A stretch of DNA of 63,588 nt from Thraustochytrium sp. TN22. Its lineage: Eukaryota > Sar > Bigyra > Thraustochytrida > Thraustochytriidae. The translations under genes and the position numbers were made by a program. Below the pieces are notes generated by a model, which was given only the letters and a program-made list of their open reading frames with translations, made no database searches and was not told the origin of the DNA. Below, one piece after another: positions 1 through 63,588 of the stretch; within the stretch, counting starts at the first letter, position 1; every line of letters begins with the position of its first letter. The stretch is from assembly GCA_013306675.1 (NCBI GenBank), contig JABLUY010000216.1:1-63588 (forward strand). The letters are read 5' to 3'.

Positions 1-540
1 AGGGCGAGAGTGAAGGAGCGATAGGAGCAGCGCCTCGCGTACTACGCCATGCGTCCCGGCGCGATGTTCGCGCCCAGTTGCAATTCTCAATCGGAGAGAA
101 AAGGAGGAGGATGGTGATGTTTGAGCTACATGACGCCGCGGCCGAGGACAAAACTGAGGACGCGGACGAGGACGGGGACGAGGACGAGGAGGACGAGGAC
201 GAGGAGGAGGGCGAGAGTGAAGGAGCGATAGGAGCAGCGCCTCGCGTACTACGCCATGCGTCCCGGCGCGATGTTCGCGCCCAGTTGCAATTCTCAATCG
301 GAGAGAAAAGGAGGAGGATGGTGATGTTTGAGCTACATGACGCCGCGGCCGAGGACAAAACTGAGGACGAGGACGAGGACGGGGACGGGGACGAGGAGGA
401 CGAGGACGAGGGCGAGAGTGAAGGAGCGATAGGAGCAGCGCCTCGCGTACTACGCCATGCGTCTCGGCGCGATGTTCGCGCCCAGTTGCAATTCTCAAGC
501 GGAGAGAAAAGGAGGAGGAGGAGGATGTTTGAGCTACATG
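1..540. repeat. Tandem repeat, ~201-207 bp unit, about 2.6 copies
   Basis: The same block begins at about 2, 209 and 410 (each starting GGGCGAGAGTG) and the third copy decays near 540. The spacings are 207 and 201 bp, both multiples of three, so one plus-strand frame stays open through all copies. Within each unit a purine-rich (GAGGAC)n stretch varies in length. The array runs off the left edge of the window. Confidence 0.9.
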
Positions 541-626
541 ACGCCGCGGCGGGAGGACTGGAGGGAGGAGGAGGACGAGGAGGAGGAGAAACATGCGCGC
601 GAGGAGGAGGAGATGGAAGGAGCTGA
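3..626 (+). CDS. Possible 3' end of a repetitive acidic protein (partial)
   Basis: This frame is open from the left edge to a TGA at 624-626. It encodes a repeated ~67-69-residue unit made of a basic patch (GEKRRR), the segment MFELHDAAAEDKTED, an Asp/Glu run, and a segment ending RVLRHASRRDVRAQL. Unit lengths are multiples of three, as expected if the frame is translated. After the TGA the same frame stays acidic (repeats of EDEDEI) to about 826, so the stop may be recent or the stretch may not be coding. No family is recognised and no start codon lies in the window. It could equally be a noncoding satellite that happens to remain open. Confidence 0.3.
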   Translation, partial: GESEGAIGAAPRVLRHASRRDVRAQLQFSIGEKRRRMVMFELHDAAAEDKTEDADEDGDEDEEDEDEEEGESEGAIGAAPRVLRHASRRDVRAQLQFSIGEKRRRMVMFELHDAAAEDKTEDEDEDGDGDEEDEDEGESEGAIGAAPRVLRHASRRDVRAQLQFSSGEKRRRRRMFELHDAAAGGLEGGGGRGGGETCARGGGDGRS

Positions 627-654
627 GAAGGCCCTGAGGAGGCCGAGAGGGAGG

Positions 655-785
655 ACGAGGACGAGGGCGGAATTGAGGACGAGGGCGAGGAAGAGGACGA
701 CGAAATTGAGGACGAGGACGAAATTGAGGACGAGGACGAAATTGAGGACGAGGACGAGATTGAGGACGAGAACGAGGACGAGAGT
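655..785. repeat. 18-bp purine-rich tandem repeat
   Basis: The unit GAGGACGAGGACGAAATT is repeated several times with small variations, continuing the acidic-codon composition of the upstream array. Confidence 0.8.
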
Positions 786-898
786 GAAAGTGAGAAGGGG
801 GAGGGCAAAGCTAGGATGCAGTACTGAGCTTGGGCCGGGGTGGCTCTGGCGTGAGGGACATGGTCTGTGCGTGCTCGGGAGCAGAGCTGAGACAGGCA

Positions 899-1152
899 AG
901 GCTCGCGCTTCTGCTCGCGCTTCGGCTCGCACTTTGACTCACGATTCGGCTCGTGCATTGTCTCACGCTTCGGCTCGCGCTTTGGCTCGCGCTTTGGCTC
1001 GCGCTTTGGCTCGCGCTTTGGCTCGCGCTTCGGCTCGCACTTTGACTCACGCTTCGGCTCGTGCTTTGACTCACGCTTTGGCTCGCGCTTTGGCTCGCGC
1101 TTCGGCTCGCGCTTCGGCTCGCGCTTCGGCTCGCGCTTCGGCTCGCGCTTTT
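899..1152. repeat. 12-bp tandem repeat (GCTCGCGCTTYG)n
   Basis: About twenty copies of a 12-bp unit alternate between GCTCGCGCTTTG and GCTCGCGCTTCG, with occasional GACTCA variants. The array ends about 60 bp beyond the stop codon of the first SEC14-like gene, in its presumed 3' flank. Because 12 is a multiple of three, both strands give Ser/Ala/Arg-repeat open frames; I regard these as artefacts. Confidence 0.9.
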
Positions 1153-1211
1153 TGGAAACCCGTTCGCTTTCATCCAAAACTCGCATTTGCATTTGAAAAC
1201 TTAGTTCGAAG

Positions 1212-2489
1212 TCAGGCGGGGAGCTGGACGGAGCGGAAGAAGTGGCCGAGGCCGAGGTCCGTGTCGGTGTCGGGATCGTAGTCGTCCGGGATGAGGCCGC
1301 CGGCGCCGATGAGGCCAGAGCAGGTCGGGTCGCCGTCAACGACGAGGTCGCCGCCATAGCACTGCGGAAGGAACTCGGGCGCGATACGGCGGCGGAGCTC
1401 CTCGACCGGTACATTGGAGAAGATCTGCAGCTTGTCGCGCGTGACGGGGTCCAGAAAGTGCTTGACGACGCGCCAGACGGCGGCGAAGACGCGCGGCGCG
1501 TTCACGATGAAGCCCACCTTGAGCTGCTCCGGATAGTTGGAGTCCTGCATGTTTGCGATCTCCTTGACTGCGCGCAAGCCGTTCGGATTCAGGTGGCGCA
1601 GGCTCAGACCCTTGAGGTCCACAATGGCCGTCATCTGGTACTGGGGCCGGCCGGTGCGGCGCTCCGATGCAAAGCAGCGGCGCTCTAGCAGCTCGCAGCG
1701 GACCGTGGCGTGATCGACGAACTCCTTGGTCTCCACCATGGAGAAAATCTTGGGCACGTCGAGGATGCCGAGGCGGTCCACGTACAGGGGTGTGCCGTCT
1801 CGGTCGTACCCGGTGAAGCCACCCGTCATGTACCGGCGGAGAGTACGGGAAAGGTGCAACTCGCTGAGGAGGTCGGTCGGTTTCCTCTCGCGCCGCCAGG
1901 CGGCCGCTGCGCGGAACATCTTCTCTGACTCCCCCACCGACTTTCGCGCGCGCACATACCTGATCAGCGAGATATCGCTCATGTCCTGCGGCCGCATTTG
2001 GCACTCCTCGGCGTCTGCCAGGTCCGTCAACCGCGCGCGCAGCTCCTGCACCTTTCGCAGCTCCTTTTCTGTCTTAATGACCCAGCCATCCAAGGACGAC
2101 TCCGCCGTCGGCGGCTGCGTTTCGGCCGCGAGCGGGATGACCTTGTGCAGTGGCCTTCGCCCGAACACGATGTCCTCTTCGTCAGCGTCGTCGTCGGGTG
2201 TCATGTCCTCTGCGACGACCGCAGGAGTGGCCGCAGTCTGTTGGCCTGCCTTTTGTTGCTGCTTTTGCTCCTTTTCCCCCTCTTGCTGCTGCTGCTGCTG
2301 CTGCCCATCCAGCTGCTTTGTCTCTTGATCACGATCAGCCCCGGGCTCCTCCACGCGGTCGCTCGCCTCGAGCGCCGGCTGTACCTCCTGAGCGGCAGGG
2401 CCAGCGCCAGCAACAGCAAGTCCCGCACCAGGAGCACCAGGAGCACCAGGAGTGGTGGTACCCGGCGACGGCGTTGCGCCTGACGCCAT
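1212..2489 (-). CDS. SEC14-like CRAL-TRIO lipid-transfer protein 1
   Basis: A 425-residue protein of the SEC14/CRAL-TRIO family, which binds and exchanges phosphoinositides or other small lipids between membranes. Residues 1-100 are low complexity with a poly-Gln run at 63-69. Next come a conserved FGRRPLHKVIPLAAE segment (109-123), a CRAL-TRIO N-terminal helical region (165-200, LIRYVRARK) and the lipid-binding domain (225-385). Recognisable blocks include PLYVDRLG, IVDLKGLSLRHL, YPEQLKVGFIVNAPRVF and FLPQCYGGDL. The last 25 residues (YDPDTDTDLG...LPA) recur in the two neighbouring paralogs. The start is the ATG at 2489; the GTG one codon upstream is not used here. No GOLD or membrane segment is seen. 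It is the first of three head-to-tail copies, so its substrate may differ from the others. Family assignment is firm; ligand is unknown. Confidence 0.93.
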   Translation of the reverse strand: MASGATPSPGTTTPGAPGAPGAGLAVAGAGPAAQEVQPALEASDRVEEPGADRDQETKQLDGQQQQQQQEGEKEQKQQQKAGQQTAATPAVVAEDMTPDDDADEEDIVFGRRPLHKVIPLAAETQPPTAESSLDGWVIKTEKELRKVQELRARLTDLADAEECQMRPQDMSDISLIRYVRARKSVGESEKMFRAAAAWRRERKPTDLLSELHLSRTLRRYMTGGFTGYDRDGTPLYVDRLGILDVPKIFSMVETKEFVDHATVRCELLERRCFASERRTGRPQYQMTAIVDLKGLSLRHLNPNGLRAVKEIANMQDSNYPEQLKVGFIVNAPRVFAAVWRVVKHFLDPVTRDKLQIFSNVPVEELRRRIAPEFLPQCYGGDLVVDGDPTCSGLIGAGGLIPDDYDPDTDTDLGLGHFFRSVQLPA

Positions 2490-3083
2490 CACTCTTTGAT
2501 GGACGCTCCTGCTCGCCGGTGCAGCGCGTGCGGTAGGTAGAGCCTGTGCACGTGCAGTTCGGTGGGCCGCGCGCGACGAGCCCGCGCGCCCTCAGAGCAC
2601 GACCTCTGCTGCCCGCGGGCGCCTGGTGCCGCTTTGCTTGCAGCTTTGCTCGAAGAAGTCGGCGATTCCCTCCTCTGCGCTCGCTCATTGCCTCATTGCG
2701 CTCTGGGTCCATGGGGTCCCCGCATCCGAGTCCACCACAGCAACATGATGTCATGATCTGATCCGAGTCATGATGGCCGTGGATCTCTCTGCTCTGACAC
2801 AGCCAGTCGCTGTCACGATTCTTCAAGCGCCTTCAAGCTGAGTTCGCTGCGTTCGGGTTTGCGCGGCGGACGTCAGCCTGCCAACGAGAGAGAGAGACTC
2901 ACACAGAGAGAAGGGAGGAAAGAGAGAGACATTCTTCCCGTGCACACGCTTCATCATCATCTTCTCCTTGTTCCTCGTCATCGTCGTCTTCGTCCATTTC
3001 TCCGTCTTCGGCGCTACGCGTCGTGGTCACGTTGCTCTGGACACGGCACATTGTTGCATGCCAATGGCCGCGCTCGTCGTCCT
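2490..3083. other. Intergenic region between SEC14-like genes 1 and 2
   Basis: It holds the upstream region of gene 1 and the 3' flank of gene 2. A purine-rich GAGA/ACAGAGAG tract lies at about 2888-2932 and a run of TCATC/TCGTC pyrimidine triplets at 2950-3000. No other gene is supported. Confidence 0.5.
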
Positions 3084-4388
3084 TCAAGCGGGCAGCTGGG
3101 CGGAACGCAGAAAGTGGCCAATGCCGAGGTCTGTGTCGGCGTCGGGGTCGTAGTTGTCCGGGATGGGCCCCCCGGCGCCGAGAATGGCAGAGCAGGACGG
3201 ATCGCCGTCGACCACGAGGTCGCCGCCGTAGCACTTTGGCAGGTGCTCGGGCGCGATGCGGCGGCGGAGCTCCTCGACAGGCACGTTCGAGTAAATCTGG
3301 AGCTTGTCGCGCGTGTTGGCGTCCAGGAGGTGCTTGACGACGCTCCAGACTGCAGAAAAGATGCGCGGCGCGTTGACAATGAAGCCAACCTTGAGCTGCT
3401 CAGGGTAATAGTCGTCTTCGACGTTGGAGATGGCCTTGAAGACTCGCAGGCCCTGCGGGTTGAGGTGGCGCAGACTGAGACCCTTGAGGTCCACGATGGC
3501 GACCATCTGGTACTGGGGCCGACCCGTGCGCCGCTCCGACGCGAAGCAGCGGCGCTCCAGCAGCTCGCACCGGAGCGCGGCGTGGTCTGCAAACATCTGA
3601 ATGGGCAGGTCCCTGGAGAGCTTGATCACGTCCACGGCGCCCAGGCGGTCCACGTAAATGGGCGAGCCCTCGCGATCATACCCGCAAAAGCCACCCGTCA
3701 TGTACCGGCGAAAGGTGCGCGAGAGGTGAACCTTCTGAAGAAAGTCGGCCGGTCGCGTCTCGCGCCGCCAGGCAGCCGTCGCGCGAAACATCTTCTCCGC
3801 CTCCGCCGCAGTCTTGCGCGCGCGCACGTACCGGATCAGCGAAATGTCGCTCATGTCCAGTGGGCGCATCTGGCACTCCTCCGCGTCCGCCAGGTCCGTC
3901 AGGCGCGCACGCAGTTCCTTGACTCTTTGCATCTCCTTCTCCGTGCGAATCACCCAGCCGTCCACCGAGGACTCTGGTGCTGGCGTCGGGGGCTCGGCCG
4001 CGAGCGGAATCACCTCGTGCAGCGGTCTGCGACCAAACGCGATCGCCTCATCGTCGAGCTCGTCGCCCGTTGTTGCGTCCGCGCCTTCTTGCGCCTGCTG
4101 GTTTGCTGCGACCGGCTGCGGCTGGCCAACACAAGGCACCGCATCGCCAGCGTCAGGCTGGCTGGGCGGCGTATCGGACTGGCTGGCCATGGACGCGCCA
4201 CTCTTGACGTCCTGCGTCTCGACTTGCGTGGCGGATGTCAGGCCACCCTCCTGCTTGATGTGCTCTTTCGCCTCGCTCTTGTTCACGTCCTCGCTCGCCT
4301 CGTGCTGCAAGTCAGCGTGCACGTCCTCGGGCGTCGCCGGAGCGGCTGCGACCACCTCGACGGGCGAGGGCGCGTTGCTCGAGTGCAT
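3084..4388 (-). CDS. SEC14-like CRAL-TRIO lipid-transfer protein 2
   Basis: A 434-residue paralog of the preceding protein, starting at the ATG at 4388. The N-terminal ~115 residues are variable and rich in Ala, Pro and Gln. From the FGRRPLHEVIPLAAE block onward it is closely similar to copy 1: a conserved DGWVIRTEKE segment, CRAL-TRIO-N (LIRYVRARKT), then the lipid-binding fold with PIYVDRLGAVDV, AIVDLKGLSLRHL, YPEQLKVGFIVNAPRIF and LPKCYGGDL. It ends in the shared YDPDADTDLG...LPA tail. Copy 2 is closer to copy 1 than to copy 3, which suggests the 1/2 duplication is the younger one. By family knowledge it should be a soluble lipid-exchange or lipid-sensing protein; substrate and membrane are not shown by the sequence. 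Confidence 0.93.
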   Translation of the reverse strand: MHSSNAPSPVEVVAAAPATPEDVHADLQHEASEDVNKSEAKEHIKQEGGLTSATQVETQDVKSGASMASQSDTPPSQPDAGDAVPCVGQPQPVAANQQAQEGADATTGDELDDEAIAFGRRPLHEVIPLAAEPPTPAPESSVDGWVIRTEKEMQRVKELRARLTDLADAEECQMRPLDMSDISLIRYVRARKTAAEAEKMFRATAAWRRETRPADFLQKVHLSRTFRRYMTGGFCGYDREGSPIYVDRLGAVDVIKLSRDLPIQMFADHAALRCELLERRCFASERRTGRPQYQMVAIVDLKGLSLRHLNPQGLRVFKAISNVEDDYYPEQLKVGFIVNAPRIFSAVWSVVKHLLDANTRDKLQIYSNVPVEELRRRIAPEHLPKCYGGDLVVDGDPSCSAILGAGGPIPDNYDPDADTDLGIGHFLRSAQLPA

Positions 4389-5086
4389 GTTCTCGGCCCC
4401 CAGCTATCACCAGTAGCCAGCGAAGTTGAACTCCTCCAGCCCGACGGCGGCGGTGGTAGTGGCTACGACTGGGGTTGCCCTGCTCCCCCCCGGATCGCTG
4501 CGGTGAACTTTGAGGCGCCGGGATGCCGTGTCTCGGCGCCGGGGTCGTGGCTCGCGGGACGTTGCGGGCGGCGTCACCTGCCGGCTGCAGCGGCTCGCGC
4601 GAGCAAAAGGGGGTTTACGGGGGCGAGGCCGGCGCGGTGCTTGTGCGAGCGAGCGACGTGCTCCTCCTCCCCCCGTTTCGCCTGCTACGCCCAGCTACTC
4701 CCCACTGGCAGTGCCAGTGCACCTTGGCTGGCCAGTGGTCATGATGGGCGGTACGCGCGCACACATCATGATGGCACGGCTGCAAGCTGGTGCAAGGCTG
4801 CAAAGCGAAACTTGTCCACATCAACGCCAAGCTGTGCAGGGCGGGGAGCCGCGGCCGGTGGACGCTCTCAGGCTGCAGCCGCTGGGCAGGCGACGCAAGT
4901 CAACGTTACTTGGCGTAGGCGAGCCTTCTTGCGCCTTCTCTGAAGCAATGACGTGTGCAAGGAATGGCAATGGCACTGCAAGTGCGGCAAGTTCGTTCGA
5001 TTCGGTGGTACCAGCCAGTACCATAGCATAGGTTAAGTTACTCTTCATGAGACTCCTTCAAGTTGAGCCACAGTGTCAACACCGCG
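4389..5086. other. Intergenic region between SEC14-like genes 2 and 3
   Basis: About 700 bp holding the 5' flank of gene 2 and the 3' flank of gene 3. Open frames here are antisense extensions or low-complexity. A TTCAAGTTG element lies at about 5053-5061, just beyond the stop of gene 3. Nothing else is recognised. Confidence 0.5.
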
Positions 5087-6733
5087 TCATGCGGGCAGAC
5101 GGACGGAGCACAGAAAGTGACCTGGGCGCGCGTCAGCGTCGGTTTGAGGATCGTAATTGTGGGGGACAACGCCGCCCATGCCGAGGATGGCGGAGCACTC
5201 CGGGTCGCCGTCAACGGCGAGGTCGCCGCCAAGAAAGGCGGGCAGATGCTCGGGCGCAACCCGCCGGCGCAGCTCGTCAACGGGCGTGTTGGCGAAAACC
5301 TGCACCTTGTCGCGCGTGTTGGGGTCGAGGAAGCCCTTGACCATGCGCCAAATGGCCGCGAAGAGACGCGGCGCGTTGATGACGAGCGCCACCTTGAGCT
5401 GCTCTGGGTAGTAGTGGTCCTGCACGTAGGCGAGGTGCTTGAAGAGCTTGATGCCGGCCGCATGGAAGTGGCGCATGCCAAAGCCCTTGAAGTCCATGAT
5501 GGCCAGCACCTGGTACTGCGGCCGGCCGGTGCGACGCTCCGACGCGAAGCAGCGGCGCTCGAAGAGCTCGCCCTTGAAGACGGCGAAATTGGAGAGCTCC
5601 TCTTCGCCAATTTCCGTCATGATGGACGGCACGTCGATCAAGCCGATGCGGTCAATATATACGGGCGAGCCTTCGCGGTCGTAGTAGCAAAAGCCGCCTG
5701 GCAGGTAGCGCCGGACGGCGTTACAGGGGCGGTAGCTTTTCAAGAGGGTTTCCGGCCGCATCTCGGTGCGCCATGCCACGGCAGCGCGGAACATCTTCTC
5801 GGACTCGGCCACGGACTTGCGCGCGCGCAAGAAGCGCACGAGCGAGCAGTCGCTGAGGTCCACAGGCCGCGAGCGGCACGCCGGCAGGTCCGCCACGTCT
5901 GCCAGCCGCTCTCTGAGCTCCTTCACGTTCCGCAGCTCCTGCTCGGACTTGATGACCCAGCCGTCCACGACCGAGGGCCGCGACGCGGGCTGCTGCGCTC
6001 GTGCGATCGGACCCAGGTCCTCTTCGTCTTCGTCCTCGTCAAGTCCACCGTGCCGGTGCCCATTGCCGCTGCCGTTCGAGCTGCCGTTCGAGCTGCCGTT
6101 CCCGTTGCTGAGCGCATCGGCGTGCTCCGCAACCGGGGCCGACCTTGAGGACAAGGGGTCCTCCGCCGCGTGGATGGCCGCCGGATTGGCCTTGTGGTGA
6201 TGGCCGTTCTCGGCCTGGCCGGTTGGTGTGTCGGAGGCCGCAGCTGCGGCAGCCGCAGCGGCGGCCTCCGCAGCTGCCGCCGCGCCCTTGCCGGCCTCCG
6301 CCGGGCCGTGCGTCACCTCCGTATCGAAGCGGACGCGCCGCGCCTCGGACAAGCTTCGTGAGGTCCGCCCTTGTGTCGCCATCGTCGGCCCCCTGCTGCC
6401 GCTGCTGCTGTCCCGCCAGGCAGGCACCGGCAAGAAGACAAAGGCGAGCATGCTTGCGCAGAAGGCCGTCGCGATCGCCGCGCGCTCCCAGTCGCTGTCG
6501 AGGCGCGCGAGCGCGAGCTCCACGAAGAGCAACGTCGCGCAGACCGCCAGCACTCCCCTGTTCAGCACCGCCTCATGCCTGGCGCCCGCCCGCCGGCGCA
6601 GCTCGCGCACCGCCTCGTCCACCTCGCCCTCCAGCCTCGCCAGCTCGCGCTGCGCGCCGTGGGCCTCGGCGTCGGCGTCGGGGTCGGGGTCGGCGCGGTG
6701 GTTCTGGCCGCCGTCCTCACGTCGACCCGCCAT
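5087..6733 (-). CDS. SEC14-like protein 3 with an N-terminal membrane hairpin
   Basis: A 548-residue protein if the ATG at 6733 is used. Residues 30-50 are charged and possibly coiled coil. Two hydrophobic helices follow at about 57-77 and 84-105. Then comes a poly-Ala/Asn-Gly linker, and from about residue 260 the SEC14 module shared with copies 1 and 2 (DGWVIKSEQEL, LVRFLRARKS, PVYIDRIGLIDV, IMDFKGFGMRHF, YPEQLKVALVINAPRLF, FLGGDL), ending in the same LPA tail. A shorter start at 6382 (MATQGR) would give 431 residues, matching the paralogs. I prefer the longer form because the hydrophobic segment has strongly G/C-ending codons and encodes two credible helices. If correct, this copy is membrane-anchored. 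The open frame continues to 7297 but is Arg-rich low complexity. Confidence 0.85.
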   Translation of the reverse strand: MAGRREDGGQNHRADPDPDADAEAHGAQRELARLEGEVDEAVRELRRRAGARHEAVLNRGVLAVCATLLFVELALARLDSDWERAAIATAFCASMLAFVFLPVPAWRDSSSGSRGPTMATQGRTSRSLSEARRVRFDTEVTHGPAEAGKGAAAAAEAAAAAAAAAASDTPTGQAENGHHHKANPAAIHAAEDPLSSRSAPVAEHADALSNGNGSSNGSSNGSGNGHRHGGLDEDEDEEDLGPIARAQQPASRPSVVDGWVIKSEQELRNVKELRERLADVADLPACRSRPVDLSDCSLVRFLRARKSVAESEKMFRAAVAWRTEMRPETLLKSYRPCNAVRRYLPGGFCYYDREGSPVYIDRIGLIDVPSIMTEIGEEELSNFAVFKGELFERRCFASERRTGRPQYQVLAIMDFKGFGMRHFHAAGIKLFKHLAYVQDHYYPEQLKVALVINAPRLFAAIWRMVKGFLDPNTRDKVQVFANTPVDELRRRVAPEHLPAFLGGDLAVDGDPECSAILGMGGVVPHNYDPQTDADARPGHFLCSVRLPA

Positions 6734-8099
6734 CCCGCCGCCGTACCGCGTCGCTGGCCCGCGCCGCGCGGCCGACCGCCCGCCGCCGCCCGCCGAAGCC
6801 GCCACAGCCGCCGCGCCGCGCGCCGCCGCGCCGCCGCCGCGCGCCGCCGCGCCCCAGGCGCTTGCAGGTCTGCGCCGCCGCAACGAGCCCAACGACGGCC
6901 GCGACCACGACCTCGACGACGACAACCTCGAGCTCGACCTCGACCTCCCGGTCCTCACGACGCTCGCGGCGGGCCGGCCGGCCATCGTTTTTCGTCGACA
7001 ACGGTGCTGCCGCCTGCCTCTCCGCGGCGAGCCTTTGGACGCCTTTGGACGAGGAGGATGACGTGCTCGAGAGACTTGACGAGGTCGGAGGCGGGGCGCG
7101 TGCGGCGCTGGTTCTTGGACTTGGAGAGCGCCACCACTGGCAGGCCGCGCGCTGCCTTGCAGCCTTGGATCAAGGCTCTGCACCGCGGCGGTATGCCGCT
7201 GCGGGCCTCTGTACATCTCGGCATGGATGTCGAGCAGCTCGGCGGCGAGGCAGGTACCAGAACGCGCAAGCATGCGCGCGTTCGCGGCGCTCTCCAAGCG
7301 CGCCCAAGCGCTGCCTACTTACTACTTAGGGCTCCGGTGGCGATGGCAGGTCACAGGTGCGCGACGGCTGCTCAGAAAAGGTATGGCATGAGTCATGCTC
7401 ACAGATCCTCGGTCCGTGGGAACTGGAGACGGGCCCTCGCTGTCCTCCGGTCGGCATACGCGGCGCGCGACTCTAGCTCCAGGTTGCGCACCATCACCTG
7501 CTGCACGAAAGGAGCATCGTCTGGCATCAGCGGTCCTGAGATGGCAGTGGCCGCAGCGGCTTGCCCCGGCCCGCTTGTATTTGTCTGCCTGCGAGGTCCC
7601 CGAGCTGCGCACGCGCGCAAAATTGCAGCACGAAAGCGCACAAGCAACGCTGCGCACGCAGCACAATAGCGCACGTCCTTCCTGCTAGCCTACCCCCTGC
7701 GGACAAGGAAGTTTGCTTATTTTGTCTCACCATGTTGACACGGTAAGAAGCAAGCAAGCCGGGAGCCTCAGTCCGAGTTTGAGCATCCCAGGCTGCTCGG
7801 CCGGGAAGACCGTTTCAAGATTGCGAGAATGTCCCGGGCCAGAGGCGAAGCTCGCGCTGTGACACCCCCCCCCCCCCTTCCCCAGAGACGTCACGGCCCG
7901 GGAGCTGGCAAAAAAGTCTACTGCCAGTGCGGCCGTCACTCGAACGAGTTGCCAGGTAACCGTTGGAAGACTCACGGTCACGCGGTGCTGTGATCTGATC
8001 AAGGCGGCATGTTCTCAGAGCTCTGTGGCGTACCTGTGACACGGCTTGCCCGTGGGAAGCGGAGAAAGGCTGCAGACCATATCCGAGAAGAGTTACGTG
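6734..8099. other. Divergent intergenic region between SEC14-like gene 3 and seven-helix gene 1
   Basis: The SEC14 genes are read leftward and the seven-helix genes rightward from this 1.4 kb region, so it should contain two promoters. The left part (6734-7297) is open on the minus strand but Arg/Ala-rich and unlikely to be translated. A run of 13 C residues lies at 7865-7877. No TATA box or other defined element is recognised. Confidence 0.5.
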
Positions 8100-9674
8100 A
8101 TGCGGCTTGCGAGCCTGCTCGTGCTCGCGACGATCCATGTGGGCAGCGCGCGAGCTTCCGTGGTTTGGTACGAGTCCGAGCAGGCAGAGGAACGCGTGAC
8201 GATCGCGGAGCAAGCGCTGCCGTACAATGCCTATGTGGGCATTCACTCTTCTGAGGACTACCGACCTCGGCGCGAGGGGCTCGCCGTGACGGTCTTGAAC
8301 GAGTCTTCGACAGCCTCATTCTGCGAGCTGCTCCTCGGAAGCAGCGACGCGTTGCCGAGCATGGACGGCCAACTGATCGTTCTCTACGACGACCTGGACT
8401 ACATGTGCAGCGGAGACCTGGGCACTTTCGCCAACGCGCGCCACATCGAGCAGTGGTGCAGGCTCAACGCGACCCTGCTACAGCTGTCCAGGTCCACCCA
8501 GGCCTTCATTTATCAGCCGGGCGACATGTTCCGCGCAGGGCTGGAGGGACCATATGGCAATACGCTGCGGTCTTGTTTCTGGCTGGCCGCAAGCTCGGCA
8601 GTCTCTTCCGAAGCGGCCGCCGCACTTGAGGCTGCGGCTGTTGCACCAGGCTCCTTGGTCGCTGACGTGCAGATGGACTGGACGCCCGTCGTGGACACCG
8701 TGCACACACCGCTCGCGCTGGGTCTCTACGCGACGACAGCGGGCCTCTGCGCCCTCGCCTCGGCACGCGCCGCCTACGTCTTCTGCGCCCGCGTCTCCGA
8801 CGTCAAGTCAAATGTGGAGCACGTGCTCGTGGTGGCGCTCGATCTCTTCGTGCTGGTCGCCATCATGGTGGTACGACTGTTGACGGCGCTGAAGCTGGCC
8901 AGCGCGACCGCGCTGCTCCTCGCATACGAGGACTTCATCATGCTGGGCGCGGCCACGGCCTTCCTCTTGGGCACTGTCTACAGCAGCGCAGCCGACAAGC
9001 TCACCAACGTCGAGCGCAAGCTCACCTTGCGGCGGAGGCGTGCGCTCCTGGGAGTCGCGGGTGCCCTGATGTGCGGCGAAGTCGCCTTCGTGGTCTTGGT
9101 AGTGCACCTGCACACCGGCACACGTGCACTCATCCCGGCCATTGCTGCGGTTATGCTGATCGTGCAATTGATTGCCATCAGCTTGCTCTGGGTTCAGACG
9201 GGCCGCACAACAAGGGTCTTGCACAAGGCTGCCCGCGTTCGGGTCGATGCACAAAGCTCGCGAGTCGTCGTCTCGCTAGAGCGCCGTTTGCGGTTTTGGG
9301 TTCGCGTCTCTGCACTCGCAGCGGCGGGATCCATCGCGTGCCTCGTGCTCGTCTCAACCGGGCTTCTCTTCGCTTCGGACACGGCGTACCAGCTACTTCG
9401 CTTCGCCTTCGATGCATGCAAACTCATTGGCCTGGTGGCCGAGGTCGAGGCGTGTCGGCCGCGGCGGCTTGCGAGCGGCAACAGCTCCTACACGGCTTCA
9501 TTATCAGGACACGGCCGGATCTTCAAGGTACGATGGATCTGGCCAGCGCAACAACTAAAGCAGGCGCGTTCTTCCATCTCCGGCACCGAGCCACTTACAC
9601 TCCCGTCGGTGGTCGCTCCGATCACGACCTCTCCGAGGGAGGGCGGGACTCAGGCGTCGTCTCCTGAGAAATGA
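8100..9674 (+). CDS. Putative seven-helix surface protein, copy 1 (unrecognised family)
   Basis: A 524-residue protein starting at the ATG at 8100, chosen because it begins a clean signal peptide (MRLASLLVLATIHVGSARA). An ectodomain of about 180 residues follows, with four cysteines (about 75, 103, 120, 159) that recur in both paralogs, and N-x-S/T sites. About seven hydrophobic helices then lie near 204-230, 240-263, 269-292, 314-337, 343-366, 399-424 and 428-449, followed by a hydrophilic tail. Family signatures are a DWTP motif before the first helix, a VY..AADKL motif after the third, and K-x-IG..AE...CRP after the last. The topology (outside N-terminus, seven helices, inside tail) resembles a receptor, but I see no motif of any known GPCR class. 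Function unknown; first of three tandem copies. Confidence 0.85.
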   Translation: MRLASLLVLATIHVGSARASVVWYESEQAEERVTIAEQALPYNAYVGIHSSEDYRPRREGLAVTVLNESSTASFCELLLGSSDALPSMDGQLIVLYDDLDYMCSGDLGTFANARHIEQWCRLNATLLQLSRSTQAFIYQPGDMFRAGLEGPYGNTLRSCFWLAASSAVSSEAAAALEAAAVAPGSLVADVQMDWTPVVDTVHTPLALGLYATTAGLCALASARAAYVFCARVSDVKSNVEHVLVVALDLFVLVAIMVVRLLTALKLASATALLLAYEDFIMLGAATAFLLGTVYSSAADKLTNVERKLTLRRRRALLGVAGALMCGEVAFVVLVVHLHTGTRALIPAIAAVMLIVQLIAISLLWVQTGRTTRVLHKAARVRVDAQSSRVVVSLERRLRFWVRVSALAAAGSIACLVLVSTGLLFASDTAYQLLRFAFDACKLIGLVAEVEACRPRRLASGNSSYTASLSGHGRIFKVRWIWPAQQLKQARSSISGTEPLTLPSVVAPITTSPREGGTQASSPEK

Positions 9675-10281
9675 GAAGGCCGTCCAAGAAAGTAGAAATC
9701 ATCACACCATCCACTGCGGCGTCATCTTTTATTTTTCTAAGATGTCCGATCTGGACAGCGGGCGGCGGCCGCCTCGACCCAAAAGACCGCCGTTTCACAG
9801 TCCTGGTGCACTGGACTTGGCAGCTGGCACTGGCGCTGCACGCTGACCGTTCAAGGGGCGAACGGCTCTCGCGGAGCGCTCCTCGATGCCACGGTGCCGC
9901 AGCGATGACGAGCGGCGCGCACGTTTCTTCGTCCGTACGACCTGGCGCTGGTAGGCTAGCTGGTAGCTGGAGAATCTGTTTGACCTCCTCTTGCTGTGCT
10001 GTGCTGTGCGTGCGCCTTGGCGGATCCTCGACTCGCGTGACAGTGAGATGGCGGCCGGGCGCGCGACTCGGACTGGCTCGGGAAAACCCACAGCGACTTG
10101 CCGAGCCAGCAGAAGTTCGACAGTGAGACGAGAAGAGAACGGAATTCTGAGCCCGGGGTAGTAGTAGAGACCTGGCCCTGACCCCAGAGCAGAGCTAGTA
10201 GTGCCAATGCGCCGGCGGTGCACACGAGCTAGGCTGCGCGCGTTGTAGCGCAGTGTGGTGGAGCTGCAGTCCGCTTTTTGT
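9675..10281. other. Intergenic region between seven-helix genes 1 and 2
   Basis: About 600 bp with no supported gene. It should hold the 3' end of copy 1 (a T-rich stretch at 9726-9742) and the promoter of copy 2. Confidence 0.5.
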
Positions 10282-11932
10282 ATGGGTGCGGCGGCGCGGT
10301 GGCTTGGCGCCGTCGCGGCGGCGGCGCTCGCCGTGACGAGCAGCCATGCCTTGCTCGTGCTTCACAGGCCACAGGACGCGGCGGAGGTCCTCGTGGCGGC
10401 GAGAACGCTGCCCTTTTCGACGTTTGCCGGCGTGCGGCCGACGGAGGCCTGGCAGCCAACTCGTACCAACATGAGTGTTGAGCTCGTGGTCGGCGATACG
10501 CTCGCCGCCTACTGTGACTTGCTAACTTCGGCCGCGGAGGAGGACGAGAGCCTTCCAGACCTCGCAGGTCACCTGCTGATGCTTCACGTCGAGACAGACT
10601 TCATGTGCGGCGGTCGCATTGGCACGTACGTGAACATGGAGTACCTTGTGCATTGGTGCCGCCTCAACGCGAGCCTGGTGCTGCTTCAGCAAGCAAACGA
10701 AGTAAGTTGTGCACGCCGCAAGCGGCAGGGTAGCGCAAATACTAGCGCAGGAGTGGGGGAGAGAGGTGGGGGGAGGGGCATATGGCAATAATAGGAGGAA
10801 TGAAAGGAGCGAGAAAGAGGACTCACTCGCGGCCGGGCGTCTCTTCGATGCGCAGATGTTCACAATGCACCCCGGAGACCATTTTTCCTCAGCGCTAGCG
10901 GGGCCTCACGGAGACCGGCTTGCCTCGTGCTTTTTCCTGGACGCGGACTCTCGATTGTCTCGAGAGGCGCTCGAGGCGATCAACGAGCTGCAGGAGAGCC
11001 CCGGCGCATGGCTTGCGGATGCGACTCTGGACTGGGACCCGACAGTGGATGTGCTGTACGACGCTGGCACGAAAGCGACGAGCTACTTGGACGCCATGTT
11101 CGGATTTTCCCTCTCGCTGTGGGCAGCGCGTGCGTTGGCGCAGCGTCTCCGTCTCAGGCTGCGCAAACCGGAGCCGCTCGCGATTCTGGGGCTTAACGCT
11201 ATGTCTTCGATGCTCATTGCCGTGGAGCGCGCGGTGTCCCCGTCACAGGGCTCGATCGGCCCATTGGTGGCCGCCACGCTGCAGGCTTTCTTTTTCTTGG
11301 GGCTAGCGTCGAGCCTGCTGCTCTCAGTCATGTACGCGGAAGCGGCGGACCGTCTCGCGCTTAGCAGTTCACGTCGCGTGCGCCGACGCATGTTGCTGGG
11401 AGCCGCTGCGGGTTTCGTTTGCCTCGAGGTAGCGTCCATTTGGCGCCGCGAGGTGATCTTCACCTCGTCTGCGGGCATGACTCCGTTCGTGGTGCGATGG
11501 GCCATGGCCTCTATCGCTACACAGGTGGTCGCCGTGGTCATCTTCTGGATCCAGATGCGCCGGGCCGCCAGGGTGTTGCGGCTCGTGTCGAAGAAGCCCA
11601 TGTCAAATGATGACCAGCGCAAGTTGGGCCAGATGCAGCTCGCGGAGCAGAGACTGGCTTCGCAAATGCGCATGTCGTTGCTTGGCAGTGCCTTATCGCT
11701 GGCGTGCTTTGGTGCCTTCTCGGTCGGCCTCGTTTACACTTCACAAGCAGCCACGGATGCCCTCCGCTTCGGTGTCGACGCCAGCAAGTACATCGGTCAG
11801 CTCGCAGAGATCCGCGCGTGCCAACCCCTGACTTCCGTGGTGCCACGGCGAAGAACGCAGCGCTCTACCGCCGGTCGCAAGACGGCCAAGTCGCGGCGTC
11901 GCGTGCAGAGGCGCGGGCACCACATCAAATAA
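10282..11932 (+). CDS. Putative seven-helix surface protein, copy 2 (two exons)
   Basis: A 498-residue paralog assembled from exons 10282-10701 and 10856-11932. The ATG at 10282 starts a signal peptide (MGAAARWLGAVAAAALAVTS). Exon 1 encodes most of the ectodomain, including three of the four conserved cysteines, and stops at ...QQANE. Exon 2 resumes with MFTMHPGDHFSSAL, aligning exactly with YAWHPGDRFRS of copy 3 and IYQPGDMFRA of copy 1. About seven hydrophobic helices follow, with the family signatures DWDPTVD, MYAEAADRL and KYIGQLAEIRACQP. The C-terminal tail is short and very basic (RRR..., ending HHIK). It is the only copy with an intron. Function unknown. Confidence 0.85.
10702..10855 (+). 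other. Spliceosomal intron in seven-helix gene copy 2
   Basis: 154 bp, beginning GTAAGT and ending CGCAG, phase 0. Removing it restores alignment with both intronless paralogs. Read through, the frame from exon 1 meets stop codons. The middle is G-rich. Confidence 0.88.
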
Positions 11933-12468
11933 GTTTGCTTTCACTGTGCCGTCAGGTCAGATCAACTCGGCGGCAGAGCAACTGACTGGGACTGAACTAA
12001 AAAAGCAAATAGAGATTGATTTTGTTTGAGGCGCGGGGTAACGGCAAGGACGACTCGGACCCGATTCCTGGGTTGGTCGCGCCTGCGGATCGGTCCCGGC
12101 GATGCCCGTGAGGGCCGTTGAGGCGTGCAGTTGGTCGCTTCGGAGTGCAGTCCGGCTCGCCAGCTTTCGGCACTTGCGTCGCGAGCTCGCGAGCGAGTCG
12201 CCAACGTCACACGGGGGAACAGCTTCGAGTTTCGGAAGTTGGGTTAGTCGGCAACGGCTTTGACACGATCGCCTCTCAGAACGCCTCAGGACCCACAGCG
12301 CTAGTCGACTCGGCCCGACTCGTCGCGCTCGCAAACGACAGATGAGCCGGATCATTCACTGACAGTCAGGCTGACTGATCGTGCAGCGCGCCGCGTCGGC
12401 CCGTCGGTGCGGCGCGTCGCGCATCGCGGGGTCTCGCTCGCTCAATATTCGCTCGCACGGGCGGCGCC
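11933..12468. other. Intergenic region between seven-helix genes 2 and 3
   Basis: About 536 bp without a supported gene. An AT-richer patch at 11990-12030 follows the copy 2 stop and may mark its 3' end. Short TGACAGTCAGGCTGACTGA inverted-repeat-like sequence lies at about 12360-12378. The AATATT at 12443-12448, about 25 bp before the copy 3 ATG, is the only AT-rich hexamer near that start. Confidence 0.4.
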
Positions 12469-14076
12469 ATGCAAGGCGCGGCGCGCGGCGAGCTGCTGGC
12501 GCTGCTGCTGGCACTCGCAGCGCTCGCCTCACTGTGCGGCGTCTGCGAAGGCGGTCTCATCTTACGCAGCTCGGACGGGGCGGAGGTGGAGGTGGCAACG
12601 CCGATCATCCCGTACAACGCCTTCATCGGTGAGGACGTACGGCCCACGGAGAACGTGTGGCCAGCACGCACAAATCTCTCCGTGACTTTGTTGCAGGGCG
12701 ATGTGCTGACGGAGTATTGCACGCTGCTCACGAGCGGAGACGCGTTGCCAGACCTGGCGGGCAATCTGCTTGTGCTGATGTCAGGAACCAACTACATGTG
12801 CTCGGGTCACATCGGGTCGTACGCAGACATGCGATACATCGACTCATGGTGCATGCTAAATGCGACACTCGTCAAGCTCTCGGCGTCTAACCAGGTGTAC
12901 GCGTGGCACCCGGGCGACCGCTTCCGCTCGAGGTTGGAGGGCGAGCACGGCGCACAGCTCCGCGCCTGCTTCCTTGCGGATGGCTCTTCGAGAATGAGCG
13001 ATGAGGCCGAGGCTGCGCTCTCCAAGGCTGAGCTGCACCCCGAGACGTGGCGCGCAGACATCCAGATGGACTGGACCACGCGCGTCGCCCGCGTGCACTC
13101 GTCGCTGAGCGTGGCGCTCAACGTGCTGACGGGCCTCTTTGGATTCGCAACGGCGGGGCAGGCCCTGCGCATCATCGTGGAGCGCGTGAGGCTTGGCAGG
13201 GCCAGCCACGCGCCGGTGCACAAGATTGAGCACTTTGCGGTGCTGGGCATCGACTTTCTGACGGCGCTCACGCTGGCCTTTGTGCGCCTGCTCACGCCAC
13301 TCAACATGACCAGCGCGGTCGCCTACCTGATCGCCTACGCGAACTTTTGCTTCTTCGGCGCCAGCACGACCTTTCTGCTCGCCACTGTATACACGGACGC
13401 TGCGGACCGTCTCTCAGAGGCGCCCCCGCTGGCGAGCCATCGCCGTAAGCAGGTCTTGCGAGCAATCGCCGCCGTCCTGGTCGTGTTCGAAATCGCGTTT
13501 GACGCCTTCGACGCCTCCATCGATACGCGCTACATCGGCTACGTGCCACTCATTGCTGGCTTTATGATCATTGTGCAGTCCATCGCCATTGTTGTCCTCT
13601 GGCGGACGACGACGCGCGTCGCTGGCATCGTCCGAGCGGCGGCGCTCGTCTCGGCAAATTCCAAGGCGAATGCCAGCGCCAGGACCATGCGTCGCGTCGA
13701 GCGCCGGCTGCGCTTCTGGGTCCGCATGTCCGCCTTCGGCGCCATGAGCTCCATCGCCTCGCTCGCAATTGCCGCCACTGGTCAGCTCTACGCCACGCAA
13801 GATGGATTCTACATCGTTCGCTTCGTCTTCGAGACGGGCAAGTTTATCGGTCTCTACGCAGAGATCATGACCTGCCGCCCGTCCGTGTCTGATGCGTCCC
13901 GCAACGGTGTGAGGGCCCGCGGGCGTCCGCACCGCATTTTGCGCCGCTTCGTTGTCCCCTCTGACATTTCCTCTTCACAGGCCTCTGCGCTCGCGATCTC
14001 ACAATCTCATTTGCGCTCTCCCCGCGGCGGCGGCAGCAGCAGCCACGAGAATACCCTCCAGGAAGCCTCGGACTGA
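12469..14076 (+). CDS. Putative seven-helix surface protein, copy 3 (unrecognised family)
   Basis: A 535-residue single-exon paralog starting at the ATG at 12469. A hydrophobic leader at about 8-25 (LLALLLALAALASLCGVCEG) is followed by the shared ectodomain. Characteristic segments are IIPYNAFIG, RPTENVWPARTNLSV, TEYCTLLTSGDALPDLAGN, NYMCSGHIGSYAD, DSWCMLNAT and WHPGDRF. The motif DWTTRV leads into about seven hydrophobic helices with VYTDAADRL after helix 3, ERRLRFWVRMSAFGAM before helix 6, and KFIGLYAEIMTCRP after helix 7. The ~75-residue tail is rich in Arg and Ser and may be phosphorylated. The ectodomain's alternating strand-like segments resemble a protease-associated fold only loosely. 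Function unknown; a surface receptor or transporter are both possible. Confidence 0.85.
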   Translation: MQGAARGELLALLLALAALASLCGVCEGGLILRSSDGAEVEVATPIIPYNAFIGEDVRPTENVWPARTNLSVTLLQGDVLTEYCTLLTSGDALPDLAGNLLVLMSGTNYMCSGHIGSYADMRYIDSWCMLNATLVKLSASNQVYAWHPGDRFRSRLEGEHGAQLRACFLADGSSRMSDEAEAALSKAELHPETWRADIQMDWTTRVARVHSSLSVALNVLTGLFGFATAGQALRIIVERVRLGRASHAPVHKIEHFAVLGIDFLTALTLAFVRLLTPLNMTSAVAYLIAYANFCFFGASTTFLLATVYTDAADRLSEAPPLASHRRKQVLRAIAAVLVVFEIAFDAFDASIDTRYIGYVPLIAGFMIIVQSIAIVVLWRTTTRVAGIVRAAALVSANSKANASARTMRRVERRLRFWVRMSAFGAMSSIASLAIAATGQLYATQDGFYIVRFVFETGKFIGLYAEIMTCRPSVSDASRNGVRARGRPHRILRRFVVPSDISSSQASALAISQSHLRSPRGGGSSSHENTLQEASD

Positions 14077-14771
14077 AGACGATTGTAGCGCGCCGTCTTG
14101 TAACTTACCGCCGTCATACTGCGGATTGGCCGTACAGCATGCATGCATTCTCGAGCGCATTCGATGTGTGTTCTCGAGAGCGTTCTGGTTCACTTCGTGT
14201 TGGACGCCTACTGTTAGAGTAAGAGCAGTAGCGAACGTAACGTGTCGCAACCTTGATGGTACCAGGTGCTCACTCACTGTCTGGCCCTTCTCGTGCATTG
14301 TTGCATCGTTGCCGGCGTGTTGCCGTGCAACGTGACCGGTCGCGACCATGTCTCAGGCTGGCGTTGCAGCGTTGCTCGAATTGAAAGCGAAAGCAAGGCA
14401 AACTCGAAGTGCAGCCGACGGACGATCGCTTACGGCAAGAGCGAACGCGTCGGATTGAGGGCCTAACTCAGAGTACGCGTGAGTGCGCTGAGCGAGTGTC
14501 AGCCCTCGCTCGGGCCTCGAGTCGAGTCGCCCTGCTCTCACGTGTCACGAACGGCCACGCACGCGCGCCCTGACGCTTCTCAGGCGAATCGACCTGACAG
14601 CCTGAGCTACTACTTTCCCGGGCCGCTATCTTCCCACGGTTCGTGTTGCGCGAACCGGCCTCGCTGTCCTCTTCAGCACTGCACGTGAAGCGAGCTGCAG
14701 AAACCAAACCAATCAAAGCGCTCGCTCGTGGTCGCGCTGCAGGCGGGTCGCGCGGCCCACAGCGCCGCAGC
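14077..14771. other. Intergenic region between the seven-helix cluster and the GNAT-PhzF gene
   Basis: About 700 bp, less GC-rich than its surroundings between 14090 and 14250. Contains the 3' flank of copy 3 and the upstream region of the next gene. The frame of the downstream gene is open to 14643, but has no ATG before 14772. No other element recognised. Confidence 0.5.
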
Positions 14772-16271
14772 ATGACGTCCCTGTTCAGGCTGGAGCGCGC
14801 CAGCGCCGCGGGCGTGGAACTGGACGAGCTGGTGGCGCTGGAGCATGCGAGCTACCCGGAGGACGAGGCGGCGTCGGCGCAGGCCGTGGCGTACCGGCGC
14901 GAGGAGGCCGGAGAGGTGTTCTGGGTGGCGGTGGGCGCGGAGGACGGCAAGCTGCTTGGCTTCGTGAACGGGACGTGCACGCACGCATGCCCAGCGGCGC
15001 TGGGCGAGCCCACGGACGCCAGCTCGTACGGGACGCTGGCGCAGCACGTGGCGGGCGGCGACACGCTCTTCGTGCACTCGGTGGTGACGCGAGAGGACCT
15101 GCGGCGGCAGGGGCTGGCGCGGGCCATGCTGCGCAGCTACCTGGACGCCGTGGTGGCCGGCGTGCCGCAGGTGCGGCGTGTGCGGCTGCTCTCCAAGGAG
15201 GCGCTCGTGCCCTTTTACGAGTCGTGCGGCTTTCGCGTGTGCGGCAAGTCGGGCGTTGCGCACGGGCAGGACGCCTGGTTCGAGCTGGCGCAGGAGCTGC
15301 GCGAGCTGCCGATCGCTTGCGTGAACGCCTTCAGCAACCCGGACAAGGCCTTTAGCGGCAATCCGGCTGCGGTCTGCGTGCTGCCCTTCAAGACGCGGTC
15401 GCTGGGCGAGCGCGCTGGCGCGTGGGGTCTGGCCGGCGACGACGGCCTGGCCAAGGACGTCGAGGAGGCCTGCGAGGTCTACATGCGGCAGGTGGCGGCG
15501 CAGATGAACCTGAGCGAGACCGCCTACCTGCGCGATCTGGGCCGCGAGGACGGCGGCAAGGCGCACCGCTTCGAGATCCGCTGGAAGACGCCCACGGGCG
15601 AGGTCGACCTTTGTGGCCACGCGACTCAGGCCACGGCCTTTGCGCTCTTCTCGTCGGAGAGCGGCCTCCTGCCCCCCGGGGCGCTCGACGGCGTCGACAC
15701 GCTTGTCCTTGAATGCATGAGCGGCATCCTGCGTGCCGAGCGCGGAGAGCAACCGGGCACCATCGTGCTCAACTTCCCGCTCGAGGGTATGTCTGAGGAC
15801 CTCCCGGCGTCCAGCTCCGTGCGCGAGCGCGCCATACGCGGCCTGCGCGTTGACCCGGCGCACGTCGTCTTCGTCGGCGAAGGGCGCATGGACGTCATGG
15901 TCGAGGTTGACGACCCAGAACTCGTCGCGAACGCCAAGCCTGACATCCCCGTGATCGCCTCGATCGAGACACGCGGCGTCAACATCACCGCGCGCGCCTC
16001 GCCAGACGCGCCCTATGACTTCGTCAGCCGCTTCTTCGCGCCCGCCGTCGGCGTTGACGAGGACCCCTTCTGCGGCAGCGCGCACTGCTACCTCGCACCC
16101 TACTGGGGCTCCAAGCTCGGCAACGACGAGCTCAAGGCTCTCCAGGTCTCCGAGCGCTCTGGCGCCGTCACCCTCTCAGTCCTCCGCGACACCAAGCGCG
16201 TCGTCCTGCGTGGCGTTCCCGAGCTCTCTTGGACTGGCAAGATGCATCTTGCCCCCTTTCGTCAATCTTAA
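14772..16271 (+). CDS. GNAT N-acetyltransferase fused to a PhzF-family enzyme
   Basis: A 499-residue two-domain protein starting at the ATG at 14772. Residues 1-170 are a GNAT acetyltransferase resembling arylalkylamine N-acetyltransferases. It has EHASYPEDEAAS near 24-35, the acetyl-CoA loop RRQGLA at 111-116 within motif A (VHSVVTREDLRRQGLARAML), and the C-terminal PFYESCGF motif. Residues 180-495 are a PhzF/isomerase-like domain. It has VNAFS....FSGNPAAVCVL, the catalytic-glutamate block NLSETAYL (Glu about 249), TPTGEVDLCGHATQATAF, and a second half with SRFFAPAVGVDEDPFCGSAH. PhzF-fold enzymes act as isomerases/epimerases, but most eukaryotic members have unknown substrates. The fusion suggests that a small amine or amino-acid derivative is both acetylated and isomerised; this is inference. 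No targeting signal is obvious. Confidence 0.9.
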   Translation: MTSLFRLERASAAGVELDELVALEHASYPEDEAASAQAVAYRREEAGEVFWVAVGAEDGKLLGFVNGTCTHACPAALGEPTDASSYGTLAQHVAGGDTLFVHSVVTREDLRRQGLARAMLRSYLDAVVAGVPQVRRVRLLSKEALVPFYESCGFRVCGKSGVAHGQDAWFELAQELRELPIACVNAFSNPDKAFSGNPAAVCVLPFKTRSLGERAGAWGLAGDDGLAKDVEEACEVYMRQVAAQMNLSETAYLRDLGREDGGKAHRFEIRWKTPTGEVDLCGHATQATAFALFSSESGLLPPGALDGVDTLVLECMSGILRAERGEQPGTIVLNFPLEGMSEDLPASSSVRERAIRGLRVDPAHVVFVGEGRMDVMVEVDDPELVANAKPDIPVIASIETRGVNITARASPDAPYDFVSRFFAPAVGVDEDPFCGSAHCYLAPYWGSKLGNDELKALQVSERSGAVTLSVLRDTKRVVLRGVPELSWTGKMHLAPFRQS

Positions 16272-16308
16272 ACAAAAAGTGAAGAAGCGCAGTCCTTCGC
16301 GCGCACTA

Positions 16309-16558
16309 TCCAAGCTGCCACCTGCTGCCACCTTGCCAGTCCCTGCCGGCGCGCATGCTCCAAGCTGCCACCTGCTGCCACCTTGCCGGTCCCTGCCGGC
16401 GCGCATACTCCAAGCTGCCACCTGCTGCCACCTTGCCGGTCCCTGCCGGCGCGCATGCTCCAAGCTGCCATCTTGCCGGTCCATGCCGGCGTGCATACCA
16501 CCTTGCCGGTCCCTGCCGGCGCGAATGCTCCAAGCTGCCACCTTGCCGGTCCCTGCCG
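16309..16558. repeat. ~50-bp tandem repeat, about five copies
   Basis: The anchor CAAGCTGCCA recurs at 16311, 16361, 16411, 16461 and 16531. Each unit contains CACCTTGCCGGTCCCTGCC and GGCGCGCATGCTC. The first three spacings are exactly 50 bp; the last units are truncated or rearranged. The array begins about 40 bp after the stop of the GNAT-PhzF gene. Fifty is not a multiple of three, so it is not a coding repeat. Long minus-strand frames across it are artefacts. Confidence 0.9.
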
Positions 16559-17130
16559 CGCTCGTTCTGGGGGTCCTGCTCGCGCTCGCGCTCCGCGGCC
16601 GCGCTCCGCGGCGGCGCCCCGCCTCGTCCTCGTCCTCGCCTGCCAGTGCCGCCCTCCGCCTTGCCCTCCTTCTCCTCTCGCTCCAGGTCCTCGAGCTCGC
16701 CGTGGTCCTCCTCCGCCTCGCTGTGGTCCCTGCCGCGCTCGTCCCGGTGGTCCCGCTCGCGCCCGTCGCGCTCCGCGCCGCGCTGCCCGTCGCCGCGGCG
16801 GCGCGCGGCGCGGCGCGGCGGCGCGCGGGGCGCGGGGCGGCGCGCGCAACGCGGCGCGGCGGCGGCGGCGGCGGCCCGCGGCCCGGCGCGCGGCTTTGTC
16901 GGCCTGGCGGCGGGCGCTGACGCGCCGGCGCGGCGCCGCGGGGCACAAGATGGGGCCGAGGCCGGCGCGGCGAGGCGAGGCGCGGCGAGGCGCGGCGCGG
17001 CGCGGATACGCGCGGCAGAACCGAGCGCGGGCGCGGCGAGCGCGAGGAGCGAGGCGAGCGCGGCGCAGCGAGGCCGGCGAGGAGAGGAGAGGCGAGGAGA
17101 GGCGCGAGCGAGCGCGAGCGAGAGGAGAGG
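16559..17130. other. Upstream region of the phosphoglycerate kinase gene
   Basis: Extremely GC-rich DNA. At about 16965-17120 there are short GGCGAGGCGCGGCG/GCGAGCGCGAGCGAG near-repeats running up to the start codon. It presumably includes the promoter of the kinase gene, but no specific element is identifiable. Confidence 0.5.
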
Positions 17131-18468
17131 ATGCTGGGCAGGGCGGCCGCCGCGGCGGCTGTGCGCGGGACGCGGGTCCCGGGCGGCGCGCGCGGGCTGG
17201 CGAGCGCGGCGAGCGGCGGCGGGCTCATGAGCAAGAAGAGCGTGGAGGACGTGGACGTCAAGGGCAAGCGCGTGCTGATCCGCGTGGACTTCAACGTGCC
17301 GTTCGGCGAGGGCGGCAAGATCACCAACGACCAGCGCATGCGGGAGGCGCTGCCGACCATCCACAACGTGCTGGAGCGCGGCGCCAGCGGCGTCGTGCTC
17401 ATGTCGCACCTGGGCCGGCCCAAGGGCTCGCCGCAGGCCAAGTTCTCGCTGGAGCCCGTGGCCAAGCACCTGTGGACGCTGCTGGGCAAGGAGGGCACCT
17501 TCCTCAAGGACTGCGTCGGCCCCGAGGTGGAGAAGACCTGCGCCGACCTGAGCGACGGCAAGGTCGTGCTGCTGGAGAACCTGCGCTTCCACCTCGAGGA
17601 GGAGGGCAAGGGCGAGGTCGACGGCGAGAAGGTCAAGGCGGACCCGGCCAAGGTCAAGGACTTCCGCGCCTCGCTCTCCAAGCTCGGCGACGTCTACGTG
17701 AACGACGCCTTTGGCACGGCGCACCGCGCGCACTCCAGCATGGTCGGCATCGACCTGCCGGACCGCGTCTCGGGCTTTCTGCTCAAGAAGGAGCTCGACT
17801 ACTTTGGCCGCGCCATGGAGGACCCGCCGCGGCCCTTCCTCACCATCCTGGGCGGCGCCAAAGTGGCCGACAAGATCCAGCTCATCAACAACCTGCTCGA
17901 CAAGGTCGACGAGATGGTCATTGCCGGCGGCATGGCCTTCACCTTCAAGAAGGTGCTGGACGGCACCGACATTGGCGGCTCCATCTACGACGAGGCCGGC
18001 GCCAAGCTCGTGCCGGAGATCATGAAGAAGGCCGAGGCCAAGGGCGTCAAGATCCACCTGCCTGTCGACTTCGTCGCGGCCGATAGCTTCTCCGCCGACG
18101 CCGCCGTCAAGCACGTCACCGACAAGGACGGCGTGCCCGAGGGCTGGCTCGGCCTTGACGTTGGCCCGGAGAGCGCCAAGCAGGCCGCTCAGGCCGTGGA
18201 GCGCGCCAAGCTCATCCTTTGGAACGGCCCCATGGGTGTCTTCGAGTTCGATGCCTTCGCCGAGGCCACCAAGACCGTCCTCGATGCCGTCGTCAAGTCT
18301 ACCGCCAACGGAGCCATTTCCATCATTGGCGGCGGCGACACTGCCACCTGCGTCAAGAAGTTCGGCGCTGTGGACTCTGTCAGCCACGTCAGCACTGGCG
18401 GCGGCGCCAGTGTTGAGCTTGTCGAGGGCAAGGAGCTCCCGGGCATCACTGCCCTCTCCGACAAGTAA
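17131..18468 (+). CDS. PGK: Phosphoglycerate kinase, probably mitochondrial
   Basis: A 445-residue phosphoglycerate kinase, which transfers phosphate between 1,3-bisphosphoglycerate and ADP in glycolysis/gluconeogenesis. All family blocks are present: [89 protein letters not shown], and the C-terminal GGGDTA...[12 protein letters not shown]. Length is normal for the family apart from an N-terminal extension of about 32 residues ([16 protein letters not shown]...LASAASGGG), rich in Ala and Arg with no acidic residues. That is typical of a mitochondrial presequence. Nothing resembles the bipartite ASAFAP-type leader of plastid proteins in secondary algae. A cytosolic form could start at the internal Met at codon 33 (ATG at 17227). 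Confidence 0.97.
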
Positions 18469-19168
18469 TTTCAGCGATGTCAACCACCTGACGTCTGCGA
18501 CCACTGTCAAGTCCTGACGTTGGCAAACAATACTGCCATGTCAATGTCAACAGTTTCATGGACATTGGCAATGATTTGACATCGTTTCCTCTGCCATGTC
18601 AATGTCAACGGCAAAACGAGCACTTTGAACCATCACCAACAACAACACCAACAACAACACCAACAACAACACCAACAACACCATCAACGAGCTTCTTTTT
18701 TATGCATATCCGAGCCGAAGAAGCGCGTGAGCAAGCGCAGACTGCCCCGCGAGGCACATGTCAGCCAAACGCTCTCAGGCTCACCACTTGCTGCTGGAGA
18801 AACGTACCAACTTGGCTTCGTGCTTGCTGCTGGACCAACTTGGCTTCGTGCCCCGTCTGACAGCGAGCCGAGCCTGAGCCCGAGCCTCCAGCCTGAGTGT
18901 TATCGATCCAAAGTCAACACTGGGGCACGGCCGTGACGGCCACGGTGACGGCCGCGGTTAGCATAGGTCGCGCGTTGTGCGTGAGACCTCAGACTTGTGC
19001 TTGCTCCCGACCGCGAGGCGCGAGCAAGGCCCCTTCAAGTTGGCCCAGCGCCAGTCTCTTTCAAGCGCGCGCCTGCGCGGACCCAGGCAGCGCGGCGCGG
19101 CCGTGGCGCGGCGCGGCCGTGGCGCGGCGCACCGCTCGTGCGGCGCGCCGGCGAGCAGCATTCTCGCC
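18469..19168. other. Intergenic region between PGK and MutY genes
   Basis: It contains TGACATTG/CAATGTCAA motifs repeated in both orientations between 18535 and 18610, a CAA-rich microsatellite (separate entry), and a G/C-rich segment before the MutY start. The MutY frame is open upstream to 18977 but without an ATG. Confidence 0.5.
18630..18685. repeat. (ACCAACAACAAC)n microsatellite
   Basis: A 12-bp ACCAACAACAAC unit is repeated about four times in the 3' flank of the PGK gene. Confidence 0.9.
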
Positions 19169-20785
19169 ATGGCGCGAGCGTCGCGCTCAACTCGCTCGGC
19201 GGCGGCAGCAACAGCGCCTCGCTCGACAGCAGCGACCCGCTCGAGGGCAACGACCAAGACAGCGACGCAGAAGAAGGAGTTGACGACGTCGAAGCCGCGC
19301 GCCGCGACAGCGCCGTCGAAGCCCCGCGCCGCGACTGCGCCGTCGAAGCCCCGCGCCGCGACTGCGGCGACTTCGGCGGCGCTCGTGGACCTGGAGGACC
19401 TGGTCACGCCGAAGCGGCTGGCGGGCGTGGAGGACTCGGAGGACAGCGCGGGCAGCGAGGCCCAGGCCGTGGAAGACCTGCGCGCGTCGCTGCTGTCGTG
19501 GTTCGACGCGTACCGGCGGCTGCTGCCGTGGCGCGGCGATCCTGAGGAGCTGGTGGGGCGTACGGCGCAGGAGGTGGCGGAGGAGGAGCGCCGCGCGCCG
19601 CGCAAGGTGCAGCCGTACGAGACGTGGGTGTCGGAGATTATGCTCCAGCAGACGCGCGTGGAGACGGTAGTGGAGTACTTTCGGCGGTGGATGGCACGGT
19701 TTCCGACGGTGCACGATCTGGCCAAGGCGTCGCCTGAGGAGGTGAATGCATCCTGGGCCGGCCTGGGGTACTACCGGCGCGCGCGCAACCTGCATGCTGG
19801 CGCGAAGAAGGTGTCGGAGGAGCTGGGCGGAGAGCTGCCGTCGGAGGTCAAGGAGCTGCTGACCATCCCCGGCATCGGTGCGTATACGGCCGGCGCCGTG
19901 GCTTCGATCGCATACGGGCGGTCCGTGCCACTTGTGGACGGCAACGTGGTGCGCGTCTTTTCGAGGCTGTGCGCAGCGCCGGCTGAGGCGAAAGACCCGC
20001 GACTGCACAAGGCGTGCTGGGCGCTGGGCGCGAAGCTCGTACCGGCGGATCGCGCCGGAGACTTCAACCAGGCGCTCATGGAGCTCGGCGCGACGGTCTG
20101 TAAGCCGCGCGGGCCAACGTGCGAGTCTTGCCCTGTGCGACCGCTGTGTAGGGCGTACGCCATGGATAAGGACCGCGTGCAGGAGTATCCGATGAAGTCC
20201 AAGGCCAAGGCGGTTCCAATGGAATCGTACGCCGTTGGTGTAATCGAGCGGCGCGTGGACGGGAATCCTGCCTTTCTCGTCGCCAGACGGCCTCCCGAGG
20301 GCCTCCTGGCGGGCCAGTGGGAGTTCGTCATGGGCCGTACGGCGCAGGAGGAGCCCAGCCTCGAGCAGCGCCGCGAGGCACTCGCCGAGGCGCTCTCGGA
20401 GCTCGGTGCCGTGTCTGCCTGCCCGGCCTGCTTGCAGCGGGCCGACCGGGCGGACTGCGGCGAGCACACGCATCTCTTCTCGCATCGTGGCCACCGCCTC
20501 TTTGTGGAAAGCCTCCGGCTGCCGAGCGAGGATTGCGAGCGCTGTGCGCGGCCTGCCGCCGGAGGCGCTGGGACGCGGGAGGCGGCCTGGCTCACCGCCT
20601 CGGACATGAAAAACCATGGTATGACGACTGGCATGAACAAGTGCCTAGCACTCGCGCAAAGGCGGTCGGCCGATGGCAACAAGAAATTCAAGAAGACGCA
20701 GAAGCTGCCAAAGGCGAACAAGAGGCTCAAGACCGAGAGTGTGGGCCAGAGCAAGCTGACGGCTCATTTTCCGTCAGCGAAGTAG
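19169..20785 (+). CDS. MUTYH: Adenine DNA glycosylase MutY/MUTYH
   Basis: A 538-residue glycosylase that removes adenine mispaired with 8-oxoguanine in base-excision repair. The N-terminal ~70 residues are basic and contain three tandem KPRAATAPS-type repeats (42-68), a likely nuclear and/or mitochondrial targeting region. The catalytic core has SEIMLQQTRV (catalytic Glu about 156), the helix-hairpin-helix LTIPGIGAYTAGAV and the catalytic-Asp block PLVDGNVVRVFSRL (Asp about 257). The [4Fe-4S] cysteines C-x6-C-x2-C-x5-C lie at about 311-327. The NUDIX-like C-terminal domain, which reads 8-oxoG, follows (GLLAGQWEF). The last residues contain QSKLTAHF, a PCNA-binding-type box. Between LPWR and the catalytic Glu there is an insertion of roughly 20 residues relative to the bacterial enzyme. 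Start chosen as the first ATG. Confidence 0.96.
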   Translation: MARASRSTRSAAAATAPRSTAATRSRATTKTATQKKELTTSKPRAATAPSKPRAATAPSKPRAATAATSAALVDLEDLVTPKRLAGVEDSEDSAGSEAQAVEDLRASLLSWFDAYRRLLPWRGDPEELVGRTAQEVAEEERRAPRKVQPYETWVSEIMLQQTRVETVVEYFRRWMARFPTVHDLAKASPEEVNASWAGLGYYRRARNLHAGAKKVSEELGGELPSEVKELLTIPGIGAYTAGAVASIAYGRSVPLVDGNVVRVFSRLCAAPAEAKDPRLHKACWALGAKLVPADRAGDFNQALMELGATVCKPRGPTCESCPVRPLCRAYAMDKDRVQEYPMKSKAKAVPMESYAVGVIERRVDGNPAFLVARRPPEGLLAGQWEFVMGRTAQEEPSLEQRREALAEALSELGAVSACPACLQRADRADCGEHTHLFSHRGHRLFVESLRLPSEDCERCARPAAGGAGTREAAWLTASDMKNHGMTTGMNKCLALAQRRSADGNKKFKKTQKLPKANKRLKTESVGQSKLTAHFPSAK

Positions 20786-20799
20786 CCTAGACTCAGTCT

Positions 20800-21013
20800 G
20801 ACAGTAATCGACCCAGCCTGACAGTGATCGACCTGGACCCAGCCTGACAGTGATCGACCTCGACCAAGCCTGACAGTGATCGACCTGGACCCAGCCTGAC
20901 AGTGATCGACCTCGTCCCAGCCTGACAGTGATCGACTTCGACCCAGCCTGACAGTAATCGACCTCGACGCAGCCTGGCAGTGATCGACCTCGACCAAGCC
21001 TGACAGTGATCTC
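20800..21013. repeat. 26-bp tandem repeat, about eight copies
   Basis: The unit GCCTGACAGTGATCGACCTC plus GACCCA or a near variant recurs every 26 bp immediately 3' of the MutY stop codon. The first copy is shorter (20 bp). There are no unique spacers, so this is a simple minisatellite and not a CRISPR array. Confidence 0.92.
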
Positions 21014-21131
21014 AATGTCAGCAAGTGGCGGGCAAGCTCAGCTGAGCTACGACGAAATGGAACAGCATGCCACCAACAACACAAACGAACACATGATGCT
21101 ATCGCTTTCGCTAAAAAGAAAATCCACCTCA

Positions 21132-23474
21132 TCAGTAGCCCTCAAAGGTTGCCAAAACTGGACAGTGAGCAGAGAGCTCGTCAGACGTGGCCTTGGAGGT
21201 GAGCGCGTACGGTTCTGGCGCCGCGAGGCGCTCGAGAACCTGGACCGAAGCAGATACCGGCGCGCCGTGGTACCGCGAGAACAGCACATAGTCAGCCGCC
21301 GAGGGCTTCTGACCGAGGCGCTTAGCCAGCTCGTTGGCATCCGGGTCCACTGTAAGTTGCCGGCGTGGCGCGGTTGCGGCCGCCGAGGCAGCTGCGGGTT
21401 CGCGCGTCGGGTCCGTCGAGCAGGTTGAGATCGAGCCCGAGTCGGTCTGCGCGTTGTCGGCCTGCGCGTTGGCGTCTTGCCCCGACTCGGCCGTTGACTC
21501 ATCGTCGGTGGACGCCACCGCCGGATCCTCCACGCCGAGAATGTCCAGCATGCGCTCGTAGGCATCGCGCTGGCCGTAGCGGCACACCTGGAGGCTGCCA
21601 GCGAAGACCACGGGCTCGTGGCGCGGAAGCGCGAGCGTCTGGGACCACTGACGTAGCAGGCAGAACTGCATGTCGCGCATGCGTGCAGCGGCCGGTGCAG
21701 CGCCGGCCTGCACCTCGGTGGCCAAAATATGGACGCGCGCGCCAGCCCTGCAGACGCGCGCGTAGGTGGCGCCCCGGTTGACGACCCGGTCGAAGCCCGC
21801 GGCGTTGGCGACGCCGAAGGAGCTGTGGCGCACGCAGTCGACGGGCCAGCGCGAGAGCACGAGGACGCCGGCCGGCATGAGCGCGCGGCCGCGCTGCTGC
21901 GCGCCCATCATGGGCGCCTCGAAGGGCAGGTGCAGGTCGCGCTTGAAGTAGGCGCGCAGGACCGCGACGGCGCGCGCATCAAAGGCGCCGGTGACGACCA
22001 CGACATCGGGCGCCCTAGCATCACCGAGCACCGCGCCAAGCGCGCGGGGCAGGGCACGCGCGCGCACACGGCGCTGCGGCTTGAGCCCTCGGGCGCGCGC
22101 CGTCCAGGTGACAGCCGCGAGGTTCGACGGTAGGCTGACGTTGTGCACGACGACGCGCAGCGGTTCGTCCGGTCGGCGGGAGGTCTTGAGCTGTCGGGGC
22201 CTTCCGCTAGCCCTGGTGCACTGTTCGTCCATGGTGAGCATATGCGAGCGCAGCGTGAAGCATGCGGGCGCGCGGTGGAGGTCCTCGGCAGTGGCGCTAA
22301 GGCGCACGATGGGCACGCGAGACCCACGGCCGACGTCGAGGTCCCAGGCCAGCAACTTGCCGTCGAGGGCGGCACTGAAGACGAAGAGGCGGTGTCCGAG
22401 GCGAACCGGGCCGGCGCGGCCCGGACAGCCAAAGACCACCTGCAGCGAGGCGCCGGTGGGCGTCTGCAAGAAGACGGCGTCGCCGTACTGGATTGGTTCA
22501 AGCCCGGTCTGGCCGCTATCCTCGTCTTCGTCGTCTTCCTCCACATCTCCATCTTCATCGGAGGCGGCGGTCACGTCCTCGCCGCTGTCGGGGTTGCCAA
22601 AGTCCTTCTTGCGTCGTTGTTGCGCATCCCTGGCGGCGGCCGCAAGCAGCATGCGTGGAGGCAGGCTCTTTGAGCTATGGGTACTGAAGCCGTCGCTCCG
22701 CGCATCGTCGTCGAGATAGTGGGCGAGCTGCTCGGCCGTGACAACGTGCAGGGCCAGACCGGCGCCCGCGACGTCGTCGCCGTCATGGAGCAGGACCGAG
22801 GCGTCCGCCAGCGAGGCCCGGAAGGGCGAGGTGGCGAGCGAGGCGAGGCGCAGGCCGCTGCAGGCGAGCGTGATGGAGTCGCCCGGGTAGACGAGGCCGC
22901 CGGGAGCGGGCTCGTCAGGGTCGACCTGGTCGAGCGTGGGCCAGCGCGCACGGACGCGGTCGCGCGCGGCATCGAGCGAGGGCAGACGTGCGAGCAGATT
23001 GGCGTCCGCCTGCATTCGCGCGGGGAAGCCCGCATCCAGCAGACCGCGTAGCTCCCAGCGCCGGACGGTGGCGCACGCCTCGGCCGCGTCGAAGGCGAGG
23101 CCCTGGCCGAGCAAAAAGGCCACGACGCGCGCCGGCGAAAGGTCCGCCCAGACCTCGACGGTCTGCGCGAAGGCCACCGCAGCGGCCAGGTCCAGCTCGC
23201 CAGACGCGTCGTGCGCCAGCCCGCTCCTGAGCCGCGCCTTGAGCGAGGCCGGGGCCTGCTGGTGCGGCGCGCTCGCCGCCATGCTCGCCATGGCGCCGTT
23301 CGCCTCGCTTCGCCTCGCCGCGCCGAAAGGGCTATGCAGCCGCGCGAGCGCCGGGCGTCTCCCGGCCTGCCGCCCTGGCCAGCCGCGCGCGCGCGTTGCA
23401 CGCGCAGTCCCTCGCTCGCTCGAGAGCGCTTCGTGCACGCGCCAGGGCGCGGGCTGGACTCGCGTCTCGTCCAT
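21132..23474 (-). CDS. Neutral-sphingomyelinase-like EEP-fold protein, probably catalytically dead
   Basis: A 780-residue protein (ATG 23474; a second ATG at 23291 would drop a 61-residue Arg-rich leader). The N-terminal ~200 residues are helical and unrecognised. A middle section with an acidic linker looks beta-rich (YPGDSITLAC, YGDAVFLQTPTGASLQVVFG). The last ~330 residues follow the order of blocks in sphingomyelinase-type endonuclease/exonuclease/phosphatase domains: DVVVVTGAFDARAV, GVLVLSRWPVDCV, YARV, ILATEVQA, VVFAGSLQVCRY, DPDANELAKRLG, ADYVLFSRYHG and ELSAHCPVLATF. Nearly every catalytic residue is replaced: the QE of the first block is TG, His of HLQA is Glu, GDLN is GSLQ, and SDH is SAH. 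I infer a pseudoenzyme with a binding or regulatory role. The fold call is by motif order only. Confidence 0.75.
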   Translation of the reverse strand: MDETRVQPAPWRVHEALSSERGTARATRARGWPGRQAGRRPALARLHSPFGAARRSEANGAMASMAASAPHQQAPASLKARLRSGLAHDASGELDLAAAVAFAQTVEVWADLSPARVVAFLLGQGLAFDAAEACATVRRWELRGLLDAGFPARMQADANLLARLPSLDAARDRVRARWPTLDQVDPDEPAPGGLVYPGDSITLACSGLRLASLATSPFRASLADASVLLHDGDDVAGAGLALHVVTAEQLAHYLDDDARSDGFSTHSSKSLPPRMLLAAAARDAQQRRKKDFGNPDSGEDVTAASDEDGDVEEDDEDEDSGQTGLEPIQYGDAVFLQTPTGASLQVVFGCPGRAGPVRLGHRLFVFSAALDGKLLAWDLDVGRGSRVPIVRLSATAEDLHRAPACFTLRSHMLTMDEQCTRASGRPRQLKTSRRPDEPLRVVVHNVSLPSNLAAVTWTARARGLKPQRRVRARALPRALGAVLGDARAPDVVVVTGAFDARAVAVLRAYFKRDLHLPFEAPMMGAQQRGRALMPAGVLVLSRWPVDCVRHSSFGVANAAGFDRVVNRGATYARVCRAGARVHILATEVQAGAAPAAARMRDMQFCLLRQWSQTLALPRHEPVVFAGSLQVCRYGQRDAYERMLDILGVEDPAVASTDDESTAESGQDANAQADNAQTDSGSISTCSTDPTREPAAASAAATAPRRQLTVDPDANELAKRLGQKPSAADYVLFSRYHGAPVSASVQVLERLAAPEPYALTSKATSDELSAHCPVLATFEGY

Positions 23475-23689
23475 TTGCCTCGGCGAGGGTCACTCGGAGG
23501 ATCGCGAGTGACCCGGGTCTGCGACGGTGCGCGGTAGTCAGTGGCGACTCATGTGCCCACACCACGCCACTCTGTCGTGACCCGAGAATCCCCCGTCGCG
23601 TGCAAGGGATATTGCGCGATTTCACGACGATAGCCGAGTGGGACTGGCCGCGCGGAGGAGGCGGGTGCGGGTGGGCCCATCCCAGCTTC

Positions 23690-23986
23690 TCAGCAAGGCT
23701 TCTTGGTCTTGGAGAGGGCGAGGAAGAGTGCGCAGGACTTGCAGTTGCGCGAGTCGCACGAGTAGTAGTGGAGCAGGGCGCGGCGCATGGACTGGCAGTC
23801 CGGGTTGCGGCAGGCCTTGTGCTCGGGGCTGAGGCGGCAGAGCAGCATGTGCTCGAAGAGGTCCTTGGTCGAGGCGCAGCAAGCCCACTCCGGGCAGCTG
23901 TCCGTGGTCTCGGTGCAGCGAGAGGCGTGGTGGATCATGGCCAGGTGCATGTGGAGGTTCTTGTCGGCGGGCGACTCCGCGGTCGC

Positions 23987-24020
<34 letters not shown>

Positions 24021-24451
24021 GCGACGAGGGCCGCCGCGGCGGCCGTGGCGGCCTGCTGCGCAGCCTGCGCGGCTTGAGCCGCGTTCTGCAGCTGTTGTTG
24101 CTGCTGCAGCAGCTGTTGCTGCTGCTGCTGTGCGGGCAGCTGCGGCAGGCGGTGCAGGCGCGGCGTGTCCACCTTGTTGTTGTTGAAGGTGGGCAGCGGC
24201 GCCTCTTCGCCGGCAGAATGCAGGCCGCGATGCCACTCGCCGCAGTCGGCGCCCATGACGCTAAATCGGGGGCGCGCGATGGGGCGCTCCATGCGCAGGT
24301 TGCGCGTCGTGATGCCTCCGGGGGAGCGCGGCCCCTTGCCGCCGCTGACGGCGCTCACCAGCGGGCCCCTCGCGCGCCTCGCCTGCGCCCTTGCCAGCGC
24401 CCGGTGCGGGTCTGCCGGGCTCGAGTTCGCGCGCGCCAGCCTCCCTGGCAT
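23690..24451 (-). CDS. TAZ zinc-finger protein
   Basis: A 253-residue protein from the ATG at 24451. The N-terminal part is basic. Residues ~100-170 hold long Gln and Ala runs (poly-Q encoded at 23992-24020 and 24088-24130). The C-terminal ~80 residues form a TAZ domain, a zinc-binding helical bundle best known from the CBP/p300 coactivators. It has repeated His/Cys clusters: HHASRC..........CPEWACC, FEHMLLCRL, CRNPDCQSMRRALLHYYSC and CKSCALF. No acetyltransferase, KIX or bromodomain is present, so this is a stand-alone TAZ protein and likely a nuclear adaptor for transcription-factor activation domains (inference). The frame is open to 24541 but only with a TTG. Adjacent to a large gene-free region on its 5' side. 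Confidence 0.85.
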
Positions 24452-25474
24452 GTAGCGACTGTCGCCGCCGGGCAGCCGACCGACCGACAGGCCCGCCGCC
24501 GCCGTCCGGCAGGCCGCGAGCGCAAACCTCCGAGCGAGCAAGCGCGAGACCGCGCTGCCGCTCTGCTCCTCCCGCCGGGCTCACGCTCCGCGCAGCCAGC
24601 CAGCCACAGGCACTTGCTGCCCCTGGTCGCCGCTTCCGTGTTGGGGGCGCCGCGCCCGAGGCCAGTGCTGCGTGCGGTACAAACCCGAGGACGCGTCGCC
24701 GCCCGAGGCCGCGCAGCGCAGCGCAGCACAGCACAGCACAGCTCCGCGCAGCGCAGCGACCGCTCGCGCTCTGCCGCAGCTCGCTGGCTGCTCGCGAGGA
24801 GTCGCCGCCGCCGCCGCGCGCTCAACGCGCCGCCGCGCGCCGCCCGCCTCCGCCTCGCCTCGTCGCCGCCCGCCGACTCGACTAGCAGTAGCAGTAGTCG
24901 AGTGGCTAATAGGCGCCACTGCGCTCCGCCACGGTGCGCGCCGGGCTCTCGTCGGGCGCGGCCCGCGGCTTGCGCGAGCGAGCGCTGGCGCTGCGCGCGG
25001 GTGGCTGGGGCTGGCTAGCCTAGCTCGCGCCGCGTCGCGCGTCGCGTCGGGCTGCGAGCTCGCTCGCGGGCGCTCGTCGAGTGCTCTGTTGTCTTGTCTT
25101 GTCTTGTCTTGCCCTGCTTGTCCTTGCCTGCCCTTTTTGAACGGGCGCGAGGCGCTGCCGCCGCCGCCGCCGCCTCCGCCGCCGTGCGCTGCGCCGCGCC
25201 GCGCCGCGCTGGGCCGGGCCTGCGGTCTGCCGCGCGCTCGGCTCCGCCCGTGCCGTCGGCCCGGAAGGGCGGGGGGGAGGATGGACGGGCGGCGGGTGGG
25301 ATGCCGCGGTTCGCGGGCGAGGCGGATGGCGCCGCGAACCCGCGCGCGACTCCTGCCCTCCGCCGCTGCGCCGCTGCGCCGCTGGGCCGCCGGCCGCTGC
25401 GCGGGGCGGGCCGGCCGGCCGCTCGCGCGCGCTCTCGCTCGCGCGCGCGCTTGCCCGCGCTCACCGGCGCGCGC

Positions 25475-25502
25475 CTGCCTGCCTGCCTGCCTGCCTGCCT
25501 GC
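25475..25502. repeat. (CTGC)n tetranucleotide repeat
   Basis: About six and a half uninterrupted CTGC units in the gene-poor region. Confidence 0.9.
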
Positions 25503-28500
25503 GCCGCTCGCGGGGCGAGAGGCGGCGCGCGGATGCCGACGCCGCCGCAAACGATGACGATGCGCCGAGGGAGCGCGCGTTCCCAGTCTGGCGCCGCTGC
25601 CGCCGCGCTGCGCGGGGGAGGTCCGAAGCGAGCGTGTCTGGCCGGCTGCCGGTCGCCGACTGCTCGCCCGCCCGCCCGACCGACCGATCGGCTGCAGCTC
25701 GCCTGCCTGCCTCGCTGCGCTGCACAAGCCGCGGCGCAGGCCCCCGTTTCGGCTGCTGCGGTCGGGCTGGCCGCCGCGTCAGACGCCGCCGCCGTGCACC
25801 CAGCCGCCGCGCCGCGCGGTCTCCGCGCTGCGCTCCTCGCTCGCCTCTGCCGCCCTGCGCGCGAGGCCGAGGCTGATTTGGGTTTGCCGCCCGCGCGCGC
25901 GCCCGGCGGCCAGGCGGGACGGGACGCGCCGTCGCGGCTCGGAGCGCAGGCCGGCTGGCCGCGATTCGCTGCTCGATGAACGTGCAGGAGTACTGCTACA
26001 ACGACGAGCAGGCCGAGTGGAGTCGAGTCGAGTCGCTCGCCGCGATCAATCAGTCGCCTGACTTATGAGCGAGCAGGCGCAGGAAGCAAGCAGGCAGCAC
26101 AGGAAGCTGCGAGCTTGCAAGCTTGCACGAAGAGGCGTGCGGCTGGCTGCCTGGCTTGGCTGGCTGCCTGGCGAGCTGGGGCCGGACGGCGCGTCAAGAC
26201 TCCTGGCGCCCGCGAGCGGCAGTCGACGCGGCGTCGCGGCGACGGGCCAACGACTCCGAGACGAAGTTTGCGATGATGGGCGTGCTCGAGCCGGGGCCTG
26301 GCTGGCGATGCTGGCCTCGAGCGCAAAGCTATGTCGCTCGTCGTGGTTGGCGCTGGTTGGCGGGTCGAGGATGCAATTTTTGCCAATGCTCTAGCTGGAG
26401 CTCGAGCTCGCTTCGCTTTCCTGGCGGCCAACTTTGGAGAGCAGAGTCAGTGCACGCAGTCGCAGTTATTTGGCTAGCGAACGAATTGATCTCGTGTGTA
26501 CGTTGCACTATGCGCGGGCGGACCGCGAGCGATTCACTCGCCGCCACTGGCCGGCGGCCGTGGCGGCGCGCCGGCGGCCGCGGGGCGGCATGGCATGTCA
26601 CTCACGCACTGCGCGCTAGCTCGCAGTCGCGCGGTCCGCCGCCTGGCTTCCGAGCTTGGCGACCACGACTCGGACCCAAGTTCGCGGGCGCGGACGCTTG
26701 CTCAGGCTTGCCGGTTGACCCAATGAGGCCGTACTGGCAGCCTGAGTGGCACAGGAGCACAACTTCTTGAAGGGTCAGGGCCGAGGGCGGAGCGGCCAGG
26801 CGGCCCAGGCGGCCGGCACCTCGGCTTCAAGCCTTCAACGAGCCGCGAGCGAACGCGACCCGCCGTGCAACCATGGAAAGTCTTTTACATACCGACCGAC
26901 CGTGCCGTGACGACGAGCAACGGGCCCTCAGCTGCGAAGAAGTTGCCTCGATGGTTCCTCGCGGCCAGCCCGCCCCAGGGCGTCAGCCTGACTCAGCCAG
27001 GAGGGGGTGCTGCTTGCGCGCGCTCTTCCCGGGCTCCCCGCTGCGACAGCAATAAGCACGCAGCGAAGTGGAAGGTGCGACCCCGCGCCACGCTCCGCGG
27101 TCACGCGCAACCCCGGCAATGCAGCTGCAGCTTCGCTGCAACAAAAGGCTCTACCGCAACTCGCGCCGCGCCGGGCGTGAATAACCTTTTCATCAAAACA
27201 AGGGCGCCCGGCCACGCGCTGAGTCGCAGCGTCGCCGCTGTGCTCGATTTCCTTTGCCTTTTTCCCTTGCCAGCCGGAGCCTGATGAGCTAGCTGCCGCG
27301 GCGCCGCGCGTCATTCACGATTCACTCAGTGGGTGATGACGCGCAATGGGGCAGCCATTGTTCGCGGCCAGAAGGGCCAAAAAGGAGGGAAGACTGGCTG
27401 GCAGCCTTGAGGTCCCGCGGCGCGCCGCCGCACGCGCTCGCACGCTTCCACCTGGTGCGGCTGGCCCGACCGGCTGGCGGGCTGGCTGGCTGGCTGGCGG
27501 GCGGGTGGCCCGGCCACGGGCTGCTGGCGAGTGCCAAGCCTCACAACCGCGAAGGGCCGCAAGGAGGGCGATTCGCCCATCACTCGCGGTTCAACCGCCA
27601 CTTCAACGCCGCACAAACAGTGACTTCCTCTCCGCACAGGGCGGCTTGCCAATTAATCGCACGTGCGCGCACACGTGCTGAGGCTGGACAAACCTCGCTC
27701 GCGAGTCGCGCCGCTCCTGCAACTGGCTGGCTGGCAGGAGGTTTCATCATCATCATCGCTACGATCGTCCTTGATCGCTCGCTCGCTTGCGCTCGCTTCT
27801 TCTCTTCAAGGTTCCGCAGCCGCAGTGCATGCAGGAGACTTCCGCTTGAGTGCGAGCGAGGGCAATGGCAAGCGCGTCGACGCGGCCGCGGCCCGGACGC
27901 CGCGCCGCGCAGCCGCCGCCGCGCCGCCGCCGACAATCTCGCGAGCGCGCGAAAAAAGGGGCGCAGCTCCACGCACCGCGCCGCGAGCGCCGCTCGCGGG
28001 GTCCGCGAATTGGGTGCTCAACTCGCCCGCCGCACCCCCTGGCGCACCGGTGCGCCGCGTCGCGCGGACTGGCGAGCGTCGTGGAGGGGGGCAGGCGGAA
28101 CGTGTCGGGGCGGTCCCGCGGCGCAGGTGGCAAGCAATCACTGATTCAATGCTGCAGCTGCACTACCTACTACAACTTGATGTGAGTGAAGGCAAGGCTT
28201 GTAGTAAGCGCGGCCGAGCTTCGCGAGCGAAGTTGAGGCCAAGCTCAAGACCCAGGAATCGCTGCAGCTGCTTCGGCGGCGATGGACCCGCGGCCGGCCG
28301 CCGACCCCGTCAGCCGGACCGGCGGCGCGCTTGTGTGCCAGTCCGCCGGCCGTCTTGCGGTCTCGGAAGCCCTTGGGGGAGGGAGGGGGCTGCTCAGGGG
28401 CAGGCCGCACTCTCGCCATCCTCGGTCGCTCCGAGGCTTGCTTTGTGGCTTGACCTCGTTTCGGGGCTTCGACTTCTGTGTCATCCAGATCATGCCATGA

Positions 28501-28570
28501 TTAGGTCTGACAGTGAGTTATTCTGGCCGTGAGAGATGGATGCATTCGCGGACACTCCTTCGCCAACCAG

Positions 28571-28588
28571 GCTAGCTAGCTAGCTAGA
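28571..28588. repeat. (GCTA)n tetranucleotide repeat
   Basis: Four GCTAGCTA-type units; shorter TAGCTAGC copies recur in other intergenic regions of the window. Confidence 0.85.
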
Positions 28589-29855
28589 AGGCAGGACCGG
28601 CCACGGCCGTAGAGGCTGGCTGAGGAGGTCAAATGGGGTCGCGCCACAATGCCGCGGCGCTAAAAAGCCTCGCTTAGTGGCTGGCTGCCTGTTCGGCCAG
28701 CCAACCTGAACCAGGGCTTGCTTGGCGCCAGTCCACTCGCGGGCGATCAGGTGACCAAGACCGCACTGGCTCAGCTGAATCTCTCCAACTAAAAAGAATC
28801 AAAGCGAGCGCGCGCGGTCTTTGCCTGCCTCTCTGTCGAGGATACCTTGCCAGTTTCGTGGCGAGTCCAAGTTTCATTCGATTCATTCGCCGCTCTCTTG
28901 CTTGAGCACCGCGGCGTCCGCGGCGTCCGCTGGAACCGCCCGCCTAGCTGCGGTTCGGGTTTCGCCGCGTATTGCATTGCTCGATTCAGCTGGGCAGCTA
29001 AACTCGAAGATGCTACCAGTAAAGCTTATGTATTTCCGGGCCTCGCGGGTTGACGCCGGCGCCACCTTCGCTTCGAGCCTTCGACCGCCATGAAAGCCGC
29101 ACGCGGCTCGGCGCCAGCGGCGTCCCGACCCGTCCGACTGCTCCGCAGGCTCCGCTGCGCGCTGCATGGCCTCGGCCGAGTCGCCAGCCAGCCCTCAAGG
29201 GCCGCTTCGCTCCCTCTTTCTCTCAGCTCAGGGCTAAAGCCCGGCTTCACAGGGTCGCGTGCCGCCGCAGCCGGCGACAAACTTCGCCCTCGGAAGCGTC
29301 CCGCGGCTCGCTCTCCATTCGCGGCCCTGCCCCGGCCTGGTGGCGCGGCGCGCGTCGCATCCACGGGCGCCGACCAACGAGCCTGCCGCTACAGGAGCGC
29401 CGACCTGCTGCAGTCTTCAGCAGGCGACGGAGGCGTTGACTTGGCTTGCTTGCCGGCCGCTGAGCGCGCGATCTGCGCGCCGAGCCTGCCAGCGCGCTTG
29501 CATTGATTGGATCGCCTAGTATGAGCCGCGATGTGACGGGATCGCTCGTCACTCGGCAGCGCACTTAGCCCTGAGCCGACTGCGGGCGCGCGGTCACTCG
29601 CGCGAGACCCGCGGACTGCGGGCGCGAATTCAAGTGGCAGTGCGGTCACTCTGGGCGCTCAACGGTTGTCTCTCTCCTTCAGGCTGTCTGTCAGCCTGCT
29701 GGGCTTGCAAGGCTTGGAGCAATGCGAAGCAAAGCTGAGCGGCGCGCCCGCCGGGCTCGGTCGCTCGGGCGCGGCGCGGCGCGCTTGTCGCGCGCTCGCT
29801 CGGGCGCTCGGAGGTGGGCTCACCTGGCTGGCGAGCAGCGGGCTGGCGAGCGAGC

Positions 29856-32800
29856 ATGCGTCCTTCAAGTTGCGCGAGCGCGAGAACGGCGCTCACGCTG
29901 GGCCTGGTCCTCGTGCTAGGCCTGGCGGCAGGCGGCGCGCAGGCGGCTGCGGCAGACCTCGGGTCAAGGTACCGCGTGGAGAACCTGAACAGAGACGTGC
30001 AGGGCGGCGTGCGCGCAGGAGACCTGGTGAGCGTGACCTGCGTCTCGTGCCAGGCGCAGGACCTGACGGTGACGGCGTGGACGGCGCTCGAGGACGGCGC
30101 CGACTTGGTCGAAACCTACGAGGAGGCCCGCACGGCGGTCTTCAGGTTCGCTGCGGAGGGCAAGTATGTCGTGGTTCCAACGACCGAGGACAGCGGCGGC
30201 GCCCCGGTGGCACAGGACGCACTCTTCCTCCGCGTTAGTGCAGAGGCCGTGCACTGTCACGTGTGGCGCGGCTGCTTCACGCTGGCGGCCGACCAAGAGC
30301 TCGAGGGTGTAGACTGCCTCACGAGCTGGGCCTCGCTGAGCGCCGAAGCGCAGGCCAACCTGCGCCTGCGAGTCTGGGTCGGCTCGGCCGACGACCCACT
30401 GCGCACGCCGGGCAGCGCCTTCAACGTCAGCGAGCGCGAGGCCGTGCTCACCGAGGAGATGTACTACCTCGGCGAGCAGGCCAAAGCCACCATCGAGCGC
30501 GGACCCTTTCGTGCGCTCGCCGCGCCGCTCGTGTCCTGGGCGCCCGATTCTGACACATCCGTGAGCGAGTCCGCCGCATCCGCGCAGACCGCCTCCGGCG
30601 TCTACGTGAAGGAGGGCCGCTTTTGGTCTTTTGCACTCGAGTCTGCCTTCGTCGATACCACGACGGTCGACGTCGCTGGCTCCACGCTCGATCTGCGCGT
30701 CGCGGGCCAGTCCGTCAACTCCATGGGGTGCTCCGCCGCCTCGCGCCAGCTCTGGCTCGAGCTGCCCAAGTACACGCCGCCTGCAGCGCCGGCGCCCACT
30801 GACTCGCCGCCGCCGGACGACGACCTACGCGCGGCCGACGTGCTGGCCGTCGATTACTGCGCACCGGCCGTTGTGCTGGCCAGCTCCGAGCCCGCAGCCG
30901 TCTGGCTCGTGCAAGGCGTCGTGGCAGGCGCCGGCGCCGAGGACCTTGGTGCCGCGCTCGTGCGCGTGCCGGGCGCCTCGACGCTGCTCGACGTGGCACC
31001 CACGCGTGGTGGCCTCGTCTTCTTGCACGACGCCGGCCTCAGCCGCCTGGACGCCGCGCTCGAGCGCGGCGCCGCGGACAGCCTCGCGGCGCCCACCGAG
31101 CTTACCGTCGTCAATGGGACTGCGCTGGAGGGCGTCACGCGCCTCGCGGCGCCCATCGGCTGCGACTGGATCCTCGACGCCACCAACCGCACCGCCAACG
31201 ACCGCCTCGCCGCATGGGACGCCGACGCCGACGCCGTCTCGTCCATCACCTTCTTGCGCTTCGCCGCCAATGGGACCACCGTCGTGGCGCGCGAAGTTGA
31301 CCTTGGTGGTACCTACGAGGTCCTGCAGGTACTCCCTCTCATCAGCGCGCGCAAGTCCGTGGCGCTCGTGCGCGCCTCCGGCGACGCCGGCCCGTCCGCC
31401 ATCCTCATCAACGAGATCTCGCAGACCGTCTCGAGCCTCGCGGCGCTCCCGGAAGGCGCGCAGCTCAACTCCACGCGGATCGCTTCGCCCGTGTCGCCCG
31501 ACGGCCAGCTCCTGCTCTGGACCAACGACTCCTTCTACCTCTCGCCCAGCTGCGGCATGTCTTGGCAGCGTCTGGTCTTCACCTCCTTCGACGCCGACTC
31601 AAGCGCCTTCGTCTCGGCCGATGCCATCGATGTCTCCGGCGGCGACGCCATCGCTGAGGTCGCCACCTCGCCCACCAGCCGCTTCCTGCTGCGCACGGTC
31701 GCCGGCCGCCTCTTCGCCGGCGCCTTTGGTCTCCCGCAGGCCGTCGAGCTCTACTCGCCGCTCGCTGCGCCCGGCGCCAACGCCGCCGAGCTTGCCCTGG
31801 CGCTCCAAGCGCGCGCCGACGGCGTCTTCGTCGCGCTTCTCGGTGGCGCCGACGCGCAGGCGCGCACCATCGAGCTCCCCTCGCACGTGCGCGTCACGGC
31901 CTCCTCGCCAGCGACCCTCACGTCGGAGGCCATCGAGGCGCTCGACCTCGCCGAGGCGCTGCGCTGCCCATACATTGAATGGACGCAGCTCTCGCCAGCC
32001 GCCGACGCCTTTTACGCCGACATGAACGACGAGATCGAGGCGATTTTCCGCATTACGCACGACACCGACATGAACGGCATGCACATCAGCTACCAGACCT
32101 CGGACCGCACGCTCCTCGATATGCACGTCGGCGACGAGACCATCAAGACCAGCGCGCACGGCCGCCTCACGCGCCGTGACCGCAAGGTGCGCCTCGTCGT
32201 GCCGCCCGACATCAGCTCACGAACAGGCGTTGGCGCACAGGACCAAGCCTCCGGCACCGTCGTCGTGCGCGCTGCGCCGATGCGCTTCACGGCGTCCTGC
32301 CCAGCCACCACGCGCATGCTGCAAGTCCAGGTCGGCTGCCCGCGTGGCCGCCACCTGCGCTACTCGCCGCCCGCTGCCTACAGTGAGCCGTCCACCTCGG
32401 TCGTCACTTCGGCCTGCGACGAAGAGGCCGCTGCCGCTGCCACGGAGGAAGAGGCCACCGCCATTCGCAAGGCCTGCGTCTGCCGCCGCTACGAGAACTT
32501 CACGATCTCGCTGCCACGCGACATTGTCGACGAGGAGCGCCTCACGACGCAGGCGACCCTCTTCGACCGCCAGCTCTCCTGGTCCGAGGACACCGTCGAC
32601 CTCAAGTTCGACGTCAACACTTACGGGTGTCCCACCTTTGTGCCCTACACCTATAGCTTCAAGCCCGGCCTGGAGATCTGGGACAACGATGTCAAGGTCA
32701 AGGACGTCGACGCCGACTTTGTCGTGCTCGAGGCCAACGCGCGCCTCGACTACACCTTTGGCCTCACCGCATCCAGCGCCGGCTGCCGCCGCACCCCAGA

Positions 32801-33233
32801 AACCTGGTCCGCCAAGCTCGCCGCGAACGCGGACCCGAGACAGGCGTGGACCTCGCAGAACCACCGCTCGTGCTTCGCCGACCCAGACGAGTCCGACGCC
32901 GACGCCGACGCCACCGCCTGGGCCGCCCTAACCTACGAGATTCTCAACGCCTCCTCCGCCAACTACGTTAGCTTCAAGTCCACAACGCTCAAGGACACAC
33001 CCTACGAATTCCTCGCCGTCGTCGTCGACCCGGACTACAGCTTTTGCATGCTGCAGGCCCGTTTTGCCGTCGAGCCCTACGGCATCCCCATGGACGGCTT
33101 CACCTCCTTTGTCATTGTCTTTATCGTCGTCCTCTGCAGCATGCTCATGCTCGCCACAACCTACTTTATTCACCGCCGCGACATTCTTGCGCACTCCATG
33201 GATACGGAAGCCGAAACCAAGAAGCAGCTTTAG
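29856..33233 (+). CDS. CatSper auxiliary subunit (beta/delta/epsilon type)
   Basis: A 1125-residue type I membrane protein. The ATG at 29856 starts a signal peptide (hydrophobic core LTLGLVLVLGLAAGG). A very large ectodomain follows, and a single helix near the C-terminus (FVIVFIVVLCSMLMLATTYF) with a short basic/acidic cytosolic tail. The central ~300-700 region has repeated beta-strand blocks consistent with the propeller of CatSper accessory subunits. The last ~250 residues carry the family's stem signature. This includes YGCPTFVPYTYSFKPGLEIWD, a VVLEANARLDYTF block, a CRRTPETW block, the SQNHRSCF block, YEFLAVVVDPDYSFCMLQARF and VEPYGIPMDGF. CatSper is the flagellar calcium channel complex that drives hyperactivated motility. 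This protein would sit outside the flagellar membrane around the pore. Which of the B/D/E/G subunits it corresponds to cannot be decided here. Confidence 0.82.
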   Translation: MRPSSCASARTALTLGLVLVLGLAAGGAQAAAADLGSRYRVENLNRDVQGGVRAGDLVSVTCVSCQAQDLTVTAWTALEDGADLVETYEEARTAVFRFAAEGKYVVVPTTEDSGGAPVAQDALFLRVSAEAVHCHVWRGCFTLAADQELEGVDCLTSWASLSAEAQANLRLRVWVGSADDPLRTPGSAFNVSEREAVLTEEMYYLGEQAKATIERGPFRALAAPLVSWAPDSDTSVSESAASAQTASGVYVKEGRFWSFALESAFVDTTTVDVAGSTLDLRVAGQSVNSMGCSAASRQLWLELPKYTPPAAPAPTDSPPPDDDLRAADVLAVDYCAPAVVLASSEPAAVWLVQGVVAGAGAEDLGAALVRVPGASTLLDVAPTRGGLVFLHDAGLSRLDAALERGAADSLAAPTELTVVNGTALEGVTRLAAPIGCDWILDATNRTANDRLAAWDADADAVSSITFLRFAANGTTVVAREVDLGGTYEVLQVLPLISARKSVALVRASGDAGPSAILINEISQTVSSLAALPEGAQLNSTRIASPVSPDGQLLLWTNDSFYLSPSCGMSWQRLVFTSFDADSSAFVSADAIDVSGGDAIAEVATSPTSRFLLRTVAGRLFAGAFGLPQAVELYSPLAAPGANAAELALALQARADGVFVALLGGADAQARTIELPSHVRVTASSPATLTSEAIEALDLAEALRCPYIEWTQLSPAADAFYADMNDEIEAIFRITHDTDMNGMHISYQTSDRTLLDMHVGDETIKTSAHGRLTRRDRKVRLVVPPDISSRTGVGAQDQASGTVVVRAAPMRFTASCPATTRMLQVQVGCPRGRHLRYSPPAAYSEPSTSVVTSACDEEAAAAATEEEATAIRKACVCRRYENFTISLPRDIVDEERLTTQATLFDRQLSWSEDTVDLKFDVNTYGCPTFVPYTYSFKPGLEIWDNDVKVKDVDADFVVLEANARLDYTFGLTASSAGCRRTPETWSAKLAANADPRQAWTSQNHRSCFADPDESDADADATAWAALTYEILNASSANYVSFKSTTLKDTPYEFLAVVVDPDYSFCMLQARFAVEPYGIPMDGFTSFVIVFIVVLCSMLMLATTYFIHRRDILAHSMDTEAETKKQL

Positions 33234-33474
33234 CGACCATTCTAACCCTTCTCGCCATTTTGCTCATTCGCTCATTCTTTCTTTCTTTCTTTGTCGACTA
33301 CTGAGTTTAGTTTGTTACTTTGTTAGTTAGAGACAAGCAAGGCCAGATCGAGGGCTCCTTCGTTTTCCGTTTTGCTCCTCAGGCTGACCACCGTGCTCCT
33401 CTTTCCAGACTCGCCGCTTGTTGATGATAGTACCGGGTACCAACCCCACCTCCCACGCACACAACCTTCCTCCC

Positions 33475-35585
33475 TCACAACTCCTCGAGCTCCTCGTCGT
33501 CGTCGTCGTCAAGAAAGTCCATACGCCCCCCTTTCCGCTTGGAGTCCGCACGATGATGCTGGGCCACGCCATTGGCGAGCCCGACCGGGTGGTGCGGCTC
33601 AGGACGGTGTGGAGCGACCGACACGCTGGAGCTGTGCTGACTCGACGATGACGGCCCGACGACGGCGGCAAAGAACGTCGCAGGCTGGCCCGTGGAGCCC
33701 GAGGACAGGTGGCGCCCATGACCCGGTCCAGAAAGCCGCGGCGCACCCGAGGTCGTGGACGCCTGGCTCCAGTTGCGCGGCGGGTCCTGCAGGGGAGGCG
33801 GCACGCTGGTATGGTTACTGCGACCGCCGTGGTCGTCCTCGTCCTCGTCCTCCGGATCGCTCTGCGTGTTATGGCAAAGCGGCGAGGAGGAAAGCACACG
33901 GCGCGTCCAGCGCAAGAAGCAGTTGGCCACCTGCTCGCGCTTCTCCTCGCTGGACTTGGCGAAGACGCGCACCCCGTTGGCGCCCATGCGGCGAGGAAGC
34001 AGGCCCCCGCCGTACTTGCTGGACTCAATCTTGAAGCAGCGCGCCCCTTCGGCCATGCTGCCGATGGAACTCTGGGAATTTTGCGAGTAGCCGTGCCCCG
34101 GCGAGAAAGCGCCGCGAGGCGTGTGCGCCAGGTCGGCCTGCACGACGCGCGCGTTCTTCTTCGAGTAGAAGCGCAGGCCGTCCACCGGATTGCTGTTGCC
34201 CTTGCCGTGGTGCACGAGCGTGCACTCGACAATGAAGTCGTCGCGTGTGAGCGACATGCCGGCCTCCTCGCTCAGCGCCAACATCTGCCCCGTGATGTGC
34301 TCCTCACGCTCCGTCTTGGTCCGATCCGAGAGGTTCGTGTTGAGGTCCGCCGACCCGCAGCAGCGGTAAAGGTCGCGCGACTTGAGCCGCCAAAGCAGCT
34401 CCTGCGCCGGCCTCATCCGCGGGTCGCGGCTCAGCTCCACCAGGTAGAGCACCTGGTCGGTCAGCTGCGCGTAGGCCGCCATGTCCTCGATGGTCTCCGA
34501 CATGCGCAGCTCGCGGCCGTCCGACGCGCGGAACGTCAGGTACGGGTCCGCGGCGCGCAAGATGTCGCGAACCATGAATTCGCACGCCTTGACCACCTTG
34601 TGCTGGTACACCACGCGGTGCAGCCACATGCGCGCATTGAAGACGCCAAACATGCCGTGCACCGACTTCTCCGGGAACGAGATGGTCAGGTCGCCCTTCT
34701 CGTCCGGAAGAACGCGCGCGTTCTGCGCCAGGCGCTCCACCGTCGTGCCCGTCGAGATGCGCACGCCCGTGTAGTACGAGTCGCGCAAGATGTAGTCCAG
34801 CTTGTCCACGTCAAAGCCGCTGCGCTCGTTGTTGATGATGTCGTACAAAAAGGACTTGTTTGCGTCGCGCCCGCGGCGGCCCGCCGTCCCGCCCTCAATC
34901 TCCTTACCCAGAATGAGTTCCTCCACGAACCGCAGGTCGCGCGCCGTCAGACCATACTGCACCACCGGGTCAATGCGGTTGACCTTGAGCAGGTGCCGCA
35001 GCATGCGCACCGAGCCCGCCTCGTGCGACCAGTCCTTGCCGCGCAGAAACTCGCCGTCGAACAGGTGCGAGAACGGCCCGTGGCCCAGGTCGTGGCACAG
35101 GCCGGCCAGGCCCACGCACAGCACGTCCGTGCGCGTGATGCCCAGGTCCGGCTGCTTGTTGCTCAGCGACTTGACGAAGTGCATGCCCAGGTGCGCCACG
35201 CCCAGGCTGTGCTCGAACCGCGAGTGCGTCGCGCCGGGGAACACGAACTGCGTCGCGCCCAGCTGCTTCAGGTTCTTGAGCCGCTGGTACTCGGGCGTGT
35301 CCATGACGGCCAGCAGGAGCGGGGGGAACTCCATGGACGAGTGAATCGGGTCCGTCACGATCTTCTCAAACCGGTGAGGCGCGCGTTCCAGCCGGAACGC
35401 GCCGTCCTCGCCGCGGCCCCCGCGCGCCGCCGCCGCCGCCGCCGCCGACGCCGACGCCGCCTCGCCCACCTTGTGCCGCTTGCGCTGCCGTGCGCCGCGC
35501 GCCAGCGGCGAGTCCACCATGTCCGCCTCGCTCGTCTCGTCGCCGCCGCGCGCCGCCGCGGCCGCGCCCATCTCCACGTCGCCCA

Positions 35586-35627
<42 letters not shown>

Positions 35628-35715
35628 GCCGCCGCGCGCGCGCTGGCCCGGCCGCGTTCTGCGTTTGAGCGCAGCACGGATGGACGACTCGACGCCGGGC
35701 AGCGGAGGCGCGCAT
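33475..35715 (-). CDS. SAMHD1: SAMHD1-like dNTP triphosphohydrolase
   Basis: A 746-residue HD-domain protein of the SAMHD1 family, which hydrolyses dNTPs to deoxynucleosides and triphosphate. The metal-site residues are intact: THSRFEHSLGV (Arg166, His169), LCHDLGHGPFSHLFDG (His208-Asp209) and DVDKLDYILRDS (Asp307). Flanking family blocks are present as well (DPIHSSMEF, FNARMWLHRVVYQHKV, the DDFIVE block). The animal protein's SAM domain is absent; instead there is an Ala-rich leader. The C-terminal ~150 residues are Ser/His-rich low complexity ending in an acidic patch. The ATG at 35715 is used; the ATG at 35586 (MGDVEMG), just after a poly-Ala run, is an equally plausible start giving 703 residues. 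A KRHK motif near residue 79 may be a nuclear signal. Confidence 0.94.
35586..35627. repeat. (GCC)n trinucleotide repeat
   Basis: A GCC run that encodes the poly-Ala stretch near the start of the SAMHD1-like protein, if the upstream ATG is used. Confidence 0.85.
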
Positions 35716-36272
35716 GCGGTGGCCAGCCCAACCACCGCGGCGCCGCGCGCCGCCGCTCGGCGCGCGCGCGGCGGCCGGGGCCGAGGCTCGGCAGGGCCGC
35801 GCTCGGGGCCCCGAGGGACCTCCCTGCGGAGTTTCGTCGAGTTTCGTGCAGGACCCCGCCCTGGGCGCCGGGTCGCGCCTCGGAGTCGGGCTGGTGGTTG
35901 GACGCGCGCAGCTTGAAGCCCTGCGCTACCAGCGTGCACGAGCCTGTCAGTGGGAACGACTTGGAGCTGGCCGCGGAGAACTCGCGAGGCTGGCACGGCC
36001 GGCCGTGCCACCGCGGGGAATGCTGTAGATCGAGCGAGCGAGCGAGCGAGCTTGCGAGCGAGCTTGCGAGGTCCGGGTTTTGCTGGAGCGCTAGGTCGCA
36101 GGCGGCCGGGCGCGGAGAAGCGCGGAGAACGCGGCGCGGGCCAATCGAGTATAGGGAATACGACAAGATGCGAGGTTAGCATGTGCTCGGCCACCTGGCC
36201 GGCGGGTAAGTTTAGCTACCACTACCAAGCTTATAGAGAGGAAAGTCAGACTGGGCGCCGCGCTGGGCCGGG
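35716..36272. other. Intergenic region between the SAMHD1-like and ankyrin/WW genes
   Basis: Both neighbours are on the minus strand, so this is the upstream region of the SAMHD1-like gene and the 3' flank of the ankyrin/WW gene. A GAGCGAGCGAGC/CTTGCGAGCGAG tetranucleotide tract lies at 36029-36070. Nothing else seen. Confidence 0.5.
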
Positions 36273-39200
36273 TCATGAGTTGGCTGCGTCTGCGCTGCCC
36301 GGGTTGGAGTCCGCCGCCGCCGGCGGGTCCTGCTTGCAGGGCTCTGCGGGCGGCCTGGGCTCTGCCGGGGGCGGCGGCTGCTGCAGAGGGTCGACGCAAA
36401 TGAAGGCCTTGAAGCCCTTGATGCGCTGCTTGGCGAGGCGGTCGAGGTGCTGGAGCAAAGCGAGGATGTAAAGGTGCGCGGTGGCCTCCGGGTCGGCCTC
36501 CGGCGCGACGTCGTCGGTCGGGCGGCAGAAGCGCACGGCGAGGTGGAAGACGAGCTGCACCCACTGGTTGAAGGGGACCTCGTGCGCGCGCAGGGAGGCG
36601 CGCGCGCCGGGCTTGCGGATACTGGCGTCCAAAAAGAGCTGCAGGAGCTGCGCCTTGGAGCAGAGCGTCGGGCACACGTCAAAGTCCGTGGCGAAGAGAA
36701 CCATCTCCTCGACCGTGATGGTCTTCTTGGAGACAGCGCGGCCGCGCTTCTCGGCGACAAGGGCGTAAAACAGGTAGACCAACTTGAGCTGCGAGACGTT
36801 GGACTGCAGCACCTTGCGAATGGCCGAGGTCGCCAGGCGCTTGGACTCGCGCTGGTACGCCTTGCTGCGCGCCTCGACGTCCAGACCGGCCTGCACGCAG
36901 GTGGGCACGAGGCTCTCCTTGCAGTAGGTGAGCGCGGGGCAGCCCATCTTGGCGACCACGCGATCGATTGCGCGCACGAAGCCCTCGAAGTCCAGGTACG
37001 CGGTCTTGTCACTGACCTCGCCAAGCGAGGTGTTGACGACCATGTCACGATCAAAAAGCGAGAGTTTGAGCGCGCCGGCGTCCAGGAGTCGCCGTAGGCC
37101 ATCCGCTGACATGCCCTTGGGCGGCGTCGAGTAGGCGCGGAACAACGCGTACAGGAGCGCACGGTCCTCGCCGTCGCCCGCAAACTCCTCGTCCCTGGCG
37201 CCGATGAACTGCAGGTGGACGGCCACCAGCATCTGCACTTGGGGCGTTTGCGAGGCGGCGCGGCGCAATACATCAATGCAGTCGGCGTCCAGGATGGAGG
37301 AGGGCGGGGGCGCCGTGGGCTGTGGAGCGCCAATTGACCTGGAGCTGGGCGTGTGTGCCAACTTGCGCACGCTCTGGCCCGAAACGGACGCGTTCGAGGG
37401 CGTCAAGCCGGGACCCGGAGGCCCGGTGACTGAGGACGAGGCGTCCGGCACTGGCGGCGAGGCGATCGAGGCGGCGCCCCCCGTCGGGCTGCCGAACTCG
37501 CTCGCGCTCCCCGGAGACATGGGCGACATGGGCGACATGGGCGACATGGGCGACGTCAGGGGGGCGCCGCCCTTGGTCTTGTTGAGCACCTGCGCGCGCT
37601 TGAGAGCGCGCGCCTTGCGGCGCTCCTGCAGCTTCTTTTGCAGGTCCTCGTTCTGCCGCATGCGCTCAGCGCTCAGCAGCGAGGCCAGCTGCTTGACCTC
37701 CTGGCCGTGCTCCGCGAGCAGCTCGGCCTTCTCCTTTTCGGTCTCTTGCTTCTCGTTGGCGGACTCCATCTTCTGCACGAGCTTGGCAGTCTGCTCGGCC
37801 GTGGCCTTCATCTTCTCCTCGAACTCCTTGCGCAGCTTCTCGGCGATCTCTGCGGCTGCCTCCGCCTTGAAGGTCTCCTTGAGCGCCTCAAGCGCCGCGC
37901 CGTCCGGCCGCGCACTCATGTCCAGCACCATCTGCTGCGCCTCGGCTTCGGCCGACTCGCGCACGCGCGCCTCCTCCTCCTGCTCCAGCCGAACGCGCTC
38001 CTCCTCCGCGTCCGGCGGCAGCTCCCACTCGCACTCCCCGGACTCGTTGTTGTAGTAGAAGATGTCGCCCGTCACTGGGTCCTCGCACTCGCTCCACGCC
38101 AGAATTTGCCGCCGCACGAAGGCACGCTGCCGGATCTGCTCCGCCTCGCTGATCTCAAAGGCGTCACCATGCCCGCTCCCACTGAAGAAGTCCTCGCCGT
38201 CCTGGCCCTCGCTAAAGTTGCCTCCGCCTCCGCCTTCGCCGCCGCCACCGCCTGCCGTGCCGGGCGCCTCCTCGCTCGCTTCCAGACCGGCCGGCGTGTC
38301 CCAGGTCGACTCGCCCGTAATGGCGTTCCAGTAAAAGGCCTGGCCAGTCTCCTTGTCCACGAACTGGGCCCACTCGCCGCGCCAGTCCATGATCTGGCCG
38401 TCTTGTCGCCTCGTGCTCCACGGCGTACTGGCTCGCTCGTCCTGCAGCACATCATCCAGAGGGTGGTGGAAGACGTCCCACGCCTCCTCGCCGCCCGCGC
38501 CGCCCTCGCCGCGACCGTCCAGTACCGGCAGCCCATTAAAATCCTGGTACGTCTGCGCCGACTGCGGCCGCATCGTGCTAAAGTACCGCCCGCTCATGCC
38601 CATGCCCGCAGCCGTCTGTGGTCGCGCGTTGCCGCCCGCATAAAAGGTCCCGCCATCGTAGGGCAGGCTGTCGAATTGATGCTGCGACCACACAAAGGTG
38701 GACGCACGCTCGTACTGTGACTTGTAGAGCGTGTCCTGCAGGTCGCCAATGTACCGTGCGCACTCGTCCTGCCCATTCAACCCAGCCAAGTCGCGCGCCG
38801 AGTACCCCTGGTGGTTCGTCAGCCGTACCAGGTCGAGGTCCAGGAAACCCTTGAGCGCCTTGATGCACTCCAGGCTTCCATTGCACGCCGCCGCGTGCAA
38901 TGCCGAGTCGCCGAAGCTGTCCTGGATCATGAGCATCTTGTGCACGTCGCACCGTGGGTTGTCCAAAATCTCCGTCACAATGTGCTTGCGGTTCGTTGCG
39001 CACGCCGTGAACAGTGGCACGCGCCCATTCTCGTCCATCACGAAGAGGTCCCCGTTCGCGTCCATGAGCGTCTTGCACGAGGCCGTGCAGCTGCACACGT
39101 GCAGCGCAGTGAACCCCTTCTTGTTTTGAATGTTCACGTCAATCTCCTCTTGCTCCAGGAGCAGACCCAGAGTGTCCTGATGTCCATAGTACGCCGCTAC

Positions 39201-39701
39201 GTGAAGTGGCCGGTCGCCCTCCGAGTCCCCCAGGTTGAGCAGGTCCGGCCGCACGCGGAGGAGCTCTCTGCAGCACTCCACGTGGTTTTGCGCCGCGGCG
39301 TAAAAGAGTGGCGTGCGCCCCGAGCTGTCAAACGCCGTGAATCGCACGTTGCGCTCCAGAGAACGCATCAGACCGCCCAGGTCACCTTCGTGCGCCGCGA
39401 TGTGAACAGCGAACTTGTCATCATACCTGTCATCGCCTTCAGAGCTCACTTGCTGTTGCTGCTCCTGCTGCTGCTGCGTGCCGCCTCGCGGGGAGACTGG
39501 TGCGAGTGACTCCTCGTCTGCCTTGATCTCGCTCGTGACACGCCCCGGCTCAAACCCCGGCTTGAGCAGCTTCTCAAAGTCTGGGTCGCGGCTACGTCTC
39601 CGTGACGCCGTCTTGGGCCTCCGGCGCCCGGCCGACCCGGCCGCCTGCAGCGTCTGGTCGCCCTCCACCTCGCCCTCGCCGTCGCTCGCCGCGTTGCCCA
39701 T
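36273..39701 (-). CDS. Ankyrin-repeat, two-WW-domain, coiled-coil protein
   Basis: A 1142-residue protein from the ATG at 39701. It begins MGNAAS, a good N-myristoylation consensus, so membrane association is likely (inference). Ankyrin repeats span about 95-320 (GRTPLFYAAAQNH, GDRPLHVAAYYGH, GFTALHVCS, GDSALHAAACNGS). Two WW domains follow near 440-470 (FVDKETGQAFYWN...STWDTP) and 535-565 (DPVTGDIFYYNN...CEWELPP). Then come a long charged coiled coil (about 580-700), a tandem SPM repeat (SPMSPMSPMSPMSPG) and a helical C-terminal region (about 800-1090). This last has EF-hand-like spacing (FEGFVRAIDRVV, EEMVLFATDFDVCP) but no complete calcium loop that I can confirm. The tail is Pro/Ala-rich. 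It looks like a membrane-associated scaffold binding proline-rich partners. No named ortholog recognised. Confidence 0.85.
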   Translation of the reverse strand: MGNAASDGEGEVEGDQTLQAAGSAGRRRPKTASRRRSRDPDFEKLLKPGFEPGRVTSEIKADEESLAPVSPRGGTQQQQEQQQQVSSEGDDRYDDKFAVHIAAHEGDLGGLMRSLERNVRFTAFDSSGRTPLFYAAAQNHVECCRELLRVRPDLLNLGDSEGDRPLHVAAYYGHQDTLGLLLEQEEIDVNIQNKKGFTALHVCSCTASCKTLMDANGDLFVMDENGRVPLFTACATNRKHIVTEILDNPRCDVHKMLMIQDSFGDSALHAAACNGSLECIKALKGFLDLDLVRLTNHQGYSARDLAGLNGQDECARYIGDLQDTLYKSQYERASTFVWSQHQFDSLPYDGGTFYAGGNARPQTAAGMGMSGRYFSTMRPQSAQTYQDFNGLPVLDGRGEGGAGGEEAWDVFHHPLDDVLQDERASTPWSTRRQDGQIMDWRGEWAQFVDKETGQAFYWNAITGESTWDTPAGLEASEEAPGTAGGGGGEGGGGGNFSEGQDGEDFFSGSGHGDAFEISEAEQIRQRAFVRRQILAWSECEDPVTGDIFYYNNESGECEWELPPDAEEERVRLEQEEEARVRESAEAEAQQMVLDMSARPDGAALEALKETFKAEAAAEIAEKLRKEFEEKMKATAEQTAKLVQKMESANEKQETEKEKAELLAEHGQEVKQLASLLSAERMRQNEDLQKKLQERRKARALKRAQVLNKTKGGAPLTSPMSPMSPMSPMSPGSASEFGSPTGGAASIASPPVPDASSSVTGPPGPGLTPSNASVSGQSVRKLAHTPSSRSIGAPQPTAPPPSSILDADCIDVLRRAASQTPQVQMLVAVHLQFIGARDEEFAGDGEDRALLYALFRAYSTPPKGMSADGLRRLLDAGALKLSLFDRDMVVNTSLGEVSDKTAYLDFEGFVRAIDRVVAKMGCPALTYCKESLVPTCVQAGLDVEARSKAYQRESKRLATSAIRKVLQSNVSQLKLVYLFYALVAEKRGRAVSKKTITVEEMVLFATDFDVCPTLCSKAQLLQLFLDASIRKPGARASLRAHEVPFNQWVQLVFHLAVRFCRPTDDVAPEADPEATAHLYILALLQHLDRLAKQRIKGFKAFICVDPLQQPPPPAEPRPPAEPCKQDPPAAADSNPGSADAANS

Positions 39702-39883
39702 GCTGGCTCACACTCCGCCAATCGCTCTCGCTCCCGAGCCAGCGACCGAGCCGCCAAGCACGCGGTCTCCGGCCTCGTGTGCTCGCGTCCTCCACCCGCG
39801 CCCGTGCAGCAGCGCGTCGAGCCAAGCGCGCCGGGGGGCACGCACCTAATTCCCTTCAGCAAACCCGCCTCGTCGCCGCGCAT

Positions 39884-39926
<43 letters not shown>

Positions 39927-40646
39927 CCCGGCCTGCCTGCCTGCCTGCCTGCCTGCGTCTGTCTGACTGACTGACTTGACTGCCAGTTCCCTCGCCAGCG
40001 TCTCGTGTGCGCCTCCGCCGCGAGAACCCCGCCGATCCGCTCAAGCCAAGCTGCCTCGAGCTGCCTCAAGCTGCCAGCCGCAGCCGCAAGCAAGCTGCAA
40101 ACCAGCTCAAGCTCGCCCGCGCTTGCGCGAACCGCGAGAGCGAATGGTCGAGTGAAGGCGGCAACAGCGGGCGCCCTCCGCCGGCGGGCGACGCGGGCCA
40201 GGCGTCCCGCGCGCGAGATCGAAAAATGCGTTGGGCCGCCGCCTCCGTGCGCCGCGCGCGCGCCGCCTGCTCGCGCGCGGCGCCGCGTTGCGCACGCCGC
40301 GGCGGGGGTTGCGGGCTCGGTGGCGCGGCAGCCTGAATCAAAATCCAAACTTGAAGCGAGAGCGGCGCGCCGGGCGCGGAGCGCGGCGGCGGCGGCGGCG
40401 CGGCGGCGGGCGGGCGGGCGGGCAGGCAGGCAGGCAGGCAGGCGGCCGCAGGCAGCGCGGCGCGCGGCGCAGGAGGCAGGCGCGCGAATCGAGGATGAGC
40501 GCCATGGGCGGCGGCTGGCGGCGGCGGCGCTGGCGCGCGCGGCGCGGCGCGCGGCGCGGCGCCGCGCGCGCGCGCGGGCGGCGGCGCGCGGCGCGGCGCC
40601 GGGCGCGCTGCGCGGAGGCGCGCTGCGCTGGCAGGCGTGGCGCGGG
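39702..40646. other. Divergent intergenic region between ankyrin/WW and FKBP genes
   Basis: Promoter-containing region for two divergently read genes. It holds (ACGC)n and (CTGC)n repeats and, at 40410-40443, GGCGGGCGGGCGGGCGGGCA followed by GGCAGGCAGGCAGGC. Between 40490 and 40646 the DNA is nearly pure G/C, and several frames give Arg/Ala strings. An ATG at about 40495 (frame different from FKBP) gives only low-complexity protein. Confidence 0.5.
39884..39955. repeat. (ACGC)n and (CTGC)n tetranucleotide repeats
   Basis: About eleven ACGC units (39884-39927), then CCCGG, then about six CTGC units (39932-39955). Confidence 0.92.
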
Positions 40647-41531
40647 ATGGCGGCGGCGTCGGCGCCGCCGAGCGGCGGCAGCGGCGGCGCAGACAAGGCG
40701 ACGTCCACGACGCCGCCGCCGCCGGGCGAGGTGGTCAAGAAGGGCGACATGGTCGAGGTGGACATCAAGATCGTGGACCCGGCGCAGGAGGCGAACGGCG
40801 GCCTGGTGGTGGACACGTCCGCGGACGGCGGCTCGCCGATCAGCTTCGTGGTGGGCCAGGGCCAGGTCCTCGTGGGCCTCGAGACGCGCGTCGTGGGCAT
40901 GCGCCCAGGCGAGTCGTGGACCGCGACGCTGGGGCCCGAGGAGGCCTTTGGCTTCCGTACGCCCGACCGCGTCGTCAAGGTGCCGCTCCCGGTGGACGAG
41001 GCCACCGGAGAGAAGCAGGCGCCGCCCCCCGTCGGCCAGGCCGTGCAGCTCAACAACGGCATGGTCGGCGAGGTGGTGAGCGTCACGGACGAGCACGTTG
41101 AGATCGACACCAACCACAAGCTCGCCGAGAAGAGCGTCGAGGTCTCCCTCACGCTGCGCGAGATCAAGGACCAGCTCGAGGAGGCCTGGAGCGGCGTCCG
41201 CGTCGAGACGATCGCGGCCGGCGACGAGACCACCTACCCGCAGAACGGCGACATGGTGCACGTGCATTACACGCTTCAGCTCTCCTCCACCGGCAAGATT
41301 GTCGATTCCTCGGCCAACTCCGGCCGCCCGCTCAGCTTCCAGGTCGGCACCGGCCGCGTCATCGCAGGCTGGGACCAGGGCATCCTCAAGCTCAGCCTTG
41401 GCGAGCGCGCGCGCCTCTACGTGGCGTCCGAGTTCGCCTATGGCGCCCAGGGCGCTGGCGGCGTCATCCCGCCCAACGAGAACCTCATTTTCGACGTTGA
41501 GCTCGTCGGCATCAACGACCAGCGTCCTTAA
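40647..41531 (+). CDS. Two-domain peptidyl-prolyl isomerase: SlyD-like plus FKBP12-like
   Basis: A 294-residue protein from the ATG at 40647; the frame is open further upstream but lacks any ATG and is Arg/Ala-only. Residues ~30-180 follow the SlyD-type FKBP plan: a half-domain (GDMVEVDIKI...VDTSADGGSPISF, GQVLVGLETRVVGMRPGE, PEEAFGF), an insert-in-flap region, then IDTNHKLAEKSVEVSLTLREI, equivalent to the NHPLAGKxL block of bacterial SlyD. Residues ~190-290 are a classical FKBP12-type domain (NGDMVHVHYTLQL, FQVGTGRVIAGWDQGILKLSLGERARL, EFAYGAQGAGGVIPPNENLIFDVELV) with the proline-isomerase and FK506-site aromatic positions largely retained. Role: proline isomerisation/chaperone activity, cytosolic unless an unseen leader exists. 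The tandem of a SlyD-like and an FKBP12-like domain in one chain is unusual. Confidence 0.9.
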   Translation: MAAASAPPSGGSGGADKATSTTPPPPGEVVKKGDMVEVDIKIVDPAQEANGGLVVDTSADGGSPISFVVGQGQVLVGLETRVVGMRPGESWTATLGPEEAFGFRTPDRVVKVPLPVDEATGEKQAPPPVGQAVQLNNGMVGEVVSVTDEHVEIDTNHKLAEKSVEVSLTLREIKDQLEEAWSGVRVETIAAGDETTYPQNGDMVHVHYTLQLSSTGKIVDSSANSGRPLSFQVGTGRVIAGWDQGILKLSLGERARLYVASEFAYGAQGAGGVIPPNENLIFDVELVGINDQRP

Positions 41532-41860
41532 GTGGGCTTAGAGAAGCCGGTTGTGGTGAGCGATGATGACGTATGGCTGGCGTCTGTCTGCGCGAACGTG
41601 CATGCGTGCATGCGTGCTAGCGTGCATGCGCGAATGCCAGCTTGTCCGAGCCGAGACCGAGTCGGCCATGAAGGCCCGATGATTCGCCCGATACTCGGAC
41701 TGACTGACATGAAATTTCCTGCGATCGGCCCCCAAGAGCCGTGATCCGGCCCTGAAACAACAAGATTGAAACTAACAAGATCGAAAACTACCACTTACGT
41801 TTCGAGCCTTCTTTCAAACTCTTCATTTTCTTTTCAGATTCCTTCAAGTTGGTCCCCCGC
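41532..41860. other. Convergent intergenic region
   Basis: The FKBP gene (plus) and the EF-hand/WW gene (minus) end here tail to tail. A CGTGCATGCGTGCATGCGTGC-type alternating tract lies at about 41597-41630. The stretch 41755-41850 is AT-richer and probably holds both polyadenylation regions. A CTTCAAGTTGG element lies at about 41839-41850. Confidence 0.5.
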
Positions 41861-44018
41861 TCATTCAAGAAGCACGGACGGGGACAAGAGAGCCGCCGGC
41901 GACGGCTGTGTGGCCGAGTCTGCCATGAGAGAGGCGGCAAACTCATCATCAAGGCGCTTCTTCTCAAGCGCGTGGCGGCGGGCCAGCTCTACTGCATCGT
42001 GGCACATGCCGCGCTCCAGCATGTGACGCACGTCCTCCGGCAACTTGCGCGCTTTCTCACGCCAGACCACCTCCTCGGGTGGGATGACGATGCGGCGCTT
42101 GTGGTTCTTGCCCGCGCCGTACGCGTGGTGAATCATGTCGCAGTCCGTGCAGTACTCGGCGTTGCACGAGATGCAGCGCAGCAACGCGTTGTTCTCGCAC
42201 GAGGGGTCCTCGCACCAGCCGCCACTGTTGACCAGGTACGGCTCGGTCCATAGCGTGGCCTGCGTGGCCGGGCAGTGAAAGTAGAATTGCTTGGACGCCT
42301 GATCGAAGATCTTCTGCCACTGCCACTGCCGTACCAGCTCGTCCTGCGAGTCCGTCAGGAGCGCGTGATCCTTGTACAGCGCGTGCAGGGTGTTGGTGTG
42401 AGTCTGGTTGCGGTCGCGGATGATTTCTGCAATGAGTTCATTCTGCTCGCGCGCCTTGCGCGAGATGTAGTCGTTGCGCGCCTTGTTCTCGCCGGCCTGT
42501 CGCGCCTTTTTGGTGAGCATGCCGAAACGCGTCGGCGCCATCTCCAGCCGCAGCGCGTGCTCCTCCCCCACGATGCGCAGGTGCTGGCGGCCCTCCTTGG
42601 TGCGGAAGAAGGCGCGCGCCTCCTCCTCTACCACATTCAGTGCCTGCACGTACATCTGACGCTCCGCCTCGTCGATGCTCTCCTTGCCGAGCCGTGCGAG
42701 CTCGTTTACGGCGTCCTGGAAGACCTGCTTCGCGTCTGCGGCGGCTTGCGCCAGCTGCTCGTTCGCCAGAATCTGATCGTCGGTCTGCGTTGCGAAGGAC
42801 TCCATGGTCTGCCGCTCGTAGGACTCCACGGCATCCAGGTAAGCGCTCCGTGCGCGCTTTAACCTGCGGAAGCAGGCCGAGGCAGCTTCGTGCTTGCTGT
42901 GCTGTAACGAGCTTGCGGAAAAGTCGTAGATGTTCGCCTCGTCGCTGGTGTCTTCCTCAGCGGCGAAGACCTCTTCCAAGGTGCCAACGTTGATGCGAGC
43001 CATGTCCGATGACCCGCTCAGAGGCAGCGAGCTGCCGCTGCCCAGGATGGAAGTCGTGCCATCCCCGAGCACGCCCGCGTTCGCGTTCCTGTTCCCGTTC
43101 GGGTTGCCGTCTCCGCTCATGGTTGGGTCGGAGACGCCGGCCAAGGGCGTCTCGCCGGACGAAGCGGCCATATCCGGTGAGACGCGCGCTGAGTTGGGCG
43201 TCACGCTTGCTAGGGTGACCCTGGTCTCGCCTGATGTGCTGCTGCGTGCGAGATGGAGCGTCTTGCGCGTCTCACCCTGGTCACGCCGCTTGCGCAACAA
43301 GATGTTCTCCGCAGGCTCCAGTTCCCCAAAGCTCTCTGTACGCAGCTGCGTGCGCGCCTCCCAAAAGTTGGCACCCACCAAGCGGTGGCGCAGCGTGCTC
43401 TGCACCCTCAGGACCGGCCGCAGCAGCTCCGGGTTATCCTGGGCGAAGCGTGTGAACTCCTGCAGATCGAGAGGCTCCTCAATGCTGCGCACCACGGACT
43501 CGAGGCTTGCCGGGACCTCCTCAACGCCGTGCGCCATGCGCACCAGCGCGTCGCACTGGTACTTGTCGATGGTGAGCCTGCGGTCCACGTCGAAGACGTC
43601 CATGGAGTACTTGCAGAGTCGCGTCAAGTTAAGCGTGCAGAAGTTCCACAGACCAACCACAAACTCCTCGAAGCTCAGGTTCCCGCTCCCGTCCAGGTCA
43701 AACTGGTTGAAGAGCCGCTCCACAAACGGCGTCTGCGTCAGGTTGTAATAGTTGTAGAACTCCTCCAGCGCTACCTCGCCTGACCCGCTGTTGAGGGCGT
43801 TAGCCTTGGAGCTTTGCATCTTTCCCAAACAGAGGTCGTGCACCCGAAACGTACTCGTCGTCCATGGCCACGAAGGCCTCGAAGAGCTGCAGTCCAATGT
43901 TGCCGTACCTGCGCTCCTCCTTGGCCTTGACCTTGGTGGCGCTTACCAGCTGGATGCTCTCCAGCGTCTCTATGAGTCCATTCTCCACCTTGAGCAGGTA
44001 GAACTGCTTGAGCGTCAT
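41861..44018 (-). CDS. EF-hand, WW and B-box-like zinc-finger protein (frame change near the 5' end)
   Basis: The main frame (41861 to about 43800) encodes an EF-hand (FDLDGSGNLSFEEFV), a Ser/Gly-rich linker, long charged helices, a WW-like segment (KIFDQASKQFYFHCPATQATLW), and a Cys/His finger (CEDPSCENNALLRCISCNAEYCTDCDMIHH) typical of B-box-like zinc binding. The natural N-terminus is in a different frame: ATG 44018 begins MTLKQFYLLKVENGLIETL...LQLFEAFVAMDDEY, which is well formed and directly precedes the main frame. A small intron between about 43850 and 43788 is the likely link: GCTAAC and CAG are present as branch/acceptor, but the donor would be non-consensus GTTTCG or GTTTGG. Otherwise there is a frameshift. 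Probably a calcium-responsive cytoskeletal or flagellar scaffold; no ortholog named. Confidence 0.75.
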
Positions 44019-44437
44019 GCTCTGCAGGCGCACTCATGCGTGCGTGTCCGTCAGCCTTTCTCTCCCCGTGCGTCTTTTGCGTCTTGCGTCTTGCGAACGC
44101 AACGAAAAGAAGCGAACTGAACGCGAACCCGAACTCAGACTCACCCCCATGTACGGGCGCCAGGGCGCCGTAGTCTGACATCGCCGCATCGCCCCGGGCG
44201 CTGCATGCCCGGCGAGGTGCGACTGTAGCCGCCCGAGCGTGCGCGCGCGCGGGCGGCCTTCCGAGTCGCGAGCGAGGCTCTTCAAGTTGTAGTCAAACGA
44301 GAAGAACCGGTCAAGTGACGGTTGTGCGGCATCGTGCACGGCATTGGGTGCGACGATATTCTTCAGGATCAAGGTCGTGGTCGAGCCGAGCCGAGCCCAA
44401 ACAACAATCAAGCGTCGCCGCTTCGCCGCTCGCAGCC
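44019..44437. other. Divergent promoter region of the EF-hand/WW and F-box/JmjC genes
   Basis: About 420 bp separating two ATGs on opposite strands. A CTTCAAGTTG element lies at about 44280-44289. No TATA box or other motif recognised. Confidence 0.45.
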
Positions 44438-44580
44438 ATGGCGCTGGCCTCCGCGAGGCGCGGCGCGGCGCCCGCGCCGGCCTGGCCCGGCCAGCACGAG
44501 CGGCAACGCCAGCCGCACGGCGTGCTGCTGCAGGACCTCGAGCAGCTCGCGCTGCAGGAGCGCGAGCAGCAGCAGGCTTT

Positions 44581-44614
<34 letters not shown>

Positions 44615-47427
44615 GAGGAGGAGGAGGATAGTGAGGTGGAGACGCCTGTGCTGGGCGGGCTCTCGCACGAGCTCCTGCACGAGCTGCTCGAGTGGTTGCC
44701 CGGCGAGAGCCTGCTCGCCTTGGGATGCAGCAGCTTTGGTATGTGAAAAGTTGTCGCTCGCTCGCGCTGCGCCTGATAAACAAACGAGGGGACTGACGCT
44801 GGAAGCGTTGCTTGTACCGCGTTGCTACAGGCCTGAGCGTCTTTTGCGGCGAGGAGCCGCTCTGGATGGCGCTATGCATCCGGGAATTTGGCAGCGAGCT
44901 CCGGCGCGAGGCGACGTGGAAGCAGTCATGGGCGCTCGGGCGAGGACTGCGGTGGCGCGGGGACCGGCGCAAGGTATTGCTAAGACCGCCGCCGAGGTCA
45001 AGGCAGCGCGCGCTGGTGTCTCGCTTCCTCAGCAATCGGCTGTACTGCTGCCATGTGGACCTGGGCGGCTTCGTGCCACAGAGAGAGCACATCGAGCGCG
45101 TGCACATCGCAGACAAGCGGCGGCTGAGTGTGGATGCCTTTGCGGAGGAGTTCGACCTGCCGCGCAAGCCTGTGGTGATTGTCGGCGCGGCGGACGCCTG
45201 GCCGGCGCGACGCAAGTGGACGCTGTCGCAGCTCGCACGGAGGTTCGGCGGCAGCGTGCGGTGGCAGATGTCGCACGGCGTGGAGGACAAGGCGCCCTTG
45301 GAGATGACTCTGGAGGCGTATGCGGCGTACCTGCGCGTGCAGACGGACGAGGTGCCGCTGTACATTTTCGACGCGGCGTTCGGGGATAAGGCGCCGGAGC
45401 TGCTGAACGAGTACTCGCTGCAGGGCTTCCAGGGTCTCTTCGCCGAGGACTATCTTAGCGTACTGGACCGCGCCGCACGGCCCAAGTTCAGGTGGTTGGT
45501 GGCCGGGCCGGCGCGCACGGGTGCGCCCTGGCACCGGGACCCAGGGTACACGAGCGCGTGGAACACGTTGCTGCAGGGCCGCAAGCGGTGGGCGCTGTAC
45601 CCGCCGAGCCGTGCGCCACCGGGGGTTGGCGTGGAGTACGCGGATGAGGAGGGTGAGATGGTGGTGGATGTGGCGACGCCGTCGAGCCTTCGGTGGTTTT
45701 TGGATGTGTACCCTCAGCTGTCGGCGGAGGAGCGTCCGCTGGAGATTGTGCAGAATCCGGGGGAGACGATCTTCGTGCCGGCCGGGTGGTGGCACCTGGT
45801 CCTCAACCTGGAGGAAACGGTAAGCGTAACGCAGAACTTCGCGAGCCGCGCGAACCTGCGCGCTGCGGTGCACGACCTGCGACGCGATCACGGTGCGCGC
45901 TTCGTGGAGGAGTGGGCGTACCAGGTGCGGCTGCGGGCGTCGGCATTGGCGCCGCGTATGGAACGCGCGCTTATCCCGTACCGCGAGGGTTTTTCGTCGG
46001 CGACTGCGTATGCGCTTTCGTTCCGGGATGCAGGCGCGTGGGCGGAGCGCGTGGGTGCGGTTCTACGGCACCACGGCATCCTGCCCCGGAGCAAGCAAGA
46101 GCAAGCTCAAGAGAACCAGCTCAAGCACGAGCGCGAGCACGAGCACAAGCACAAGCACAAGCGCAAGGAAGCGCCGCTAGCGGCCACGGCGATCCAGGCG
46201 CTCTCGCGGCGGCTCAACCCGGCGTTCGCGCACGTGGAGGCGGGCGTGGTGGTGAAGTTCTTCTCGCACTTTGGCGCCGGCGACCTCAGCGCTGGCCTGG
46301 CTTGTGTGGAGTCCGGGCAGGCGAGCGACGGCTGGGATGCGTATCGCAGCGAGGTGGACGCGCTGCGGGCGCTGGCGAGCGAGCGAGCAGTCGAGGTGCC
46401 GCAGCTCGTGGCGCACGGGACCTACTTTGGAGAGGGCCACGGCGAGCCGTGGCGCTGGCCGTACGTGGTGCAGACACGCGTCGCAGGCGTCTCGCTCGGC
46501 GCCGTGCGTGCCATTGGCACGGCGACCGCCTCGGATCTCCGCGGCGTGGCACACTGGCTCGGATTGCGCGTGCGTGCGCTGCACGAGAGCGCGGCGCTGC
46601 GAACCGCACTGCGAAGCGTGGGCAGCTACGACGCCTTTTTGCGCGTGCAGCGCAAGCACGCGCTGAGCTCGCATTGGCGGCGCGGCGAGCTGCCGCGCAG
46701 TCTGCTGGAAACCATGGACGGCTTCGTGGCGCACCACTGGCCGGCGGTCTGCGGGCTGGGCGTGCACATGCACGTGGGCCTGCACGGCGACCTGCAGGAG
46801 GAGAACGTGATGGTGGAGAGCGGCGCGCTCTCGGCGGCGGCGCGCACAGCGTCCTTGTTGCGGCGCGCGTGGGCGCCGCTGCTCGAGGCGGGCGACGTCG
46901 GCGGCGACGCGTGCTTGCTCGAGGCGCTCGTGCACCGTCTGGTGCACGAAGACAAGGTGCGGCTGGGCGCGCTGGCGGGCGCGGACGACGGCCTGCTGGC
47001 GGCACTCGGCGTGCCGCGTGGCCTGCGGCCCAGCCTCTTGGCGACCCTGCGCGCCGGCCCCGTGGCCGAAGCGGACGTGGGCCTGGTGCGGCCATCGGGG
47101 CTCATCGATTTCGCAGACGCGCGCGTGGGCGACGCCCTCTACGACATGGTTGCGCTACATGTGAGCGCGCTGGCCTGCGACTCGAGTCTCTGGTTGCACT
47201 TTGTTCAGGCCTACGGCGGCGCGGACCACCTGAGGCGCAGGCACCGCCGCGACCCTTCCGCCGTCCTCATGTGTCTGACCCTGCTGCACCCATGCGACGC
47301 GGTGCATGTGGCGGCCAAGCACCGGCCTGAACTCTTTTCCGGGGCGCTTCCGTGGCATTCCATTGCCGCTAGGCTCTTTCCGATGCCCGATGCCGCGGCC
47401 CCTTCGTTAGCAAGCTCATTCGTGTGA
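44438..47427 (+). CDS. F-box / JmjC / kinase-fold (APH) protein, JMJD6-like oxygenase
   Basis: A 965-residue protein from exons 44438-44738 and 44831-47427. Residues 43-58 are Gln-rich. An F-box at about 73-120 spans the splice junction (LSHELLHELLEWLPGESLLALGCSSF then GLSVFCGEEPLWMALC). The JmjC domain (about 210-445) is JMJD6-like with an intact iron triad: His335 and Asp337 in APWHRDPGYTSAW, and His422 in FVPAGWWHLVLNL. The partner blocks NTLLQGRKRWALYPP and SVTQNFAS are present too. The C-terminal third is an aminoglycoside-phosphotransferase-type kinase fold with HGDLQEENVMVE as catalytic loop and LIDFADARVGDALYDM as metal-binding segment. The F-box should recruit an SCF ubiquitin ligase; the JmjC part is expected to hydroxylate or demethylate protein side chains. 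A similar three-part architecture exists in plants and some fungi. Basic KHKHKHKRK-type patch between the domains. Confidence 0.92.
44739..44830 (+). other. Spliceosomal intron in the F-box/JmjC gene
   Basis: 92 bp, beginning GTATGTG and ending GCTACAG, phase 1. Splicing makes the codon GGC and joins the two halves of the F-box. Reading through reaches a stop two codons into the intron. Confidence 0.92.
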
Positions 47428-47445
47428 CCTGTGCTGTGCTTCTCA

Positions 47446-47606
47446 TTCTTGCTCTTGGATGTGCTCTCATTCTTGCTCTTGGATGTGCTCTCATTCTTGC
47501 TCTTGGATGTGCTCTCATTCTTGCTCTTGGATGTGCTCTCATTCTTGATCTTGGATGTGCTCTCATTCTTGATCTTGGATGTGCTCTCATTCTTGATCTT
47601 GGATGG
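47446..47606. repeat. 24-bp tandem repeat, about six to seven copies
   Basis: The unit CTCATTCTTGCTCTTGGATG plus TGCT is repeated, with GATCTT variants in the last copies. It begins about 20 bp after the stop of the F-box/JmjC gene, so it probably lies in its 3' UTR. Hydrophobic (plus) and Ser/Lys-rich (minus) open frames across it are by-products of the 24-bp period. Confidence 0.93.
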
Positions 47607-47708
47607 AGGGGGGGCTGCTCGGAGCACGCCAAGCAAGCCAGCAGTGGCGTTTGCGCCGCAGAATTGCAAACGCTGGTCGGAGCTAGTGCACGTCCGCGAG
47701 GCGAGTTC

Positions 47709-48537
47709 TTTCGCGGCGCACGGCACGCGCGGTTCATCCTAGATTAGTGTGGACGGAAAGAAGTCCTGCTCGGAGCTCTGCACGTCGACCTCGGCCTCGA
47801 GCCGGAGCCAGCGTTGGGCCTCGCTCAGGGGGTCCGTGGCCGCGCTGGCTGGCCTGGGGGCTGGCGTCGCCCGGGTCGCAGTCCAGGCTACTGCGCTGCG
47901 CCGCTGCAGCACGAAGAACCCGGAGATGCCCGACTCGTCCGCCCCTGATCCGCACCGAACCAGTGGCTTGGCGTGGCTTGTGATGGTCCTATTAGATACG
48001 TGCGTGTGCTACGTATGGAGCGTGCTCAGGCTCCCCAGGAAAAAAAAAAGGCGGTCATCGCTGCTGCGGTGCCGAGCTCTATGGCTCCTAGCCTCCTGCC
48101 AGTGCGACTGCCTTGCGGCGGCGAGGCTAGAGTGAATCGACGCCGACCATGGTAGCTTTCGCGGCGCACGGCACGCGCAGCGCTGCCAGGATTAGTGTAG
48201 ACGGCTGCTCGGAGCTCTGCACGTCGACCTCGGCTTGAAGCCGGAGCCAGCGTTGGGCCTCGCTCCCTCGCTCCGTTGAGTCCGTGGCCGCCCTGGCTGG
48301 CCTGGTGGCTGGCGTCGCCCGGGTCGCACGCAGTCCAGGCTCCTGCGCTGCAGCACGAAGAACCCGGAGATGCCCGTCTTGTCCGCACCGGATCCGCACC
48401 GAATCAGTGGCTTGGCGTAACTGACGTGCAATGTACATGTGCTCTACGTGTGCTACGTGTGGAGCATGATGCTCCCAGGTAGAAGGCGGTCATCGCTGCG
48501 GTGCCAAGGTCCACTGCTGGCCGGCGAGGCTGGAGTC
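47709..48537. repeat. Two direct copies of a ~448-bp noncoding unit
   Basis: Copy 1 starts at about 47709 and copy 2 at about 48157 (both TTTCGCGGCGCACGGCACGC). They share many long blocks in the same order: CGGAGCTCTGCACGTCGACC, CCGGAGCCAGCGTTGGGCCT, TGGCTGGCGTCGCCCGGGTC, GCAGCACGAAGAACCCGGAG, ATCCGCACCGAA...CAGTGGCTTGGCGT and GGCGGTCATCGCTGC. Similarity continues to about 48133 and 48537. Indels between copies are not multiples of three, which argues against a translated unit. No terminal repeats or transposase are seen. Confidence 0.88.
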
Positions 48538-49789
48538 CACGGACTCACTCTACAACCAACTCCGTACAAAGTCTCCAAGACCGTCGAGATGAGAACGCGT
48601 TCACTGGCAAGTCGTGGTCAACCTCCGAGTCGAACAGGAAAAGCTTCACCGCGGCACCTCAGGCAGCCTGAGGTCGAGTCAGTTGCAGTACCGCCGCCGG
48701 CCGCCGAGTCGCCACGGCGTGAGGGGCCGGCCCCGCCCGGCCGCCTCGCATGGCTCGGAGCTCGGAGGCCGCCTGAGACACACAACCAGCCAGCCCTGTC
48801 GCAGGTCTCGCTGTCGCCACAGCCAGCCGCCAGAGCTTCGCGGCGAGCTTCCAGGGTGGGCCACGGCTCCGACACGGTATGGCATCATGTGATCAAAAGG
48901 TAAGGAGGTCTCGGAGGTGGCATCCCGGCCGGCGGCCCGGAATGGCGAGCGTCACAGCCTCAACTTGAACCAACTCCCGGCCGGTTCTTGAAGACCTGCG
49001 AGCGGTCTGCGACTCGGACTCGGCCTCGGCGCGAGCGAGAGTGCCTACCATCCCCCGCTCGTGGTCGAGCGCCGCTCCTTGCGTTTTATTGCGCGGCCAC
49101 CGCCACGAGATTGTTTCTCGTGTGTGATGTGTAGTAGTCAGCGAGCGCACTGGCGGCCTCGTAGCAGCCGCCGCCGCCGCAGCGCAAGAGCGACGCGCGG
49201 CAAGCGCAGCGCTCCGCCTCGCCGTCGACTCGAGTCAGCCCGCCCGTGCCTGTGACGCTGTGTGAGCGTGAGCAGGAGCGCGCCCGCACGTGGCTGCGGG
49301 CGCTGCGGGCCACGGTGGGGCTGTTTGGCAACGCCCTTGGCTGCGGAACGCGAGCTGGGCGCACCCCCACCACGGCACCAGCACGGGCCGGCCACCGCAG
49401 CGGTGGGGCGGCTGCGGGGGGCGTCGCAGGCGCGGTCCCGAAACAGCGCTCCAGCAAGGCCGCGGGCGGTACTTCCACCACCACCGCAGTCGGCCAGACA
49501 GCAAGACGCGCCGACCGCCAGCAGAAGCGTGCCACTTCGTCGTTCGATCCAAGTTCGATCGACTGATCGGCGCGCCGGCCGGCCGGCCGGCCGACCGAGC
49601 GATCGACTCCTGCCTCGCAGGCGCCACCCGCGTCCGTCCCCGCGGCCGACCTGCGACGGCCTCGACTGGGCTGTGCTGCCAGTGTGGTGGCGAGCGCGCT
49701 TGTGGTGCCGGCGGCGACGGGTCTCAGAACTCGCTTCCAGCGCAACTCGCCGCGACGCGGCTCGAGCTCACCCGCAGACCGGCAGGCCA

Positions 49790-50185
49790 ATGGCTAGCGA
49801 GATGCAAACCTCTATCAAGTTCGAGCTCGACCAAGAGAGCCCGACGCCCGGAGCCAAGCAGAAGATGACGTCCATGCCGCAGCCGGCCACGAGCAGCATG
49901 ACGAACTCCCTCCCCGCCTCCGCACCTCCGCGCAAGCTGGCGCCCGTGGTGGGCGGCGCTCGCACGAGGTCTGCCTACAAGCTCACGACGCGCATGCTGC
50001 GCGCGCGCCTGCGCGAGGGCGTCGTGGTCCCTGCGCCTGCCACCACCTCGCCGCTCGCCGCGCTCGCCGCCAAGAAGCAGCCGCCGCCGCACTCCGGCAT
50101 GCCGGAGCTCGACCTCGACGACGACGCCGAGGCGCAGCGCCAGGAGCCCGACCTCGGGCCCTTCTTCGAGTTCGAGGACGCCTGA
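49790..50185 (+). CDS. Small basic/low-complexity protein A (KLAP-TRSA family)
   Basis: A 131-residue protein from the ATG at 49790 (MASEMQTSIKFELDQ). The centre has PRKLAPVVGGARTRSAYKLTTRM, where KLAP...GGA.TRSA.KLT matches the small protein encoded at 51393-51911. The C-terminus is acidic and aromatic (DLGPFFEFEDA). It has no signal peptide, membrane helix or known domain. The frame remains open to 49262 upstream, but that part has no ATG and is Arg/Pro-rich. Function unknown. Supported mainly by the motif shared with its neighbour and by codon pattern. Confidence 0.6.
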   Translation: MASEMQTSIKFELDQESPTPGAKQKMTSMPQPATSSMTNSLPASAPPRKLAPVVGGARTRSAYKLTTRMLRARLREGVVVPAPATTSPLAALAAKKQPPPHSGMPELDLDDDAEAQRQEPDLGPFFEFEDA

Positions 50186-51392
50186 GCGAGCGGCCTCCAG
50201 CGCCCCGCGCGCGCGCGCGGGCTCCTCGGGGCCCATGCCCGCCCATGCCCATGCCTGTCTGCCTCATCCCGCCTGCCAGGGCCTCCCCGCGGGAGGACAC
50301 GGGGCGGGCCGCGCGGCCAGCGGGAGCGGGCCGTCCACGGCCGCTGCCGGCCGCTGCGCCCGCGCCGGCCGGGTGCGCCAACCCGCGCGCGGCGCGCGGG
50401 AGGGACGAAATCGAGATGCTCGCGCGCGCTTCGTCTCGCCGCTCCTCACTCGGAAGCCGCGCGCAGCCACTCACGACCAACGGCCTGCGCCGCGCCGTGG
50501 CCGCAGCCACGAGCTGCGCCGCGCTGCGCTGCAGCCCCGCCCGCCCGCCCGCGCCGCGCCGCGCCGCACGTTTCTGTTCTGTCGGGCCGCCGGCCTCGAC
50601 GGCGGGCGACCTGGACCTCGACTGGGACCACGACGACGACGACGTGGACGTGACCATCCATCACCTTCACCGACGTGGACACGGACCGGAGGCGCAGTCT
50701 GCGCCTGGCGCCTGGCGGCGAGCGAATCTATCGCTGCGCAGCGCGCGGGCCGCCATCGTGCCGTGACGAACGAACGATCAAAGATGGGGCCTCGGTTGCT
50801 TTGGCCTCTCGGGCGGCCCGGAATCTGTAGGCGCTCGTACGTAACGTACGGGCTCGCCAATCCGCTCCATGAGCCTGAGGGCGACGGCCACGGAGGGGTT
50901 GTTGTGGTTGGAGGCGCGCTCCGCTCCCTCCCTCCCAATCGGCGAGCCTCTTCCGGGCACCGTTGACTCGCGAGTCGCGAGCGGGGCGGGTGTCGGTGCA
51001 AGCCCGGCGTGCAGCAGCTGGAGCCTGGATGGCTGAAAGCGAAGGGATGGGAGCAAGGTCGGTGCCGGCCCTGCCGGCTGGCCTTCTCCGGACCGGTTGA
51101 GCACGGGCTGGCCGAGCCGGCAGCTGGCTCACAGCCTTGTGCCATCTGAGGCGCCTCGCTGGGACGGCCGGGACGCACGTCACTGGCACTGCACGGCAGG
51201 GCACCAAGACGTTGGTTGGGAGTGAGTCCTGCGTCGCCCGGCCAACCAGCAAACCCGAAACGATCCGAGGCGAGGCGAGGCGAGGCCTAGGCCTGGTGGC
51301 AGCAGCCAGGTGGACCGGCCGGTACGAGATTGCCGGCGGTAGGGAGCTCGCACGAGAGCACAAACGCGCAAAACGCCGGCGACCTCGCGGGC
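50186..51392. other. 1.2 kb intergenic region between small proteins A and B
   Basis: GC-rich sequence with only low-complexity open frames. A 15-bp inverted repeat (CGTACGT-A-ACGTACG) lies at 50836-50850. It should include the promoter of small protein B. Confidence 0.5.
50836..50850. promoter_or_regulatory. 15-bp inverted repeat (possible protein-binding site)
   Basis: CGTACGT and ACGTACG flank a single A; perfect dyad symmetry. Located 557 bp upstream of small protein B. Function is unproven. Confidence 0.3.
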
Positions 51393-51911
51393 ATGGCGCC
51401 GCATCAGCAGCAGCGGCAGCGGCAGCAGCACATGTCGCGGTCACCCAGGAGCCCGAGCCTGACGGCGCTCACTGCCAAGAAGAACGCGAGCCTCCAGATG
51501 ACGAGCAGCTGGAATCTCGAGACGCTAGCGGTGGCGGCGGTGGCGGCGGCAGTAGCGGCTTCGCCACGAAACGACAAGCTGGCGCCGCAGACAGGACCGG
51601 TGCTGGGCGGCGGCGCGCCGACCAGGTCCGCGCGCAAGCTCACCGAGCACTTCCTCTGGCCGCTCGACGCCTCCACAGGCCCGCGTCGCGAGCAGGACGC
51701 CAGCGATTGGACGGAGGACGACGCCGGCGAGTCCATGTTCTTCCCCATGGAGCCCGAGTCGCAGCCCGCGTCGCCTGCTTTCGCGCAGCGCGAGGCGCAG
51801 CAGCGCGCCAAGCATCTGCACGCCGTGGCCGTGGTGGCCGCCGCTGCAGCCGCCGCCGCGCACATGCGCGAGAGGCTACGACCTGCGACAGCGCTTCCCC
51901 TGGGCCCTTGA
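51393..51911 (+). CDS. Small low-complexity protein B (KLAP-TRSA family)
   Basis: A 172-residue protein from the ATG at 51393 (MAPHQQQRQRQQ). It carries KLAPQTGPVLGGGAPTRSARKLTEHF, clearly related to the KLAPVVGGARTRSAYKLT segment of protein A. A Gln/Arg-rich start and Ala-rich stretches (AVAAVAAAVAAS; VVAAAAAAAAH) are low complexity. Acidic/aromatic residues (DWTEDDAGESMFFPMEPES) follow the shared motif, as FFEFEDA does in A. This suggests a common layout of basic TRSA box then acidic patch. No known domain. An internal ATG (MSRSPRS) is an alternative start. Function unknown. Confidence 0.6.
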   Translation: MAPHQQQRQRQQHMSRSPRSPSLTALTAKKNASLQMTSSWNLETLAVAAVAAAVAASPRNDKLAPQTGPVLGGGAPTRSARKLTEHFLWPLDASTGPRREQDASDWTEDDAGESMFFPMEPESQPASPAFAQREAQQRAKHLHAVAVVAAAAAAAAHMRERLRPATALPLGP

Positions 51912-52215
51912 CTTTTGTAGACTAGCTAGCTAGCCCCGACACGCGACGCGACGCGACACGAAGCGAAGCGAAGCGAGCTCGACGCAGCCACAATTCAATG
52001 TGATATGATCCCTGACCGACCACGATTTCTGCTGATTCATCGATAACCCGGTACCCCAACCTCTTCCCTCCCAGCAGATTATCGCGCTCTGCATCCTGGG
52101 CGCCTCGTCGGACGGCGCGCTTCCGCGAGCTCGACGCAGCCACAATTCGATAAAGAACCTGATCGACGATTCTCTCCCAGGCGCCTGGTCCTCGCGCTGC
52201 ATCTCGGGCACGTTG
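51912..52215. other. Upstream region of the RibD-like gene, with duplicated segment
   Basis: A (CTAG)n tract at about 51917-51933 directly follows the stop of small protein B. The 25-bp sequence GAGCTCGACGCAGCCACAATTC plus RAT occurs at about 51975 and again at about 52128, with further similarity after each copy (TCCCAG...CGCTGCATC). This gives an imperfect ~155-bp direct duplication just upstream of the gene. Confidence 0.6.
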
Positions 52216-53328
52216 ATGGCGCCCTCCCTCGTCACCCTTTTGGGACGCGCTCTGCGCGCGGGGCACTTCGCAAGAACCTTCACCCCCGAGCGCAACGCGC
52301 GCAAGACCGCAAAGAGCGGCCACGGCGGGGGCGTCGCGGCCGGCTCCCCGCGCCGCGCGTGGCTGCAGGAGCAGCGGCGTGCCGCAGGCGGCAGGAGCCT
52401 CTTGCCGGCGATGCCGGCGATGCCGGCATCTGGCCTGGGCGCCTTGGCCGTGCCGGCGGGCCTGCGCGAGGGGCTGCCGCGCGCGCTGGCGGCGCTGCGC
52501 TCCGAGGCCGTCGAGCGTGGCGAGCTGGTGGTTTTGCACGTGTGCTGCGTGCTGCAGAAGCTGGGAGGGCGCGTCAATGCGGTGCACCACGCCAGGGCGC
52601 CGCGCAGCGTGGGCGACGCCTTTGCGCTCGCAGCCTCGCGCGCCGTCTCGGACATCACCATCACGTCGGGCTCCAATGTGCGCGCGGAGCACGCAACCCT
52701 GCGTGCAGAGCTGGACCTCCCGGACGCGGCCGCTGCTCGCGTGCTGGAAGACCTGCGCGGCCAGGTTTCGGCTGCGCCGCGCGTGTGGGCCGTGCTCACC
52801 TCTGGCCTGGTGCCGAGTCGCGAGTCGGCCTTCATGCGCGACATGGCCGACCAGCGCCGCCCCTGCTTGATCACCGCAGCCGACCTCGTCGCAGACATGA
52901 TTAGGAGCGACACCGACCACGTCTGGGGCCGCGACTCCGCGGAGCGCGCCTGCTTCCGCGTGGTGCCGCTGCAGCCGAAGCCCGCCGGTCTCGTCGCGGC
53001 GCTGCGCGCCGTGCTCGAAGCTGCGCCTGCTGGACACCGCCCGGCCTGCGTCGTGGGCCTCGAGGCAGGCCCACGGACGGCAGCCTCACTCTGGCACGCG
53101 AGTTTTCACGCCGACCTCGAGGCAGAGCCGTATTCGCCGGTGCGTCGGGCGCTCCTGGCCACCTCCTTCGAGGGCGACGTGCACCCAGAGCTGCCCCGAA
53201 TCGAGCCGCCAGTCGACATAGACTACCTCTCGCGCTTGTGTCCATCGCGCGAGCTCTTCGCTGACGCCTGGGAATCGGATCTAGGCCGCTGGTCGCTCTC
53301 GCTCCGCGTGGAGGACCGACCCATGTGA
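52216..53328 (+). CDS. RibD C-terminal (reductase-fold) domain protein
   Basis: A 370-residue protein from the ATG at 52216. After an ~85-residue basic leader, the sequence follows the RibD-C/dihydrofolate-reductase-like fold: VLHVCCVLQKLGGRVNAVHH, then GDAFALAASRAVSDITITSGSNVRAEH (counterpart of the 'lR..aDAvlvGagTvraE' block), RVWAVLTSGLVP, and near the end VGLEAGPRTAASLWHASF, the position of the glycine-rich ESGP..L block. In riboflavin synthesis this domain reduces the pyrimidine ribose with NADPH, but here no deaminase domain is attached. Relatives without it are often of unknown substrate. The leader could be an organellar presequence. Assigned by motif order only, so the enzymatic role is tentative. 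Confidence 0.6.
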   Translation: MAPSLVTLLGRALRAGHFARTFTPERNARKTAKSGHGGGVAAGSPRRAWLQEQRRAAGGRSLLPAMPAMPASGLGALAVPAGLREGLPRALAALRSEAVERGELVVLHVCCVLQKLGGRVNAVHHARAPRSVGDAFALAASRAVSDITITSGSNVRAEHATLRAELDLPDAAAARVLEDLRGQVSAAPRVWAVLTSGLVPSRESAFMRDMADQRRPCLITAADLVADMIRSDTDHVWGRDSAERACFRVVPLQPKPAGLVAALRAVLEAAPAGHRPACVVGLEAGPRTAASLWHASFHADLEAEPYSPVRRALLATSFEGDVHPELPRIEPPVDIDYLSRLCPSRELFADAWESDLGRWSLSLRVEDRPM

Positions 53329-53362
53329 AAGATGAGTGAAAGATGAGTGACTTCTAACTAAC

Positions 53363-54970
53363 TTATTCACTGCACAGTGCTGGCAAGAGAGCGCCGAGGC
53401 TGCTCGTGCTGTACTGGAGCATGCTGCTCCCCTCGGTCGGCGAGTACGAAGACCCGCTCAGGGGCACGTAGACAATAGTCACGCCGGCTCCTTCCGAGGC
53501 CTCTGCCGCGACGGCTTCGGCGCAGGTCTGCAGCTCCTGCGGAGTTGGCGTTGTGCTGTCGAAAAACTCACCGCACAACTTCATGAGTTTCCGGTCGGCC
53601 TTGCTCACCGCAGCCTCGCCGGTCTGGAAGACCACGATGACCTTGAGCGAGTCGCGGTGTTGCCTGGAGAGGAGCCTGACCGCCTTGCGAAGGGCCAAAG
53701 GCAGGTTGGATTCCAGCTCCGCCTTATTTGTGCAGGCCTTTGTCACGACCTTGTTGATTGCCGCCTCGGCCTCGGCCGCGGAGCTGCCATCGCGGAGCTG
53801 GGAATGGGTCTTGACCCCGCCGCCAAAGACAAGCGCGGCAACGCGGTCTCCACCGTCAAAGTCGAAGTTCGCGGCTAGCGACTTGGCCCAAGAGGCGGCC
53901 TCCGCGCAGGTGGCCGATGGGCTCTCCCCGCTCGCGTCAATGGCCATGACCACGTCGAAGATGCGGCACTGCTTCGCCTCAGTTGGGGCCTCTGTTGGCG
54001 CTTCGGTCGGCGCACAGGACTCGGCCGGCTCCGGGGCGATGAAGGTCTCGATCCTCTTCGGCTGCTTTGGTTGCTCGCCGCACAGTGGATTGGCGCCGAA
54101 TGAGACGTACTCGAGCTTTCTGAGCTTCTTGAGATTCTCCGGGATCTTGGAGAAGGCGTTGGAGTAGGCATTTAGATCACGGAGCCGCTTGAGCGCTCGG
54201 TACCCAGACGGCAGCTCCGAAATCTCGTTGTAGGAGAGGTAGAGCCCGGTCAGCCTCGTGAGTTGTGTCAGGCCGTCTGCCAAGCTCGAGAAGCCGTTGA
54301 TGCCCAACTGCAACTCGACGAGGCTCGTCAGCGTCCACATGCCCTCGGGGAGAGCGCTGAGCAGGTTGGTCGAGACATCCAGGGTCCGCAACTCTTTGAG
54401 GCCTTGCATCGGCGGCAGCGCGGTGAGCCGGTTGTGGGAAATATCCAAGGCGGTCAGCTTGGTTAGCGCCGAAACAGTCTGGGGCACCGCAACGAGATCT
54501 GTGTTGCTCTTTAGTCTGAGATACGTTAGCTTCGACAGTTCGCCGATGCCCCCCGGGACCGCCGTGAGCCCCAGATTGTACAGACGAATGGTCTTGAGGC
54601 CTGTCAGCGCGGAGATGCTCTCCGGCAGCGCCGTCAATGCCATGGTCGAGTAGGCGGCAAGCTGCGTGAGCCGTGTCAGCAGGCCCATGTCTGACGGCAG
54701 GCTCTCCAGCATCGTCGAGAAGCCCCATATGAAGGAGCGCACTCTGCCCGTGTCCAGGCCATCCGCGCCGCCAATGCCGGGGAACTCAACGTCCGTGCCC
54801 AGGCATTGGACAAGGACAGCCTCGTTCGCGGCCAAGCCGCAGCGCCAGCCGTCCGACTGGCAGTACGAGCACGCCGTTGCGCCGACCACGACCGCTGGCG
54901 CCGAAGCAAATAGCAACGCCAACAGCGCCGCCGTTGCTAGCGCATGCGCTCGCCACGTCATGGCCGCCAT
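53363..54970 (-). CDS. Secreted leucine-rich-repeat plus VWA-domain protein
   Basis: A 535-residue protein. The ATG at 54970 begins a clear signal peptide (core ALATAALLALLFASAPAVVVG). A short Cys-containing cap (ACSYCQSDGWRCG) and a block of about nine LRRs of the bacterial/plant-like LxxLxxLxLxxN.LtaLP type (TALPESISALTGLKTIRLYN, LTALDISHNRLTALP) follow. A capping Cys (NPLCGE), a tandem APTEAPTEAPTEA linker, and a von Willebrand factor A domain (about 350-520; CRIFDVVMAIDASGES) complete it. The MIDAS motif reads D-A-S-G-E instead of DxSxS, so metal binding is doubtful. No membrane anchor at the C-terminus, so it is probably secreted or wall-bound. LRR and VWA modules both bind proteins, suggesting adhesion or recognition. 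Separated by only 34 bp from the stop of the convergent RibD-like gene. Confidence 0.88.
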   Translation of the reverse strand: MAAMTWRAHALATAALLALLFASAPAVVVGATACSYCQSDGWRCGLAANEAVLVQCLGTDVEFPGIGGADGLDTGRVRSFIWGFSTMLESLPSDMGLLTRLTQLAAYSTMALTALPESISALTGLKTIRLYNLGLTAVPGGIGELSKLTYLRLKSNTDLVAVPQTVSALTKLTALDISHNRLTALPPMQGLKELRTLDVSTNLLSALPEGMWTLTSLVELQLGINGFSSLADGLTQLTRLTGLYLSYNEISELPSGYRALKRLRDLNAYSNAFSKIPENLKKLRKLEYVSFGANPLCGEQPKQPKRIETFIAPEPAESCAPTEAPTEAPTEAKQCRIFDVVMAIDASGESPSATCAEAASWAKSLAANFDFDGGDRVAALVFGGGVKTHSQLRDGSSAAEAEAAINKVVTKACTNKAELESNLPLALRKAVRLLSRQHRDSLKVIVVFQTGEAAVSKADRKLMKLCGEFFDSTTPTPQELQTCAEAVAAEASEGAGVTIVYVPLSGSSYSPTEGSSMLQYSTSSLGALLPALCSE

Positions 54971-55686
54971 GGTCACGGCGATGGACACGGTTTCGATTCT
55001 GCCGCACCTGCGCCGTGGTGGCGCGACCGGGCTTTGGCAGACAGACTTCCCGTGATGCACACTACTACAGTAGCGATCAGTGCGTGCAGTGCAGCTAACT
55101 AAGTTAGCAAGCAGTGCCTACTAGCACCAACCCCCGTCTTCCACTGCCAGTGGTGCTGCGGTGCCAGTGGGCTACCCTGACTTGCCGCTCGGGCCGTCCG
55201 GTGGTCATCAGTCGCGCAACGGCGCGATGACTTGCTTTCCACACTGCACTGGCAGAGAACACACGGCAGCCCGGGACGCAGCGCGAGCTGAAGGACCTGC
55301 GCTGTGCGTCAGGTCGCGCCCGTGTTTTTGTGCGCGCTCTCGCTTTGACACCGCGTCCGCAGCGCATTGGATCGTCCCGAAGGGCGAGGGCGCCCTGCTG
55401 GCCGGCACGATGCGCCACGAGAAAATGTGAAGGGCCGTCGAGCAAGTTTATGGCTACATGGCGGTGCTGGGCACAGAGTTCGGCGTCTTGCCCAACACGG
55501 AGCGGACCTGGTTCTTGAAGCGCGATGACGCCGGGCTAGGCAGCTCGAGAACGGCTGAGAGCGCGCCGCAAAGTCGCCTGTCGCAGTCAGCGGCTCGCAT
55601 AGCTATCACAGAACCAGACGCAATCGTTCACGGTCACTTTTCAAGTTGCTTTGGCTGGCCTGGATTCTTCAAACATTAACTGAGTT
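54971..55686. other. Intergenic region between LRR-VWA and RBBP5 genes
   Basis: Upstream region of the LRR-VWA gene and 3' flank of RBBP5. A 73-codon plus-strand frame at 55458-55679 has an ATG but no recognisable features. A TTTCAAGTTG element lies at about 55636-55646. Confidence 0.45.
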
Positions 55687-57147
55687 TCAGTGCAGGTCAA
55701 GCGGCAGGGCAAAGTCATCGTCGTCGTCATCCTCCTCGACATCGACTGTGACGAGATCCACTGGCGCGGCTTCGTTGTCGCCAGCACCGCCGAGATCTTC
55801 CGCTGTCGGGATGCAAGTCTCAGTGGCATTCCGGTCAAACTCGTCCTCGCGCTCGTGAAAGGACTCGTTCTCCTCGAGCTCGACAAAGTTGGGCGCGAAG
55901 GCGGTCCAACTCTCGGAGCGGTGCGTGGCCCAGACGAGCATTTGGCCGTCGCGGCCCAGGGAAAGCACGAGCGGGCGCCGCGGGTGCCAGATGATCTGGC
56001 GCACCAGGCCTCGATCCGGGGCGCGTAGTTTGGCCATGTGGCGCCCGAGCACGTTCCACACGTGCAGGTAGTGACTGTTGGCACACCCCGCCACGATGTA
56101 CTCGCCGTCTGGTGAGACCTCGCAGCAGGACCACTTGACATTCTCGACGCTGTCTTGGAAGTCCTGGAGGTGCGTGAGCTGAGCGCCTTTGGCGCGCAGC
56201 ATGTGGATGACCTTGTCGTTGATCTGCGCCAGCACGATCTTGGCGCGGCTCGACACGAGCCGCTTGATCCAGCCACGCTTCGCATTCTGCGCCAGCGGCC
56301 GCTCTGTGCCCACGTGCGTGCCGGAACGCGCGTCGAAGACGTGGATGGCGCCTCCCGGTCCGCCGACGTAGACGAAGCGGCCATTGGCGCTCGGCGCCGC
56401 CACCACGCCGCGCGGCGCCTTCTCGCCAGCCTCTAGCTCCCATTTGAGCTCTGCCACCTGCGTCGCACAGGAGGCCTCCACGCTCTTCTCGTCCCCGAAG
56501 CGGAGGTTGAGCAGCACGGGCCACGGGATGGCATTGTCCTCGGGCTCGGCCGCGGCTGCCGGCGCGGCTGCGGGCGCGCACCTGGACACGACGCAGCGCA
56601 GCTCCATGTGTTGTGGACTCATGTTTGCCGCAGGCGGTGTCTGCTGCTCCTGCCGCGGGCGCTCCTCCTCGCCCGCTGGTAACGGGACCACAAAGGCCTC
56701 TGCGCCCGTCACCGGAAGCGCCTGGCGCCAGCGCACGAGGCACGCGAAGCCGTCCAGGTCAAAGACCGCCACCTCACCGTCGGCGCTGGACGTAAGCAGC
56801 AACCGGCTATGCTGCCGCGCCACAAAGCCCACCGAGGTCACGCTGTCCCGGTGGCACTGCTCCACGCTCACCACGTTGCGCGTCACCATGTCTCGCACCT
56901 GCACGACGCCGGTGCGCAGCATGCCCACGGCCAGGTACGAGCCGCCGCCGCTCAGGGCGCCGCACAGGCCCACCTCCACGGGTCCTGCCTCGACCCGCGC
57001 GCGCTTGCGCCCCTTGGTGCTCGTCGCCGCCGTCGTTGGCGCCGCCGCCGTTGCGCTCCATGCCGCGGCCGCCGGCGCCGGCCAGGTCTCCTCCAGAAAG
57101 CTCGGCAGGTCGCTCGCGAACGGGTCCTTGAGCGTGCGCAGGCTCAT
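55687..57147 (-). CDS. RBBP5: RBBP5/Swd1, WD40 subunit of the COMPASS/MLL histone H3K4 methyltransferase
   Basis: A 486-residue WD40 propeller protein; start at ATG 57147 (MSLRTLKDPFASDLPSFLEETW), since the open frame upstream is low complexity. Identification comes from the C-terminal part, which tracks animal RBBP5 block by block: SVENVKWSCCEVSPDGEYIVAGCANSH, LHVWNVLGRHMAKL, RQIIWHPRRPLVLSLGRDGQMLVWA, then SWTAFAPNFVELEENESFHEREDEFD. The last is the hinge/ASH2L-binding region outside the propeller. The protein ends in an acidic tail. RBBP5 is a core scaffold of the nuclear SET1/MLL complexes that methylate histone H3 lysine 4. A Lys/Arg cluster near residue 48 (GRKRARVE) may be a nuclear signal. 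Confidence 0.93.
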   Translation of the reverse strand: MSLRTLKDPFASDLPSFLEETWPAPAAAAWSATAAAPTTAATSTKGRKRARVEAGPVEVGLCGALSGGGSYLAVGMLRTGVVQVRDMVTRNVVSVEQCHRDSVTSVGFVARQHSRLLLTSSADGEVAVFDLDGFACLVRWRQALPVTGAEAFVVPLPAGEEERPRQEQQTPPAANMSPQHMELRCVVSRCAPAAAPAAAAEPEDNAIPWPVLLNLRFGDEKSVEASCATQVAELKWELEAGEKAPRGVVAAPSANGRFVYVGGPGGAIHVFDARSGTHVGTERPLAQNAKRGWIKRLVSSRAKIVLAQINDKVIHMLRAKGAQLTHLQDFQDSVENVKWSCCEVSPDGEYIVAGCANSHYLHVWNVLGRHMAKLRAPDRGLVRQIIWHPRRPLVLSLGRDGQMLVWATHRSESWTAFAPNFVELEENESFHEREDEFDRNATETCIPTAEDLGGAGDNEAAPVDLVTVDVEEDDDDDDFALPLDLH

Positions 57148-57577
57148 CGCGACCCGGGCCCCGCGCCGCCCGCGCCGCCGCCGCCGCCCGCGCGCGCGAG
57201 GCCGATTTGCAGCCTCTGGCAGAACGAACCTCGCCGTCACCACCACCACGGTCACGGTCGTGCAGGGCGTGGACGACCAACTCGAAGGCGTGCGAGAGTA
57301 CGCCGAGACCAGCCTCGTCCCATCACCATCGCCATCGCCAAGGCACCTGTCATTCCTCGCAGCCCCGTGCAGGCGATGTCTTGCTTTTGCTTCTGCTTTT
57401 GCTTGGGCTTGGGCTTGGGCATCATCGTGTGCACGCAAGAGAAGTTCTTGATCACCACGAAAAGCACCGGCAACGGTAGGGCACCAACCTCGGGCTGATG
57501 GACGGCGAAGAGACGCGCCTTGGCTCGCGCGGCCAGTGATGGCTCACGTGGGAGAGGACCAAGAGACTGGGGCTGTC

Positions 57578-57591
57578 CGTCCGTACGGACG
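57578..57591. promoter_or_regulatory. 14-bp perfect palindrome
   Basis: CGTCCGTACGGACG, dyad-symmetric; location intergenic, role unproven. Confidence 0.3.
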
Positions 57592-57848
57592 TGGACCCGG
57601 TGGATCCCCAGACTCCCAGAGGAGTTGAGTTGCGCGGGAGCTCGCCTCACCTCAGAGGTCGGCACACGCCTCCCGGTCGCGCGTTTCACTGCAGTCGGAG
57701 CGCCCGTGGCATTTCCCCGCGGCGAGCAAGGTGTCCCGTGGGGAGAAGACCGGCCCGGCCCGGCCGGCCGGCCTGCCGGGGCCAATTGATCGGTTCAGAG
57801 GGGCGAGGCAAAAAAACCGTGGCGAGCCAACACGGTGATGATTTATCC

Positions 57849-57868
57849 TTGCCCCGTTAACGGGGCAA
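57849..57868. promoter_or_regulatory. 20-bp perfect palindrome (possible operator-like site)
   Basis: TTGCCCCGTTAACGGGGCAA is a perfect 20-bp dyad centred on GTTAAC. It lies about 290 bp upstream of the small RSPWR-motif gene. It could bind a dimeric transcription factor or be a remnant of an insertion; neither is shown. Confidence 0.4.
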
Positions 57869-58159
57869 CGGTACACGCCGGTCCTCATGCAATCAATCAT
57901 GCAGGGAATTGCCTCATTGACAAACTGAGCAGAGAAAGCAAGTCTCCATCGACTCGGGCCTGGCTGGCTTCAAGTTGGGTTGGCTGTGGCGTGGGGCGGC
58001 CCAACTGTCCGACTGCCTGTGGGCTCCCTTGCCGACGCTTGCGTTGCCTTGCAAAGCCGCATCATTTCTGCCATTGCTCGACAACAGGGCCAAGGACCAG
58101 AGCTCCAGAAAGCAACGGTTTGACCTTTTATTTTTGTTGCAAGCAGAGTCGCCACGACA

Positions 58160-58366
58160 ATGGTCAAGAGCGCGCGCATCGAGGTGGCCCTGGAGGAGCA
58201 TCTGGAGCATGGCCTCACACGAGCTCAGCTGCGCGAGCGTGCCTATGAGGCGTACCGGGCGCACTGTGAGGAGCTCCTACGCTCGCCGTGGCGGTTCTTC
58301 GCGCTCGCTGGCCGCCCGCCCGTCGCGCTGCACGAGACGTCCCTTTCCCCAGGAATCGCGCACTGA
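58160..58366 (+). CDS. Very small protein with RSPWR motif, copy 1
   Basis: A 68-residue protein from the ATG at 58160 (MVKSARIEVALEEHL). It is hydrophilic and helical, with AYEAYRAHCEELLRSPWRFF. The pattern AY-[RK]-x-x-CE-x3-RSPWR-x2-F is repeated in the small protein at 59987-60151, which supports both as real genes. No signal peptide, membrane helix or known domain. Followed by a CT-rich tract in its 3' flank. Function unknown. Confidence 0.55.
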   Translation: MVKSARIEVALEEHLEHGLTRAQLRERAYEAYRAHCEELLRSPWRFFALAGRPPVALHETSLSPGIAH

Positions 58367-59986
58367 GCATAGCATACACGCGTGCCACCGACCACGCTCG
58401 CCATCGCTGCCCAAAATGCGCTTCACAGGCTCCATGTCTCCTCACTGTAACTCTCTCTCTCTCTTTGTTTCTTTCGTTCTCTCTCTCTCTCAAGCTCTCT
58501 CTGCCCTCAAGTTGTCGTCCTCCAAGCCGTCCTTCCCACGGATCTGCAGCGGCCTGCCCTCGAACCCTGTCTATTCAGAGACTGCCTTGTGCTTCGCGTT
58601 CTTGCATCCGCTGCTGGCCTGAGACTGACAGCAGTCTCTAGCTAGCTACTTATCCTTGGCGCTCGCACGCACGACCCAAGCCTCGCCCCGCCTGCGGCCC
58701 GGGTCTTTTGCTGCGCCATAGCCCGTCCGCCAAGGCCATCGCGGCGTACGCGTTGGCGGTAGGCCGTGCCCATAGCACTGGCACGATGATGATGATCGGA
58801 TGAGGCGCACGTTTGGTCGCGCACAACCTGCGGCCGCTGTAGGATTCGGACTTGGCACAGAAAACGACGACGCACTGCCGTACCTGCGCCGGCGCAGCCC
58901 GGCCAGTCTTCCTGGGGCCCGGAGCTTCACGGTTTGCCGCAAAGCAAGTTGGCGTCGGCGAGCCCGACCGTCTTGACTGGGCCGAGTGCCCCAAGTCGGT
59001 GGCTCGATCCTGGCACGCTGCGTAGCTTGGCAGGCGGCTGCCAAAAGTCGGCGGCAGCACGAAGCGGGAATGGCAGACAGTGCCGGCCGGCGCCAGCCTC
59101 TGCGCCCTCTGCGCTATGATGACTACAGTGCAGCTGCTCCGAGTCTCACTCTGTCTCAGCGCCGACATGCGCGCCAAGTTCGGTCAGCACGTGCCCGAAC
59201 TTAGCAGCGATTCAGAGGTCCGTGTACCGCGAAGCCTTCTCAGAATGCGACGCACACTGCGAGCTGCCGCTGGTCCGGCCGGGCCGTTGTGGCTGGCACA
59301 GGCGCGGCGGCTGCGCGCTGCGCGCTGCGCGGCGCCGCTATGCGCAGCGATCAGCAAACACCAAACCTCACGCCCCACGCCGAGGCACGTGCCTAGCAGG
59401 CCGGCCTCCTTCACTGCAAGCGCGCAGCTAGCTAGCTAGAGCTCACCGTAGCGAGAGACAGCCGAGAGGCCCAGCAAGCGGCCCGGGTCTGACTCGTACG
59501 CCTCACGGGCCGAGCTCGCTACTTTCGTCGATCTCGTCGTCCTCTTCGCCGCCCTCTGAGTCCGAGGCCGGGTCCGACTTGGAGTCCACCTCACGGGGCC
59601 TGGCCCAGGGCACTGCGCTGACACAGTTGAGCGTCGAGCGAGCAGCGCAGCGCCGCCGCGTCCGCGTCACTGGCACTGGCACTGGCACCGCCCGTCGTCC
59701 GAGTCGTCCGCGACCAGCGCTGGCCGCGCGCGGACACCCGCCCACAGAACACCAAGAAACAGCCTTCGCTCCAAGAACGCCAGCCTGCCCGGGCACTGGC
59801 AGCCCGGCTCAAAGGCGGCGGCGCGAGGCGGCTTCGACTCGGAGTGCCAAGTCCCCCTCCCACCCCGCGGCCTACCAGCCAGCTGTTACGTCTGCGGCCT
59901 CGTCGCGGGCCGCTCGCCGCCCGCTCGCCGCCCGCTCGCTCCAGCCGATTGCTCGCCGGCCTGTGCGGTGCAAGCAAGCGCCATCC
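58367..59986. other. 1.6 kb intergenic region between the two RSPWR genes
   Basis: Holds a pyrimidine-rich CTCTCTCT tract (58449-58503), TAGCTAGC elements near 58637 and 59430, and otherwise GC-rich sequence without a supported gene. Confidence 0.5.
58449..58503. repeat. (CT)n-rich pyrimidine tract
   Basis: Two CTCTCTCTCTCT blocks separated by TTTGTTTCTTTCGTT, in the 3' flank of the first RSPWR gene. Confidence 0.85.
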
Positions 59987-60151
59987 ATGCCGGCCGCGAC
60001 CGCGCCTGCGCCTGCGCCTCGCGTGGAGCCTGACGTCTCTGACCTCCCCGCCGACCAGCGCCGCCTGCTCGCGCTCGACGCCTACAAGGACCGCTGCGAG
60101 CGCGCCGCGCGCTCGCCCTGGCGCAAGCTCTTCACGATGACGAAGCCATAG
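59987..60151 (+). CDS. Very small protein with RSPWR motif, copy 2
   Basis: A 54-residue protein from the ATG at 59987 (MPAATAPAPAPRVEPD). Its C-terminal half, LALDAYKDRCERAARSPWRKLF, matches the 58160 gene's AYRAHCEELLRSPWRFF in spacing and key residues. The frame is open upstream to 59579, but there is no earlier in-frame ATG and that part is Arg-rich. No other feature; function unknown. Confidence 0.5.
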   Translation: MPAATAPAPAPRVEPDVSDLPADQRRLLALDAYKDRCERAARSPWRKLFTMTKP

Positions 60152-61021
60152 CCCGTCCCGCACCCCCCGGTGTGCGCCGCGCGTGCGCGCCAGTCCCGTA
60201 CCCTAGGCGCTCTAGCCCCCCTCTTAAAGAACGCGGTCTGTCTCTTCCCGCCCCTTCTCCCGCGCGCTGTTCTTCCCGTTCCGCCCGCGCCGCCCGCACC
60301 GGACCGGGCCCTTGCGCAATCGCCGCCGCGCGCGCCCTTGTTTGCGCAGCGCGACCGCGCGACGCGCCGCGGCGCGAGGGATGCTTGCTCGCGCGCGCGG
60401 CGCCGGCCGGGGCCGGCCGCCTCGGCCTCGGGCTCGGAGCCAGGCCTGCGGTTGCTGCCTGCCAGCGCGGCGTCAAATCCGATCGCCGCTGCGCGCTGCC
60501 GCGACTCGGACTCGGCGGCGGCCACCGAGCAGCGGCGTCGCCCGCTGACTCGAGCGGAGCGCGCCGGTGGCGCGATCAGCGCCCGCTCGCGCGCACAGTA
60601 GCTAGCTGGCAGCCGGCAGCCGGCAGCAGGCAGAGCAGCCAACTCGGAGGCGGCCAGCAGGCGGCCAGGCGAGACCAGCCAGCCCAGGTTGGTTGCCAAC
60701 TGAGGCGCCAGCGTCCGAGTGAGTTCGTCAGGCATCCATCCATCCATTCGTGCATCGACCCATCCATCCCTGCAGCGCCGCGCTGCGTGCGTGCGTGCGT
60801 GCGTGCGTGCGTGGGAGCGATCGAGCGATCGAGCGGGCGCCCGCGTGCTTGTGCCGGGGCCTGGGCCTGCCTGGCTGGGCCTGCGTGCGCGCTCGTCGCG
60901 GCTCGGGAGTCGCGGCTCGGGCGCGCCGGCCGGAGGCGCTAGCGAGCTAGCTAGCTAGGTTCAAGGAGGTGCGGAGCGCGAGGCGCGAGGCGGGCGGGCT
61001 CGCCACGCCGGGCCGGGCAGG
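60152..61021. other. Upstream region of the sterol desaturase gene
   Basis: GC-rich sequence with Arg/Ala low-complexity frames. (CATC)n at 60734-60770 and a (GTGC)n run at about 60785-60812. A TAGCTAGCTAG tract at 60948-60959 lies about 65 bp before the start codon. Confidence 0.5.
60785..60812. repeat. (GTGC)n tetranucleotide repeat
   Basis: About seven GTGC units in the 5' flank of the sterol desaturase gene. Confidence 0.9.
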
Positions 61022-61840
61022 ATGGACGAGGTGCTCCAGCTGTGCGATGACTACCTGTTCACACCGCACGTGTACCCGGAGTCGTGGGCGGAGGACTGGA
61101 TCCCGAGGCAGGCGCTGTCGCTGTGGTTGCTGACGACCGTGGGCGGCTACTTGCTGTACTTTCTCTCGGCCGGCCTGAGCTACGAGCTGCTCTTTGACAA
61201 GCGGCTCATGCAGCACCCCAAGTTTCTCAAGAACCAGGTGGCGATGGAGATCGAGACCGCCTGCCGCGCCATCCCGGTCATGACGGGCATGTACGTGCCG
61301 TGCTTCGTGGCCATGGTGCGCAAGCAAACGCTGCTCTATGACCGCATCGAGGAGCGCAGCTTGGCCTTTACCGTCTGGAGCGTCTTCGCGTTCATCATGT
61401 GGAACGATGCGCTCATCTACTGGATCCACCGCGGCCTGCACCACCGCCTCATCTACAAGTACGTGCACAAGCAGCACCACAAGTGGCTCATCTCCACGCC
61501 CTTTGCCTCGCACGCCTTCACGGCGCTCGACGGCGCCTCCCAGGGCTCGCCCTACGTGCTCTTCCCCTTTGTGCACCCCATCAACAAGTGGGTCTTCCTC
61601 GTCTCCTTTGTTATCGTCAACCTCTGGACCGTCTACATCCACGGCACCGGCATCGAGATGCCGCCCGGCCTGCGCGAGGTTGTCAACGACGAGGCGCACC
61701 ACGAGGACCACCACCTCTTCTTCAACTACAACCACGGCCAGTACTTTACGCTCTGGGACCGCATCGGCGGCACCTACCGTGAGCCGAGCCGCTACCGCCA
61801 CATGAGCCCGCGTGACGAGCTCAAGCTCAAGGGTCTCTGA
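61022..61840 (+). CDS. ERG3: Delta7-sterol C5-desaturase (ERG3-like)
   Basis: A 272-residue integral membrane di-iron enzyme that introduces the C5-C6 double bond in sterol synthesis at the ER. Several hydrophobic helices precede and surround the three histidine clusters: HRGLHH (about 138-143), HKQHHK (about 150-155) and HHEDHH (about 227-232). The lines WIHRGLHHRLIYKYVHKQHH, STPFASHAFTALDG and YIHGTGIEMPP are characteristic of C5-desaturases and distinguish it from C4-methyl oxidases. No cytochrome b5 domain is fused, so electrons presumably come from separate cytochrome b5. The ATG at 61022 gives the usual length for the family. The organism therefore makes or modifies its own sterols. Confidence 0.93.
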   Translation: MDEVLQLCDDYLFTPHVYPESWAEDWIPRQALSLWLLTTVGGYLLYFLSAGLSYELLFDKRLMQHPKFLKNQVAMEIETACRAIPVMTGMYVPCFVAMVRKQTLLYDRIEERSLAFTVWSVFAFIMWNDALIYWIHRGLHHRLIYKYVHKQHHKWLISTPFASHAFTALDGASQGSPYVLFPFVHPINKWVFLVSFVIVNLWTVYIHGTGIEMPPGLREVVNDEAHHEDHHLFFNYNHGQYFTLWDRIGGTYREPSRYRHMSPRDELKLKGL

Positions 61841-62012
61841 TGTGTATACCCCCAAGTAAACCCCTACCCGTACGGACTACCAAACCGTTGTGAGCTTGCT
61901 GCTCGACTCACTTCTTGCTCTCTAGCTAGGCTTAGACTGCATTTCTTCTTCTTTCTCGTTTCTTCTTTACCACCCCTCCGAGCGACGAGTCTCTCTTCCT
62001 TTCAATTCTGCA

Positions 62013-63446
62013 TCACGCCACTGACTTGCGGAGGAGCCCTACCGGCAGCTTGCTCGAGGTAGCCCGCACACGCGCCGAGTTGCAAATCTCGCACGCGAGT
62101 CGCAGATTGTTTGTATTGAAGAACGTGCACGACGAGCACGTCCACCCCTCGGGCCGCGCGGGCACCGCCGCCCTCTTCTTGGCCGCGCCGCTCGGTTTCG
62201 GCTGTTCAATCACCTCCACGAATCCATCCCGCGACAGCGTCGAGACGCCCGCGTCTAATACCGATTCCGCAGACTCCGCGTCGTCGCTCGGCTCCAAAAA
62301 CACCTCGCGCGTTGCCGGGTTGAAGTGCACCACGAAACCAGGGATGGCCGCGGTCTGCACGCGCCGCCACGCACCGCCGTCCTTGGCAAAGACGCGCTTT
62401 GACGACATGGACTTGGGCGCCACGGACTTGGGCGCCACGCCTTTGGGCGCCACGCTTTGGGGCGCCACGCTTTCGCGAGCAACAGCCGCAGGCGCGGCCT
62501 CAGGCGTCGGCACCGTCGCGGCCGCACTTTGCGTGGCAGGTGCAGCAGTCGTCCCGGCCGCTGCGTCCGTCCGCTTCCGCCTCTTCTTACCGCGCCGCCT
62601 GCGACGCTTCACGTCGCCGCGGGCGATCACCTCCTTGCGTAACCTTTCAAAAAGCTGCACCAGTGCATCGTCCAGAACGACCGGCGGCATGTGGCCCTTT
62701 TTCATATTTCCCTCGCCGTAAATGCTCGGGCCGGTGGACTTCTCCAAGAGCGCCTCCTTCACCTCCACGTCCTTGCGGATGCGCGCCAGGTCGGCCTCGG
62801 TGATTGGCGCGCTCCCGTCCACAAGCGCGTTGAAGAGTAGCACGTACTCCTTGATGCGCCGCACCACCTTGCTGCGCGCGCCCAGCGCCGACAGCCCGTA
62901 CTGCGACGCCAGCTCGCGAACGCGCTTGTCTTTAAGCATGTGTGTGTTGAGCGTTGCTAGCCGCTTGCGAGGCACCGAGCCACCCTGGCCGTCCTCTGTG
63001 CGCGCGCGCTTTGCCGGACGCACCACCGCGCCGGCCGCGTCCACGTCCTCCACCACCACGCCCTCCTCCTGCTGCTCCTCCTCCTGCTCCTTGGCGTCGG
63101 CGCCAGCCTCGGTCCGGAGCCGCCTCGCCACGGCCGCCAGCTCAGGCCGCACGCGCACAAAGGCCTGCACCACCGCCTCGGTGCTCTTGTTGGGCGCCAG
63201 GTCCGCGGACGAGCACCGTTTGCGGCACGTCGGGCACTCGCTCTTCACTTGCAGAGCGCGCCGCACGCACTCCGAGCAGAAGCAGTGCCCGCACCCCTTC
63301 AGGCTGCACGGCGACCGCAACAAGTCCTGGCAGATCGGGCACTTGAGCGCGAACTCCACCTTGTCCAGCCCGCGCAGCTCCGTCCCGCGCCACGCCTCCT
63401 GGTCGTCCAGGTCGGCCGCCGCGTCGGCGCCAGCCGCCGCCGCCAT
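62013..63446 (-). CDS. RAD18: RAD18-like E3 ubiquitin ligase with a C-terminal NZF finger
   Basis: A 477-residue protein from the ATG at 63446. It has a C3HC4 RING at 36-76 (CPICQDLLRSPCSLKGCGHCFCSECV, CPTC) preceded by the Rad18-typical FALKCPICQDLL. A SAP region follows at about 173-225 (LNTHMLKDKRVRELASQYGL...RIKEYVLLFNA). A basic stretch (KRRRRRGKKRRKR), pentapeptide SVAPK repeats, and a C-terminal RanBP2/NZF zinc finger (GWTCSSCTFFN....ACEICNSAR) complete it. RAD18 with RAD6 mono-ubiquitinates PCNA at stalled forks to start translesion synthesis. The UBZ4 finger found between RING and SAP in animals is missing. The NZF here has the TF dipeptide associated with ubiquitin binding and could replace it (inference). 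Tail-to-tail with the sterol desaturase. Confidence 0.88.
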   Translation of the reverse strand: MAAAAGADAAADLDDQEAWRGTELRGLDKVEFALKCPICQDLLRSPCSLKGCGHCFCSECVRRALQVKSECPTCRKRCSSADLAPNKSTEAVVQAFVRVRPELAAVARRLRTEAGADAKEQEEEQQEEGVVVEDVDAAGAVVRPAKRARTEDGQGGSVPRKRLATLNTHMLKDKRVRELASQYGLSALGARSKVVRRIKEYVLLFNALVDGSAPITEADLARIRKDVEVKEALLEKSTGPSIYGEGNMKKGHMPPVVLDDALVQLFERLRKEVIARGDVKRRRRRGKKRRKRTDAAAGTTAAPATQSAAATVPTPEAAPAAVARESVAPQSVAPKGVAPKSVAPKSMSSKRVFAKDGGAWRRVQTAAIPGFVVHFNPATREVFLEPSDDAESAESVLDAGVSTLSRDGFVEVIEQPKPSGAAKKRAAVPARPEGWTCSSCTFFNTNNLRLACEICNSARVRATSSKLPVGLLRKSVA

Positions 63447-63534
63447 GTCGCCCTTGCTTGTGCCGCCCGCCGCCGCAGCAGAGCACTCCGAGACCGCCGA
63501 GCGGCCGCGGGCTCGGCTCGGGCCCGGATCGGCC

Positions 63535-63544
63535 GCGCCGCGCT

Positions 63545-63588
<44 letters not shown>
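63535..63588. repeat. (CCG)n trinucleotide repeat at the window end
   Basis: GCCGCC repeats run to the right edge, upstream of the RAD18-like start codon. Confidence 0.9.

Follow-up and report, generated by a model that had tools for sequence, protein, structure and literature searches.

Four paralogous genes of Thraustochytrium sp. TN22, three of them in tandem, encode candidate receptors with a predicted GPCR-like fold

The window, which is the whole 63,588-base stretch of Thraustochytrium sp. TN22 DNA that was analyzed (GC content, 67%), belongs to a genome of 453 contigs and 37.9 Mb. It contains three head-to-tail neighboring genes, designated A, B, and C, all on the plus strand (Table 1). 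Three adjacent genes had been proposed here by the first-pass annotation, and their open frames, codon-position-3 GC content, and mutual similarity bore this out. The GC content at codon position 3 was 0.76 to 0.80 in these genes and in the paralogue D described below. Overall GC content, measured in the gene B intron and in four flanking stretches, was 0.60 to 0.63, with a neighboring frame overlapping the first of these stretches. The gene B intron was placed by reading frame and paralogue alignment: it was the only frame-keeping splice listed for donors at 10690 to 10719 and acceptors at 10830 to 10869, and the stretches on either side of it both align to the paralogues.

Table 1. Positions of the four genes and their parts (window coordinates unless a contig is named)
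Feature	Position	Strand	Description
Gene A	8100..9674	+	524 aa, one exon; leader, four-Cys ectodomain, multi-helix membrane domain, basic tail
Gene B, whole	10282..11932	+	498 aa, two exons
Gene B, exon 1	10282..10701	+	Leader and first part of ectodomain
Gene B, intron	10702..10855	+	GT-AG, phase 0; placed from frame and paralogue alignment
Gene B, exon 2	10856..11932	+	Remaining ectodomain, membrane domain, Arg/Lys-rich tail
Gene C	12469..14076	+	535 aa; copy with AlphaFold2 model
Gene C, ectodomain	12553..13083	+	About residues 29-205; Cys 84, 111, 128, 167; sequon at N131
Gene C, membrane domain	13102..13872	+	Residues 212-468; seven helices, GPCR-like fold (predicted model)
Gene D	contig C232:13773-15317 (locus L007:2274-3818)		Fourth paralogue, 514 aa

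The encoded proteins are paralogues. A and C matched each other with an E value of 1e-94 at 41% identity, far above chance, and a MAFFT alignment of A to D gave pairwise identities of 30.7 to 39.2% across 472 to 510 aligned residues. Searches of the genome with A, C, and D as queries each returned the same four genes and, apart from one match at an E value of 0.09, nothing more, these match counts being lower bounds. The "triplet" of the first-pass annotation was thus correct for the tandem copies but incomplete for the family, which has a fourth member, D, on another contig. Likewise, the four motifs quoted as shared signatures were present in A, B, and C, while D has PGD.F and DW but carries VYRSAVNRL in place of (V/M)Y..AAD(R/K)L and KILNAVSE in place of K.IG..AE. 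The tails had also been described as differing most. The tail was indeed divergent (mean pairwise identity, 0.21), but TM1 (0.19) and the first and second extracellular loops (0.12 and 0.13) were less alike still; the value for the ectodomain was 0.40.

Each of the four proteins begins with a hydrophobic, leader-like stretch, which may be cleaved. The ectodomain has 35 invariant positions out of 177, among them the four cysteines that had been noticed earlier in the tandem copies and that proved to be invariant in A to D. Leader excepted, the ectodomains contain no further Cys, and the four residues probably form two disulfides. An NAT or NAS sequon was present in the ectodomain of all four proteins. 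Modeled alone, the ectodomain reached a pLDDT of only 40.9. A protease-associated (PA) domain (PF02225) was considered for this region: Pfam gave no match, the ectodomain model was too poor for folds to be compared, and shuffle tests did not set the similarity apart from chance. Of 250 shuffles per protein, 20 for A, 70 for B, 110 for C, and 17 for D reached the hmmsearch score, and 10 of 100 reached the hhalign score.

With the leader left out, hydropathy analysis gave five membrane segments in B and six in each of the other three proteins; an extra segment in A corresponds to an Ala-rich stretch of the ectodomain and was not counted. The AlphaFold2 model of C contained seven confident helices. 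The seventh is amphipathic, was missed by hydropathy, and was visible in the model of C only. The "about seven" helices of the earlier description therefore hold for C by the predicted structure, whereas hydropathy by itself falls one or two short. The tail, described earlier as basic and cytosolic, agreed with the charge counts in loops and tails of the four proteins: it contains 8 to 14 Lys/Arg and 0 to 5 Asp/Glu in each, and in every protein the Lys/Arg counts of the loops are consistent with the N terminus lying outside and the tail inside. The basic tail supports a membrane crossing by the seventh helix, since six crossings would leave the tail outside. The predicted topology, with the N terminus outside and the C terminus inside, draws on these loop charges, the leader-like start, and the conserved sequon.

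The last helix carries conserved charges (R451, K458, and E465 in C numbering), and single conserved charges lie within or beside other helices (R273 and E341). An invariant Glu (E411 in C) precedes the hydrophobic part of TM6. The third cytoplasmic loop is 35 to 38 residues long with 5 to 9 Lys/Arg, and the second extracellular loop is about 9 residues long. TM3 ends in the triplet DKL in A, DRL in B and C, and NRL in D. Because K458 of TM7 is invariant, a rhodopsin was considered. Microbial rhodopsins have D-x-x-x-K spacing; the D/E-x-x-K spacing found here differs, no Pfam rhodopsin model matched, and this assignment is unlikely.

No credible match for A to D was found in the sequence libraries searched. 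Pfam searches at an E value of ≤10, in which HMMER filters remove most matches above 0.1, were run with A, B, C, D, and the separated ectodomains and membrane domains and matched no GPCR model; the five matches returned (Lsm_interact, DUF4212, DUF5993, CD20, and DUF3611) were below threshold and ascribed to chance. NCBIfam gave two matches, to 2-dehydropantoate 2-reductase and an SCO4225 membrane protein, neither credible. A profile search of PDB sequences returned one chain, titled as a designed fiber (E value, 0.83), and a phmmer search of them with C returned none. No relatives were found in viral contigs, GTDB genomes, or phages; these sets consist almost entirely of prokaryotic and viral sequence and are hardly informative about eukaryotes other than this one. 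A word search of open-access text found no paper on this four-protein family.

Class A GPCRs carry DRY at the end of TM3, CWxP in TM6, and NPxxY in TM7. A pattern scan of the four proteins found none of these motifs in the membrane domain, and the sole [DE]R[YHFW] occurrence was a DRF in the ectodomain of C. The family further differs from class A in lacking a Pfam 7tm_1 match (E value of ≤10, A to D), in ending TM3 with a D/N-R/K-L triplet, and in its short second extracellular loop. The GxGD and PAL motifs of SPPL intramembrane proteases were absent from all four proteins. An SPPL-like gene elsewhere in the same genome (L034) has YD, GLGD, and PAL.

The membrane domain nevertheless has a predicted GPCR-like fold. 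The AlphaFold2 model, built for copy C alone from a shallow alignment of four sequences, was compared with the PDB by VIA-align and by Foldseek, with 50 of 1000 and 50 of 921 matches listed, respectively. All 50 VIA-align matches listed were GPCRs, the Foldseek matches listed were likewise GPCRs, and no non-GPCR seven-helix fold was found among either set. Class A GPCRs such as the mu-opioid, DP1, P2Y14, and apelin receptors are among the nearest known systems, and identity to C in the VIA-align matches listed was 7 to 13%. Among the matches listed, the best Foldseek E value was 1.1e-3, none reaching 0.001, and query-normalized TM-scores were 0.31 to 0.37, low because the ectodomain and tail are unmatched. 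A comparison with viral structures listed 50 matches, of which many were titled viral GPCRs and some were plainly unrelated; the best listed was an uncharacterized Pithovirus LCPAC102 protein (E value, 2.3e-4; rmsd, 16.6). At the level of fold, the model of C thus shows seven helices in the GPCR arrangement. The first-pass annotation had named as support seven helices with an extracellular N terminus and either no hit or a hit to a receptor fold alone. We observed seven confident helices in the model of C, loop charges that fit an extracellular N terminus in all four proteins, no credible sequence family, and only GPCR-type receptors among the structural matches listed; no transporter or enzyme family, the contrary result, turned up. 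As far as the predicted fold goes, these results support the receptor reading, and A to D appear to be a GPCR-fold family that is nameless in the libraries searched.

These results suggested that the genes probably encode seven-helix receptors with a GPCR fold that signal through a Gα protein. Such a partner exists: the genome gave 15 Gα matches above the cutoff, at least eight of them near full length and three within 8 kb of contig C205.

Kinship with named families was examined by profile comparison, which took in 24 of the genome's 38 class C matches, 3 of 3 GOST matches, and 1 of 2 Dicty_CAR matches. The hhalign probabilities were 0.9% for class C (P value, 0.064), 0.1% for GOST, and 0.2% for Dicty_CAR, so kinship with none of the three was supported. 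As a yardstick, class C scored 0.1% against GOST, and class C or GOST scored 0.6% against CAR; known GPCR families miss each other by this method, which thus excludes close kinship only. Dicty_CAR (PF05462) had no Pfam match in A to D, and none of the four genes was among its two places in the genome.

The signaling role is the part of the proposal that a first alternative would replace. Instead of signaling via G proteins, the proteins may be GPCR-fold trafficking or sorting receptors of the secretory pathway, the ectodomain binding lumenal cargo and the tail recruiting a coat or adaptor; such a role may hold for GOST proteins. GOST proteins (GPR107/108, TMEM87, and GPR180/TMEM145) and Hi-GOLD share the general layout of leader, ectodomain, seven helices, and cytosolic tail, and the basic, variable tails of A to D would suit this role. 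However, GOST_TM (PF06814) had no match in A to D, none of the four genes was among the three GOST_TM genes that the genome already has, and the family showed no profile similarity to those three, although known GPCR families fail likewise. The structures among the matches listed were also ordinary GPCRs, and we regard the sorting role as unlikely.

A second alternative would derive the family from the organism's own class C (glutamate-type) GPCRs, as very divergent members with a reduced ectodomain. Class C is abundant in the genome (37 of the 38 matches lay above the cutoff) and similarly joins an extracellular domain to seven helices. The best local profile alignment was colinear (family positions 31 to 96 with class C positions 25 to 91), and an HMM built from 24 class C sequences placed B above the inclusion threshold in the four-sequence set (E value, 0.0049; 4.5 bits; bias, 4.0). 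However, 4.5 bits amounts to nothing in any sizeable search, A, C, and D fell below the threshold (E values, 0.29 to 4), and 20 of 120 block-shuffled versions equaled or beat the class C alignment score. With no Pfam 7tm_3 match and an ectodomain of just ∼180 residues, a class C origin is improbable. Least probable of all is that the resemblance to the GPCR arrangement is superficial and that the proteins are transporters, channels, or membrane enzymes: the conserved R451, K458, E465, R273, and E341 could serve transport or catalysis, but no such family was among the five sub-threshold Pfam matches, the PDB matches listed were all receptors, and the protease motifs are missing.

As Gα-coupled receptors, the proteins would have the following architecture: (i) a leader; (ii) an outside, four-Cys ectodomain with a glycosylation site; (iii) a seven-helix domain; and (iv) an inside basic tail. 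At the cell surface, a ligand would bind the ectodomain, or the helix bundle below it, and shift the bundle. On the cytoplasmic side, the third loop, which is basic, and the ends of TM3 and TM6 would then engage one of the organism's Gα proteins. The ligand may be a bacterial or prey cue, a speculation prompted by the organism's probable heterotrophy. We conjecture a switch in which the D/N-R/K-L triplet that closes TM3 faces E411 before TM6, where triplet and Glu might form an ionic lock, and in which the conserved R...K...E series in TM7 also takes part. In its most far-reaching form, which we put forward tentatively and with clearly less confidence than the receptor reading itself, the proposal would be a separate GPCR class with a ligand-binding four-Cys ectodomain of new or unrecognized fold, its own non-DRY/NPxxY switch, and coupling to the organism's Gα set.

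The tandem copies probably stem from old duplication followed by divergence in the tail, loops, and TM1. Since these regions have diverged among otherwise similar copies, different inputs or outputs are suggested; the copies probably diverged for sensing different cues or for coupling differently. Coupling to different partners, raised in the first-pass annotation, may occur, as may a division of labor within the family.

A 2025 eLife survey of choanoflagellates described six GPCR families that belong to none of those known before, and its new eukaryotic families include RSF, GPRch1-3, and GPCR-TKL/K (PMC12716839). Like the survey families, A to D would be GPCRs without an earlier name, recognized via predicted structure, which in the survey accompanied seven-helix clustering (PMC12716839). 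In the survey, RSF is described as carrying an NxLQxxMNxL motif but no domain beyond the helices, and GPRch3 as having short unstructured ends (PMC12716839); the present proteins differ from both in their four-Cys ectodomain. After six new families from choanoflagellates in 2025 (PMC12716839), a further one would be welcome without being a surprise. If the receptor reading is correct, sequence libraries missed a receptor family that structure prediction alone revealed, which would widen the design range of GPCRs; with its own ectodomain and no classical switch motifs, the family would supply concrete candidates for chemosensing. This would suggest that sequence libraries undercount protist GPCRs, in agreement with the survey (PMC12716839). 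The family may represent the "undescribed system" proposed in the first-pass annotation, as against one more GPCR-fold family in a GPCR-rich genome.

The setting offers some indication of the host's biology. No match to the light-harvesting family was found in the genome, which together with the window's GC content makes a heterotroph likely. A CATSPERD/E domain encoded within the window fits a flagellated cell, and the organism is probably a motile heterotrophic flagellate.

Genome-wide searches bearing on possible G-protein partners of the GPCR-like paralogues, and on the rival class C GPCR reading of them, returned 15 Galpha matches and 37 class C GPCR matches above the cut-off. Two of the three Galpha matches that lie together on one contig (C205) fall in the loci L038 and L041. 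The class C matches were partly clustered, with several near each other on a single contig.

The AlphaFold2 model of the gene C protein, encoded by one of the three tandem paralogues, was also compared by structure with viral proteins. Among the matches listed, the top viral match was A0A481Z571, an uncharacterised protein of Pithovirus LCPAC102 (E 2.3e-4), but with an rmsd of 16.6.

Other genes were noted beside these paralogues and elsewhere in the genome. The frame adjoining gene D, the fourth paralogue (locus L007), looks from its sequence like ribosomal protein uL22. At a further locus, L034, the encoded protein has a PA domain with nine hydrophobic segments downstream of it and contains YD, GLGD, and PAL motifs, an arrangement resembling that of an SPPL-type intramembrane protease. 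The window itself contains multidomain frames and a CATSPERD/E domain, typical of an auxiliary subunit of a sperm channel.

Features of the window, the gene D locus, and other contigs
Feature	Location	Strand	Basis
EGF-like repeat protein, upstream of gene D	L007:21-1070	+	By eye from sequence
uL22-like frame, adjoining gene D	L007:3951-4535	-	By eye from sequence
GNAT acetyltransferase and PhzC-PhzF domains, single open frame	Window 14643-16271	+	Domain matches
CATSPERD/E C-terminal domain, large open frame	Window 29814-33233	+	Domain match, E 5.6e-34
Cupin_8/JmjC and APH-type phosphotransferase domains, single open frame	Window 44812-47427	+	Domain matches
von Willebrand A domain fused to leucine-rich repeats	Window 53366-55060	-	Domain matches
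Three Galpha matches inside 8 kb	C205:8293-15946		Genome search
Class C GPCR matches	L044-L067; contigs C169, C222, C437, and others		Genome search
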